Virus record (IMG/VR): IMGVR_UViG_3300046542_000628
Coordinates: 1-39,948 of that record
Strand: one strand, 5' to 3'
DNA: 39,948 bases
From: a virus
The position numbers and the translations under genes are program-made. Position 1 is the first letter of the stretch, and every line of letters starts with the position of its first letter. Below, one piece after another: positions 1 to 39,948 of the stretch. The notes under the pieces are model-generated. The model saw only the letters and a program-made list of their open reading frames with translations. It did no database searches and had not been told where the DNA came from.

Positions 1-288
1 TTCAATCCATTCAACTTCAGGAGATGAAGATTTCTTGCGCACGGCCTCTTCGAACTTTTCGAGTGCGGAAGAGGCGGCATGCTTGCGCAACGCATCTTCA
101 ATCCATTCGACTTCAGGAGATGAAGATTTCTTGCGCACGGCCTCTTCGAACTTTTCGAGTGCGGAAGAGCCGGCACGCTTGCGCAACGCATCTTCAATCC
201 ATTCGACTTCGGGAGACGAGGATTTCTTTCGCACGGCCTCTTCGAACTTTTCGAGTGCGGAAGATACGGACTGTTTGCTTAATGCTTT
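1..288. repeat. 96-bp in-frame tandem repeat, three copies
   Basis: Units begin at 1, 97 and 193 with a period of exactly 96 bp. The units at 1 and 97 differ at only three positions by eye. The unit at 193, which is first in the protein, is more diverged at its outer edge. The period is a multiple of three, so copy number can change without breaking the frame. More copies may lie left of base 1. Confidence 0.95.
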
Positions 289-429
289 TTCTATCTGAGC
301 GAATAATGAATTGGTGTGGCCTCTATGGATTTCCGCAACCTTATAGAATCCATTACTAGGAGTCACCCAGTGCTGAGATCCTTCATGCGGTGACTCAACA
401 GAAAATTGATAATTAGTCTTCTTATCCAT
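1..429 (-). CDS. 32-residue-repeat protein, partial (runs off left edge)
   Basis: No family recognised. The frame is open from ATG at 429 to base 1 (143 codons) and continues outside the window. About 50 unique residues are followed by three copies of a 32-residue unit (cores SSALEKFEEAVRKK and SPEVEWIEDALRK). Each unit looks like two charged amphipathic helices joined by a Ser/Pro turn, which suggests a soluble helical-repeat scaffold or binding surface (inference). AGAGG lies 4 nt before the ATG. The start is only 8 nt after the stop of the upstream membrane protein gene, so the two are probably co-translated partners. They lie beyond the lysis genes, where lysogenic-conversion or defence cargo is common. 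Confidence 0.75.
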   Translation of the reverse strand, partial: MDKKTNYQFSVESPHEGSQHWVTPSNGFYKVAEIHRGHTNSLFAQIEKALSKQSVSSALEKFEEAVRKKSSSPEVEWIEDALRKRAGSSALEKFEEAVRKKSSSPEVEWIEDALRKHAASSALEKFEEAVRKKSSSPEVEWIE

Positions 430-437
430 AAAACCTC

Positions 438-1037
438 TTATTTATCCACTTCGGTGGAAATTGCCGATGGGATCTGCTTCACGGCAGATTCCTGGATTTT
501 CGCCTCAATGGATGCAAGTACCTTTTCCATTTTCGATAGAGATTCACTTATTTCGGCATGGATTTTCTCTTTTCTCTCAGATTTCTCATAAATAAGCTGT
601 TTCGACTTTTCTACTTGGTTTATCTCAAATGAGTTGCTTGCTGTCACAAGTGCAAAAATAGCACTAAGAAATGTGCCTGCGTAGAAATATGAAGATCCTT
701 TTTGCTGCTCTCGATACAAAGCCCTGCTTGCTCGTTTCACTTCTGGCGAGTCGGCGTCATTTTGGAGAGTTTGATCAGTAAACTCTTTATTTAGCTGAAA
801 AGAATTTAGCAAAAATCTTATCGCCGCCACAAAGCAGAGCAAGCCTCCGCAACAAATCACAATCTCTGCAATGTTTGCAGCTCCTTTAGCAGCCAGAAAA
901 GTCCCCAAAAGGCCTATTCCCGCCGCAGATAGAGTTAACAACTGCTTATCTTTCTCCAAATCCAGAGAAAGCACATGAGCGAGCAATATATCATCTTCAG
1001 ACGACTTCGTTGTGGATTCGGTGTTATCGGATAGCAT
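438..1037 (-). CDS. Three-helix membrane protein with coiled-coil tail, cargo gene
   Basis: 199 residues, no recognised family. Hydrophobic segments at about residues 33-51, 56-77 and 115-134 suggest three membrane helices. The lysine/glutamate-rich stretch at about 140-183 looks like a coiled coil. The gene is clearly AT-richer than the phage genes beside it, which points to separate acquisition. It is followed after 8 nt by the repeat-protein gene. A membrane anchor plus a helical-repeat partner next to the phage end is compatible with superinfection exclusion, abortive infection or another lysogen trait. That role is inferred from position and topology only. Confidence 0.75.
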   Translation of the reverse strand: MLSDNTESTTKSSEDDILLAHVLSLDLEKDKQLLTLSAAGIGLLGTFLAAKGAANIAEIVICCGGLLCFVAAIRFLLNSFQLNKEFTDQTLQNDADSPEVKRASRALYREQQKGSSYFYAGTFLSAIFALVTASNSFEINQVEKSKQLIYEKSERKEKIHAEISESLSKMEKVLASIEAKIQESAVKQIPSAISTEVDK

Positions 1038-1443
1038 TATTCAAAATGACGACAGTTATTAAAATACAACACCCATTATCGATGCATGCGAATCTGCACG
1101 ACATCCACCAATAAATTTGGTTAATTATTAAATCCAAAAATATAACCAGAAAAATCCATAGGCCAATTAAATTATATAAAACTTACAGGTCACCAGTGGT
1201 GATATAAATCCGACAGCAGTGCTGTTTAAATATTTATTAAAAATCATGCCCATCAACAAAAGAGTGCACCGATTTTCTTTTGGAGCATAAAATTTAACCA
1301 AGAGCATAGCTTTTTTTGCGGTGATTGTGTGGACATCCTTATCGCTCCAGCGGATGCAGCGCTGGCACATCGATCAAATATTTCGCAAACGACATCCCAG
1401 CATATCCGACAGCGGCTACACGAATACTCAGGGCTTCGCACAA
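1038..1443. other. Intergenic region with composition junction
   Basis: From 1038 to about 1320 the sequence is very AT-rich and probably holds the minus-strand promoter of the membrane-protein gene. Near 1330 it turns GC-rich, matching the phage lysis genes. The change marks a likely insertion boundary of the two-gene cargo unit. A 64-codon minus ORF (1447-1253) starts with an ATGA overlap on the Rz1 stop but runs across this boundary, so it is not called as a gene. Confidence 0.6.
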
Positions 1444-1803
1444 TCATCGAGCACCCTCGCCGAAGCTCGAAATGACCCGAAGCTTACAATTTTCCAACGC
1501 CGCAACCAGCTTCACCTCATAGCCCTCACGTCGGTCAATCTCGGCCAGAGACGCGCGCAGCAGATCGAACGGGTCCGCGTCTTCGGCCAGGGCCTCGGTC
1601 GGCATGCTGGGTCGGTCAGGGCTTGCCTCGCGGCATTCCACGGGCACGGGCACCTTGATGGTCTGGATCTCGACGCGCGGCGCGCTCGCGCAGCCGCCCA
1701 GGGCCAGCGCGGCCAGCAGCAGCGAACCTTGCAAAATCCGCGATGTGTCAACCGACCGTTGTTGCATTTTTTGGGATATGTCAACCAAGGCGGCACGCGT
1801 CAT
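1444..1803 (-). CDS. Rz1-like outer-membrane spanin lipoprotein
   Basis: 119 residues. A basic N-terminus and hydrophobic stretch end in the lipobox LALGGC, so the mature protein should be lipidated and anchored in the outer membrane. With Rz it forms the spanin complex that fuses inner and outer membranes in the last step of lysis. Start at 1803 chosen because ATG overlaps the Rz stop as ATGA and has a strong GAGGAGG about 8 nt upstream. An internal ATG at 1767 would give a shorter signal peptide. It is longer than lambda Rz1 and lies after rather than fully inside Rz, a common arrangement. Confidence 0.8.
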   Translation of the reverse strand: MTRAALVDISQKMQQRSVDTSRILQGSLLLAALALGGCASAPRVEIQTIKVPVPVECREASPDRPSMPTEALAEDADPFDLLRASLAEIDRREGYEVKLVAALENCKLRVISSFGEGAR

Positions 1804-2192
1804 GGCTTGGCCCTCCTCTTGAGCCAGGCCGACCCGAGTGCCTGCACGCTCGCGCATGCATCGCCAGGCGCGGCCGGCGCCGTGGACAGCGTGTAGTCGG
1901 CGCGCTGATTCAGCGCCTGGGCATGCGCTGCCGCCGCCGCGCGCGCTGGTGCGGCCCAGGCCTGACGCTGCGCTGCCGCACTCTCCAGCCCCTCCACACC
2001 ATCGCTGCAGGCCTGGGCCGCACCGCGCGCGCCGTCGCGCTCACGCTCCACGCCAGTTATCGCTGCGCGCGCGGCCGCCGTTGCATCGCGCTGCCCCAGG
2101 TAGGCCCAGCCCAGCACGCCATTGGCCGCCAGGCTGAACAGCAGCAGCACGGCCAGCAGCTGCCAGGCGTAGGCTTTGATTTGGCCGATCAT
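1800..2192 (-). CDS. Rz-like inner-membrane spanin
   Basis: 130 residues. Starts MIGQIKAYAWQLLAV, with one N-terminal membrane helix (about residues 8-30) and an Ala/Arg-rich periplasmic helix with two cysteines. This is the usual i-spanin plan. It should sit in the inner membrane and bind the Rz1 lipoprotein across the periplasm. ATG at 2192 overlaps the endolysin stop as ATGA, which fixes the start. A longer frame upstream of this ATG is only the endolysin read out of frame. Confidence 0.8.
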   Translation of the reverse strand: MIGQIKAYAWQLLAVLLLFSLAANGVLGWAYLGQRDATAAARAAITGVERERDGARGAAQACSDGVEGLESAAAQRQAWAAPARAAAAAHAQALNQRADYTLSTAPAAPGDACASVQALGSAWLKRRAKP

Positions 2193-2614
2193 TGCCACAC
2201 CCCCGATTTCATTTGCGTGGACAGGCGCTGCGCGCGCGCCGGGGTCTGCGTGGCCCACTTGCTGCGCAGCATGCCGGCCGCCGCGCCCGCGTAGTCGCCC
2301 GCCTTCACCATGGACAGGGTGTTCTTGAAGCCGAGCAGACCGTCGACGCCCATCTGGAATGCCATGTTCAGCATGACGCCGAAGCGTGCCGGGTCGAGCT
2401 GGGCCATCCACGGCGCGCGGCGCAGCAGCTCGGCCTGGCGCTTGTCGATGTCGTTGCTCAGCAGGTATGCCGATTCTTCGGCCGTGATGCCGCCGCCCTT
2501 GCGCTTGTCGATCATGCGGCCTACGCCGATCGTCAAATAGCCCAGGTGGTCGGCGTAGGCGCTCAGGACCTCGCCCTCATCGCGGCGCAGCTGCTTGGTC
2601 AGTTCTGTCTTCAT
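2189..2614 (-). CDS. Endolysin, T4-lysozyme type muramidase (GH24)
   Basis: 141 residues. The N-terminal RRDEGEVLSAYAD followed by HLGYLTIGVG matches the active site of phage T4-type lysozymes, with Glu13, Asp22 and Thr28 in the spacing of T4 E11/D20/T26. It cleaves the glycan strands of peptidoglycan. There is no N-terminal signal-anchor, so release should depend on the holin encoded just upstream (overlap ATGA at 2611-2614). Length is slightly below T4 lysozyme (164). Confidence 0.93.
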   Translation of the reverse strand: MKTELTKQLRRDEGEVLSAYADHLGYLTIGVGRMIDKRKGGGITAEESAYLLSNDIDKRQAELLRRAPWMAQLDPARFGVMLNMAFQMGVDGLLGFKNTLSMVKAGDYAGAAAGMLRSKWATQTPARAQRLSTQMKSGVWQ

Positions 2615-3018
2615 GGAGCCTCCTTCTCTTGATCGATTCCCAGCTTCTTCTCAAGCACCTTCTGGCCTGCAGACTCGACCCAGATCAGCCCCTTGGCGCC
2701 GGCGTGGCCACTCATCCCGACGATGGCCGAGGTAAGCAGCGGATTGAGGGTGAAGTACTCGCAGAGCCAGAACGCCACCAGCCCGGCGAAGGCGCTCACG
2801 CAAAGCTCGCCTATCAGCGACGAGAGATTCCAGGCCAGGATCTCGCCGCGGCGGACTTTCATCCACCACGACGCAAGGCCGCCGAGCAAGGCCGTGCCCA
2901 GCACGATCCCGTATTCCTGCAGCGAGTAGCTGAGGGGCGTTTTGACCACCGACTGCGCCCACACGGCGATGGGCACCAGCAGGTGCAGGCTGATGAGTAG
3001 AGAGATAAATATGCGCAT
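2611..3018 (-). CDS. Holin, LydA / holin superfamily III-like
   Basis: 135 residues. An N-terminal hydrophobic helix (residues about 3-21), two further helices (about 37-52 and 67-87) and a Gly-rich C-terminal segment before a charged tail. The stretch LGGLASWWMKVRRGE and the later GMSGHAGAKG resemble P1 LydA-type holins. It should form the membrane lesions that let the endolysin out. ATGA overlap with the endolysin supports the assignment. The intrinsic terminator at 3038-3060 separates it from the tail genes. Confidence 0.82.
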   Translation of the reverse strand: MRIFISLLISLHLLVPIAVWAQSVVKTPLSYSLQEYGIVLGTALLGGLASWWMKVRRGEILAWNLSSLIGELCVSAFAGLVAFWLCEYFTLNPLLTSAIVGMSGHAGAKGLIWVESAGQKVLEKKLGIDQEKEAP

Positions 3019-3037
3019 CAGCTATTCCGTTCGGGCA

Positions 3038-3060
3038 TAAAAAAACCCGCCGTAGCGGGT
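3038..3060 (-). terminator. Intrinsic terminator between tail and lysis genes
   Basis: Read on the minus strand: ACCCGC-TACG-GCGGGT followed by seven T. It lies between the gene ending at 3080 and the holin start at 3018, so lysis-gene expression would need read-through (Q-type antitermination) or its own promoter. Confidence 0.85.
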
Positions 3061-3079
3061 GCGGGTGGAGCGGCGCCGG

Positions 3080-3490
3080 TCAAAGCGTGACCGCCATTCG
3101 GAATAGGTCATCGAGCTGCTCGGGCGTGCCGCCCAGCTGCGCCCACATGGCTTGCACGAACGGGTTACCGCGCTCCCAGGTGTGGGCCTCGTACTCAATC
3201 TGAGCATCGCGGCGCTCGAGCGGATCGGAAATGGCCGCGATTGCCGCCTCCACATCGTCAAGGTGCCCGTGGACCAGCAGCGCGCGTTGGCCCTGGCGGC
3301 GGGTGCAGGAGTGCGGCACGGGGTCGGATCCCGGCTCGGGCGCAGGCGGCGGACTGAATGCCGCCCCGTCGTAGAGCCAACCGATGGCCACGCCGGCAGT
3401 CGCTAGAACCCAGTTGGATTCCAGCGCCTTCGTGGCCAACGCCATGTTTACGACGACGCCGTTTTCAATGATTGCGTATGTCTTTGCCAT
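3080..3490 (-). CDS. Tail-fibre-associated / assembly-like protein
   Basis: 136 residues from ATG at 3490; an ATG at 3502 is possible but overlaps the previous gene, and GGTGGTAAG sits just before 3490. N-terminus MAKTYAIIENGVVVNMALA, then a residue-rich linker SPPPAPEPGSDP and a helical C-terminus. This layout is usual for small proteins encoded right after phage tail fibres, some of which are fibre chaperones or are carried on the tail tip. Exact function is not certain. Confidence 0.6.
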   Translation of the reverse strand: MAKTYAIIENGVVVNMALATKALESNWVLATAGVAIGWLYDGAAFSPPPAPEPGSDPVPHSCTRRQGQRALLVHGHLDDVEAAIAAISDPLERRDAQIEYEAHTWERGNPFVQAMWAQLGGTPEQLDDLFRMAVTL

Positions 3491-3492
3491 GC

Positions 3493-4605
3493 TTACCACC
3501 ATGTGAGTCGTGCTTTTCCTGGAGCGCCAGCACCGGAGGTGCAGGTTCCGCTACTCGCCTGAAGTCGAGCCCCGCCGCCGCCGCCCGAAGGGAACTGGCC
3601 AGGGCTCCCGGTCACTCCCGTGACCGTTCCTGTCGCGCCGGCACCTCCTGCACCTGCCGAAAATGAAGCGCCTGCAGTCCGCCAGCCAGCTACCCCCGAT
3701 CCGGCGCCGCCACCGCCTCCGCCGAAAACCGAGCCGCCACCACCGCCTGAAAAATTTCGTGCATTCTCGACAGTGGCAGAGCCAGTTCCACCGCCAGACC
3801 CGCCGTTCGCGCCACGTACTGCATTCATGGGAGAAGTAGCGCCTCCCCCTGGACTCGAGCCTAGGCCGCCCAAAGCCGTCAGCCCTTGGAAACTGGAATT
3901 TCCCCCAGGCAACCCCACCGCAATGTTTGACGTCCCCGCAGCCGTGTGCACCACCGCGGCGCCCCCGGCACCCACAGTAAGAGTCGTACTTGCCGCCAGG
4001 CTAGCCACCGGTATGACCTGAGACGCATAGGAGCCGCCTTCGCCGCCGGTCATATCGCCGGCACTGGAGCCTCCAGAACAGCCGCCTGACCCACCACCGC
4101 CCCAAAGCTCTACGAGCACGTAGGTGGCAGTGCCAAAAATGGACTTGTTGATGGACTGCGACGCTGTGTATTCCTGCGAGCCGCGAGCGTTCACTACCGC
4201 CCAGCCGGCGCCCGTCTCGTCGGGAAGCACCACGAGTGCCTGACCTGCCTTGCCCACCATCGAAGGCAGGCCTGCAGCGGCACCCGCGGCGGCGGCGGCC
4301 ACCAATGCCGCCTGCTTTGCAGCCTCGGAGCGGTCGGCCTCATCGCGACTCCGGTTCGCCTGGTTGTTTGCCGTGCCCGCGCTGCCAGCTGCTGCCGCCG
4401 CCGCATCACCCGCAATCACAGCGCGTTCATTGGCTGCGACTGCGTTTTGATAGGTCGCCGCGGTCGCTGCATTGATTTGCGGGACCATGGCTTCCTGCGC
4501 CTCGATCGTTGCGAAGCTCTTCGCGTCAAATTGCTCCTCCGTGTCGATCGGGCGCGGGCCCACCGGTAGCAAATCAATGGGAGTTGGTTGGATAGGTGCC
4601 GTCAT
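3493..4605 (-). CDS. Glycine-rich tail fibre / receptor-binding protein
   Basis: 370 residues. The N-terminal half is an Ala-rich helical region (about 25-115). The C-terminal half (about 150-370) is built of glycine runs separated by short conserved blocks and ends in KARLTWW. Glycine-rich tail-tip domains of this kind form polyglycine helices in adhesins such as phage S16 gp38, and bind the host receptor. It overlaps its neighbour by ATGA at 4602-4605 and ends just before the small protein at 3490. It is the best candidate for a host-range determinant. Confidence 0.75.
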   Translation of the reverse strand: MTAPIQPTPIDLLPVGPRPIDTEEQFDAKSFATIEAQEAMVPQINAATAATYQNAVAANERAVIAGDAAAAAAGSAGTANNQANRSRDEADRSEAAKQAALVAAAAAGAAAGLPSMVGKAGQALVVLPDETGAGWAVVNARGSQEYTASQSINKSIFGTATYVLVELWGGGGSGGCSGGSSAGDMTGGEGGSYASQVIPVASLAASTTLTVGAGGAAVVHTAAGTSNIAVGLPGGNSSFQGLTALGGLGSSPGGGATSPMNAVRGANGGSGGGTGSATVENARNFSGGGGGSVFGGGGGGAGSGVAGWRTAGASFSAGAGGAGATGTVTGVTGSPGQFPSGGGGGARLQASSGTCTSGAGAPGKARLTWW

Positions 4606-5507
4606 GTAAGGCTCTCCAGTTCTAGTTCGCTGTCTGCGTAGTCGTAGTAGTTCAAGAGCACTTCGAAGTTCTTGATGAATCCGTAGATCGTGGTGCTCTC
4701 AAATCGCTCGGAGCCAATCCAAAGGCAAGCCGTCGCGCGGCACTCCACGGCATAGGCCTTGAATGCGTCAACTTCGCTGGCGCGCAGCAGCATCGAAAAG
4801 CCGGCCCTGCTTGAAAACGCGCCCTCAATCACGTCCAGGTCGCCGTATTCGTTACGGCCCTTTTTCGAGTAGTCGTCAAAGCCCACGCGCGCGCCCTTCT
4901 TGACGCCCAGCGTGAAGTCGCGCCGCACGCCAACAAGCAGCACGCCCACGGCCAGGTCGGCAGCGCCCTCAATGTCGATCAGGATCTCGGTGCCGGGGAT
5001 GGCATTCAGATTGCTGAATAGCGCCTGCGTTTGCCTGCGCCGCTCGCTGAAGTAGAAGGACCACCAACCAGCACGCAGAGGAAGGCGGCGCAGGCTCGCC
5101 GTGTTGTCGTAGATAAATCCGTAGGTGGGATGCCACACGCGCACACGAATGCTCGATGCGCCAATGACGTTGAGCACACCCACGTAGTTGACGCTCTTGC
5201 CGACCTTGATGCGATAGCTCATGGAGCCGGCCTGCTTGGTCTGGCTGCTGATCGACTTGTCGAAAAGCTTCCAACGATTCACCGGGCCCCGACTACGCCA
5301 CTTATCGGTAGCTGTAGCCGGGTTGTAGCCGGCGTTGGATGCCGCGACGCTTTCGTAGATCACATGCTCATAAATCACAAGCTGACCAACGGCATAGGTG
5401 GTGGCGTTCAACCACACAGGGTGGTCGTTCTCCGGCACCGTGCTGCTGACCAGCATTGCGGGCGTCACAATCACCGGCTTCACCGATGACAGTTTGCTGA
5501 TGCTCAT
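4602..5507 (-). CDS. Tail tip / baseplate protein
   Basis: 301 residues. Near residues 31-70 is a small domain with WLNATTYAVGQLVIY and a later YESVAASNAGYNPAT, resembling chitin-binding-like (CBM5/12-type) modules found in phage tail proteins. The middle is beta-rich and not recognised. Start ATG at 5507 overlaps the tape-measure stop as ATGA. Position between tape measure and fibre, where siphoviruses carry distal tail and hub proteins, supports a tail-tip role. It is shorter than a lambda J-type hub and no separate J/L/K/I set is visible here. Confidence 0.65.
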   Translation of the reverse strand: MSISKLSSVKPVIVTPAMLVSSTVPENDHPVWLNATTYAVGQLVIYEHVIYESVAASNAGYNPATATDKWRSRGPVNRWKLFDKSISSQTKQAGSMSYRIKVGKSVNYVGVLNVIGASSIRVRVWHPTYGFIYDNTASLRRLPLRAGWWSFYFSERRRQTQALFSNLNAIPGTEILIDIEGAADLAVGVLLVGVRRDFTLGVKKGARVGFDDYSKKGRNEYGDLDVIEGAFSSRAGFSMLLRASEVDAFKAYAVECRATACLWIGSERFESTTIYGFIKNFEVLLNYYDYADSELELESLT

Positions 5508-8500
5508 GCTGGGGTTTCCTCTCGAATTTTCGGCATCCCGCTTGCGTCCCAGCGCTTGAGCAATCGGGCCACCTCGGCGCTCAAGCGCACAATCTGGCCG
5601 GCTTGTTCTCGACGGTCTTCGCGGGAAGCGCGCAGCTCTGCCAGCAGTGCATCGTTGTTGCTGCTGCCGGACGGGACCATAGGCATACGGAACGACCGGT
5701 TCTCAGCCGCCGTCAGAACGCGCTCGCCCATGTGCAGCTCTGCCTTGTACCCATCGAAGGGCACATAGCTCAAGCCGCCCGCGTGCGAGCCGTCCATGCG
5801 CATCGAGTCCATCACCGCCCCGGCAAGGCCAGCGATTGCCGGAATCAAGGACGTGCTTATGGCGCCCGCAAGCTCAGCAGGCAGGCTCTGCAGCGCCGCC
5901 GTGGTCATCACGCCCTGGTCGACCAGCTTCTGCGCCAGCGTTGCCTCGGTCTCGAAGGCCGTGGCCGACTCCACCAGCAGCTCATCGATCAGCTTTTGCG
6001 TTGCCGCGCTGATCGCGAACTGGCCTGCAGAGCTGGCCGCAACCGACTCCGCCGCGGCAATCTGGCGCTCGTACTGGCTGACCTGGCTGGACGCCGAGGC
6101 CTCCTGTATCGCCGCCGTGGCCGCAAGCTCTGCAGCGATCCGGCCCGACAGAACCGAGTAGTCCTGTTGGCTGACCGCCATCTGCTGCTCCAAGGCCAGA
6201 TAGCTGTTCGTAATGCCCTGCAGCTCTTGCATGGCGCCCACGTCGCCCGTGTTGACCTTTGCCAACAGGCCTTGGCGCTGGGCATCCAGTACGGCCAGGC
6301 GCTCCTTGTCGCCCAGCCCGGACGCCTCACTGAAGCCCAAAGACTTCGCGTAGTCACCCAGGCCCTGCGCCGCGCTCAGCAGCTGCTTTGCCGCGTTGAC
6401 CTGCTCGCGCGCCGCATTGGCCCGCGCCGTCGCCGCTGCAGCCTCCGCCTGGCGCGCCGCCTGCTGACCATTCCAGAGCCCCTGCTCGAGGTTGATGATC
6501 TGCTGCAGCGCTGCGACCCGGCCGTCAGTGGTTGTCGCATTGGCATAGCTGCCCTGCACGACACCCAGCTGCTGCGACAGGCCCGACGTGTTCCCGGTGT
6601 ACTGCGCGGCCAGGCCCGCCATCGTGCCGAAGTTCGACCAGGCGCCCGACATGGACTGCACCGCCGACTGCACCAGGTCATCGAAGAACTGTTTTGCGTA
6701 GTCGGCAGCCGAAGCAAATTCACCAGCCATGGCCAGCAGCTTCACAGCCAGCTCAGCCTGGCCCGAAGACATTGCCTCCTCGACCGTTTTACGGAACAGT
6801 TCTTTCGCCTTCTCGCCTTCGGCAGGGTCGATGTACAGCCCCATATCGGCCAGGGATTGCATCTGCACATCTCGCTGCCCCAGCGCACGCTCATGCTCGC
6901 TGTAGAAGCCCTGGTTGAAGGCACCAGCACCGCTGGCGAGCGCATCCATGCTGCCCGCAGCCGCCAGAAGGCGCGCTTGCATCTCGCTGGTGGCGCCAGA
7001 GAACATCACCATCGCGTTGCCGAGCTCGGCCCACGCATCGGGGGTGTCCTTCACCGCATCCAGCATCTGCTGCGCGTAATCGGCGGTCGATGCAAAGGCG
7101 CCCGACATCGCCAGCAACTGCGCCGCCAACTCGACTTGCCCCGAGCCCATGGCTTCTTGGACAGTCTTGCGGAAAAGCTCTTTCGCCGCATCACCCTGTG
7201 CAGGGTCGATGTACAGGCCCATGCGGGCCAGCGCCGCCATCTGCAACTCGCGTTGCTTCAAGGCGCGCTCGCCCTCGGTGTAGAAGCTCTCGTAGAACGC
7301 CCCTGCGTTGCTGCCGAGCGCCTCGACGCTGCCAGAGGCTGCAAGCAAGCGCGTCTGCACGTCGTCGGTGATGCCCGAGAACATCGCCATCGTCTTGCCC
7401 AGGCCCTCGAACATCGCCTTGACGGAGGCAATCTGCTGCAGTGCGGCGTTCAGGGTATCGATGTCCTTGGCCGTGGTCAGGATCTGGTCCGCCCATCCGG
7501 CAAGATCCATTGCCAGGAACACGTTTTTCATGTCCACGGCAATCGCGTTCAGGTACTCCTTGTTGCCTTCCTCGCCGTCTGCGAACACCCGCGGCGCCCA
7601 GCTGCTTGCGCGCGTGTCATCCCAGTTGATGAGCACCTGGCCCAGCTCGTCGGCGATCTTGAGGGAGCCCCACGCCCCGTCCTTGCTCGAGTCGTCGGCG
7701 AAGGCCGTGGCCACGCTGTAGCCTGCGGTCTTGCCGAAGGAGACCGCAAACGCGTCAAGCGTCTCGCCCAAGCCCTTCGCGATTCCGCTGACGCCCTCTT
7801 GAATGGCGGCGCTGTACTCGTCGCGGTGGCCCATGCCAAAGGAGCCCTGGTTGTAGATGCCCGCTCCGTCCTGAACGCCCGTCACCTTGCTGTAGATCGC
7901 GCCAGCACCCATGTGCTTGGTGCCAGAGGTATCCAGGCCATCCAGCAGGCCGCCCAGCACGCTACCGATCATCGTCCCGATGCCGGGGAAGATGTAGGTT
8001 CCGATTGCCGCGCCCGCCGCGGCGCCGACCTTTCCTTCAGACAAGGAATACAGCGCGCCCAGGTAGCCCGCGGCAGACCCGATGCCCCCTGACATGCCGG
8101 GGATGTCCTTCAGGTAGGTGTCCACACTGCCGATCGTGCGACTCAGGCCCATCATCGATGAGCCCATTTCCTGCCAGCCGTTGCTCACCAGCTTGAAGCT
8201 CGCATCCGACGCCCAGCCGCTTGCCGTGCTGCCCCAGCTGCTCCAGTCAGTGAAGCCGCCTCCAGGCATTCCGCCGCTGGCCGAGCTCGCACTCGAACCC
8301 GAGCCAGGCCCCATGCCCAGCGACTTCATCGCGCCTTGCACGCCGTAGTTCACCACCGGCTGCAGCACCAAGGTGGCAAACAGACGCTTGAGATATTGAG
8401 CCGCGTCCTTGCCGCCGCCCATGATGTAGTCGCTGAGCGTGCGGCCGATGAGCTCGGACGTTTTGTCCCACTCCTTCTCTATCTCCTTGGCCGCCTTTGC

Positions 8501-10660
8501 ATTGGCCTCGCGGACACCCTTCTGCTGCATCACCTCAATCAGGCTCCGGCGCGCGTCCGTTTCCCGCTGGAGCGCCAGCAACGTCTCGCCGTCTGCCCCC
8601 TTTGACAACGCTTTCTGGTAGTTATCCTCAGCCCGCTCTAGCGCAAGGCGAGCGACTGCCTCCGCATGAGTAATGCTCGCGGCAGCCGCGAGCTGATGCG
8701 CGCGTTCTTCTTCCCTGGCTTTGAGCAATGCATCTTCGACAGACTCGGCGGCTTTAATGCGCACCTCGAGTTGCTTTTGCGCAGCTTTGACCTCGTCCTC
8801 CCAGGCCTTGACGCGTGCTTTGGAGACTTCCGCCTCTTCCTTGGCAAGAGCGATAGCAAAAGGCTGCTTCCGGATGAGGTCCTCAACGTACTTGATGTAC
8901 TGATCGCGGGTGATCTCCCCTTTGGCAAGCTGCTTTTCCCCGCGCGCCAATTCGTCGTAATACGTGCTCGACACGCCTGCAAGTTCTGCGTACACCTTGG
9001 ACTGATCGGCAAGCTCTTTCTTCGCTGCCTTAGCCGCCGAAGCGCTGCCCTTGTTGGCTTTGTTGTGCTCTTCCGTCACATAGGCAAGCACGCGCTTGAT
9101 GTCGGCCTCGGATTTTCCGGCTTCTTTTGCCTCATTTCGGGCCTTGGTCAGCTTTTCCTGAAGAGTTGCCTCCTTGTCGAGCGCCTTGGCGTACTCCTTG
9201 TCAAATGCCACGCGCGCGCCCATGACCCTCGCAGACTCCGCAGATACTGCGGCAGCCATCTTTTCCGCATCGGCTTTTTCTTGTAGCGCCCAGATTTCCT
9301 TTCGCAGGTTTTCAATGGACTTTTCGCGAGATGCGCGCATCGCAGCGTTGTCGACCGCAAGCGGCTCCGTCAACTTCCGTTCAAGCTCTGCGGTCGCCTG
9401 GCTGAGCCGGTCTCCAATAGTCGCGGCGCGACCAACATTGAGCATCGCATCCCACGCTTCAGCCGCCGCGCCCTTGATGCCGTTCCATCCTCGCTCGATG
9501 TAGCCAAGGGACTCACGAATCGTCTTGCTGCGCTCACGCATCGCCCCGTCGAGGGCATCCATCGCTACCTTAGACGCATCCGCCTTGCGCCCTTGATCAT
9601 CGAGCGCCTTGATCTGCTCATACACGCTCGCCGTCAGGAAGTTGGTCCCTTCATTGAGCTTAATTACTGCAGCTAATGGATCCTTCTGCAGATCGGCAAA
9701 CTGCTCTGCCGTTTTGCTAACAGCTTGCCCTGTTGCCTTCTCCCACTCAATCGCGGTCTGCGTGTAGCGGCGCAATTCATCGGCGCCACGCACGCCAGCC
9801 GCAACAAAGTCAGCAAGGCCCGACGCGGCTTGAGCCTGAGTCCCGACCACACCGTCGATCTCTCGTGCGTACTCGCGCAACTGACTCATGGTGACGCCTG
9901 AGGCGTTGCCAGTGAGAACAATGGAGCGAGTAAATGCGTCGGCCTCTTGACTGCCTTGGTGATAGGCAATGCCGAGAAGCGCCACCGCGCCCGCAGCTAC
10001 CGTCATGGGGTTGACCATGCCAAGGACGTACCCCGCCATTGCTCTGGTCGCCTCACCAGCCCCGCCGAACGAATCCTTTATCTGCGCGCCTTGTTGCAAG
10101 AAGACGGTAAGCGGCGCCTGTCCGCCCTGCAGTGAAACAAAGATGTCTGAGAACTGCGCTGGCAACTGGCGAAGGGCGGCCTGGGTCTGACCAGCAGAGA
10201 CGCCCATTTTCCCCAGGCCAGCAGTAGCTGCTGCTTGCGCAGCCTCAGCAGCGCGCAACTGGGCAAGGTAAGGCTCGAGCACATCGCCGCCGACACCTCG
10301 CTTATTCGCCAGGAACTCGAAATATTTCGATGTACCTTTTTCACCCGCCTCGGCCGCGGCCGTTGTGCGCTGAATCGACTGAATCATTGAGCGCGCAGCT
10401 TGAGAGACTTGCTCCTCCCCCTGCTTACTCTTCTCGCCAGCGCCCTTGAAGCCGTCACCAAACTTCTTCAGCCCATCTTCCGACTCTTTCCCTGCCTTTT
10501 TAACGGCCTCTCCAAGGCCTTCAATTCCCTTGGCGGCCTTCTTGCCCGACTGCTCGATGTTGGCTGCTGCTCCTGCGACATCCTGCTTTATTTCCTGCAG
10601 TGTTGACTTGGTCTGATTTTCTGCAGCGAATACAAGATTGACTTTGCGCTCTTCAGACAT
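5504..10660 (-). CDS. Tape measure protein
   Basis: 1718 residues, by far the longest gene and placed right after the G/GT genes, as expected. The N-terminal coiled-coil region is followed at about 165-215 by QFSDIFVSLQGGQAP and LTVFLQQGAQIKD, typical of the lambda-H-like tape measure family. Hydrophobic Gly/Ala segments around 220-235 and 870-930 fit membrane or DNA-channel roles. It sets tail length by spanning the tube and is released on DNA injection. It contains a 126-residue internal duplication (residues about 1093 and 1219). A long antisense frame (5603-8092) is a shadow. Confidence 0.93.
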   Translation of the reverse strand: MSEERKVNLVFAAENQTKSTLQEIKQDVAGAAANIEQSGKKAAKGIEGLGEAVKKAGKESEDGLKKFGDGFKGAGEKSKQGEEQVSQAARSMIQSIQRTTAAAEAGEKGTSKYFEFLANKRGVGGDVLEPYLAQLRAAEAAQAAATAGLGKMGVSAGQTQAALRQLPAQFSDIFVSLQGGQAPLTVFLQQGAQIKDSFGGAGEATRAMAGYVLGMVNPMTVAAGAVALLGIAYHQGSQEADAFTRSIVLTGNASGVTMSQLREYAREIDGVVGTQAQAASGLADFVAAGVRGADELRRYTQTAIEWEKATGQAVSKTAEQFADLQKDPLAAVIKLNEGTNFLTASVYEQIKALDDQGRKADASKVAMDALDGAMRERSKTIRESLGYIERGWNGIKGAAAEAWDAMLNVGRAATIGDRLSQATAELERKLTEPLAVDNAAMRASREKSIENLRKEIWALQEKADAEKMAAAVSAESARVMGARVAFDKEYAKALDKEATLQEKLTKARNEAKEAGKSEADIKRVLAYVTEEHNKANKGSASAAKAAKKELADQSKVYAELAGVSSTYYDELARGEKQLAKGEITRDQYIKYVEDLIRKQPFAIALAKEEAEVSKARVKAWEDEVKAAQKQLEVRIKAAESVEDALLKAREEERAHQLAAAASITHAEAVARLALERAEDNYQKALSKGADGETLLALQRETDARRSLIEVMQQKGVREANAKAAKEIEKEWDKTSELIGRTLSDYIMGGGKDAAQYLKRLFATLVLQPVVNYGVQGAMKSLGMGPGSGSSASSASGGMPGGGFTDWSSWGSTASGWASDASFKLVSNGWQEMGSSMMGLSRTIGSVDTYLKDIPGMSGGIGSAAGYLGALYSLSEGKVGAAAGAAIGTYIFPGIGTMIGSVLGGLLDGLDTSGTKHMGAGAIYSKVTGVQDGAGIYNQGSFGMGHRDEYSAAIQEGVSGIAKGLGETLDAFAVSFGKTAGYSVATAFADDSSKDGAWGSLKIADELGQVLINWDDTRASSWAPRVFADGEEGNKEYLNAIAVDMKNVFLAMDLAGWADQILTTAKDIDTLNAALQQIASVKAMFEGLGKTMAMFSGITDDVQTRLLAASGSVEALGSNAGAFYESFYTEGERALKQRELQMAALARMGLYIDPAQGDAAKELFRKTVQEAMGSGQVELAAQLLAMSGAFASTADYAQQMLDAVKDTPDAWAELGNAMVMFSGATSEMQARLLAAAGSMDALASGAGAFNQGFYSEHERALGQRDVQMQSLADMGLYIDPAEGEKAKELFRKTVEEAMSSGQAELAVKLLAMAGEFASAADYAKQFFDDLVQSAVQSMSGAWSNFGTMAGLAAQYTGNTSGLSQQLGVVQGSYANATTTDGRVAALQQIINLEQGLWNGQQAARQAEAAAATARANAAREQVNAAKQLLSAAQGLGDYAKSLGFSEASGLGDKERLAVLDAQRQGLLAKVNTGDVGAMQELQGITNSYLALEQQMAVSQQDYSVLSGRIAAELAATAAIQEASASSQVSQYERQIAAAESVAASSAGQFAISAATQKLIDELLVESATAFETEATLAQKLVDQGVMTTAALQSLPAELAGAISTSLIPAIAGLAGAVMDSMRMDGSHAGGLSYVPFDGYKAELHMGERVLTAAENRSFRMPMVPSGSSNNDALLAELRASREDRREQAGQIVRLSAEVARLLKRWDASGMPKIREETPA
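6676..7384 (-). repeat. Internal duplication in the tape measure gene
   Basis: Two tandem copies with a 378-bp period begin at 7384 (MFSGITDDVQTRLL) and 7006 (MFSGATSEMQARLL). They share blocks such as RMGLYIDP/DMGLYIDP and AKELFRKTV. By eye roughly two thirds of the residues match over about 110 positions. Gain or loss of one unit would change predicted tail length by a fixed step. Confidence 0.85.
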
Positions 10661-10673
10661 CGCAGCTCCAGAA

Positions 10674-10728
10674 ACAAAAAGGGCCCGCCAATGGCGAGCC
10701 CAAAAAAGAAAACCCGCCGAAGCGGGAT
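10674..10728 (-). terminator. Two tandem terminator hairpins before the tape measure gene
   Basis: On the minus strand the first is CCCGC-TTCG-GCGGG followed by TTTTC and six T (10726-10701). The second is a GGGCTCGCC/GGCGGGCCC hairpin followed by five T (10704-10674), ending a few bases before the tape measure ribosome binding site. Both lie inside the late operon, so they can only be compatible with tape measure expression if antitermination operates. Confidence 0.8.
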
Positions 10729-10735
10729 TTGTTAC

Positions 10736-11113
10736 CTACGGGGACACGCCCCATTTATCGCGGAAATCTCTTTCCATTTTTTCGCACGCAGACGCCATTA
10801 ACCGCCCTGTTGCTGGATCCAGTGACTTGCGTCCCTGCTCGCCCCAGCACGCCTTGATTGCGGATCGGCTTGCAGCCCGAGACTCCCCCTCGGGCGTATT
10901 ACCTGAGCAGGATCCGATGATCATCATCAGCACAAAACCACCGACAGGCAGCCCAAGCACCCATTTCCAGATGCTGCTTTTTTTCTGAACAGGTGGCTCC
11001 GCCCATCGGTTAACGGTTGGCGCGGCTGATCCAACAGGCGCCCCGCAATGTGGACACGCCGCAGCTTTATCGCTGATTTCTCGGCGACACTCAGCGCACG
11101 ATATAAGAGCCAT
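10736..11113 (-). CDS. Zinc-ribbon membrane protein
   Basis: 125 residues. The N-terminus has CAEC and CPHC pairs (residues about 6-9 and 21-24), a zinc-ribbon. One hydrophobic segment (about 50-68) would be a membrane helix; it ends IIGSCSG. The C-terminal part is soluble. A good AAGGAGAGG precedes the ATG. It sits between the tail chaperone and tape measure genes and is closed off by two terminators, so it may be an extra cargo gene rather than a tail part. Function unknown. Confidence 0.7.
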   Translation of the reverse strand: MALISCAECRREISDKAAACPHCGAPVGSAAPTVNRWAEPPVQKKSSIWKWVLGLPVGGFVLMMIIGSCSGNTPEGESRAASRSAIKACWGEQGRKSLDPATGRLMASACEKMERDFRDKWGVSP

Positions 11114-11166
11114 ACCCTCTCCTTGATTAATCGGGTGATGGTATCAAATGGCACTCTTGCGTTACG

Positions 11167-11529
11167 TCACTCCTGACGCATAACGTCCAGGGCTTCGGCC
11201 TCCAAGAGGCGGATATCGGCAAACAGCAGGTCGTAGTTCTCGTCGCTGAGCTTCATGCGGTCAAGTTCGTGCTGCAGCGGTACGTAGTCGAGAGCCACCG
11301 GCCCATTCATCCCCACGCGCCACTGATTGCCCACCTTGCGCCACAGGAGGAAGGCCAGGACGTTGTCGGGCCACACGTCCAATGGCTGCTGCTCATCCTC
11401 CCAGTCCCGGTAGCTCATACCCCAGAACTTGAGCTGCTCGGCTGTTGGCGCCTTGCGGTAGATGGCAGCAGCGATGGCCTTCAGTTTCCCACGCGGCCCT
11501 TGGTGCAGAGGTCGCGATATCCATTCCAA
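11167..11529 (-). CDS. Tail assembly chaperone T part (DUF1799-like), expressed as GT fusion
   Basis: The frame is open from a TTG at 11529 but has no good ribosome site. Its first 15 codons overlap the end of the G gene in the -1 frame. It is most likely reached by ribosomal slippage at 11484-11490, giving a fusion of 149 G residues plus 105 residues from here (LKAIAAAIYRKAP onwards). The later part, with VGNQWRVGMNGPVALDY, resembles DUF1799 proteins encoded next to tail assembly chaperones. In lambda the T domain of gpGT recruits the tail tube protein while G coats the tape measure. Confidence 0.8.
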   Translation of the reverse strand: MEWISRPLHQGPRGKLKAIAAAIYRKAPTAEQLKFWGMSYRDWEDEQQPLDVWPDNVLAFLLWRKVGNQWRVGMNGPVALDYVPLQHELDRMKLSDENYDLLFADIRLLEAEALDVMRQE

Positions 11530-11930
11530 AAGGCCTGTGCAGCAGCTGGCGCCTGATCGAACAGCTCAATCAGCGTTTCCTTTGTCAGCGGGGGCATGGT
11601 GTCAGGCCAGCCCATCAAGTACTCCAATGCGTTTGCGGCATTCACAGCGTCCCCGCGCTCGAACATCCCGGCGAAAGAGAACTTGTCGCCATCGATCTTC
11701 ACCGACTCGCCAGCTTCGGCGGTGATCTGGTCCCAGAGATCGCCAAACTCCTTGCGCGTGCGGTACTTGAACTGGCACGGGATCTTGGCGTCGGTGCCGT
11801 CGGGCAGCGGGAATTCGATAGTGTCAGAGATCGATTCGGGGCGCTTACCCAGGATGAAGGGAGCGGGCTCTTTGCGAGCGGCTGGAGCAGAGGGCTTGCG
11901 GGCAGTGGTTTTCTTGGCAGTGGTGGTCAT
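11481..11930 (-). CDS. Tail assembly chaperone G
   Basis: 149 residues. Lys/Ala-rich start, then a compact domain with FPLPDGTDAKIPCQFKYRTRKEF and a helical C-terminus, as in siphovirus tail assembly chaperones. It should coat the tape measure protein and keep it soluble before tube polymerisation. The stop TGA directly follows the slippery heptamer, the lambda G/GT arrangement. Lies between tail tube and tape measure genes, as the role requires. Confidence 0.82.
   Translation of the reverse strand: MTTTAKKTTARKPSAPAARKEPAPFILGKRPESISDTIEFPLPDGTDAKIPCQFKYRTRKEFGDLWDQITAEAGESVKIDGDKFSFAGMFERGDAVNAANALEYLMGWPDTMPPLTKETLIELFDQAPAAAQAFWNGYRDLCTKGRVGN
11484..11490 (-). promoter_or_regulatory. Programmed -1 frameshift site GGGAAAC
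   Basis: On the minus strand the G gene ends GTG GGA AAC TGA. GGGAAAC fits X-XXY-YYZ in the G frame and differs by one base from the lambda GGGAAAG site. Slipping back one base reads GGG AAA CTG AAG and enters the T frame without meeting a stop. Confidence 0.82.
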
Positions 11931-12045
11931 GATGAGCTTTCAGCGGGTGGAGAAAGGAAGCCCGTGCGCAGCCGCCCGCCCCCGCTGAAAGGAGCGAAGC
12001 GGCTGCGTCGGTGCAATGGGCGCCCACACGGGCAAAGCGAAACCC

Positions 12046-12062
12046 GCCAAGCGGCGGGCAGT
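12046..12062 (-). terminator. Weak hairpin after the tail tube gene
   Basis: On the minus strand CCGCC-GCTT-GGCGG followed by GTTTCG, overlapping the end of the tail tube gene. The T-run is short, so it may only attenuate or protect the mRNA end. Confidence 0.4.
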
Positions 12063-12064
12063 GG

Positions 12065-12712
12065 TCAGGCTGGGTAGCGGGTGGTCATGCCCTGCGGAGC
12101 AAAGTAGGCAGTCACGGTGTCGACGGTGCCCTTGGTCATCGAAGGGTTCTCGTTCAAGGCCGCATAGCCGTAGAAGTAGTTCACGCCACCCGTTGGCTTC
12201 TGAACCTTCAGCACGACCAGAGAGCGGTCATCAGACACTTTCTTGAGGGCCTTGTAGCCAGGCAGGCTTGGATCATCGCCAATCGGAATGGTCATACTGG
12301 TGGCGCTGAAACCTGCAGGAATCTGAAAAGCGTACATGCTGCCCAGCGGGTCCACGTCCGCATACTTCGGCTCGCCGCCAGAGGTGGAGGGATTCAGGAC
12401 TTGCTGAATTTCTTGCCACGTTGTTACAGGAACGACAGAACCAACTCCACCACCCGAGGAATAACGCTTCAGGTTTGTCGCATCCAGGCCCTCGATGGCG
12501 AAGGAGTCGGCGGTTTGATTCTCAGCACGGAAAACGCGGTTGTTTGCGTCATCCCAGCCGGAAAAAAAGATGAACTCTTTGCCATCAAGCAAGCCGTGAG
12601 CATCCGCAGAGGCAACGGCCGGGTTGTCATTCGTGACCGCAGTCAGAGGGATCGCTGCAGCGAGCACAGTGGAGATAAACAGCTTCGAGCCGTCCGGGAC
12701 GGTATATGCCAT
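12065..12712 (-). CDS. Major tail tube protein
   Basis: 215 residues. Beta-rich with MAYTVPDGSKLFIS at the start and a C-terminal GTVDTVTAYFAPQGMTTRYPA. Size, position (between connector and chaperone genes) and resemblance to phage tail-tube families (Phage_tail_3 type) support the call. It polymerises around the tape measure to make the non-contractile tube. It is bracketed by hairpins at 12046-12062 and 12730-12752. Confidence 0.8.
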   Translation of the reverse strand: MAYTVPDGSKLFISTVLAAAIPLTAVTNDNPAVASADAHGLLDGKEFIFFSGWDDANNRVFRAENQTADSFAIEGLDATNLKRYSSGGGVGSVVPVTTWQEIQQVLNPSTSGGEPKYADVDPLGSMYAFQIPAGFSATSMTIPIGDDPSLPGYKALKKVSDDRSLVVLKVQKPTGGVNYFYGYAALNENPSMTKGTVDTVTAYFAPQGMTTRYPA

Positions 12713-12729
12713 GGTGGGCCTTTCGGAAA

Positions 12730-12752
12730 TGAAAAAACCCGCCGAAGCGGGT
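12730..12752 (-). terminator. Intrinsic terminator before tail tube gene
   Basis: Minus strand ACCCGC-TTCG-GCGGGT followed by six T. Nearly identical to the terminators at 10713-10726 and 3045-3060. It lies between the tail terminator gene and the tail tube start. Confidence 0.85.
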
Positions 12753-12811
12753 TGGAGATTGCGCCCAAGCGGGCAAGGAAACCGCCAGGGCGGCGGGAAC
12801 TGGCGGGCGGT

Positions 12812-13168
12812 CTATCGATCGCCCAGAATGGTGTAGCTCTGCAGGTAGCCGGATGCGGTGTCAGCGTCGTCGTAGGCCCCAATCGGCTCGGAAAGCGGGC
12901 GCGCGATGAGCGCCGGCATTGCCGCGCGCAGCGTGGCCTCAATGGTCTGGATCAGCTGGAATGCCTGCAGTGGTGTCGCGGCCCAGGTGTTGATCTGGAT
13001 CTGCGCATTGCGCTTGTCGGCAACGGTGTTGTCCAGCCACTCCAGCGGGTCGCCGCCGATGTGCTGCCAGGTCACGTAGGGCATCGTGGTGCCGAATGGC
13101 GCGGTGCCGATGTGGACCCGGGGACAGGCCGTCAACAGCTTTGCCATCAGGTCAGATTCAAGCGCCAT
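12812..13168 (-). CDS. Tail terminator / completion protein (DUF3168-like)
   Basis: 118 residues. Blocks MPYVTWQHIGGDP and NAQIQINTWAATPLQAFQLIQTIEATL are typical of DUF3168 proteins, which cap the tail tube and join it to the head. ATG at 13168 chosen over an upstream TTG because it has a G-rich ribosome site 7 nt away. It overlaps the previous gene by 11 nt. Confidence 0.78.
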   Translation of the reverse strand: MALESDLMAKLLTACPRVHIGTAPFGTTMPYVTWQHIGGDPLEWLDNTVADKRNAQIQINTWAATPLQAFQLIQTIEATLRAAMPALIARPLSEPIGAYDDADTASGYLQSYTILGDR

Positions 13169-13727
13169 AGTAGGCCCCCTGTTCAAACAATCGGCGCCAC
13201 AACTCGGCCACCGCTGCCTTGCTGGCCTCGTTCATGGCCGACGCTGCATTTCGGGTGAAGGCCTTGCCCGGCACCTGCTTCGGCGTCGGCAGTGTCACGT
13301 AGTAGGCGTCCTTCTGGGCCTGGGACGCACCGCGACCCGGGCGCCTGGATCCATCCATGCCAGGCCGAACCATCGGCCTCACGCGGCCCTGGCTGTCCTG
13401 GTAGTAGCGGTAGCGCTGCAGGTAGCCGTACTCGACCAGATGCCCATGCGGCGCCTTGGTGTGGTTCCAACTCACCTGGTACTGCGCTCGCTGCCCATCC
13501 ACGGAGTTTTCCGGACTAAAGGCCTGGTAGATGGAGCGATCCAGGTTGCCGGTATGTCGGCCCAGGGCTTGGACATTGAGCTTCACCCGCTCATAGAGCA
13601 CCTGCACGCCTGCCTGGGCGGCAGGCCGAATCGCCTCTTCTGCCCCGTCGCCAAGATCATCCAGATACCGCAGCAGATCGCTGGTGTCCATGCCTATGCT
13701 GTAGGTGCTATCGCCTTTCAGACCCAT
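13158..13727 (-). CDS. HK97 gp10-like head-tail protein
   Basis: 189 residues. LLRYLDDLGDGAEEAIRPAA, then TGNLDRSIYQAF and a HLVEYGYLQRY block match the HK97 gp10 family, a minor protein of the head-tail joint. The ATG at 13727 is in a TGATG overlap with the stop of the previous gene and has AAGGTGA upstream, so it is preferred over the ATG at 13745. Confidence 0.78.
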   Translation of the reverse strand: MGLKGDSTYSIGMDTSDLLRYLDDLGDGAEEAIRPAAQAGVQVLYERVKLNVQALGRHTGNLDRSIYQAFSPENSVDGQRAQYQVSWNHTKAPHGHLVEYGYLQRYRYYQDSQGRVRPMVRPGMDGSRRPGRGASQAQKDAYYVTLPTPKQVPGKAFTRNAASAMNEASKAAVAELWRRLFEQGAYYGA

Positions 13728-14059
13728 CACGTCACCTTTACGCATACGAGATCCGCACGATCCCGAGAAGGACCGGGCAGCACGGCCTTGATGTCGTAGA
13801 CCGCGGCGCCGAACAACACCCGCATACCCGCGTCCACGTCAGTGCGGCGCCGGATACGAATCGACGCTCGGACGATGGACACATCGGCGTCGGCCTTGAT
13901 CGCGCCCAGGCCGGACGGGTGCTTCACATCGGCCCAGACCTTGGCAAGCTCTGCCCAGGCTTCAGAGCCAGGTATCAGCGAGCCCCATTCGTCCTGCGCC
14001 TGCGTATGCCGCTGGATGGTGATGCGGTCTTTGAGGGATCCGGCGCGCAACGTGGTCAT
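13727..14059 (-). CDS. Head closure protein (SPP1 gp16-like)
   Basis: 110 residues. LRAGSLKDRITIQRHT at the N-terminus and VRASIRIRRRTDVDAGMRV later are the signature pattern of phage head-tail joining (head closure) proteins. It plugs the connector after DNA packaging. The ATG overlaps the upstream stop as ATGA at 14056-14059. Confidence 0.82.
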   Translation of the reverse strand: MTTLRAGSLKDRITIQRHTQAQDEWGSLIPGSEAWAELAKVWADVKHPSGLGAIKADADVSIVRASIRIRRRTDVDAGMRVLFGAAVYDIKAVLPGPSRDRADLVCVKVT

Positions 14060-14400
14060 AGGCCTTGCACCTTTCGATGTGGTCGCAGCAGATCGCGCGA
14101 ACCGTTGGGCATGGAATAGGACTGGACGCCCACCACCACATCCTCGCGGTTGGCGAACAGGTGGCCGCAGATCAGCAGCATGGCCGCCTTGACTGAATAG
14201 GTGGCCACCATGGGCAGCTCGCCAGCGGTGTCCGCATCCACTGCCGCGTCAAGCTCGGCTTGGTCGGCGTAGACCTTGCGGCCCAGGTAGTCCTGCGCAG
14301 CGTCGATCGCAGCACCCAGGTAAAGCTCGACCATCACCGCATCCACATCTGGATCAGCGCGGCAATGCTCGATTGCCTGTGCAGTGGTCAAGATGGGCAT
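14056..14400 (-). CDS. Head-tail connector adaptor protein
   Basis: 114 residues. Helical protein with HCRADPDVDAVMVELYLGAA and AAMLLICGHLFANRE, the usual pattern of the gp6/gp15-like connector that sits under the portal ring. Order portal-capsid-connector-closure-terminator is the HK97 order. The C-terminal segment LRPHRKVQGL is typical of the family. Confidence 0.78.
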   Translation of the reverse strand: MPILTTAQAIEHCRADPDVDAVMVELYLGAAIDAAQDYLGRKVYADQAELDAAVDADTAGELPMVATYSVKAAMLLICGHLFANREDVVVGVQSYSMPNGSRDLLRPHRKVQGL

Positions 14401-14402
14401 GG

Positions 14403-14567
14403 CTACGACTTGGCCTTATCAGCGCCCGCTGCCGCCTTTTTCTGCTCGACCGCGCCCAGCTCAATAGCCGCCGCCTCCAACTCGGGCGGGATTTCATCGC
14501 CCGGCTTGAACTCGGTCGGGTAGATCTCGCCGTCCTTGACGCCCTTGAATTCCTTGGTTGCCTTCAT
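14403..14567 (-). CDS. Small protein between capsid and connector
   Basis: 54 residues from ATG at 14567 (MKATKEFKGVKDGEIYP), stop TAG at 14403. AGGAGA is 5 nt upstream. Acidic, with a short beta-like N-terminus and a Lys/Ala-rich tail. Small proteins of this type often sit between major capsid and connector genes in HK97-like phages; no specific function is known to me. Too short for many gene callers. Confidence 0.75.
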   Translation of the reverse strand: MKATKEFKGVKDGEIYPTEFKPGDEIPPELEAAAIELGAVEQKKAAAGADKAKS

Positions 14568-14583
14568 CGTCTTCTCCTGAAAT

Positions 14584-14604
14584 GGAGAAGGGGCCGAAGC
14601 CCCC
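14584..14604 (-). terminator. Hairpin after the major capsid gene
   Basis: Minus strand GGGGC-TTCG-GCCCC followed by TTCTCC. The stem is strong but the T-run is interrupted, so it may be a partial terminator or a 3-prime end stabiliser for capsid mRNA. Confidence 0.55.
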
Positions 14605-14610
14605 TCTTGG

Positions 14611-15852
14611 TTACGCCGCCACCTTCAGAGCGCGCAGGCACTCGGGGTTCTGCACACCGCCACCCACGCGCTTGGTCGTGTAGAACAGCACGTAGGGCTT
14701 CTTGGTGTAGGGGTCGCGCAGCACGCGCACGCCCATGCGGTCGATGATGAGATAGCCGCGCTTGAAGTCGCCAAACAGGACAGGGGTCGAGTTCGCGGCC
14801 ACATCGGGCATGTTCTCGTCTTCGGCGATGCCGTAGCCGTGCAGCGTTGCTGGCTGGCCCGCCTGGGCCGAGGGCTGCCACAGGTAGTTGCCGTCGCCGT
14901 CCTTGAGTTTGCGCACCTTGGCAATGGACAGATTGTTGGTCAGGAAGCGGGCGTTCTGGCGGTACTTTTTCGGCAGGCCATAGATCAGGTCCAGAATCGA
15001 ATCGGAGGTGATGTCTGCGGCGGCGCCACTGTTGACCGCCTGGATGGCACCAAACGGGTGCTTTGCAGCATTGGTCCCGCCAGTGACATAGGTCAGGATA
15101 CCTGCAGGCTTCTTGACGCCATCGCCGCTGATGAAGGCTGCGCCCTCTTGCTCGGCAAACTCGGCCTGAACTTCGGAAGCCAGCCAAGCCTCGATGTTGA
15201 TTTCCGAATCATCCAGCAGTTGCTGGGTGGCGGCGGGGTTGGCATAGATTTCGCCATGCCCGAAGCCCAGGGTCGCCAGCACAGGGGTGGCGGTCTCAGG
15301 GCGCGCATCGGTTTCTCCTACCCAGCCGCTGCCAGTGCCCCCCATGTTGAACAGCTTGGACCAGCCGGCCTTGCTGGTGGGCTGGACCTGTGCCAGCTCA
15401 CGCATCGGGGATTCGTCGCGCAGCTTGTCGGTGATGGTGCGATCCCACTCAACCGGGGTCAGGTAGCCACCTTCTTCAGCCGTACCCTTGTTGAGGCTCG
15501 CTTGCACATCACCCTTGCGCATGTGCGCGTTGAAGGATTCGGTGTACTCCTTGTCGCGCAGGCCTGCGCCAGGCGCGCCCATCTGGGCTGCTGCGATTTT
15601 GGTGTGAGCGTCTTCGCTTTCGCGCTGCAGCTTGTCGAGCGCGGCATTGATCTGGGCCAGCTTAGCCTCTTGGTCGGCGCCAGACTTGCCGGCCTTGATC
15701 TCGTCCAACTGCCGGGTGTGCTCGGCGCGGAACGTGGCGAATGCCTGCTGCAGGCCATCGACCAGCGCGCGGACCTCGGTGTTGCTGGGCGCTTCGGCGC
15801 GAACGGCCATGATGCCGCGGGGAACGGGACGTGCGGTGTATTGCTTTGCCAT
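14611..15852 (-). CDS. Major capsid protein, HK97 fold
   Basis: 413 residues. The N-terminal ~110 residues are helical and coiled-coil (EVRALVDGLQQAFATF onwards), the expected scaffolding delta domain removed by the prohead protease. The rest carries typical HK97 capsid blocks: GGYLTPVEWDRTI, SEINIEAWLASEVQ, FISGDGVKKPAGIL and GDFKRGYLIIDRMGV. It forms the icosahedral shell. The protease gene directly upstream supports delta-domain cleavage; the exact site is not determined here. Confidence 0.93.
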   Translation of the reverse strand: MAKQYTARPVPRGIMAVRAEAPSNTEVRALVDGLQQAFATFRAEHTRQLDEIKAGKSGADQEAKLAQINAALDKLQRESEDAHTKIAAAQMGAPGAGLRDKEYTESFNAHMRKGDVQASLNKGTAEEGGYLTPVEWDRTITDKLRDESPMRELAQVQPTSKAGWSKLFNMGGTGSGWVGETDARPETATPVLATLGFGHGEIYANPAATQQLLDDSEINIEAWLASEVQAEFAEQEGAAFISGDGVKKPAGILTYVTGGTNAAKHPFGAIQAVNSGAAADITSDSILDLIYGLPKKYRQNARFLTNNLSIAKVRKLKDGDGNYLWQPSAQAGQPATLHGYGIAEDENMPDVAANSTPVLFGDFKRGYLIIDRMGVRVLRDPYTKKPYVLFYTTKRVGGGVQNPECLRALKVAA

Positions 15853-15871
15853 GATGTGGCCCTTTCAGAAA

Positions 15872-15896
15872 TGACAAAGCCGCCTCGAGGGCGGCC
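15872..15896 (-). terminator. Weak hairpin between protease and capsid genes
   Basis: Minus strand GCCGCCCTCGAGGCGGC followed by TTTGTC. Located between the protease stop and the capsid ribosome site. The T-run is short, so efficiency is doubtful. Confidence 0.45.
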
Positions 15897-15919
15897 GGTT
15901 GGGTTGTGGTTGCTGCGGG

Positions 15920-16765
15920 CTATGCGCGCATTGCGTCCAGCAGCGATTGCAGCGAGGCTGCGACTTCAGGGCCAGCGCGCGGCGTGGCGGGATCACCAGC
16001 AGCGCCCGGCATGCCAGTGGAAAACAGGGCCTTGAACGCGTCGCGGCGCGCGGTGCGCGAGTAGCCGGCCTTCGCCATTGATGCCTCGATGAGCGCCATC
16101 GGTTTGCGTGCGCCAGAGGCCTGAGCGGCGCGGGTGATTTCCGAGCTGGGCAGCAGCCCAGTGGCGAATCCGTCATCGACGGCCTGCTGCGCGCCTATCC
16201 AGGTTTCGCGGTCCATCATCAGTGCGGCCTCGGCTTCCGACATGCCGGTGCGGTGGGCATAGAGCGCCGCCATGGCCGCGTCGAATGGCGCCAGCACCGC
16301 GGCTGTATCGGTCATGTCGTGACGATTGCCAACGGCCACGGCCCAGGCGTTGTGGATCATCAGGAATGAGCCATCGCCCATCAGGATTTCATCGCCCGCC
16401 ATGGCGATCACAGAAGACACCGAGGCCGCGACGCCCAGCACGCGAATGGTCACCTTGGCCTTGTGTTCGCGGAACAGGTTGTAGATCGCCATACCCTCGA
16501 AGAAGTCGCCGCCAGGGGAGTTCAGGTTGACGATCACGTCGCGCTCGCCAATGGCGCGCAGCGCGCCGCCGATGCGCTTGGCGGTCACGCCGGTCCCTTC
16601 CCAGTTCTCACCAATGGAGTCGTAGATGGAGATGCTTGTCTCGGAATCGCTCGCCGAGGCTTGCACCTCAGGCTCCCAGCGGTCAACGGCATCGGGGCGC
16701 AGATCAAATCCGGCCTTGGACAGCCGGTGATCCGCGCGGATCTCAGGTAGCTTTTTGAGGCTCAT
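15920..16765 (-). CDS. ClpP-like head maturation (prohead) protease
   Basis: 281 residues. ClpP-type serine protease: NLNSPGGDFFEG at about 80-91, nucleophile Ser115 in GVAASVSS, His138 in MIHNAW and Asp185 in MMDRETW. These correspond to the ClpP Ser-His-Asp triad. Removes the delta domain of the capsid protein and scaffolding material. Overlaps the portal gene by 23 nt. The C-terminal ~80 residues are a variable extension that may act as scaffold. Confidence 0.92.
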   Translation of the reverse strand: MSLKKLPEIRADHRLSKAGFDLRPDAVDRWEPEVQASASDSETSISIYDSIGENWEGTGVTAKRIGGALRAIGERDVIVNLNSPGGDFFEGMAIYNLFREHKAKVTIRVLGVAASVSSVIAMAGDEILMGDGSFLMIHNAWAVAVGNRHDMTDTAAVLAPFDAAMAALYAHRTGMSEAEAALMMDRETWIGAQQAVDDGFATGLLPSSEITRAAQASGARKPMALIEASMAKAGYSRTARRDAFKALFSTGMPGAAGDPATPRAGPEVAASLQSLLDAMRA

Positions 16766-18032
16766 CGGTTGCTTTCTTTCCCGAGGGATCGCCCAGGGTG
16801 TTGAACTTCGGATTTGGATCAGCCGGGTACTCGGCCAGGTCGCGCACCTCGTTGGCGGTGTGCCACGGCTGGTGCCCGCCAGCGCCCAGGGCCTTGGCGA
16901 AATAGTCGGCCTGGTCCTTGAGCGTGCCGCGCAGCAGCGCCCGCTCGTTGAACTTGAAATAGAAGGTCTCGCGCTCGCGGTCGGTCAGCAGTGAACGGGC
17001 CAGGGCCTGCTCCCATGCCGTGAAACGTGGCGTCATCGTGAACTGCACGAAGAAGATGGCCAGCTGCTCGATGCCCGAGCCCCAGCTGGTGTCATCCATC
17101 ATCAGCAGCGGGCGCGGCACGCCATACAGGCGGGCCACCTCCTCGATCTGGTGATTCCGGCTTTCGAGCTGCTGCCCATCCTTGGCAGTCGAGGTGAAGG
17201 GGTTCGCCTTGGCGCCCTCCTCCGCGATCATCCATTTGTTGACGTTCTCGGAGCCGCTAAGCCCCTGGTCCAGCGACAACCGCATGCGGTTGTAGGCCTG
17301 GTCGGAAAGAGCGAGTGGCGTCTCGATCGCACCGCCCGCCATCACGCCGGTCTTGAAGATATTGCCCGCGGCGCGCTGCGCCTGCTCAGCCAGCTCAAAG
17401 ACCTCGGTCGACAGCCGACGCTTGGACAGCCCCAGCACGCCATCAATAGACAGTTCGCGCACACGAAGGATCTCGTCCTGGTCCAGCGTGAGCTGCCCGC
17501 CGTTTTCGGTCGTGCAGCGGTACTGCATGCGCCAGTTGCTGCTCAGCTTCGCGTCCACCTTGCCTTTCTCGAATGGGATCAAGTGAATCGGGCGGCCAGC
17601 GGCGCGAATGATGCGCGCATAGGCGTTGCCCTCGGTCTCCAGAAGTACCTGCATCTGGCTCTTGAACTCCATTGGCGTCTGCCAGGGATTCGGCTTGAAG
17701 CGCAGCAGCTTGTGCGCCGGGTGATCGCTGGCCACCTCCTTGTCGTCGCCGGCCCGATAGAGGCTGGTGGGTAGCATGCCCAGCCCATTGCCGATCAGCG
17801 ACAGGCAGCGCAGCGCCGAAGTGTTGCGCAGCATGCTGCTGGTTGCAGCCATCTGCCCGTTGCGAATGAATTCCAGCAGCGCTGGATCACTCAACCCCTG
17901 GAAAACCGGACCTGGCGCGCTGGCCATAAAACGCACGGGCTCATCCTTAAGCGCCGGCTCCTGGCGCGCCCCATCGTCAAGAGGGCGCGACTCAGCCTCC
18001 GGCCCGCCCCGGAATCTGTCGAAAAACTTCAT
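16743..18032 (-). CDS. Portal protein, HK97 family
   Basis: 429 residues. Blocks LRNTSALRCLSLIGNGLGMLP, KFKPNPWQTPMEF-like ‘RFKPNPWQTPMEF’ and VARLYGVPRPLLMMDD are characteristic of HK97-type portals. Forms the twelve-subunit ring at one vertex that the terminase docks on. The gene lies between TerL and the protease in the usual packaging order. Confidence 0.93.
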   Translation of the reverse strand: MKFFDRFRGGPEAESRPLDDGARQEPALKDEPVRFMASAPGPVFQGLSDPALLEFIRNGQMAATSSMLRNTSALRCLSLIGNGLGMLPTSLYRAGDDKEVASDHPAHKLLRFKPNPWQTPMEFKSQMQVLLETEGNAYARIIRAAGRPIHLIPFEKGKVDAKLSSNWRMQYRCTTENGGQLTLDQDEILRVRELSIDGVLGLSKRRLSTEVFELAEQAQRAAGNIFKTGVMAGGAIETPLALSDQAYNRMRLSLDQGLSGSENVNKWMIAEEGAKANPFTSTAKDGQQLESRNHQIEEVARLYGVPRPLLMMDDTSWGSGIEQLAIFFVQFTMTPRFTAWEQALARSLLTDRERETFYFKFNERALLRGTLKDQADYFAKALGAGGHQPWHTANEVRDLAEYPADPNPKFNTLGDPSGKKATDEPQKAT

Positions 18033-18043
18033 GTTGTCGTGCC

Positions 18044-19723
18044 CTATAGGAAGCGCATACCGCGCGTCTCGTAAACCGATGGTCCCGCGGCCTGCGGGTT
18101 GGTCGCCATCAAAGTCTCAGCATTCAGGGTGGCCATTAACGGATCAATCTTCCCGGTGCCGCTGGCCTGTTTGGTGATCAAGAAGGCATTGCCCTTCGGC
18201 TCGACCTTCGCATTGCCCACGCACCAGGCCATGAGCGCTTGATTCGCATGAATCAACTCCCCGCCCTCCAGGCCGCGCTCCATGACCGCCATTGCGCCGG
18301 TCAACCGCCACCCCTGCGAAATGCCGATGATCAAATCCTCTGGAATACCGGCGTCGACCAGCGCCTGAAAAAGCACCTTGTGTGTGCGCTCCGGGTCCAG
18401 CCCAATCCGAGCCAGCAGCCCCGATTGGAATATCAGCTTGCAGACTGCTGCCGCCTCCTCGAGATCCTGGCCAGGGCGCTTAACGATCACCAAGTCGCCG
18501 GCGCGTTCAAAATCCAGATATTTGGATTCCTCGGATTTCCGGCGCTCAATGCCGATGGGGTGCACCCATGCCCTATTCCACAGCACGCGGCGATTGGTGC
18601 CCCGAAGGCGGCCTTCGACGGCCAGGCCCAGTAAATCGTCAAGGCCACCGCCGTCAGCGCCCACCACCACCACCTCGCACTCGCGCAGGATGTAATCCAA
18701 GGTGACCTTGCTGTCCCCCCGGCGCTCCCAGTAGACGGCGCCGGCCCAGGGATCGCCGGCCATATTCATGCCGACTTGAATGTTCAAGTGTTTCGCGCGC
18801 ACATCGAGGATCGCATGCTCGCCGGTCTCCGATGCTTCCAGGAGCTTCTGAGCGATCACATCCTCATCAACGGATACGCCCCAGTTCGGATTCGTGATGT
18901 AGGCGTTCCGAAGATCCTCGTGCGCCTTCGCCTCCAGCATCTTCTTGGGGAACTCGTAGATCACCGGCAGGAAGCGCGGATCCTTAACTACACCGTCGCG
19001 CACCTTGCGCGCATACGCCAGCTTGTCCTTGAACACCCCCTCAGGGGGCTTCGCCGATTGCGTGGTGCAATAGAAAACAAAGCCCTCGGGCCGCGACGCA
19101 ATGCCGCCCGTGGCCTCGGTCAGCATGGACGCCGCCTTGGCGCTTTTGCCGAATTCATGCAACTCGTCCACGAAGACGCCTGTCGCCTTCTTGCCCGTGA
19201 CCGTCGCTGAGTCCGCGGCCACCACCTTAAGCGTGGCGCGCGAGAGTCGGCAGGTAACAGTCTTGACGTACTGCTGCTCCTGGAACCGGGCAGACAACTC
19301 CTCATCCGCCAAGATCATTTCCCGAATGGGCCTATATGCGTTCTCAGCAGCCTCCTTTGTGGGCGCGAGGATCAGGAACTCAGCAGCAGTCCGGGTATTC
19401 AAGATGAGCGCGGTGAGCATCACGCCCGCCGCGATCATCGACTTTCCGTTCTTCTTGGAGACCATCAAAAAGTAGTTGGTGATCAGTCGGCGACGGCGCT
19501 CCGGGTCATATGCCCCGAACAGCGCTTTCACCAAATCCATCACCCACGGCAGACAAGCCTCTCCCATAGTGGGGCTGCCGTCAGCTTCCATCATTCGCAA
19601 CGCGCCAAAAACATCCATGGCGTCTGCAGCGACTTCCGGGAACAGCGGCGAGAGGGGAACCAAGGATTCCCGCGCCACAATGCGGCGCTCCCAGTCGAGG
19701 CAGCTGGTTGTCCACTTCTTCAT
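18044..19723 (-). CDS. terL: Terminase large subunit
   Basis: 559 residues. N-terminal ATPase with a variant Walker A SKKNGKS (residues 89-95) and Walker B VFVDELHE (183-190, Asp186/Glu187). C-terminal nuclease domain with the acidic VVVGADGGGLDDLLGLAVE segment (about 355-370). Pumps DNA through the portal and cuts concatemers. The neighbouring HNH gene suggests cos-type cutting, as in HK97. Start ATG overlaps the TerS stop as ATGA. Confidence 0.95.
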   Translation of the reverse strand: MKKWTTSCLDWERRIVARESLVPLSPLFPEVAADAMDVFGALRMMEADGSPTMGEACLPWVMDLVKALFGAYDPERRRRLITNYFLMVSKKNGKSMIAAGVMLTALILNTRTAAEFLILAPTKEAAENAYRPIREMILADEELSARFQEQQYVKTVTCRLSRATLKVVAADSATVTGKKATGVFVDELHEFGKSAKAASMLTEATGGIASRPEGFVFYCTTQSAKPPEGVFKDKLAYARKVRDGVVKDPRFLPVIYEFPKKMLEAKAHEDLRNAYITNPNWGVSVDEDVIAQKLLEASETGEHAILDVRAKHLNIQVGMNMAGDPWAGAVYWERRGDSKVTLDYILRECEVVVVGADGGGLDDLLGLAVEGRLRGTNRRVLWNRAWVHPIGIERRKSEESKYLDFERAGDLVIVKRPGQDLEEAAAVCKLIFQSGLLARIGLDPERTHKVLFQALVDAGIPEDLIIGISQGWRLTGAMAVMERGLEGGELIHANQALMAWCVGNAKVEPKGNAFLITKQASGTGKIDPLMATLNAETLMATNPQAAGPSVYETRGMRFL

Positions 19724-20172
19724 TTCACCGCCCTCAAGCCAAAGCGGCCAGTACCAGCTTGTTTGGCAGCATCAGCCTGCTGCTCCTTCTTGCCGCCCTC
19801 GCCCTTCTTGGCGAATTCGAAAGGCATCAGTGCTTTGGCCGCGTCAATCCGCAGCTTCGGCTCCAACTCAACGTCATTCATCGCGGCCAGCAGGAAGGCC
19901 CGAGGGTCACGGTGCGCAAGCGCCTGGCTCAAGTCAAAACTGCCAGGCGACGCAACCGGCTCGGACGCGGACGCGGGCGCAACCTCTTTCGGCTTGTTGG
20001 CCGCCACAGCCTTTCGCTGCTGGTGCGCCAGCACATCCTTGTCCTTGGCCAGCCGCGAGCCTGCCGCCGAAGCAGATGCTGCGCTGTACCCAGCAGCCAG
20101 GGCTGCCTCCTTGTTCGACTTGCCCGCCAACAAGGCTTCAGCGAACAGCCGCTTCTTGCCTGTCAGCGCCAT
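19720..20172 (-). CDS. terS: Terminase small subunit
   Basis: 150 residues from ATG at 20172 (AAGGGG upstream); an in-frame TTG at 20178 is less likely. The N-terminus LTGKKRLFAEALLAGKSNKEAALAAGYS is the helix-turn-helix of the Terminase_2 family, followed by SAASASAAGSRLAKDKDV. Recognises the packaging site and hands DNA to TerL. Immediately upstream is a non-coding stretch with repeated TTTAACAT elements that could be its binding sites. Confidence 0.88.
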   Translation of the reverse strand: MALTGKKRLFAEALLAGKSNKEAALAAGYSAASASAAGSRLAKDKDVLAHQQRKAVAANKPKEVAPASASEPVASPGSFDLSQALAHRDPRAFLLAAMNDVELEPKLRIDAAKALMPFEFAKKGEGGKKEQQADAAKQAGTGRFGLRAVK

Positions 20173-20418
20173 AGTCAACCCCTTCCGTTCTTTAACATCC
20201 CTTTAACATCTGGCGCGTGTTAAAAATCGCGCAAACCCAGCACTGGCGCGGCCTGCAGCCGAGTTAATGGGCCAGCCCGACCTTTAACATTTTTCTCCAC
20301 GGGGGAAATTTTCTGCGAGTGAGGAACAGTGCGGTCTAGAGCCGAAAGACCCCTGGACTTTGACCCACCCCCTCCCCTTGACCGGGCCTGACCCCGGCGC
20401 CGATGCCCCTGGCGCGCG
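20173..20418. other. Non-coding region upstream of terS, candidate cos / TerS-binding site
   Basis: No open gene. TTTAACATC occurs at 20191-20199 and 20202-20210, an inverted TGTTAAA at 20218-20224, and TTTAACAT again at 20283-20290. Location between an HNH nuclease unit and terS is where HK97-like phages carry cos. I cannot point to the nick positions. Confidence 0.45.
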
Positions 20419-20676
20419 TCAGGAGGCCGCAGGAGGCGCGATCTCGTCCCCGTGGCGCTCGATCAACTCCACCTCGATGCGCGTCTTGCGATCTCCCAGG
20501 CTTCCGACCTGGTAGCTGGTGGTGTATGCGCGGACTTGGACGTTCGCGGCAGAGGCATCCAGCCCCAGCTGCCGAGCCACATGGTCCACGACCAGCGCCA
20601 GCAGGGCCGGCTCATCAATCGTGGCGGCATGCACCGTCCGGTTCTGTTTGTTGCTGTTGATCCGTAGTCCGTTCAT
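20419..20676 (-). CDS. Small conserved-looking phage protein between HNH and terS
   Basis: 85 residues, start ATG at 20676 (MNGLRINSNKQNRTVHAAT) overlapping the HNH stop as ATGA. Alternating hydrophobic pattern and a charged C-terminal KTRIEVELIERHGDE. No recognised domain. Translational coupling to HNH and position next to the packaging site suggest a packaging accessory role (inference). Confidence 0.7.
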   Translation of the reverse strand: MNGLRINSNKQNRTVHAATIDEPALLALVVDHVARQLGLDASAANVQVRAYTTSYQVGSLGDRKTRIEVELIERHGDEIAPPAAS

Positions 20677-21017
20677 CGCCGCTGCTCCTCGCGTTGCTTG
20701 TCTCTGCTGTGGTGGGTGGAGCAAAGGCTTTGCCAGTTGGCCCGATCCCAGAACAGCGCCTGATCACCGCGGTGCGGCGTCTTGTGGTCGACCACCGTGG
20801 CCGCCGTCACGCGGTCCTCGGCTTGGCACATCACGCACAGCGGATGCGAACGCAAGAAGCCCTCGCGCGCCTTCTGCCACTTGTAGCCATATCCGCGCTG
20901 TGCCGCCGTCTGGTCGCTGGTACGCCAGCTCCCCGCCTGCATCGTTGGGACGCGGCGGGTGTCCAGCATGGGCAGCAACGACTTCAGGGTCTGCAGCCTT
21001 GTCGGGCTGGTGGTCAT
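20673..21017 (-). CDS. HNH endonuclease
   Basis: 114 residues. CVMCQAE, VVDHKTPHRGD, NWQSLC and THHSRDK give the Cys-pair, the catalytic DH and the second Cys-x3-His of a zinc-bound HNH fold. In HK97-like cos phages an HNH protein encoded beside terS works with the terminase to cut cos DNA. First gene of the minus late block after the XRE insertion. No clear ribosome site before the ATG at 21017; an ATG at 20969 is an alternative start. Confidence 0.88.
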   Translation of the reverse strand: MTTSPTRLQTLKSLLPMLDTRRVPTMQAGSWRTSDQTAAQRGYGYKWQKAREGFLRSHPLCVMCQAEDRVTAATVVDHKTPHRGDQALFWDRANWQSLCSTHHSRDKQREEQRR

Positions 21018-21029
21018 GGCGGGACATCA

Positions 21030-21120
21030 AAAAAAATATTTAGACACCACAAAAAATGGATACACTTAATTTGGGAACAATACATTCCCACAAAATTTCA
21101 TCAACGAAATATGGGAACAG
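21030..21120 (+). promoter_or_regulatory. XRE-gene promoter and operator region
   Basis: TAGACA at 21041 with CTTAAT about 18 nt later is a plausible plus-strand promoter. Just after it is the inverted repeat TGGGAA (21072-21077) / TTCCCA (21085-21090), and a third TGGGAAC at 21112-21118. The placement fits autorepression by the XRE protein. The AT-rich reverse strand may also hold a late promoter toward the HNH gene. Confidence 0.5.
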
Positions 21121-21132
21121 AAAGTTAATATC

Positions 21133-21663
21133 ATGTCGAAACAAACAAATTCCGCGTTTTCTACACTCATGTTGCTGGTCCTTAAAGAGCTCAGGCTCGA
21201 GCGCGGCATCCATCAGGGCCAGCTTGCCCAGGCTGCCGGCAAGTCCCCCAATGCTTGGACCAAGATCGAAAACGGCCAGTCTCCGCTGACAGTTGATGCT
21301 CTTTTCGGGGCGTGTTCTGCAGTGCGCATCAACCCGTCGCAGCTCATCCTGATTGCCGAGCGCCTGGTTCCTGTTTTCAATGCAGCTGGCTGTTACTTTC
21401 ATACCACCATCCCAGCCGAAGAAGATGAACTGCTCAGCCTCGTCGTTCGCTATTTTTCTAGCTTGGGGTACGAAAACCTGCGAGCACGCTTTTTTGAGCG
21501 GGTCAGCGTTTCTAGCTTCGACAGCCCGTTTACTCCCCTCGCAACGCCTACTGTTGTCCGGTACTGCACCGAACAGAGCTACCGGGATTGGGTGGATGCA
21601 GGCGCCCCTGCTGTACCCATGGTTGGGTCCATGGCTGCAACCACGCTTACTCCCGGCATCTAA
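21133..21663 (+). CDS. XRE-type helix-turn-helix regulator, single opposite-strand gene
   Basis: 176 residues. HTH of the Cro/CI-XRE type at about 15-70: LKELRLERGIHQGQLAQAAG then KIENGQSPLTVDALF. The C-terminal ~100 residues have no recognised domain. The gene is the only plus-strand gene in the late half of the phage, has its own palindromic operator upstream and a strong terminator at 21693-21728. This self-contained unit between Q and the late genes looks like a lysogen-expressed cargo gene or an added timing regulator. Ribosome site weak. Confidence 0.85.
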   Translation: MSKQTNSAFSTLMLLVLKELRLERGIHQGQLAQAAGKSPNAWTKIENGQSPLTVDALFGACSAVRINPSQLILIAERLVPVFNAAGCYFHTTIPAEEDELLSLVVRYFSSLGYENLRARFFERVSVSSFDSPFTPLATPTVVRYCTEQSYRDWVDAGAPAVPMVGSMAATTLTPGI

Positions 21664-21692
21664 GTCCGACCACTAGACTGGCTTCGACACAT

Positions 21693-21728
21693 AAGCTCGC
21701 ATGGCTACAAACTAGGCGAGCTTTTTTT
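21693..21728 (+). terminator. Intrinsic terminator of the XRE gene
   Basis: AAGCTCGC (21693-21700) pairs with GCGAGCTT (21716-21723), followed by a T-run to 21728. It ends 30 nt after the XRE stop region and abuts the tRNA-like element on the other strand. Confidence 0.92.
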
Positions 21729-21805
21729 GCGACTCTGGGATTCGAGCCCAGGCAGAGCGGCGTGCAACCTCTTGGCGCTACGGAGTTCCTTTTGCATCGA
21801 GTCAC
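21729..21805 (-). tRNA. tRNA-like element, possibly degenerate
   Basis: On the minus strand a perfect T-arm (CTGGG-CTCGAAT-CCCAG) is followed by GAGTCGC, which can pair with GTGACTC 77 nt upstream (one G-T) as an acceptor stem. Between them is a GTAGCG block and a candidate anticodon region AGAGG-TTGCACG-CCGCTCT that would show GCA (Cys) but has a bulged G. No encoded CCA. It could be an unusual phage tRNA, a decayed one, or chance. Confidence 0.3.
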
Positions 21806-21899
21806 CTTTAGGCCTCTCGGGCACACCGCTGAAACAAAAAAGCCCACCGCGGCGAACCAGGGCGGGCAAGCGTTGGCCGGAGCCAGCGCGGAGACAAAT

Positions 21900-21975
21900 G
21901 AAAAAGCCCGCAGGGTGTGAACCTTGCGGGCTTTGGTATCTGCACAGACGCAAAAAACCCGGCGCAAACCGGGTT
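21900..21975 (-). terminator. Two tandem terminators downstream of the Q-like gene
   Basis: Minus strand: ACCCGG-TTTGCG-CCGGGT followed by six T (21974-21952), then AAAGCCCGCAAGG with a CC-GCGGGCTTTTT arm (21934-21900). They lie 36 nt after the Q-like stop and before the late genes, the position of lambda tR-prime-type terminators that Q overrides. Confidence 0.85.
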
Positions 21976-22010
21976 CGTTCTGTGCAATTGCTAACGAGGC
22001 CCCTACGTTA

Positions 22011-22418
22011 TCACACTTCTACCGAGTTTGCAAGCCGCTCCATTCGGTTTGTCAGCATCGTGCGCCCTTCTCGGATCAACTCGGCAAGACGCTCCTTCGA
22101 CACTCCCGCAGCGCGCGCGGCGCCCAGAGGATTGCCTTGGAACACGTACACCCAGCGGATAGCGTGGCGGTGCTTCTCAGGCAACGCGGCCACGGCCTTC
22201 TCGATCAGGTGTCCGTCCAGCGAGTTCACTGGTGGCGCGTAAGCTGCACCGCGTTCGCGCTCTTCCTTCTCTTTCAGGTGGCGCCACATGGGGTGCGCTG
22301 TCCAACTGCGGCCGCTGTCGCGCACCCAGCGCCTCCAGTTGTTCAAGCGCTCATGAATGGCGTTGTGCTCGGGCTTCACTTCGTTGAAGTCGATGTAGTC
22401 GCGGGTCTTCATCAGCAT
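22011..22418 (-). CDS. Q-like antitermination protein
   Basis: 135 residues. LNNWRRWVRDSGRSW and HPMWRHLK near the N-terminus, then ALPEKHRHAIRWVYV with a helix-turn-helix GAARAAGVSKERLAELI, as in Phage_antitermQ-type / sigma region-4-like proteins. Should modify RNA polymerase at the late promoter to read through terminators. Last gene of the early minus operon and next to tandem terminators, which supports this. ATG at 22418 has AAGGA upstream; ATG at 22412 in a TGATG overlap is the alternative. Confidence 0.78.
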   Translation of the reverse strand: MLMKTRDYIDFNEVKPEHNAIHERLNNWRRWVRDSGRSWTAHPMWRHLKEKEERERGAAYAPPVNSLDGHLIEKAVAALPEKHRHAIRWVYVFQGNPLGAARAAGVSKERLAELIREGRTMLTNRMERLANSVEV

Positions 22419-22999
22419 GTGCTTTCCTTCTTCAGTTCTTTGTTCTTGGCCCGGTAGGTGTCGCGGATGGCGTCAATCTCTTGGGCGGTTTGGTGTCGAG
22501 GCGCGTTGTCGCACTCCAGCGCTTCCACGAAATCCAGTCCGTAGCGCACGACCAGGCCCGCGCGGTAGCCGATGGCGTTGCCGTGCAGGTGGTTGTTGCA
22601 TGGCGCGCATTGCCGGTGGATGTTTCGCGGGTCGAGCGCCAGATTCACTGCGGCGCCGCGGCTGCGGTAGTGGCCTGCGTGCCATTGACCTTCGTGGTGC
22701 CGGCCGCAGGAGATGCAGGGCAGCCCGGCGTCACGCAGACGCACATAAGCATTGACCTCGACCTGCGCGCGGGCGCGGCGCTGGGAAATGGTTAGCGCCT
22801 TTTCCTTGCGCTGGCGAGTCTCAGCCCGCTCGACTTTCCCCTTGGCACGCTGCTCGCGGGCCTTCTTCTGGTCCTGCTTCTTGCGGTAATCGGCGATCCA
22901 GGCGTCTTTGCACTCGTCGTGCAGGACATGGCGAGCCTTGTCCTCGGGCATGCGCACCTTGCAGTGCTTGCAGCGGTTCGGCTTCGAGCTCTTCAGCAT
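22412..22999 (-). CDS. ninG: NinG (Rap-like) recombination protein
   Basis: 195 residues. N-terminal CKHCKVRM zinc pair, a long Lys/Glu/Arg helix (about 35-80), then CISCGRHHEGQWHAGHYRS and HRQCAPCNNHLHGN, the HNH-like zinc domain of lambda NinG/Rap. Family members cut branched DNA during phage recombination. Overlaps the dNMP kinase gene by 7 nt. Lies just before the Q-like gene, as in lambda. Confidence 0.92.
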   Translation of the reverse strand: MLKSSKPNRCKHCKVRMPEDKARHVLHDECKDAWIADYRKKQDQKKAREQRAKGKVERAETRQRKEKALTISQRRARAQVEVNAYVRLRDAGLPCISCGRHHEGQWHAGHYRSRGAAVNLALDPRNIHRQCAPCNNHLHGNAIGYRAGLVVRYGLDFVEALECDNAPRHQTAQEIDAIRDTYRAKNKELKKESTC

Positions 23000-23586
23000 C
23001 CAGCCTCCCGCGCCACAGCAGCCAGCGCCAGCCGCAGATCCTCAAGCGACCCGCTGTTCTGAATCACGCGATCCGGGCCGAACTGGCTGCCATCGTTGTC
23101 GCTGGCGTGTCCTGTCGCGCCGGCCGTGATGCCCGGGCGAACAACCTGCCAGATCTGGCCGCCGAGCTGGCGCACCATCTCGGCCTCGTTCGCAAAGCGG
23201 GTGTCGGTGATGACAATCCCCTGTGCAGGAGTCGCCCAGTTCCAATCGACCACCGCCTGCCGTGTGCGCCTGACGAAATATTCCGGGTTTTGATCGCGGC
23301 GATAGTCGCCCCACCACTGCAGGATCTGGCGCGGGCTGCGCGGGATGCACCAGTCCTCGCGCAGCTTGAAATCGCAGAACTCGAAGGGCTTGCAGGCGAC
23401 GATGGCCAGCAAAATGCTCGGCAGCTCCTTGGTGGCCCGGGCCCGCAGGTGTTCTTCGCGCACGCCCCAGGCATCGGCCACCTCCGCATACAGCGCATCA
23501 GCAAAGGCGAGCTTGCGCAGGCCCAGCATGTCTGCAACCGTGTCTTTGCCAGCGCCAGCAGCGCCGCACAGTGCTATCAATTTCAT
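22993..23586 (-). CDS. Deoxynucleoside monophosphate kinase-like protein
   Basis: 197 residues. Walker A GAAGAGKDT at residues 8-16, then KLAFADALYAEVADAWGV and DTRFANEAEMVRQLGG, as in phage dNMP kinases of the T4 gp1 / DNMK type. Phosphorylates deoxynucleoside monophosphates to feed phage DNA synthesis. ATGA overlap with the P-like gene. In this region of lambda other nin genes lie, so it is an acquired metabolic gene. Confidence 0.85.
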   Translation of the reverse strand: MKLIALCGAAGAGKDTVADMLGLRKLAFADALYAEVADAWGVREEHLRARATKELPSILLAIVACKPFEFCDFKLREDWCIPRSPRQILQWWGDYRRDQNPEYFVRRTRQAVVDWNWATPAQGIVITDTRFANEAEMVRQLGGQIWQVVRPGITAGATGHASDNDGSQFGPDRVIQNSGSLEDLRLALAAVAREAGC

Positions 23587-24173
23587 TCCGAGCCTCTCGT
23601 TTCTTCAGCCGAGGAATCGCTGGCGTCCCGTGCCGACAGGCGGCCAGATACCAATCCCAGCGCGGCGCGCGCATGCTCCAGCACGCCGCGGGTGACCAGC
23701 CTGTCGCCAGCTTTAGCGCGGGCCAGAATCTTCCGCGCCCAATCGCAGCCATCGTGCTGAGCCTCGATCGTCACCGCGATGGGTTGGAGCCCGGGCGCGG
23801 CCAGACGTGGCAATCCCTGCTCTTGCGCGAAGTCCTGGCGCGGTGTCGCCGCTTCGCAAACCGCCTCGAGCTCGCCCAGGTTGAAGGGGAACTTCGGGTT
23901 GTCCTTGACCAGGCGCCGGGCTGCGAGTTCCACCACATCGCCTGCAAAGCGGCTGAGGGCCGAGTCCCAGACCAGCATCGCGGCGCGCGTGCCGAGGTCT
24001 TCGCCATCAGCGTTGACCTTGCCGGTCGCGAACTTGCCCGCGAACTGGTTGCCGTAGGCGCCATGCAGCATCACGAACAGCTTGCGCACCAGTGGCGAGG
24101 CAATGCGGGGGGCGGGCTGCTGCTGAGTGGCCTGCTCGGTAGAGCGTGCGACCAGGGTTGCGATATTGCGCAT
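23583..24173 (-). CDS. Replication protein P-like (helicase loader candidate)
   Basis: 196 residues from ATG at 24173, in a TGATG overlap with the O-like gene; longer upstream reading is the O gene out of frame. PLVRKLFVMLHGAYGNQF, AAMLVWDSALSRF and KDNPKFPFNLGELEAVCEA follow the pattern of lambda P-type loaders, though weakly. Following the O-like gene by overlap, it probably brings host DnaB to the origin. Assignment rests mainly on position and this pattern. Confidence 0.65.
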   Translation of the reverse strand: MRNIATLVARSTEQATQQQPAPRIASPLVRKLFVMLHGAYGNQFAGKFATGKVNADGEDLGTRAAMLVWDSALSRFAGDVVELAARRLVKDNPKFPFNLGELEAVCEAATPRQDFAQEQGLPRLAAPGLQPIAVTIEAQHDGCDWARKILARAKAGDRLVTRGVLEHARAALGLVSGRLSARDASDSSAEETRGSE

Positions 24174-25036
24174 CACAGGTTCACTCCCTCGAAGATGGCA
24201 GCATGGGCGCCGGCATGCTTGTTCTGGCCGCCCTGCTGCGCGCCGTGGTACGCGGCCCTGGGCAGGTTGGCTCGGCGAATCCAGTTCCGCCAGGTGGCTT
24301 CCCAGTCGGCCTTGCGCCCATCCTTGCCTGTTGCGGCGCGCCAGTGGTCCGCGAACATCTCGCCTTGGCGGCGCACCTCCTCTGCCGTCAACTCGGGACG
24401 GTCGGCAATGGCCCACTCGCCCCAGCGCTTCGGCAGCTTCCAGTCAACCGGCAGTCGTGAGCCCGTTGTCGAGGTTCGACCCTTTGGCTCCGGCTGGGCT
24501 GGCGGAGCCGAAGGCGCAGCAGCAGCGTGACGCGAACCAACAACTTCTAGTTCTTTAACTGTCTCTTCTTTATCTATATCTATATCTGTATCTGTATCTG
24601 TACGCGTGACATTCGTACCAGTCACGCGTGACGCATCTGTGATTGGTACGGAATCGCCCGTGACATGGTCGCCGGACGCATTCTTTTCAGCCTTCGCGCG
24701 CTCGCGCTGACGCTTCTTGCGATCAGCCGCCGTCGTGTCCACATCGCTGCGCATCTGCAGGGTTGCCCACTTCGTCGGCTGCAGCGTGTCTTGGTGGATC
24801 AGGCCCACTTCGGCAAGGCGGCGTGCCACCTCTTCAAGGCTGCGCACATCCAGGCCCAGCTTTACGGCGACCTTGCGCATCAGCATGGATGGCGCGTCGC
24901 CCTTGTCCAGCAGGCCCTCGCCCTTCAGGCACAGCAGCGCGATAAAGTGCCAGCGGTCTTCAAAGGCCAGCAGCTTGAGCTTGTCGTCGTCTACGGTGCG
25001 CGTGTACAGGCGCAGCCAGGGCAGTTGCTTGCTCAT
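24173..25036 (-). CDS. Replication initiator O-like protein
   Basis: 287 residues. The N-terminal ~95 residues (PWLRLYTRTVDDDKLKLLAFEDRWHF split here as ‘PWLRLYTRTVDDDKLKL’ and ‘EDRWHFIALLCLKGEGL’) form a winged-helix-like domain of phage replisome organisers. A low-complexity linker with TDTDTDIDID (about 145-160) follows, then a helical C-terminus around WRAATGKDGRKADWEATW. The linker DNA holds hexamer repeats and palindromes likely to be the origin, as in lambda O. ATGA overlap with the CII-like gene. Confidence 0.82.
   Translation of the reverse strand: MSKQLPWLRLYTRTVDDDKLKLLAFEDRWHFIALLCLKGEGLLDKGDAPSMLMRKVAVKLGLDVRSLEEVARRLAEVGLIHQDTLQPTKWATLQMRSDVDTTAADRKKRQRERAKAEKNASGDHVTGDSVPITDASRVTGTNVTRTDTDTDIDIDKEETVKELEVVGSRHAAAAPSAPPAQPEPKGRTSTTGSRLPVDWKLPKRWGEWAIADRPELTAEEVRRQGEMFADHWRAATGKDGRKADWEATWRNWIRRANLPRAAYHGAQQGGQNKHAGAHAAIFEGVNL
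24571..24667. promoter_or_regulatory. Candidate replication origin inside the O-like gene
   Basis: Five tandem TATCTA/TATCTG hexamers at 24571-24600 form an AT-rich stretch. Beside it are CGCGTGAC (24603), the 12-bp palindrome GTCACGCGTGAC (24621-24632), and GTACCA (24615) facing TGGTAC (24644). Repeats plus an easily melted tract within the initiator gene match the lambda ori plan. Confidence 0.55.
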
Positions 25037-25509
25037 TGCGCGCTCCTTGCGTTGTCAGCAGCGTGCTCAGCCTCAAGGGCGGCGTACACCTCTTGCATGG
25101 CCGCCAGGGTCTGCCCCATCTCGCGCAGGACGTAGGCGCGGTCGTTGTCGCTGATGTTGCCGTCCGCCTTCGATTGGGTGATGGCCACCAGCACATCGGC
25201 AACCTCATGCACTGCAGTGGCCGCGGCGCGCGTCAGGCAGAGCGGGCCAGCCCCGGCAGAAGCTGCAGGCAGCGCCAGCATTCCAGCGTGAAACGAAAAA
25301 ATGGCGCCCAGGGCGTGAGCGTCAGGGCTGCCAGCCTCGCGGCACATGGTCGCGATCTCTTCGGCGTCAGCCAGGCCCATCTTGTGGTGCACAGAGCCGC
25401 TCAGCTCCTTGCGCAGCACTTCGTCGGATTTGTTCAAGCGCACAGCCATGGCGGGACGGCCACCGGGGTAGCCAGCGACCATGCGGCGCAAAGCATCAAG
25501 GGAGTTCAT
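25033..25509 (-). CDS. CII-family regulatory protein (Phage_CP76-like)
   Basis: 158 residues, start ATG at 25509 with CAGGAG 8 nt upstream. SLDALRRMVAGYPGG, LNKSDEVLRKELSG and HHKMGLADAEEIATMC are typical of the ‘phage regulatory CII’ family, DNA-binding proteins with an N-terminal helix-turn-helix and a C-terminal helical bundle. First clearly placed gene after Cro in the minus early operon, as cII in lambda. Likely promotes lysogeny, targets unknown. Overlaps the O-like gene by ATGA. Confidence 0.82.
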   Translation of the reverse strand: MNSLDALRRMVAGYPGGRPAMAVRLNKSDEVLRKELSGSVHHKMGLADAEEIATMCREAGSPDAHALGAIFSFHAGMLALPAASAGAGPLCLTRAAATAVHEVADVLVAITQSKADGNISDNDRAYVLREMGQTLAAMQEVYAALEAEHAADNARSAQ

Positions 25510-25606
25510 GTCCGGTCTCCTGAGAAAAGGACGTTGCGGGCAACGCCGCGGAAAACGAAACTCGCTGCATGAAAACCAAAACAACGAGAGGAAAAGGTGC
25601 CCGCCG

Positions 25607-25623
25607 CACCCTGGGCTATGCTG
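25607..25623 (+). promoter_or_regulatory. 17-bp promoter-like repeat, copy 1
   Basis: CACCCTGGGCTATGCTG, identical to 26288-26304. It lies 59 nt before the start of the small gene at 25666, with TATGCT placed like a -10 element. Two identical copies before two unrelated small plus-strand genes suggest a shared promoter or regulator site. Confidence 0.5.
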
Positions 25624-25665
25624 GGAGTTGCAACACATCCATCAACAGCCAGAAGGAGAGCGGGC

Positions 25666-25923
25666 ATGAAGGCGAAAACGCGGTTGACAGTGACGAACGA
25701 CATCGAGGAAGTTCTCAACGTTTCGTACGATCTGGATCTAAGCAATGGGGAGAGCGTCCACCTGAACTTTCATCTTCCGAAGGCTCCCGGAAATGCTTCT
25801 CATACGCTGCACGAGATGGAGCGGGCAATGATTCGGCGCATGGTGGAACTTGGGACAAAGATGCTGGAGAAATCGCACCAGCAAGGGATCGATCAAAGTC
25901 GTCCCCCAAGAATCGAAACTTAG
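25666..25923 (+). CDS. Small plus-strand protein antisense to the early operon (1)
   Basis: 85 residues, MKAKTRLTVTNDIEEVLN, then VSYDLDLSNGESVHLNFHLP and a helical C-terminus. AGAAGGAGAG lies just upstream of the ATG. No recognised family. It runs against the early minus operon between CII and Cro and overlaps the 3-prime end of the minus frame 26248-25715. The shared 17-bp upstream element and strong ribosome site support it being real, perhaps expressed in lysogens. Confidence 0.6.
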   Translation: MKAKTRLTVTNDIEEVLNVSYDLDLSNGESVHLNFHLPKAPGNASHTLHEMERAMIRRMVELGTKMLEKSHQQGIDQSRPPRIET

Positions 25924-26248
25924 GCCCATCAGCGCCGGCCTCTGTGTTGGCAACTCCTGCAGACCCTCCGCGACCAGGACGATGCTCGAATGGCGCAAGC
26001 GCAGCGCGACACCAATCCGCTTCAGTCTTTGCTACCACCGTGATCGCGGCGGCTTTCGGTCGCACATCGATCACGGCGCCCATGCCGTCGCGGACCTGCT
26101 CCCAGTACGAGCCCGGGTTCTCCAGAAAATCCTGGCGCCGGTTCTTCTTCAGCGTGGCGAACAACTGGGATCCGCGATACGCGCGACGCGAGGCCAGTCG
26201 CTTAACCTGTTCGGGGATGGGGCCGCCAAAGCGGTATGGCTCAGACAT
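25715..26248 (-). CDS. Early-operon protein of unknown function
   Basis: 177 residues from ATG at 26248 (MSEPYRFGGPIPEQVKRLAS), then RRAYRGSQLFATLKKNRRQ and WEQVRDGMGAVIDVRP. The first ~110 residues look like a genuine basic, possibly nucleic-acid-binding, protein. The last ~65 codons are antisense to the plus gene at 25666 and may be unconstrained read-through. Lies between Cro and CII, where early regulators are common. Family not recognised. Confidence 0.55.
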   Translation of the reverse strand: MSEPYRFGGPIPEQVKRLASRRAYRGSQLFATLKKNRRQDFLENPGSYWEQVRDGMGAVIDVRPKAAAITVVAKTEADWCRAALAPFEHRPGRGGSAGVANTEAGADGPKFRFLGDDFDRSLAGAISPASLSQVPPCAESLPAPSRAAYEKHFREPSEDESSGGRSPHCLDPDRTKR

Positions 26249-26287
26249 GGGTGCTTTCCCGAGTAATACGGGTGCGCGCGTGCAGGC

Positions 26288-26304
26288 CACCCTGGGCTAT
26301 GCTG
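26288..26304 (+). promoter_or_regulatory. 17-bp promoter-like repeat, copy 2
   Basis: Second copy of CACCCTGGGCTATGCTG, 53 nt before the GTG start at 26341. The following leader also resembles that of copy 1 (short C/A-rich spacer, then AAGGAG). Confidence 0.5.
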
Positions 26305-26340
26305 AAAGCTCCCACGCAACCAACGCCAAGGAGGTCAGAC

Positions 26341-26538
26341 GTGAAGGTAATGATGGAAGCCATAGGCGCAGAGCTGGCAATACGCGCAGCCCTCAACCAA
26401 GTCATCAAGCACATCGCCAGCACCGTGCTCGACGCGAACCTCAAACACCTGGAGGGCGAAGCTACCTGCATCGAGGATGCGTCCATGAGGCTGGGATACC
26501 TGCGGGCACTTGCTTCGCTCCAACGCGAACCGACATAG
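26341..26538 (+). CDS. Small plus-strand protein antisense to the early operon (2)
   Basis: 65 residues from GTG at 26341, with a perfect AAGGAGG 7 nt upstream. Sequence KVMMEAIGAELAIRAALNQ then VLDANLKHLEGEATCIED is almost all helix, with hydrophobic spacing suggesting a small dimer. It lies between the early minus frame and Cro, on the opposite strand. The upstream 17-bp element is shared with the gene at 25666, so the two are probably co-regulated. No recognised family. Confidence 0.65.
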   Translation: MKVMMEAIGAELAIRAALNQVIKHIASTVLDANLKHLEGEATCIEDASMRLGYLRALASLQREPT

Positions 26539-26574
26539 CCATACCTCCCCTTGGCTGGTCGCAAACGAATGGAC

Positions 26575-26823
26575 TCAGCCATGGGTGACCTCCTGGGGGG
26601 ATGCCAGCGCCAGCTCGGGTGCAGCCCCGGGTCGATTGACGCCCAGCATGGCGCGTCGCTCATCGGTAATCCACTGGTTGTCGCGCTCGACCGAAGCGGG
26701 GATGCCTCGCTTTTTCCAGTTCTGGACGCGCTGGACGCCTCCGCCCTTGATCGAAAACCCAAGGCGCGCAGCCAATTTCGTGGCTCCGCCAAAACGACCG
26801 ATGAGTTGTGTGTCTGGATGCAT
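26575..26823 (-). CDS. Cro-like repressor, probably leaderless
   Basis: 82 residues from ATG at 26823. QLIGRFGGATKLAARLGFS then VQRVQNWKKRGIPASVERDN is a YdaS/Cro-type helix-turn-helix. Divergent from the CI gene with shared operators between them, the classic switch. The -10 TTTAAT of its promoter ends only 6 nt before the ATG, so transcription should begin at or next to the A of ATG, which explains the missing ribosome site. Turns down CI and early transcription in the lytic cycle. Confidence 0.85.
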   Translation of the reverse strand: MHPDTQLIGRFGGATKLAARLGFSIKGGGVQRVQNWKKRGIPASVERDNQWITDERRAMLGVNRPGAAPELALASPQEVTHG

Positions 26824-26829
26824 AGCGAA

Positions 26830-26858
26830 ATTAAACACTATGTTTAAACAAAAGTCAA
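26830..26858 (-). promoter_or_regulatory. Leftward early promoter (pR analogue)
   Basis: TTGACT (26858-26853), 17 nt, TTTAAT (26835-26830) on the minus strand. Near-consensus. It drives Cro and the lytic operon. The operator at 26833-26845 covers the -10 and the one at 26857-26869 touches the -35. Confidence 0.85.
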
Positions 26859-26884
26859 ACACTGCGTTTAACAACACTTTGTTT
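26833..26884. promoter_or_regulatory. Three-part CI/Cro operator between cro and cI
   Basis: Three 13-bp sites: AAACACTATGTTT (26833-26845), AAACACTGCGTTT (26857-26869) and CAACACTTTGTTT (26872-26884), fitting AAACA-N3-TGTTT. Centre spacings are 24 and 15 bp. Two overlap the leftward promoter, and the third overlaps the region expected to control CI transcription, as with lambda OR1-OR3. Confidence 0.8.
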
Positions 26885-26905
26885 AGTGATCTGAGAATTT
26901 CGACG

Positions 26906-27598
26906 ATGCATCAATCCACCGAAAGGCTCTATCAGGCCGCAAAGCAAATCCGCGATATCACCGGCCAATCTGCCGTGGCCCGCCTGCTAAATGAGTCGCC
27001 TCAGACCGTGAAGAACTGGGAAACCCGGGGCGTGTCGAAATCTGGCGCATTGACGGCTGAGGCAGCCCTGGGAGTCCGTGCCACTTGGATTCTGGCTGGC
27101 GAGGGAGAAATGCTTACTGGGGGCACGGCTCCCGCCGTGATAGAGGCGCACGCGCCTGCCTATCCTGAAGACTCGGTGCGCATCCCCCTGCTTGCCAATG
27201 GCGGCAGCATGGGCCCCGGCAATGATGTGTTGGATGCGGACTATGTGGTTGGCGACCTGACTCTCTCATCGCACTGGATCAATCAGCAGATCAGGCCAAC
27301 CAACATCCGTGAACTACGCTTCATGCACGCCAACGGAGAGTCCATGGCGCCAACATTCAGTGATGGCGATGTACTACTGGTTGATGCGGGCGCTCGTGAC
27401 CCGTCAAGCACGGAAGGGATCTACGTGCTGGAGGTGCATAGCAAGACGTACATCAAGCGCGTACGCATGCGCATGGATGGCTCGCTAGAGGTCAGCAGCG
27501 ACAACGCAAACATAAAAACGGTGGATGTGCTCAACGGGGACCATGAAGTGCGCGTGATCGGCCGCGTGGTCTGGGCCTGGAACGGTCGAAAACTATAG
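26906..27598 (+). CDS. CI-type repressor with S24 self-cleavage domain
   Basis: 230 residues from ATG at 26906. N-terminal helix-turn-helix (about 5-60: QSAVARLLNESPQTVKNW), linker, then LexA/CI peptidase-like domain with Ser146 in HANGESMAPTF and Lys184 in TYIKRVRM. Holds the prophage silent by binding the 13-bp operators; RecA-stimulated self-cleavage would release it. The linker PLLANGGSMGPG lacks the usual Ala-Gly at the expected site. No clear ribosome site; a GAGAAT -10-like hexamer ends 7 nt before the ATG, so CI may be leaderless, as lambda CI from pRM. Confidence 0.92.
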   Translation: MHQSTERLYQAAKQIRDITGQSAVARLLNESPQTVKNWETRGVSKSGALTAEAALGVRATWILAGEGEMLTGGTAPAVIEAHAPAYPEDSVRIPLLANGGSMGPGNDVLDADYVVGDLTLSSHWINQQIRPTNIRELRFMHANGESMAPTFSDGDVLLVDAGARDPSSTEGIYVLEVHSKTYIKRVRMRMDGSLEVSSDNANIKTVDVLNGDHEVRVIGRVVWAWNGRKL

Positions 27599-27607
27599 GA
27601 GAGAGGG

Positions 27608-27859
27608 ATGAGCCAGTTTCTTTCGATTGCAGCCGCGGCGGGGCTGATGTGCATGAGTTTCGCATCGTCCGCGCAGAGTTCAGAACTGAAAGAACAGATG
27701 GCAACCGTCATCAACCTAAATGGGCAGCTATGCGCGAAAGTTGTGTCGATCACGAGGGCCGAAGGCAAAAACATGTACAACGTCGAGTGCATCCGCTACC
27801 GCGACGGAACCGGGAAAGCGACATATCTTGTGGACGCACTATCAGGCAAGGTGAAATAG
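27608..27859 (+). CDS. Small exported protein in rex position (1)
   Basis: 83 residues. Signal peptide MSQFLSIAAAAGLMCMSFASSAQS, cut probably after SSA. The mature ~60 residues carry two cysteines (GQLCAKV and NVECIRY) likely to form a disulphide in the periplasm. Starts 9 nt after the CI stop with GGAGAGAGGG, so it should be co-transcribed with the repressor and made in the lysogen. No recognised family; a lysogenic-conversion or superinfection-exclusion role is inferred from position. Confidence 0.8.
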   Translation: MSQFLSIAAAAGLMCMSFASSAQSSELKEQMATVINLNGQLCAKVVSITRAEGKNMYNVECIRYRDGTGKATYLVDALSGKVK

Positions 27860-28016
27860 ATCGAGCAGCAGGAGTAAGGGTGAATTCCTCGTGTACTGCG
27901 CTCTGAATGGGAAGAGCTGGACGGCCTGCCTTGTTTGGGGACCCATGGACAAAGATCACGGGGCCGCACCAGACGTCAGCAGCTATTCCGCCCTGACTCA
28001 CCGAACGGCTGTCCCT

Positions 28017-28089
28017 GTGGGCGCGGATTCGATGGTGTTCTGACGCTCAAGGCGCGGGAAGAATAACTACAGAAAAGAAGGAGAGAGGG
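28017..28089 (+). repeat. Duplicated leader, copy 1
   Basis: Begins GTGGGCGCGGATTCGAT and ends GGAGAGAGGG at the start of the gene at 28090. The first ~38 bp match 28383-28420 with about three differences; the rest matches loosely. It contains the 3-prime end of a reading frame (VGADSMVF-stop) as well as the ribosome site. Confidence 0.85.
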
Positions 28090-28368
28090 ATGAGGAAGGC
28101 AATGCTTATCGCGGCAGTGTGCGCGGCGATCACAGGATGCGCCACCAGTTCCACGGGGGTGGCACCGATGGGTGATGGCTGGTACATGCTGCACGGATCT
28201 GACCTGACTGGCTGGGGCACGCCAAACGAAGTCAAGGCAGCGCTTCTGAAGGAAGCCGGGCAGTACTGCTCCAAACAAGGCAAAGAACTGACCCAGGTGC
28301 AGCACAGCGGCACCGAGGCAGGATGGATCAGCTCAGCCACAGCTGACGTTCGCTTTCGCTGCAAGTAG
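28090..28368 (+). CDS. Small lipoprotein in rex position (2)
   Basis: 92 residues. MRKAMLIAAVCAAITGC is a short signal peptide ending in a lipobox (AITGC), so it should be lipidated at Cys17. The mature part is short with GDGWYMLHGSDLTGWGT and two cysteines (AGQYCSKQ and RFRCK). A strong AAGGAGAGAGGG precedes the ATG. Flanked by direct repeats at 28017 and 28383, making it a discrete cassette. No specific function recognised. Confidence 0.82.
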   Translation: MRKAMLIAAVCAAITGCATSSTGVAPMGDGWYMLHGSDLTGWGTPNEVKAALLKEAGQYCSKQGKELTQVQHSGTEAGWISSATADVRFRCK

Positions 28369-28382
28369 CGGTAGGCGGCTCA

Positions 28383-28454
28383 GTGGGCGCGGATTCGATT
28401 GTGTTTTGAGCGCTCAAGGCATCAGAAATAATGACAAGACAAGAGGAGCGAGGG
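28383..28454 (+). repeat. Duplicated leader, copy 2
   Basis: Second copy of the GTGGGCGCGGATTCGAT leader, ending GGAGCGAGGG before the gene at 28455. Together with copy 1 it brackets the 28090 gene in a 366-bp unit. Confidence 0.85.
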
Positions 28455-29258
28455 ATGAAAAAGGTAATTTTCCTGTCAGTACTTGCACTAAGCGCCATTT
28501 GCGCCCAGGCGCAAACCGGAAAGGCGACAAAGGCGGCATTCGACTCAAAGGCTTTTGATGCCTCGCTGGATACCCTCCCGGTGGGCTACCGAGGTCACGA
28601 CTGCTCTGCCATAGCGGCAGTCCTAAAGAAGCAGAAAACAGTCAAGGACGAGATGGAGACGACTGACGAGTACAAGGCTCGCATGGAAAGCATGTCTTCC
28701 ATCAAGATTGGCCCGAGCCTCACCCTCGGAGACACCGTAGCGCTACGGGTAGAAATTCATCCCGACATAGGTGTGAAATACATGGCCGATGCACGCATGC
28801 TTTACATCATGTCTCAGCCCCAACTATCACTGATGTATGTGACCGAAAAAGGGCCAGGGTCTAACTGGGTGTCTCTGGTGCGCCTTGATGAGCGACAAAG
28901 GCAATATCAGGGCTCAAATGCATACGGCGCCACCGTCACTGTCACGAGCAGAAATTACAAGACTTGCGCCGTTGCTTTCACAAACCTGGGGCAAAACCCC
29001 TACGAAACTATTGATGTCACTCTCACCGACGCTGGCCCTGACATTGCTCGCAGGGCGAAGGCTGGCGTGAACTTCTTCTATGTTGGGAAGCTTCAGCGCC
29101 CCTTTATTAGTAAAGTGTTCAAAGTCTCGGGCGCCACCATCAGCTTCCCATACGCATCCATGTGGACCGGCGATGCTCTTGTACTGAAGCTGGAGCAGGC
29201 GTGGGCAGTTGAAGCAAAAACAGGCGAAGTCTTGGGCAAGCGGGATTTTCCCCTCTGA
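28455..29258 (+). CDS. Exported protein in rex position (3)
   Basis: 267 residues from ATG at 28455 (GAGGAGCGAGGG upstream); an earlier ATG at 28431 lies before the ribosome site. Signal peptide MKKVIFLSVLALSAICAQAQ, cut after AQA. The mature protein has two cysteines (HDCSAIAAV and YKTCAVAF) and beta-rich blocks such as VALRVEIHPDIGVKY. Not a recognised family. Third in a run of exported proteins following CI, ending in a terminator at 29309. Likely secreted to the periplasm of the lysogen. Confidence 0.82.
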   Translation: MKKVIFLSVLALSAICAQAQTGKATKAAFDSKAFDASLDTLPVGYRGHDCSAIAAVLKKQKTVKDEMETTDEYKARMESMSSIKIGPSLTLGDTVALRVEIHPDIGVKYMADARMLYIMSQPQLSLMYVTEKGPGSNWVSLVRLDERQRQYQGSNAYGATVTVTSRNYKTCAVAFTNLGQNPYETIDVTLTDAGPDIARRAKAGVNFFYVGKLQRPFISKVFKVSGATISFPYASMWTGDALVLKLEQAWAVEAKTGEVLGKRDFPL

Positions 29259-29308
29259 AACCGCTACCGGCAGCGGGCAAATTAGCGTCGCCAACTGCAC
29301 ACCCATCG

Positions 29309-29335
29309 AGCTACCTTCGGGTGGCTTTCGCTTTT
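29309..29335 (+). terminator. Intrinsic terminator after the exported-protein genes
   Basis: AGCTACC-TTCG-GGTGGCT followed by TTCGCTTTT. Ends the CI and exported-protein transcript. Confidence 0.75.
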
Positions 29336-29351
29336 GTGCCGCCATATAGCC

Positions 29352-29678
29352 ATGACCTCTGCCTTCCCCCTGCAGCTCGCCCGCGTTGTGGACGGCAAGA
29401 CGCTCATCGGCCTGAAGCACACAGCCAAGGACGGGGAGGCGGCGCGCGTCTCAAACGACTTGGTCGAGATGCCGCCTGAGAATGTGAAGCGCCTGATCAA
29501 GACGCCTCAGGACACGCCGGCCGAGCTGGCGTCCAAGTATGCCGCGCCGCTAAAGCGGCTCAAGATAGACTCTGCGCCCTCTCAGTGTCATTGCGGCGTA
29601 ACCACCCATGCAGAGCCTGCGCCAAACGCCGCTTTGCAGTATTTGCAGCTTTCGCTGTGCAGCGGGATCACCTTTTGA
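29352..29678 (+). CDS. Hypothetical protein with C-terminus antisense to the next gene
   Basis: 108 residues from ATG at 29352. The first ~75 residues (LQLARVVDGKTLIGLKH, then NDLVEMPPENVKRLIKTP) look like a genuine protein. The last ~30 residues are antisense to the minus gene ending at 29588 and may be a new tail created when that gene arrived. Placed 17 nt after a hairpin with T-run, as other plus-strand genes here. Weak ribosome site. No family recognised. Confidence 0.45.
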   Translation: MTSAFPLQLARVVDGKTLIGLKHTAKDGEAARVSNDLVEMPPENVKRLIKTPQDTPAELASKYAAPLKRLKIDSAPSQCHCGVTTHAEPAPNAALQYLQLSLCSGITF

Positions 29679-30304
29679 CAATTCGGACAAATGCCCCGGG
29701 GACCGTTTTCCACCGCGGCTTTAGCGCGCGCGTCGTCGATCGCGCGCTGTGCAACAAGATCCGGCCACTCCGGCGGTGTCGAAAGGCGCTCCAGCAGCAA
29801 GTCGGACTCCTGTGCGGAAATAGCCCCTGCAACGAGCTGTCCTTCGATAATCTTTTTTCTGGCGCTCAGCCAGTCTGGATTCATTTGCCTGAGCTTCACG
29901 AACACGCTTGCGAGAGCCACCCGTAATGCACTCGGCTCCATGTCTCCATAGTGAAGATGGATCTCACCAAAGTTCGCCACCATCGTAATGAATGTGTGAA
30001 TCTTGGTTTTAGTCGACACCGCATTCAGCACGGTGGCGATGGCCATCCCCTCCAGCGCACCTTCAACGCCAAAGCCGCCGCCGATGAACCCTCCGCCAGA
30101 TGTCACCGAGCCTGGGCCCGTGATCGAAAGCTCCGCAAGCTCCGCATACGAAAAGCTTGCAGCCCGCTGAGAACTGCGGAGGCTCACCTCATTGGCATCA
30201 AACGTCACAGAGACATGATCTGCTGGCGAGAACGGATAACCGCTGCACCCAAGAACAATGCACCCCCTCAGGATTGGCGTGCCGGAATTTGCAAGACTCG
30301 TCAT
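29588..30304 (-). CDS. Protein with glycine-rich helix, SHOCT-like segment and zinc ribbon
   Basis: 238 residues from ATG at 30304 with GGAGGAG 8 nt upstream. N-terminal beta domain (DHVSVTFDANEVSL), a Gly-rich hydrophobic hairpin (GGGFIGGGFGVEGALEGMA, about 88-106), a SHOCT-like LVAGAISAQESDLLLERL, and a C-terminal zinc ribbon CPNCQKVIPLHSESCKYC. Combination suggests a membrane-associated stress or defence protein. Divergent from the pL-like promoter, whose operators also overlap a minus promoter for this gene. Inside the immunity region, so a good candidate for a lysogen-expressed cargo. Confidence 0.78.
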   Translation of the reverse strand: MTSLANSGTPILRGCIVLGCSGYPFSPADHVSVTFDANEVSLRSSQRAASFSYAELAELSITGPGSVTSGGGFIGGGFGVEGALEGMAIATVLNAVSTKTKIHTFITMVANFGEIHLHYGDMEPSALRVALASVFVKLRQMNPDWLSARKKIIEGQLVAGAISAQESDLLLERLSTPPEWPDLVAQRAIDDARAKAAVENGPRGICPNCQKVIPLHSESCKYCKAAFGAGSAWVVTPQ

Positions 30305-30408
30305 TCTTTGATCTCCTCCTGCGGCAATTATCCCCGCACAAGACAGCAGCCACCCCATCGGAACTCGCCCTAACGGCGTCCGGCACTGCGCCAGTCCGGC
30401 TCGCCTCC

Positions 30409-30432
30409 AAGCCACCTTCGGGTGGTTTTTTT
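30409..30432 (+). terminator. Plus-strand terminator in the leader of the minus gene
   Basis: CCACC-TTCG-GGTGG followed by seven T. No plus-strand gene now ends here. It may be the remnant end of a gene disrupted by the minus gene at 29588-30304, or a block against transcription into the pL region. Confidence 0.85.
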
Positions 30433-30484
30433 CGTCCACCCACAGGCCCGCTCCCGCGCCGTTCGAGCAGCTACACACATCGAT

Positions 30485-30527
30485 ATTAAACAATTTGTTT
30501 GACAGATTCTTAAACAACGCGTTTAAT
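30485..30527. promoter_or_regulatory. pL-like promoter pair with two CI-type operators
   Basis: Plus strand: TTGACA (30499-30504), 17 nt, TTTAAT (30522-30527). Minus strand: TTAAGA (30513-30508), 17 nt, TTTAAT (30490-30485). Operators AAACAATTTGTTT (30488-30500) and AAACAACGCGTTT (30512-30524) fit the AAACA-N3-TGTTT sites at the cI/cro switch and cover both promoters. Interpreted as the OL/pL of this phage. Confidence 0.82.
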
Positions 30528-31039
30528 TCATCCATCGCAGCACAAACAGCGATGGGCCCACTAGGTCCAGCTCCCCAGGAGCACAGCAGGTTTGTGCACC
30601 ACGCGATGGGTGGCACGGCATCGAACGACCTCCCCACGACCTTTAACAAATGAGAGTCGGGCTGGCCTTCGGGTCAGTCATCAGATGGGGCGCCCGTTGA
30701 ACTACCGGATCACGCCCTGCCTAGCTGGAGCCTGCATAGCAGGGAGACGCCAGCGAACCCGGCAAGGGCCGGGCGCAATCCAGAGCGCTTTCACCGAGAG
30801 CGTTCTGGATTGAAAAATGGACTCTAGGGTGGCCGAATGACAGAGGATCAAGTGCGGCGAGATTTACTGCGTAAATTTTAATCAGCAGCGCTAAGTCCGC
30901 CTCAAAGCCATACTTTTTGCACTTATCCACAGGATTGAACCATAGGTAATCCACAATTTTGTGGACACCTCAAAAGATTCTGCTAGCATCAGGGCACAAA
31001 TCGTTCTGGCGCATAACTAGCATCCGCGATTTCAAGGCC
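30528..31039. other. Long early leader, structured and without a supported gene
   Basis: Expected 5-prime leader of the pL transcript. Contains hairpins CCCGGC/GCCGGG (30758-30773) and a 13-bp-arm inverted repeat (30777-30789 with 30799-30811), a perfect DnaA box TTATCCACA (30923-30931), a near match TAATCCACA (30947-30955) and the palindrome TCCACAA-TT-TTGTGGA (30950-30965). TGCTAGCAT (30981-30989) is an extended -10-like motif. Small frames here are not convincing. Confidence 0.55.
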
Positions 31040-31135
31040 AAAAAAAAGGACCAACCCGAGAGGGAAGGTCCTTAGTTTGGCTTCGCGCTGATTGCTACAT
31101 GTCTTGGCGGACTGCAATCAGCATCTTTGTTGCGT
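31040..31135 (-). ncRNA. Candidate antisense small RNA upstream of KilA-N gene
   Basis: Minus strand: extended -10 TGTTATAAT (31149-31141), predicted start near 31135. Then a stem GCTGATTGC/GCAATCAGC (31122-31114 with 31095-31087), and a terminator AAGGACC/GGTCCTT (31073-31067 with 31052-31046) followed by eight T (to 31040). A free-standing transcription unit of about 96 nt with no coding frame. It is antisense to the leader feeding the KilA-N gene. Confidence 0.65.
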
Positions 31136-31213
31136 CGGTAATTATAACAATTCTTGTGCCAACTTGGGCCCGAATTTTTGCCGACGCTAGGTATTGCCCA
31201 TAGAAAGGCGCCT

Positions 31214-31879
31214 ATGCAGATGAACTCTCTGGTCTACGAAGGCCACACCATCACCATTCGAGACGACGGATGGTTTAACGCAACCCAAGCAGCCAGCCAC
31301 TGGGGGAAATTCCCTGCGGAATGGCTTCGCCTTCCAGGGACCATAAGCTACATCGAGGCGTTCAAACGCAAATATGGGGATATCCCATATTTGCAAACTA
31401 AGCGCGGCGCCAGTGGCGGAACGCTTATGCATCCCAAGCTGGCTGTTCCGTTTGCTCGATGGCTTGATGATGACTTTGCGGTCTGGTGCGACGGACAGAT
31501 CGATGACATCATCCGCGGCAAACAAGACTGGAGCCGCATGCGTCACATATCCGCAGCTTCAGCCAAGCTTCTGCACGCAATGATCAAGGAGTGCCGTGAA
31601 GCATCCGGAAAAGATGTGAAAGGCCATCACTTCATGGCTGAGCACAAACTAGTGAATTCGTTGCTGACCGGCAAATACGAGGGGCTCAATCGGGATTGCT
31701 TGGTCGGATGGCAACTTGATTTCATCGGCCACTTCGACTTGCGCGACAGCATCTTGATTGCTCGTGGCGCCTCCTACGACGAGCGCAAAAGCACGTTGCA
31801 AGCAGAAGCTCTGGCATGGAAGGTCGCCAACGCCCATCGAATCGAGGCCGCGAATTCGGCGCTGCAACTAGCCGCATAA
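31214..31879 (+). CDS. KilA-N domain protein
   Basis: 221 residues from ATG at 31214 (AAAGG 7 nt upstream; ATG at 31220 possible). VYEGHTITIRDDGWFNATQAAS, FPAEWLRLPGT, KRGASGGTLMHPKLAVPFARWL and CDGQIDDII form a KilA-N DNA-binding domain (residues about 5-105). The C-terminal half (MIKECREASGKDV onwards) resembles regions found with phage antirepressor or regulator proteins. First gene after the pL leader. KilA-N proteins of phages P1 and others act as antirepressors or growth inhibitors. The upstream antisense RNA candidate recalls sar/ant of P22. Confidence 0.88.
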   Translation: MQMNSLVYEGHTITIRDDGWFNATQAASHWGKFPAEWLRLPGTISYIEAFKRKYGDIPYLQTKRGASGGTLMHPKLAVPFARWLDDDFAVWCDGQIDDIIRGKQDWSRMRHISAASAKLLHAMIKECREASGKDVKGHHFMAEHKLVNSLLTGKYEGLNRDCLVGWQLDFIGHFDLRDSILIARGASYDERKSTLQAEALAWKVANAHRIEAANSALQLAA

Positions 31880-31902
31880 ACAGGCCGCGTCTACTCCACC
31901 CC

Positions 31903-31926
31903 AAGCCCGCTTCGGCGGGCTTTTTC
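31903..31926 (+). terminator. Intrinsic terminator after KilA-N gene
   Basis: AAGCCCGC-TTCG-GCGGGCTT followed by TTTC. Strong hairpin 24 nt after the KilA-N stop. Confidence 0.9.
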
Positions 31927-31929
31927 GTT

Positions 31930-32686
31930 CCCACCCCGGAATCACCGCGTATAGGCGCGCGGCCTGGCACGGGCAAATGCCAGGGGCCATATCCAGAGGG
32001 AAGCTGCCTCAAGCCGAACAGCACACGGAAGCAGATAGTGATCTGCGAACCCCTGCCAGGTGGGGCCATCACGCAGGCAGATTGGCAAGACCTGAGCCAC
32101 GGTACGGCAGCGAATGCGCGCACGACGTGGAAGCCGGGGCCAGCAATGGCGAAGTGAAGCCTTCGTCCAGTCTGCCTCCGTGATGGCGTGACCGGGTCAG
32201 CTCCGGCAAAGGGTGGAAGTCCCGGGCGCAAGCCCACCACAACCCTCGACGCTGCTTCAAGCGAAGCCATCTTCAACATCGGGCCCAGCAGCCCAAGCAG
32301 CAAAACTATTTGCCAAGCTCAAATAACTGTATAAAATCACACCACTGTTTAAATAAACACTATTTCGGCAGAGCTAACCGTCCCGGCTGGAGCAACGCCG
32401 GGGCCATCATTGAAGTGGCGGCGTGGATGGACACGCGGGACCGTAGAGCGAAGCGATGCACAAACGCGACGCGCGGCGCCAAGAGCTGGAATCAAGCCCA
32501 GCCCGCTTCAATGATGGTCAAGCCAGCTCGCGTAAGTACGCGCCGCACTGGTCAGGCAGGGCAGATGAGGGCCCGCCGCCATCTACCTTTTGCCCGCTTT
32601 GGGTTTTCTCGTTTTCAGCCGCGCCCGGCTCCTCCGTCCTCCCTCCTCCTATCTTTCCGGGCAGCACGCGGCTCTTTATTCGCACC
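31930..32686. other. Intergenic stretch of about 750 nt, mostly unassigned
   Basis: No gene supported. From 31930 to about 32300 there are GC-rich hairpins (for example GGGCGCAAGCCC near 32220) and no coding signal I trust; ORFs here have no ribosome site and low-complexity translations. From 32310 there is a promoter-like region. From 32427 a frame beginning MDTRDRRAKRC is open to 32690 but lacks a ribosome site. Confidence 0.5.
32310..32360 (+). promoter_or_regulatory. Promoter with two LexA-like boxes
   Basis: TTGCCA (32310-32315), 16 nt, TAAAAT (32332-32337). CTGT-N8-ACAC occurs at 32327-32342 and again at 32345-32360, one base off the CTGT-N8-ACAG LexA consensus, with AT-rich centres. 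The first box covers the -10. AAACACTATTT (32355-32365) also resembles half of the CI operator. Confidence 0.5.
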
Positions 32687-32851
32687 ATGACTTACTACCA
32701 CCCCGCCATCGCGCAGCGGGTGCTGTGCACATCTGCGCAAGCCCTAGGGCTGCCAGCGCCAGCAGCCCTGCCACCCCTTTCACCCGACGAGCTGCGCCAA
32801 CTGCTCAGCAACCACCCCGCGCGACCAGAAGGCAGCGCTGACGCCATCTAA
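32687..32851 (+). CDS. Small phage protein upstream of ParB-like gene
   Basis: 54 residues from ATG at 32687: TYYHPAIAQRVLCTSAQAL, a Pro-rich middle, then SPDELRQLLSNHP. Helical and acidic at the end. The ribosome site is poor. It is followed by a short hairpin with T-run (32855-32874) and the ParB-like gene. No family recognised. Confidence 0.45.
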   Translation: MTYYHPAIAQRVLCTSAQALGLPAPAALPPLSPDELRQLLSNHPARPEGSADAI

Positions 32852-32891
32852 GTCGCCCACTGCGGGCCTTTTCTTTTGGAGAACCGAATTT

Positions 32892-33791
32892 ATGAGCAAC
32901 TCCAACCGCAAGATGTTTGACAGCGGCGAGGCCAAGCGCGCAGACGCCGTGCAGGTCCGCTTCGAGAGCATCCACGTTGAGCCCGGATTCAACCTGCGCC
33001 AGCACGACGCAGCGCTTGAGGACAGCATCGAGGCACTGACCCGGCACATCATGGCTGCCGGGAAATATCCTCCGCTTGAGGTGCGTATCCGGCCTGAGGG
33101 CGGCGTCTGGATCGTAGATGGCCATCGCCGCCATGCGGCCTTCGGGCGCGCGCTGGAGCGTGGCGCGGCCCTGCGCAGCCCCAAGGATGGAGTGGCCTGG
33201 GTCCACATCGTCTACTTCGAAGGCAACGACGCCGACCGCACCGCCCGGATCATCACCAGCGCCGCCAACAAGCCGCTCACCGCTGTGGAGGTTGCCGAGG
33301 GCTACAAGCGCCTGCGCGCGTTCGGCTGGGAGCCGGCCCACATCGCAGCGACCGTAGGCAAGTCAACGGAGCATGTCCGCCAGCTGCTGGCCCTGGGCGA
33401 TGCCAACAGCGATGTGCGCCAGATGGTCAACGCTGGCAAGGTGTCCGCCACGATAGCCGCCAAGACGGCGCGCCAGCACGGCGAACAAGCCGGCGCGTTG
33501 CTAGGCCAGCAGTTTGAGGCCGCGACAGCCCAAGGCGAAGCTCGCATCACCGAGTCCACCATCGCGGGCCCGAGGGTCAAGAAGGCGGAGCTACGCAAGG
33601 AAGCCGAGCGCTTGGACTTCCTGCTCTCGCACTTCGCCATCGTGCGCTGTGGCGGAAAGCTGGATCTGGCCTCCGACGTTCCTAGCGAACACGGTTACTG
33701 GCTTGAGTACCCGCTGGAACACGCCAGTCAGGCCGGCGTATTTACCAGCGCCCGCGAAGCCATCGATTCGGCCATCTCGTCCAAACAGTAA
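32892..33791 (+). CDS. ParB/RepB-like DNA-binding protein
   Basis: 299 residues. ParB N-terminal domain with IHVEPGFNLRQHD, then VWIVDGHRRHAAFGRAL (the GERR-like motif appears as DGHRR) at about 75-92, and RIITSAANKPLTAVEVAEGYKRL. A helix-turn-helix (about 145-175: PAHIAATVGKSTEHVRQLL) follows. No ParA partner is visible, so it is not a complete partition system; solitary phage ParB-like proteins may be regulators or nucleases. Upstream of RdgC in the early plus arm. Confidence 0.88.
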   Translation: MSNSNRKMFDSGEAKRADAVQVRFESIHVEPGFNLRQHDAALEDSIEALTRHIMAAGKYPPLEVRIRPEGGVWIVDGHRRHAAFGRALERGAALRSPKDGVAWVHIVYFEGNDADRTARIITSAANKPLTAVEVAEGYKRLRAFGWEPAHIAATVGKSTEHVRQLLALGDANSDVRQMVNAGKVSATIAAKTARQHGEQAGALLGQQFEAATAQGEARITESTIAGPRVKKAELRKEAERLDFLLSHFAIVRCGGKLDLASDVPSEHGYWLEYPLEHASQAGVFTSAREAIDSAISSKQ

Positions 33792-33814
33792 ACCCCTCTT
33801 ACCTAACCATCGCC

Positions 33815-33840
33815 GGCCCGCTTGCGTGGGCCATTTCTTT
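33815..33840 (+). terminator. Short hairpin with T-rich tail before the next gene
   Basis: GGCCC-GCTTGCGT-GGGCC then ATTTCTTT, ending at the ribosome site GGAG of the gene at 33851. Weak as a terminator. Confidence 0.45.
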
Positions 33841-33850
33841 GGAGCGCGCC

Positions 33851-34186
33851 ATGACCGTTCGCATGCCTTTCCCCGATGACGTGAACCCAGACCCGGACGC
33901 GATGTATCCGCGCAGTCTGGCTGAGGCTTTCCCGCACGATCCACAGATCACGCCCATGCCAAAGCGCAAGCTGATCCCCAACCGCCCCACCGCCTGGCTG
34001 ATTGCGACCTTGATGGTGCTGATCTGCCTAACCTTGACCGGCTGCAGCAGCGCAGAGGCACAGGAGCCCAGCGCCAGCGCCGCAGACCAGCGCCAGGCAG
34101 ACAGCAGCGCGCAGGCATGTCCGCCAGGTCAGCATGTCGAGTGGGTGGATGGCACGACGATGCAGTGCCTCAAATACCTGCAGTGA
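33851..34186 (+). CDS. Small protein with membrane/lipobox segment
   Basis: 111 residues from ATG at 33851 (GGAG 6 nt upstream). N-terminal ~38 residues (VRMPFPDDVNPDPDAMYPRS) are acidic and soluble. Then KRKLIPNRPTAWLIATLM and VLICLTLTGCSS form a hydrophobic segment ending in a lipobox-like LTGC. An internal ATG at 33956 would give a clean lipoprotein of 76 residues. Two cysteines near the end (QACPPG and TMQCLK). Possibly two products from one gene; family not recognised. Confidence 0.6.
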   Translation: MTVRMPFPDDVNPDPDAMYPRSLAEAFPHDPQITPMPKRKLIPNRPTAWLIATLMVLICLTLTGCSSAEAQEPSASAADQRQADSSAQACPPGQHVEWVDGTTMQCLKYLQ

Positions 34187-34434
34187 CCGATCCGATCGCC
34201 AAACGCCAGCGCGCCAAGCAGGCGTGCCCCATCGGCGGTGAGCACGCATGGCAGTGGGCTGAGAACGTCCAGCAGCCCGCGACCAGGGCCAAGCGCCTGA
34301 CGGTCACAACCAAAGGCTTCTACCAGTGCCCATGCGGCGCGACCCAGATGGGGCCCAAGCAGCGCCAGCCACCGACCTCGCGGAAGAAACCGCCCCGCTC
34401 TCTCCCACCCAAGCCCGCCACGCCGCGGGCTTAG
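34183..34434 (+). CDS. Small cysteine-containing early protein
   Basis: 83 residues from GTG at 34183, whose GTGA overlaps the previous stop. KRQRAKQACPIGGEHAWQW then GFYQCPCGATQMG gives a Cys-His and Cys-x-Cys arrangement compatible with a small zinc-binding fold. The tail is Pro/Lys-rich and overlaps the terminator at 34411. No family recognised. Confidence 0.55.
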   Translation: MTDPIAKRQRAKQACPIGGEHAWQWAENVQQPATRAKRLTVTTKGFYQCPCGATQMGPKQRQPPTSRKKPPRSLPPKPATPRA

Positions 34435-34440
34435 TTTTTT
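34411..34440 (+). terminator. Intrinsic terminator
   Basis: AAGCCCGC-CACGCC-GCGGGCTT then AGTTTTTT. It overlaps the stop of the previous small gene and ends 11 nt before the ATG at 34452. Confidence 0.8.
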
Positions 34441-34451
34441 CTGGAGTCCGT

Positions 34452-34841
34452 ATGCCTGTGCAATTCGTGAACTACCGCGGCGAGGCTGTCAGCACTATCG
34501 CCCCCCCCCAGCAGAAAAAGCGGCCCAAGGCTGCCGACGAGTCGTTCCACAAGGGATGGCGCGTGACCGGCGTTCCGCCCGGCGCACTTGAGGCTGCGCA
34601 GCTCGCGCACCAGAAGAAATCCCGGCTGGATCTGCAAAACGGCAAGCAGCCCAAGGAATTCATCGACGCCGACTGGCTGCGCAATGCACGGCAGAAGCCG
34701 GTGCGGGCCAAGCCCTATGCACTCGCTGACGCCGCCGAGATCTGTGCAGAGCTGGCCCGCAAGGCCGGCTGGCTGCAGGTCACCGTCACGCCCATCGAAA
34801 AAATCGTTTCCGAAACCAGCGACACCCAACATGTTCAATAA
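34452..34841 (+). CDS. Early protein upstream of rdgC, unknown function
   Basis: 129 residues from ATG at 34452 (CTGGAG upstream). VQFVNYRGEAVSTIAPP, then a Lys-rich region (HKGWRVTGVPPG, AHQKKSRLDLQNG) and a C-terminal helix. Its end overlaps the rdgC start by 11 nt, so the two are translationally coupled. No domain recognised; the basic character fits DNA or protein binding. Confidence 0.65.
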   Translation: MPVQFVNYRGEAVSTIAPPQQKKRPKAADESFHKGWRVTGVPPGALEAAQLAHQKKSRLDLQNGKQPKEFIDADWLRNARQKPVRAKPYALADAAEICAELARKAGWLQVTVTPIEKIVSETSDTQHVQ

Positions 34842-35805
34842 GCTCATCATCTACCGCATCGCCTCCACCTGGCAGGCCGACCTGGCCTCCGTCGAAGAAG
34901 CCCTGGCGCGCACGCCCTTCACCCCATGCGGCCCCACGCAGGAGCGCTCGGCAGGCTGGATGCCGCCGCGCGGCGAGGCTGAAGGGCTGTTTGCCGAGTC
35001 CATCGGTGGCCAGTGGATCCTGCGCTTCATGAGCGAGGCCAAGTTGCTGCCTGCCAGCGTCCTCAACCGCAAGGTGCAGGAGAAGGCCGACGCGATCGAG
35101 CGCGAGACAGGCCGCAAGCCGGGCAAGAAGGAAAAGCAGGAGTTCAAGGACGAGGCCAAGCTCGACCTGCTGCCCATGGCTTTCACAAAGCAAGGGGGCA
35201 TGTGGATCTGGATCGACCCGACTGCGCGATTCTTGGTGCTCGACACCAGCAGCCAGACGCGCGCCGACGAAGTCGTGACGCTGCTGGTCGACGCCCTGCC
35301 AGGATTTGCCGTAGCCCTGCTCGACACACAGACCAGCCCGCAGGCCGCCATGGCGCACTGGCTCACCAGCCAGGAGCCGCCCGTTGGCTTCACCATCGAT
35401 CGCGAGTGCGAACTCAAGAGCGCGGACGAAGCCAAGTCCATCGTGCGCTACGGCCGCCACCCGCTCGACATCGATGAGGTCAAGGCGCACATCGAAGCCG
35501 GCAAGCTGCCCACCAAGCTCGCGCTGACATGGGATGACCGGGTTTCGCTGCTGCTGACCGAAGGCCTGCAGATCAAGAAGCTCACATTCCTCGAAACCGT
35601 GTTCGATGGCCAGGACGAAGGCGGATTCGACGCCGATGTGGCGATTGCCACGGGCGAGCTCAGCAAGCTGCTGCCCGATCTGATCGAAGCCCTGGGCGGT
35701 GAAGGCCGCACGGCGCTGGGCGAAGGCCTGCCCGCTGCGCTGCAACAACCCTCGCCGGCCGAGGTGCTGGCCGTCCTGCTGCAGCAACCAAAGGAGTCCC
35801 CATGA
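34831..35805 (+). CDS. rdgC: RdgC, recombination-associated protein
   Basis: 324 residues from ATG at 34831. FNKLIIYRI at the start, CGPTQERSAGWMPPRG, ASVLNRKVQEKADAIERETGRKPGKKEK split as ‘ASVLNRKVQEKADAIE’ and ‘GRKPGKKEKQEFKDEA’, and ILRFMSEAKLLP match the RdgC family closely. RdgC forms a ring on DNA and limits RecA loading. Phage copies may replace or modulate host recombination. Slightly longer than the E. coli protein (about 303). Confidence 0.95.
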   Translation: MFNKLIIYRIASTWQADLASVEEALARTPFTPCGPTQERSAGWMPPRGEAEGLFAESIGGQWILRFMSEAKLLPASVLNRKVQEKADAIERETGRKPGKKEKQEFKDEAKLDLLPMAFTKQGGMWIWIDPTARFLVLDTSSQTRADEVVTLLVDALPGFAVALLDTQTSPQAAMAHWLTSQEPPVGFTIDRECELKSADEAKSIVRYGRHPLDIDEVKAHIEAGKLPTKLALTWDDRVSLLLTEGLQIKKLTFLETVFDGQDEGGFDADVAIATGELSKLLPDLIEALGGEGRTALGEGLPAALQQPSPAEVLAVLLQQPKESP

Positions 35806-36170
35806 AAGTCACTCAATCCCGGGTGCTGCTCGCAATTCACATCACCGACATCCCCGACATGGAAGACCTGTCGGTTTTGGTCGAAGCCGGCGAAGCATCA
35901 CTCGAACCGGCACAGCTGATCGTGCGCGCCACTTCTCGCAGCTGGAATACATCGTTGTATTGCGGCGGGGAAGATCCCTTGGTCCACCTTTCGCGGATGA
36001 GCGAAACCAGATTGCGCGACGCCCTCGAATACAGCCGCCCATTCAGCCAGCGCGACGCGATGCAACTGCGCACTATGACCTCCGACCTGGCGAAAGTTAT
36101 CCCCGCAGCCGTCCGGATCCACCTTGAGCGCCTGCAACCAGCGCCAGCCACACAGGATGGTTGCCCATGA
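35802..36170 (+). CDS. Early protein coupled to rdgC
   Basis: 122 residues, ATG at 35802 overlapping the rdgC stop as ATGA. KVTQSRVLLAIHITDIPD then LSVLVEAGEASLEPAQL and a helical C-terminus. Not recognised. Tight coupling to rdgC suggests a related role or just early-operon packing. Confidence 0.68.
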   Translation: MKVTQSRVLLAIHITDIPDMEDLSVLVEAGEASLEPAQLIVRATSRSWNTSLYCGGEDPLVHLSRMSETRLRDALEYSRPFSQRDAMQLRTMTSDLAKVIPAAVRIHLERLQPAPATQDGCP

Positions 36171-36304
36171 GCTGCCAGCCCAAAGGCTCCATGTGCATGG
36201 GTTACATCCACTGCAACGCTCGCGAATCTCGAAAAAGGGCAGGGCCTGTCCTGCGGACAACAAATCATATCGATCCAGCGTTCTTAGGGCTTTTTATAGG
36301 ATAA
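36167..36304 (+). CDS. Very small cysteine-rich protein
   Basis: 45 residues from ATG at 36167, ATGA overlap with the previous stop; stop TAA at 36302. MSCQPKGSMCMGYIHCNARE carries three cysteines. The end reads into AT-rich DNA at the edge of the opposite-strand cargo gene, so the tail may be altered by that insertion. Confidence 0.4.
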   Translation: MSCQPKGSMCMGYIHCNARESRKRAGPVLRTTNHIDPAFLGLFIG

Positions 36305-36339
36305 ATAATTAACAATGGGAACCTGCCCAGCACCCTGAT

Positions 36340-36954
36340 TCATCCCATTTTTCTCCATGCAAGCATGAACCACCGAAAAATACGAGCAACCAAAAAATCA
36401 TTAACAAAAAAACACTCAATCCATTTATCTATTCTCTCAAACTCTTTAACTTCTTCGCTGAGCTTATTAGATTGCTCCTGCAAGTGAAGATACAAATGCC
36501 CCCCAACAACAATGTCGCTTCTCTCTCTCAAGTGCTCCACAACCGCCTTGCGAGAGTTAATAGCTCCAACCGCGTTAAGCAGCCGAATAGCCATAATCGG
36601 AGCAACAGCACTGATAGCGCTCACCTGCAGTGGCAATGGTTCTTTGAAGTAAGCGAACTTGGCAAGCATATCAATGTAATTCGCCTGCGCCTCATCTCTT
36701 TCCACATATTTGCTTGACTGCGCAACGGCCTTCAGTTTTTCGATGCTGTATTTTAGATAGTGGCTCAAATTTTTTACGATTTTTCGCTCCCGCCTACTTC
36801 TAAACCACGAAATCATGAATGGCATAAACAGCGCGGTTAATACACCCGCCACTTGAGCCCACGCCGCCCAATCCGATTTGTCCATGCATGACCACCAGTT
36901 CTGTATTTGCCAGTCGCCCCAAAACAAGCAGATCTCAACTTCCTTTTCAGCCAT
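36340..36954 (-). CDS. Single-span membrane protein, AT-rich cargo gene
   Basis: 204 residues from ATG at 36954 with AAGGGGAGGG upstream. One membrane segment at about 30-51 (WAAWAQVAGVLTALFMPFM), then a basic RSRRERK and a long cytoplasmic helical domain. It runs against the surrounding plus-strand genes, is visibly AT-rich, and sits between the rdgC group and the terminator at 37004. Pattern fits an independently expressed moron; superinfection exclusion or abortive infection is possible but not shown. Confidence 0.75.
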   Translation of the reverse strand: MAEKEVEICLFWGDWQIQNWWSCMDKSDWAAWAQVAGVLTALFMPFMISWFRSRRERKIVKNLSHYLKYSIEKLKAVAQSSKYVERDEAQANYIDMLAKFAYFKEPLPLQVSAISAVAPIMAIRLLNAVGAINSRKAVVEHLRERSDIVVGGHLYLHLQEQSNKLSEEVKEFERIDKWIECFFVNDFLVARIFRWFMLAWRKMG

Positions 36955-37003
36955 AGCCCTCCCCTTCTTTTAGAAGCTGGCGAGAGAGTACACCACCCAC
37001 TGA

Positions 37004-37026
37004 GCCCTCCGAACGAGGGCTTTTTT
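37004..37026 (+). terminator. Intrinsic terminator
   Basis: GCCCTC-CGAAC-GAGGGC followed by six T, 18 nt before the ATG at 37044. It seals the opposite-strand cargo region from the following gene. Confidence 0.88.
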
Positions 37027-37043
37027 GATTTCCGAGGACGCCC

Positions 37044-37669
37044 ATGAAACGTGATGCATTCACCCTGCCGCTGCCGCAGACCGTGGCGGTGCTGTTTGCC
37101 CGCGCAGACAGTACCTACAAGACACTGCCCGGCACAGACGTTTGGGACATCGAGCGTGACGCCAAGCTATGGCCAGGTGGTGCGCCAGTCGTCGCGCACC
37201 CGCCCTGTCGAGCTTGGGGCCGGTTGCGCAAGTTCGCCAAGCCTCGCAAGGGAGAGAGGCAGCTGGCCATCTGGAGCGTTCGGCAGGTGCGACGTTTTGG
37301 CGGGGTGCTCGAGCATCCCGTTGGATCGCTGCTCTGGGAAAAGGCCGGACTGCCAGCCCCTGGCCAGATCGATGCGCATGGCGGCTGGACGCTGCCCATT
37401 CATCAGAACTGGTGGGGGCACCGGGCCGAGAAAGCCACCCTGCTTTACATCGTCGGTTGCGGCCCACCAACGTGCCGCCAATTCCTCTCCTGCTGGGCGA
37501 AGCCACGCACGTCGTTCAAAGCCGCAAGCGGATTGACCACCGCCCGCACATAACCAAAGCCGAACGCGAACACACGCCGGTCGAGCTGGCGCAATGGCTT
37601 TGCGAGCTGGCGCGCCGATGCGGCGCCGGCAAATCGAACACCGCCCACCAAATTATTGCCATCGAATAA
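37044..37669 (+). pseudogene. Early gene broken by a one-base frameshift
   Basis: Frame 1 starts at ATG 37044 (MKRDAFTLPLPQTVAV) with VAHPPCRAWGRLRKFAKP, GGVLEHPVGSLLW and WWGHRAEKATLLYIVG; it ends at 37553. From about 37463 the natural continuation (NVPPIPLLLGEATHVVQSRK, DHRPHITKAEREHTP) is in the -1 frame and runs to 37669. One missing base in the CCC at 37463-37465 explains it. A complete product would be ~208 residues, resembling phage early proteins whose PPC motif recalls cytosine methyltransferases, without the other methyltransferase motifs. Could be a real mutation, assembly error or slippage. Confidence 0.75.
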
Positions 37670-37683
37670 ACGGGGATAAATCC

Positions 37684-38469
37684 ATGACCGACAAGACACA
37701 ACCCACCGCAGCGCCCGCTGGGCAGATTGACCCGAAGACCCAAAAGGAACTGATGCGCCAGGCCGGCATATGGATCGAGTCTTCCACGCTGTTTGAGGAC
37801 GACCTGCCGGCGCGCGAGCTTAAGGCCGTGCAAGCCGAGCAACACCACCTTGACCTGTACACCCAGTTGGTCGCGCAGCGCGCAGCCCTGCAAGCCGCCC
37901 CACCAGCGCCCGCAGCGGTGCCCGTGCTGTACGTCAGCCCTGCGCAACTGGAAAAGCACCTTGACCTCGAAGGCGCCGAGAACGCCGAAGCCGGTCGCTA
38001 CCTGCCTGCCCGCAAGACCCCGGCCGGCAAGTTCACGCAGCCGCTTTACGCGCTTGCCGCCGCCCCAGCCCAGACCGTGGCACTGCTGTCCGCCGTGGAA
38101 CTGCCCGATGTTGAGGCCATGGGCCGCGTGCCGCCAGGCTGGCAGCCCGTGCCGGTTGAGCCGACCGAGGAAATGGCGCGCGCATTCAGGGCCGACGACG
38201 CGCCGCATTACTTCGTGATGACCACGGTTCGATGCGCTGACTTTGGTGAGCGCTACCGCGCCGCCCTCGCAGCCGCCCCGCGGCCACCAGCCGCTAAGGA
38301 TCGCTACCGGCTGCTGGTGCGCGGCGTCGACACCATCCAAGCGGAGGACGAGTTTCTGCAAGATGACGCTGTAACGTGGCAGCCAGACACGAATGGAATA
38401 TTCGTGGGAATGACCTACGTGGGCAACGTTCTGCTGCCGGCACGCCGCGCGATCAAGGCCGGCCCATGA
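37684..38469 (+). CDS. Early protein, Pro/Ala-linker modular
   Basis: 261 residues from ATG at 37684. Helical N-terminal region (KTQKELMRQAGIWIESS), several short domains separated by Ala/Pro linkers (AAPPAPAAVPVLYV, PPGWQPVPVEPTEEM), and a C-terminal VDTIQAEDEFLQDDAVTW. Proteins with repeated GWQPVP-type segments are common in phage early regions and have no established role. Ends in an ATGA overlap with the next small frame. Confidence 0.7.
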   Translation: MTDKTQPTAAPAGQIDPKTQKELMRQAGIWIESSTLFEDDLPARELKAVQAEQHHLDLYTQLVAQRAALQAAPPAPAAVPVLYVSPAQLEKHLDLEGAENAEAGRYLPARKTPAGKFTQPLYALAAAPAQTVALLSAVELPDVEAMGRVPPGWQPVPVEPTEEMARAFRADDAPHYFVMTTVRCADFGERYRAALAAAPRPPAAKDRYRLLVRGVDTIQAEDEFLQDDAVTWQPDTNGIFVGMTYVGNVLLPARRAIKAGP

Positions 38470-38564
38470 GCCGCCGCAAACGAGAGCGCCGCTACAAGCG
38501 CGCACCCATCCCCGAATTTGACCAGCCCGCCCAGCCAGCGGGCTTTTTTAGGCCTAAATCATGA
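38466..38564 (+). CDS. Tiny basic frame with ATGA couplings
   Basis: 32 residues, MSRRKRERRYKRAPIPE onwards. ATGA overlaps with both neighbours (38466 and 38561) favour translation, but it reads through the terminator at 38524-38549. It may act mainly as a translational bridge to xis. Confidence 0.35.
   Translation: MSRRKRERRYKRAPIPEFDQPAQPAGFFRPKS
38524..38550 (+). terminator. Intrinsic terminator before xis
   Basis: AGCCCGC-CCAGCCA-GCGGGCT followed by six T. Lies 12 nt before the xis ATG, so xis/int expression needs antitermination or a promoter of its own. Confidence 0.85.
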
Positions 38565-38812
38565 AACACAAAGATACAGACGTATCCCACGCCCCGCATA
38601 CCGTTGCAGCCTCCGTGGAGCCCGAGTGGGTCCTGGCCGAGAAGTTCCAAGAGCTGACAGGCGTAACACCCATGGCCATCCACAACCGCCGCCGCGCCGG
38701 CATCTGGCTCGATGGCAAGCACTGCGCCGTCATCGCGCGGCGCCTCTACGTCAATATCAAGGAAGCCGATCAATGGATCAAAAACCAGCTATCGCAACCC
38801 CACCGGGCGTGA
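38561..38812 (+). CDS. xis: Excisionase
   Basis: 83 residues. EWVLAEKFQELTGVTPMAIHN then RRRAGIWLDGKHCAVIA and YVNIKEADQWIKNQ is a winged-helix MerR-like recognition fold typical of phage excisionases. It bends attachment-site DNA and steers integrase to excision. It overlaps the integrase start by 40 nt, a common way to link the two. Confidence 0.85.
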   Translation: MKHKDTDVSHAPHTVAASVEPEWVLAEKFQELTGVTPMAIHNRRRAGIWLDGKHCAVIARRLYVNIKEADQWIKNQLSQPHRA

Positions 38813-39948
38813 CCCTGCGGGTCAAGGCCACGGTAACGCGCATACAGATTGCTTTCACATGGCAGAGCATGCAGTGCCGAGAGCTGCTGCCGGCCTGCCC
38901 CATTTCTAAAGCGAGCATCCAATATGCGGCCAATTTGCGCTGCGAAATTATGCGGAAGGTCAAGGACGGCACATTCGCCTATGCCGACTACTTCCCGGAC
39001 AGCCCGAAAGCCAAGGCGCCCGAACCGCAATCCAGCTTGATGCAAGAGATGCTGGGCAAGCAGATGGCGCTCTACGAAAAGCAGGTCGAGAACGGGAAAA
39101 TGTCGCCGGCGACTTTCCGGGGCTACGCCAAGAGCATCACCGGCGAGCGCATGCGCCATTGGCACGGCTGGAAGCTGCACGAGGTCACGCCCAGCGCGCT
39201 GCGGGAGTGGGTGAGCGAGATGGATTGCACATCCAAGGCTATCCGGAACATGTTGATCCCTCTGCGCTCGGTCTTTGAAGACGCTCTCAATGACGAGCTG
39301 ATCGAGTTCAACCCCTTCGACCGCATCGCCCTGGTGAAGCTGATCCGGCAGACCAGCAAGGCCAGCGACTATGTGATCCAGCCATTCGCACACGCCGAAC
39401 GCGAGACAATTCTTGATGCATGCCGCCTCGACGAGCGTCCCATGTTTCAGTTTTGGTTCAACACCGGCCTGAGGCCTGGCGAGCTGCAGGCGCTGGAATG
39501 GCGTCACATCAACTGGGAGAAGGCCACCGCGCGCATTGAGCAGAACCAAGTCGTCGGAGTGCTCAAGGCGCCAAAGACGGCCGCTGGGATACGCACGATT
39601 GATCTCAACCCGGAGGCATTGGAAGCGCTGCGCGCGCAGAAGCCGCTGAGCCAGCTGCGCGGCGAACGCATCTGGCTCAATCCTCGCACGCTCGAGCCGT
39701 GGAGCACCGACGCCCAGGTGCGCAAAACGTCGTGGCTGCCGATCATGGCCAGATCAGGTATCGACTACCGCAACCCGTACCAGATCCGGCACACCTATGC
39801 GTCCACCCTTCTGACGGCGGGCGCGAACCCCTGGTATGTGGCGCAGCAGCTGGGGCACGAGGACGTGGAGATGGTGTTTCGAACCTATGGCAAGTTCATC
39901 CGCGAGGACTACCAGAAGCCCAAGGCGGTGCTTCGCTCGGTGCAGTGA
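38773..39948 (+). CDS. int: Tyrosine-family site-specific integrase
   Basis: 391 residues from ATG at 38773 (AAGGAAG 7 nt upstream). Arm-binding N-terminal region (about 1-75, DUF3596-like), core-binding helices (about 90-190), catalytic domain with Arg234 (TGLRPGEL), Lys268, Arg339 (YQIRHTYAS), His362 (QLGHED) and Tyr372 (TYGKF). The first His of the HxxR motif is Tyr336 here, seen in related integrases. Integrates and, with Xis, excises the prophage. The stop codon is the last base of the window, so attP/attachment DNA should follow directly. Confidence 0.95.
   Translation: MDQKPAIATPPGVTLRVKATVTRIQIAFTWQSMQCRELLPACPISKASIQYAANLRCEIMRKVKDGTFAYADYFPDSPKAKAPEPQSSLMQEMLGKQMALYEKQVENGKMSPATFRGYAKSITGERMRHWHGWKLHEVTPSALREWVSEMDCTSKAIRNMLIPLRSVFEDALNDELIEFNPFDRIALVKLIRQTSKASDYVIQPFAHAERETILDACRLDERPMFQFWFNTGLRPGELQALEWRHINWEKATARIEQNQVVGVLKAPKTAAGIRTIDLNPEALEALRAQKPLSQLRGERIWLNPRTLEPWSTDAQVRKTSWLPIMARSGIDYRNPYQIRHTYASTLLTAGANPWYVAQQLGHEDVEMVFRTYGKFIREDYQKPKAVLRSVQ

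Follow-up and report, generated by a model that had tools for sequence, protein, structure and literature searches.

A predicted cis-antisense RNA opposite the leader of a phage KilA-N gene

Antirepressor-type genes decide when prophages wake, and the RNA controls of phages P22 and P1 are classical; beyond these two, few independent families of RNA control over antirepressor genes have been described, to our knowledge. The sar RNA of P22 (RF00262) is alike in use to the unit analyzed here, since it is a phage-encoded antisense RNA restricting an antirepressor, but it belongs to the arc-ant operon. C4 of P1 and P7 (RF01695, with c4-a1b1 and isrK) also represents a leader-based RNA control of an antirepressor-type gene; C4 and its target are, however, transcribed from one strand, while the present unit lies on the opposite strand and has an unrelated sequence. 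Closest in build are FinP/traJ of F-type plasmids and RepX/repA of RSF1010, where an RNA with two stem-loops and a 3' tail is antisense to the gene start and the target mRNA mirrors both stem-loops (PMC8136791). The likeness (two stem-loops and a 3' tail in an RNA complementary to a regulator's leader) is one of architecture only, not of homology, and whereas FinP and RepX extend over the initiation region, the RNA predicted here stops ~75 nt before the start codon. For RNAII of pMV158 the 5' tail is critical for translation inhibition (PMC4485353); in this system and in IncB/IncI-alpha, pairing between antisense RNA and leader alters translation, as may be the case here, but both control replication and the present unit would control a phage regulator. 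Lastly, aba, a short DNA stretch at the gene start, suppresses the KilA-N-like defence protein BstA (PMC8585504) and so resembles the present unit in its small size and in its place where a KilA-N-like prophage gene begins; it differs in acting as DNA and in having CCCGCC repeats.

The window, i.e., the whole stretch of temperate-phage DNA analyzed (39,948 nucleotides), holds a KilA-N domain gene preceded by a long leader, and the minus strand of this leader carries a compact candidate transcription unit (Table 1). With a probability of about 0.7, we consider that the unit specifies a cis-antisense RNA of ~95 nt, of the sar/FinP kind, which pairs with the leader on the opposite strand and lowers the downstream regulator (KilA-N, or Rha in one relative). 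The minus strand reads TGTTATAAT at 31149–31141, a perfect extended -10, followed by the P3 arms GCTGATTGC (31087–31095) and GCAATCAGC (31114–31122), which are perfectly complementary over 9 bp and 18 nt apart, and by a terminator hairpin (31073–31046) of the form AAGGACC-UU-CCC-UCUC-GGG-UU-GGUCCUU with eight U at 31047–31040; a generic terminator scan missed the latter because of its 2 × 2 internal loop. The core of P3 is GUCCGCCAAGAC on the antisense strand and GUCUUGGCGGAC on the mRNA. The elements named in an earlier note on this DNA (extended -10, 9-bp perfect stem, eight-T terminator) could thus all be read directly at 31040–31149, and its estimate of a ~96-nt unit inside the leader, ~80 nt before the KilA-N start, agrees with the ~95–97 nt and the ~75–80 nt upstream of the ATG obtained here. 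Given the predicted 5' end, the antisense RNA would lie entirely inside the sense leader. An extended -10 combined with a terminator (stem ≥ 7 bp) occurs a single time in the window, with a chance expectation of 0.017 in whole-window shuffles and 0.0007 in shuffles of the 563-nt intergenic stretch, and the predicted RNA folds with -32.8 kcal/mol (z = -3.45 vs. shuffles). A possible leader peptide within the unit (MLIAVRQDM, then stop) was discarded, as its ATG is absent from the relatives L002 and L008 and it is without a ribosome site; sub-threshold Rfam matches in the window (mir-1262, Atu_C4, suhB) were regarded as chance.

Table 1 Features of the KilA-N leader in the window, and int-alpA-like RNAs upstream of KilA-N genes in other sequences
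Feature	Position	Strand	Remark
Possible operator, perfect dyad TCCACAATTTTGTGGA	30950..30965		overlaps -35 of sense promoter
Sense promoter TGGACA-16-TAGCAT, TGC before -10	30962..30989	+	TGCTAGNAT found in L162 too
P1 stem of mRNA leader (GGCCAAA / UUUGGCU)	31036..31082	+	encloses P2
Predicted cis-antisense RNA	31040..31136	-	5' end ~31134–31136; 3' end in U-run 31047–31040
Putative intrinsic terminator, hairpin P2 + eight U	31040..31073	-	wobble pairs of L162 and L002/L008 form only on minus strand
Hairpin P3, 9-bp stem, 18-nt loop	31087..31122	-	arms same in all four members; loop inverted in L162
P4 stem of mRNA leader (GCGUCGG.../...CCGACGC)	31132..31187	+	antisense promoter lies inside; L008 has wobble pairs on the sense strand
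Candidate antisense promoter, extended -10 TGTTATAAT	31141..31149	-	TANAAT in all four members
P5 initiation hairpin (GCUAGG / CCUAUGC)	31186..31217	+	start codon in 3' arm; 5' arm overlaps P4
Shine-Dalgarno-like GAAAGG	31203..31208	+	sequence
KilA-N domain gene (target)	31214..31879	+	Pfam PF04383, E 9e-18
int-alpA-like RNA, above cut-off	L188:755-827
int-alpA-like RNA, below cut-off	L186:2411-2487
int-alpA-like RNA, below cut-off	L177:2391-2457
int-alpA-like RNA, below cut-off	L190:2401-2484
int-alpA-like RNA, below cut-off	L150:1387-1465
int-alpA-like RNA, below cut-off	L003:2898-2962

On the sense strand, the leader spans 218 nt from the promoter to the KilA-N ATG (at 31214 or 31220), and from its class we would expect the KilA-N protein to be an antirepressor. 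The TCCACAATTTTGTGGA dyad, present in one copy in the window, is a 16-bp inverted repeat that has two central mismatches if taken as a strict palindrome. The P4 half-site does not qualify as a repeated operator, a second copy being absent from the window. Only one arm of P1 falls within the antisense RNA.

Three further members of the unit were recovered, i.e., four in total representing at least three lineages (the window; L002 and L008, almost identical across the antisense unit; L162). L002 came from a KilA-N protein search in IMG/VR and L008 from a loop pattern, and both were combined with the window in a covariance model (R1). When 53 bacterial genomes were searched with R1, L162 was matched (E 1.2e-5 for its genome); it is a bacterial prophage whose surroundings include an integrase and other phage genes, and the KilA-N gene directly behind its unit is full-length and shares 59% identity with that of the window, which would be unexpected for a chance match. 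In 401 genomes of one family, R1 yielded no member among the ten candidates scored per genome, and a one-mismatch pattern gave a sole real match (G419). By their context, the exact-pattern matches L007, L010–L016, and L163–L167, as well as 11 matches on genome contigs (L132–L142), were taken as chance, most of them being inside coding sequence. The pattern GATTGC...GTCTTGGCG occurred in 117 stretches, with the paired arm in the known members only, and L145 resembled the covariance model in the terminator only. A RdgC recombination gene is present in both the window (34834–35805) and L008 (478–1464); that of the window is 73% identical to one from a Burkholderiales genome, and that of L008 is at the DNA level nearest to Acidovorax and Variovorax plasmids. 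As a guess from the latter, the host group looks like Comamonadaceae.

The KilA-N genes of the members are only 22–38% identical at fourfold-type sites, i.e., saturated, and the antisense unit is 64–70% identical as it stands (77% between the window and L162 once the inverted loop is turned to the matching orientation). The P3 arms (CTGATTGC/GCAATCAG) are unchanged in all four members, and each member has TANAAT at a constant distance from CCGAC together with the minus-strand T-run; the TG of the extended -10 is found in the window and L002 and is missing in L008 and L162. The earlier note asked whether the stem arms persist in related phages along with the KilA-N gene; L002 and L162, in which the leader is retained, have unaltered arms, a terminator that pairs anew and the -10. 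Covariation of the 31087–31122 stem, also looked for on its suggestion, did not emerge among the four members, since arms that never vary cannot covary. In every member, a candidate promoter and a terminator of the unit's own are thus kept opposite the target mRNA, as in a cis-antisense RNA.

Strand information comes from the stems that did change. P2 pairs AAGGACC/GGUCCUU with an inner CCC/GGG in the window, AGGGACCAGC/GCUGGUCCUU in L002 and L008, and AAGGACUG-CCC/GGG-A-UGGUCCUU in L162, and its G.U pairs (L002/L008, L162) and U.G pair (L162) are possible only on the antisense RNA. The predicted stabilities favour the antisense over the mRNA strand for each of the three distinct sequences (-16.7 vs. 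-15.7, -12.1 vs. -9.0, and -16.9 vs. -16.5 kcal/mol). P1, which like P4 can form only in the mRNA, is re-paired with other letters in L002/L008 (AAGUUGCC/GGUAACUU); for P4, the mRNA strand is favoured in four of four members, most clearly in L008 (-18.9 vs. -6.9) with G.U pairs kept. As the P2 wobbles fit the antisense RNA and those of P1 and P4 the mRNA, the pattern points to an antisense RNA plus a structured target leader; the events are few, but all in the same direction. The same stems bear on the proposal that the element works as a folded leader of the mRNA, be it an attenuator or an RNA bound by a protein, with a minus-strand promoter and T-run of incidental or minor importance. The strong folding of the sense leader (z = -3.26), the re-pairing of P1 and P4 with sense-only wobble pairs and the C4 or int-alpA-like leaders of other KilA-N genes are in line with it. 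We nevertheless judge this proposal unlikely, because the minus-strand T-run and TANAAT recur in every member, the wobbles of P2 fit the minus strand, a sense-strand terminator is not conserved, and the P3 loop of L162 has flipped strand, a change that should be incompatible with recognition of a single strand by a protein or ligand.

This flip concerns the 18-nt P3 loop of L162 (1551–1584, compared with 31088–31121 of the window), which matches the window at 13 of 18 positions when inverted vs. 6 of 18 when read directly (P ~3e-5), the arms being unchanged. Template switching is known to yield such inversions, in which the loop of a hairpin is turned round between perfect arms. Since both strands flip together, the inverted loop is still complementary to its own leader, while pairing with a remote target would be ruined and the strand read by a protein altered; that the inversion was fixed with the rest kept argues for cis pairing. 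The comparison therefore supports action in cis rather than in trans, as far as this can be read from the sequences. A trans-acting sRNA, with targets elsewhere in the phage or host and an accidental overlap with the leader, would agree with the full conservation of the recognition loop core in the window, L002 and L008, and with the 12 near-matches (≤ 3 mismatches) to the loop sequence TGTCTTGGCGGACT in the window vs. 3.5 expected, a surplus that codon bias may explain. We hold it to be very unlikely, as the inversion in L162 would break pairing with an outside target and the unit always sits in a KilA-N or Rha leader. The UUGGCG-type U-turn loop, for its part, presumably resembles the IncB/IncI-alpha targets. 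Possible CGCC partners for the loop GGCG were seen by inspection in the window, L002 and L008 (at positions that are not conserved), with none in L162, and a conserved activator pseudoknot of the IncB/IncI-alpha kind, in which the target loop pairs with a site close to the start codon, was not found in the four leaders.

The unit is not bound to KilA-N. The leaders of L002 and L008 have nearly the same letters through the antisense unit, are still similar up to the 3' arm of P4 and then diverge, and behind the unit there is a KilA-N gene in L002 and a Rha gene (PF09669, E 1e-15) in L008; the idea of a KilA-N-specific element was consequently dropped. Other KilA-N relatives, e.g., L169 (56% identity) and L146–L154 (Burkholderiales, most of which have coding sequence just upstream of KilA-N), are without the unit, indicating a lineage-specific leader module, and it is absent as well from the Rha relatives L271–L274. 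The Rha gene of L008 also speaks against recognition of the DNA by the KilA-N protein itself, whether at an operator dyad or at a self-immunity element of the aba type. Such an element would be in keeping with the DNA-binding nature of the KilA-N domain and with leader dyads that are invariant (P3 arms) or kept (P4); however, the CCCGCC terminal direct repeats of aba (PMC8585504) are absent from 30990–31225 of the window, PADLOC gave no BstA-named match and PDC-S22 weakly, P4 of L008 pairs as RNA (G.U) and poorly as a DNA dyad, and the promoter and terminator would be left unexplained. We therefore assign it a very low probability.

Different RNAs occupy the same position in other phages. In the IMG/VR contig L172 (2275–2453), a C4 RNA (RF01695), a c4-a1b1 target (just below the cut-off) and an isrK-like piece are located directly upstream of KilA-N. 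In many phages, the stretch just upstream of KilA-N has a motif resembling CTAGGNTAGCTNCCGAAA that scores as int-alpA RNA (RF02996; Table 1). The KilA-N leaders of HK97 and SPN3UB (L004:2367-2460 and L005:2367-2460) have another apparent structure, GATATGAG...CTCATATC and CCAAGAGC/GCTCTTGG, in which the changes between the two phages keep the pairing, as judged by eye. No Rfam family matched the antisense unit in a scan of the window. The sar model (RF00262, gathering score) had no match in the window and finds sar beside ant in L005 (SPN3UB), and neither the C4 model (RF01695), which finds C4 in L172, nor the int-alpA model (RF02996), which finds its RNA in other KilA-N leaders, matched the unit. 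RNA control in the KilA-N leader slot hence has precedents in the relatives, though by different RNAs. The earlier note had regarded antisense control of a KilA-N gene from outside the ribosome site as new to its author; an antisense-type RNA at such a gene has a precedent (C4 in L172), while the present unit is unlike the C4 and int-alpA-like RNAs. A literature search combining KilA-N with antisense RNA returned nothing on point.

While the unit, its strand and its conservation are supported by comparison of the predicted elements, its transcription and repression as the outcome are inferred. The conserved unit is probably made to pair with the KilA-N leader and to hold the gene off. An antisense RNA from its own extended -10 promoter would consist of a 5' tail, the recognition hairpin P3 and the terminator hairpin P2. 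Pairing would begin at the P3 loops, which are complementary to each other, and at the 5' tail, the resulting duplex would take up the 5' arm of the mRNA stem P4, and the freed 3' arm of P4 would join P5, enclosing the start codon, so that the antirepressor-like early gene would stay off in the lysogen. P5 is predicted in all four leaders with unlike sequences (GCUAGG/CCUAUGC in the window, GCGUGC-GCUAU/AUAGCGUAUGC in L002, GCAUAGG/CCUAUGG in L008, and CAUGGGU/ACCUAUG in L162), its 5' arm overlapping the 3' arm of P4, and its segment folded better than shuffles with p values of 0.077 (window), 0.013 (L002), 0.023 (L008), and 0.012 (L162), so that the evidence for P5 is weak in the window. When the antisense-bound stretch was blocked in the model, the accessibility of the start codon fell from 0.64 to 0.37 in the window, from 0.33 to 0.01 in L002, and from 0.51 to 0.07 in L008, with no effect in L162, where it is already closed (0.01 to 0.00); with shuffled tails as the reference, the window and L002 show a distinctive change, L008 and L162 do not. 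The presence of P5 in all four leaders and the fall in modelled accessibility are the grounds for proposing repression via P4 opening and P5 closing, and we infer a P4-to-P5 switch from this modelling. P4 may remain partly closed, because the antisense RNA, at its 5' end, reaches across no more than about half of the 5' arm of P4. RNase III cleavage of the duplex and collision of convergent polymerases may act in addition. Collision alone, with the RNA as a by-product of convergent transcription, would suit two promoters that face each other ~150 nt apart, but it leaves the conservation of the hairpin arms, the loop core and the mRNA stems P1 and P4 without explanation, and we give it little credence.

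The unit thus appears, from its sequence, to be a new family outside Rfam that represents a known kind of phage switch. A further-reaching view, tentative and on the whole doubtful, is that of a new phage antisense RNA family forming a portable leader module, in which a P4/P5 two-state switch acts from outside the ribosome site and serves KilA-N or Rha, and in which flipping of the loop in place changes specificity, giving rise to antisense/target pairs that do not recognize each other. The inverted loop offers a natural experiment here: if specificity resides in the loop, RNAs of the L162 type and of the window type should not cross-act on each other's leaders. Together with the C4 and int-alpA-like RNAs in the same slot of relatives, the unit suggests that the KilA-N/Rha leader may be a general exchange site for RNA regulators.
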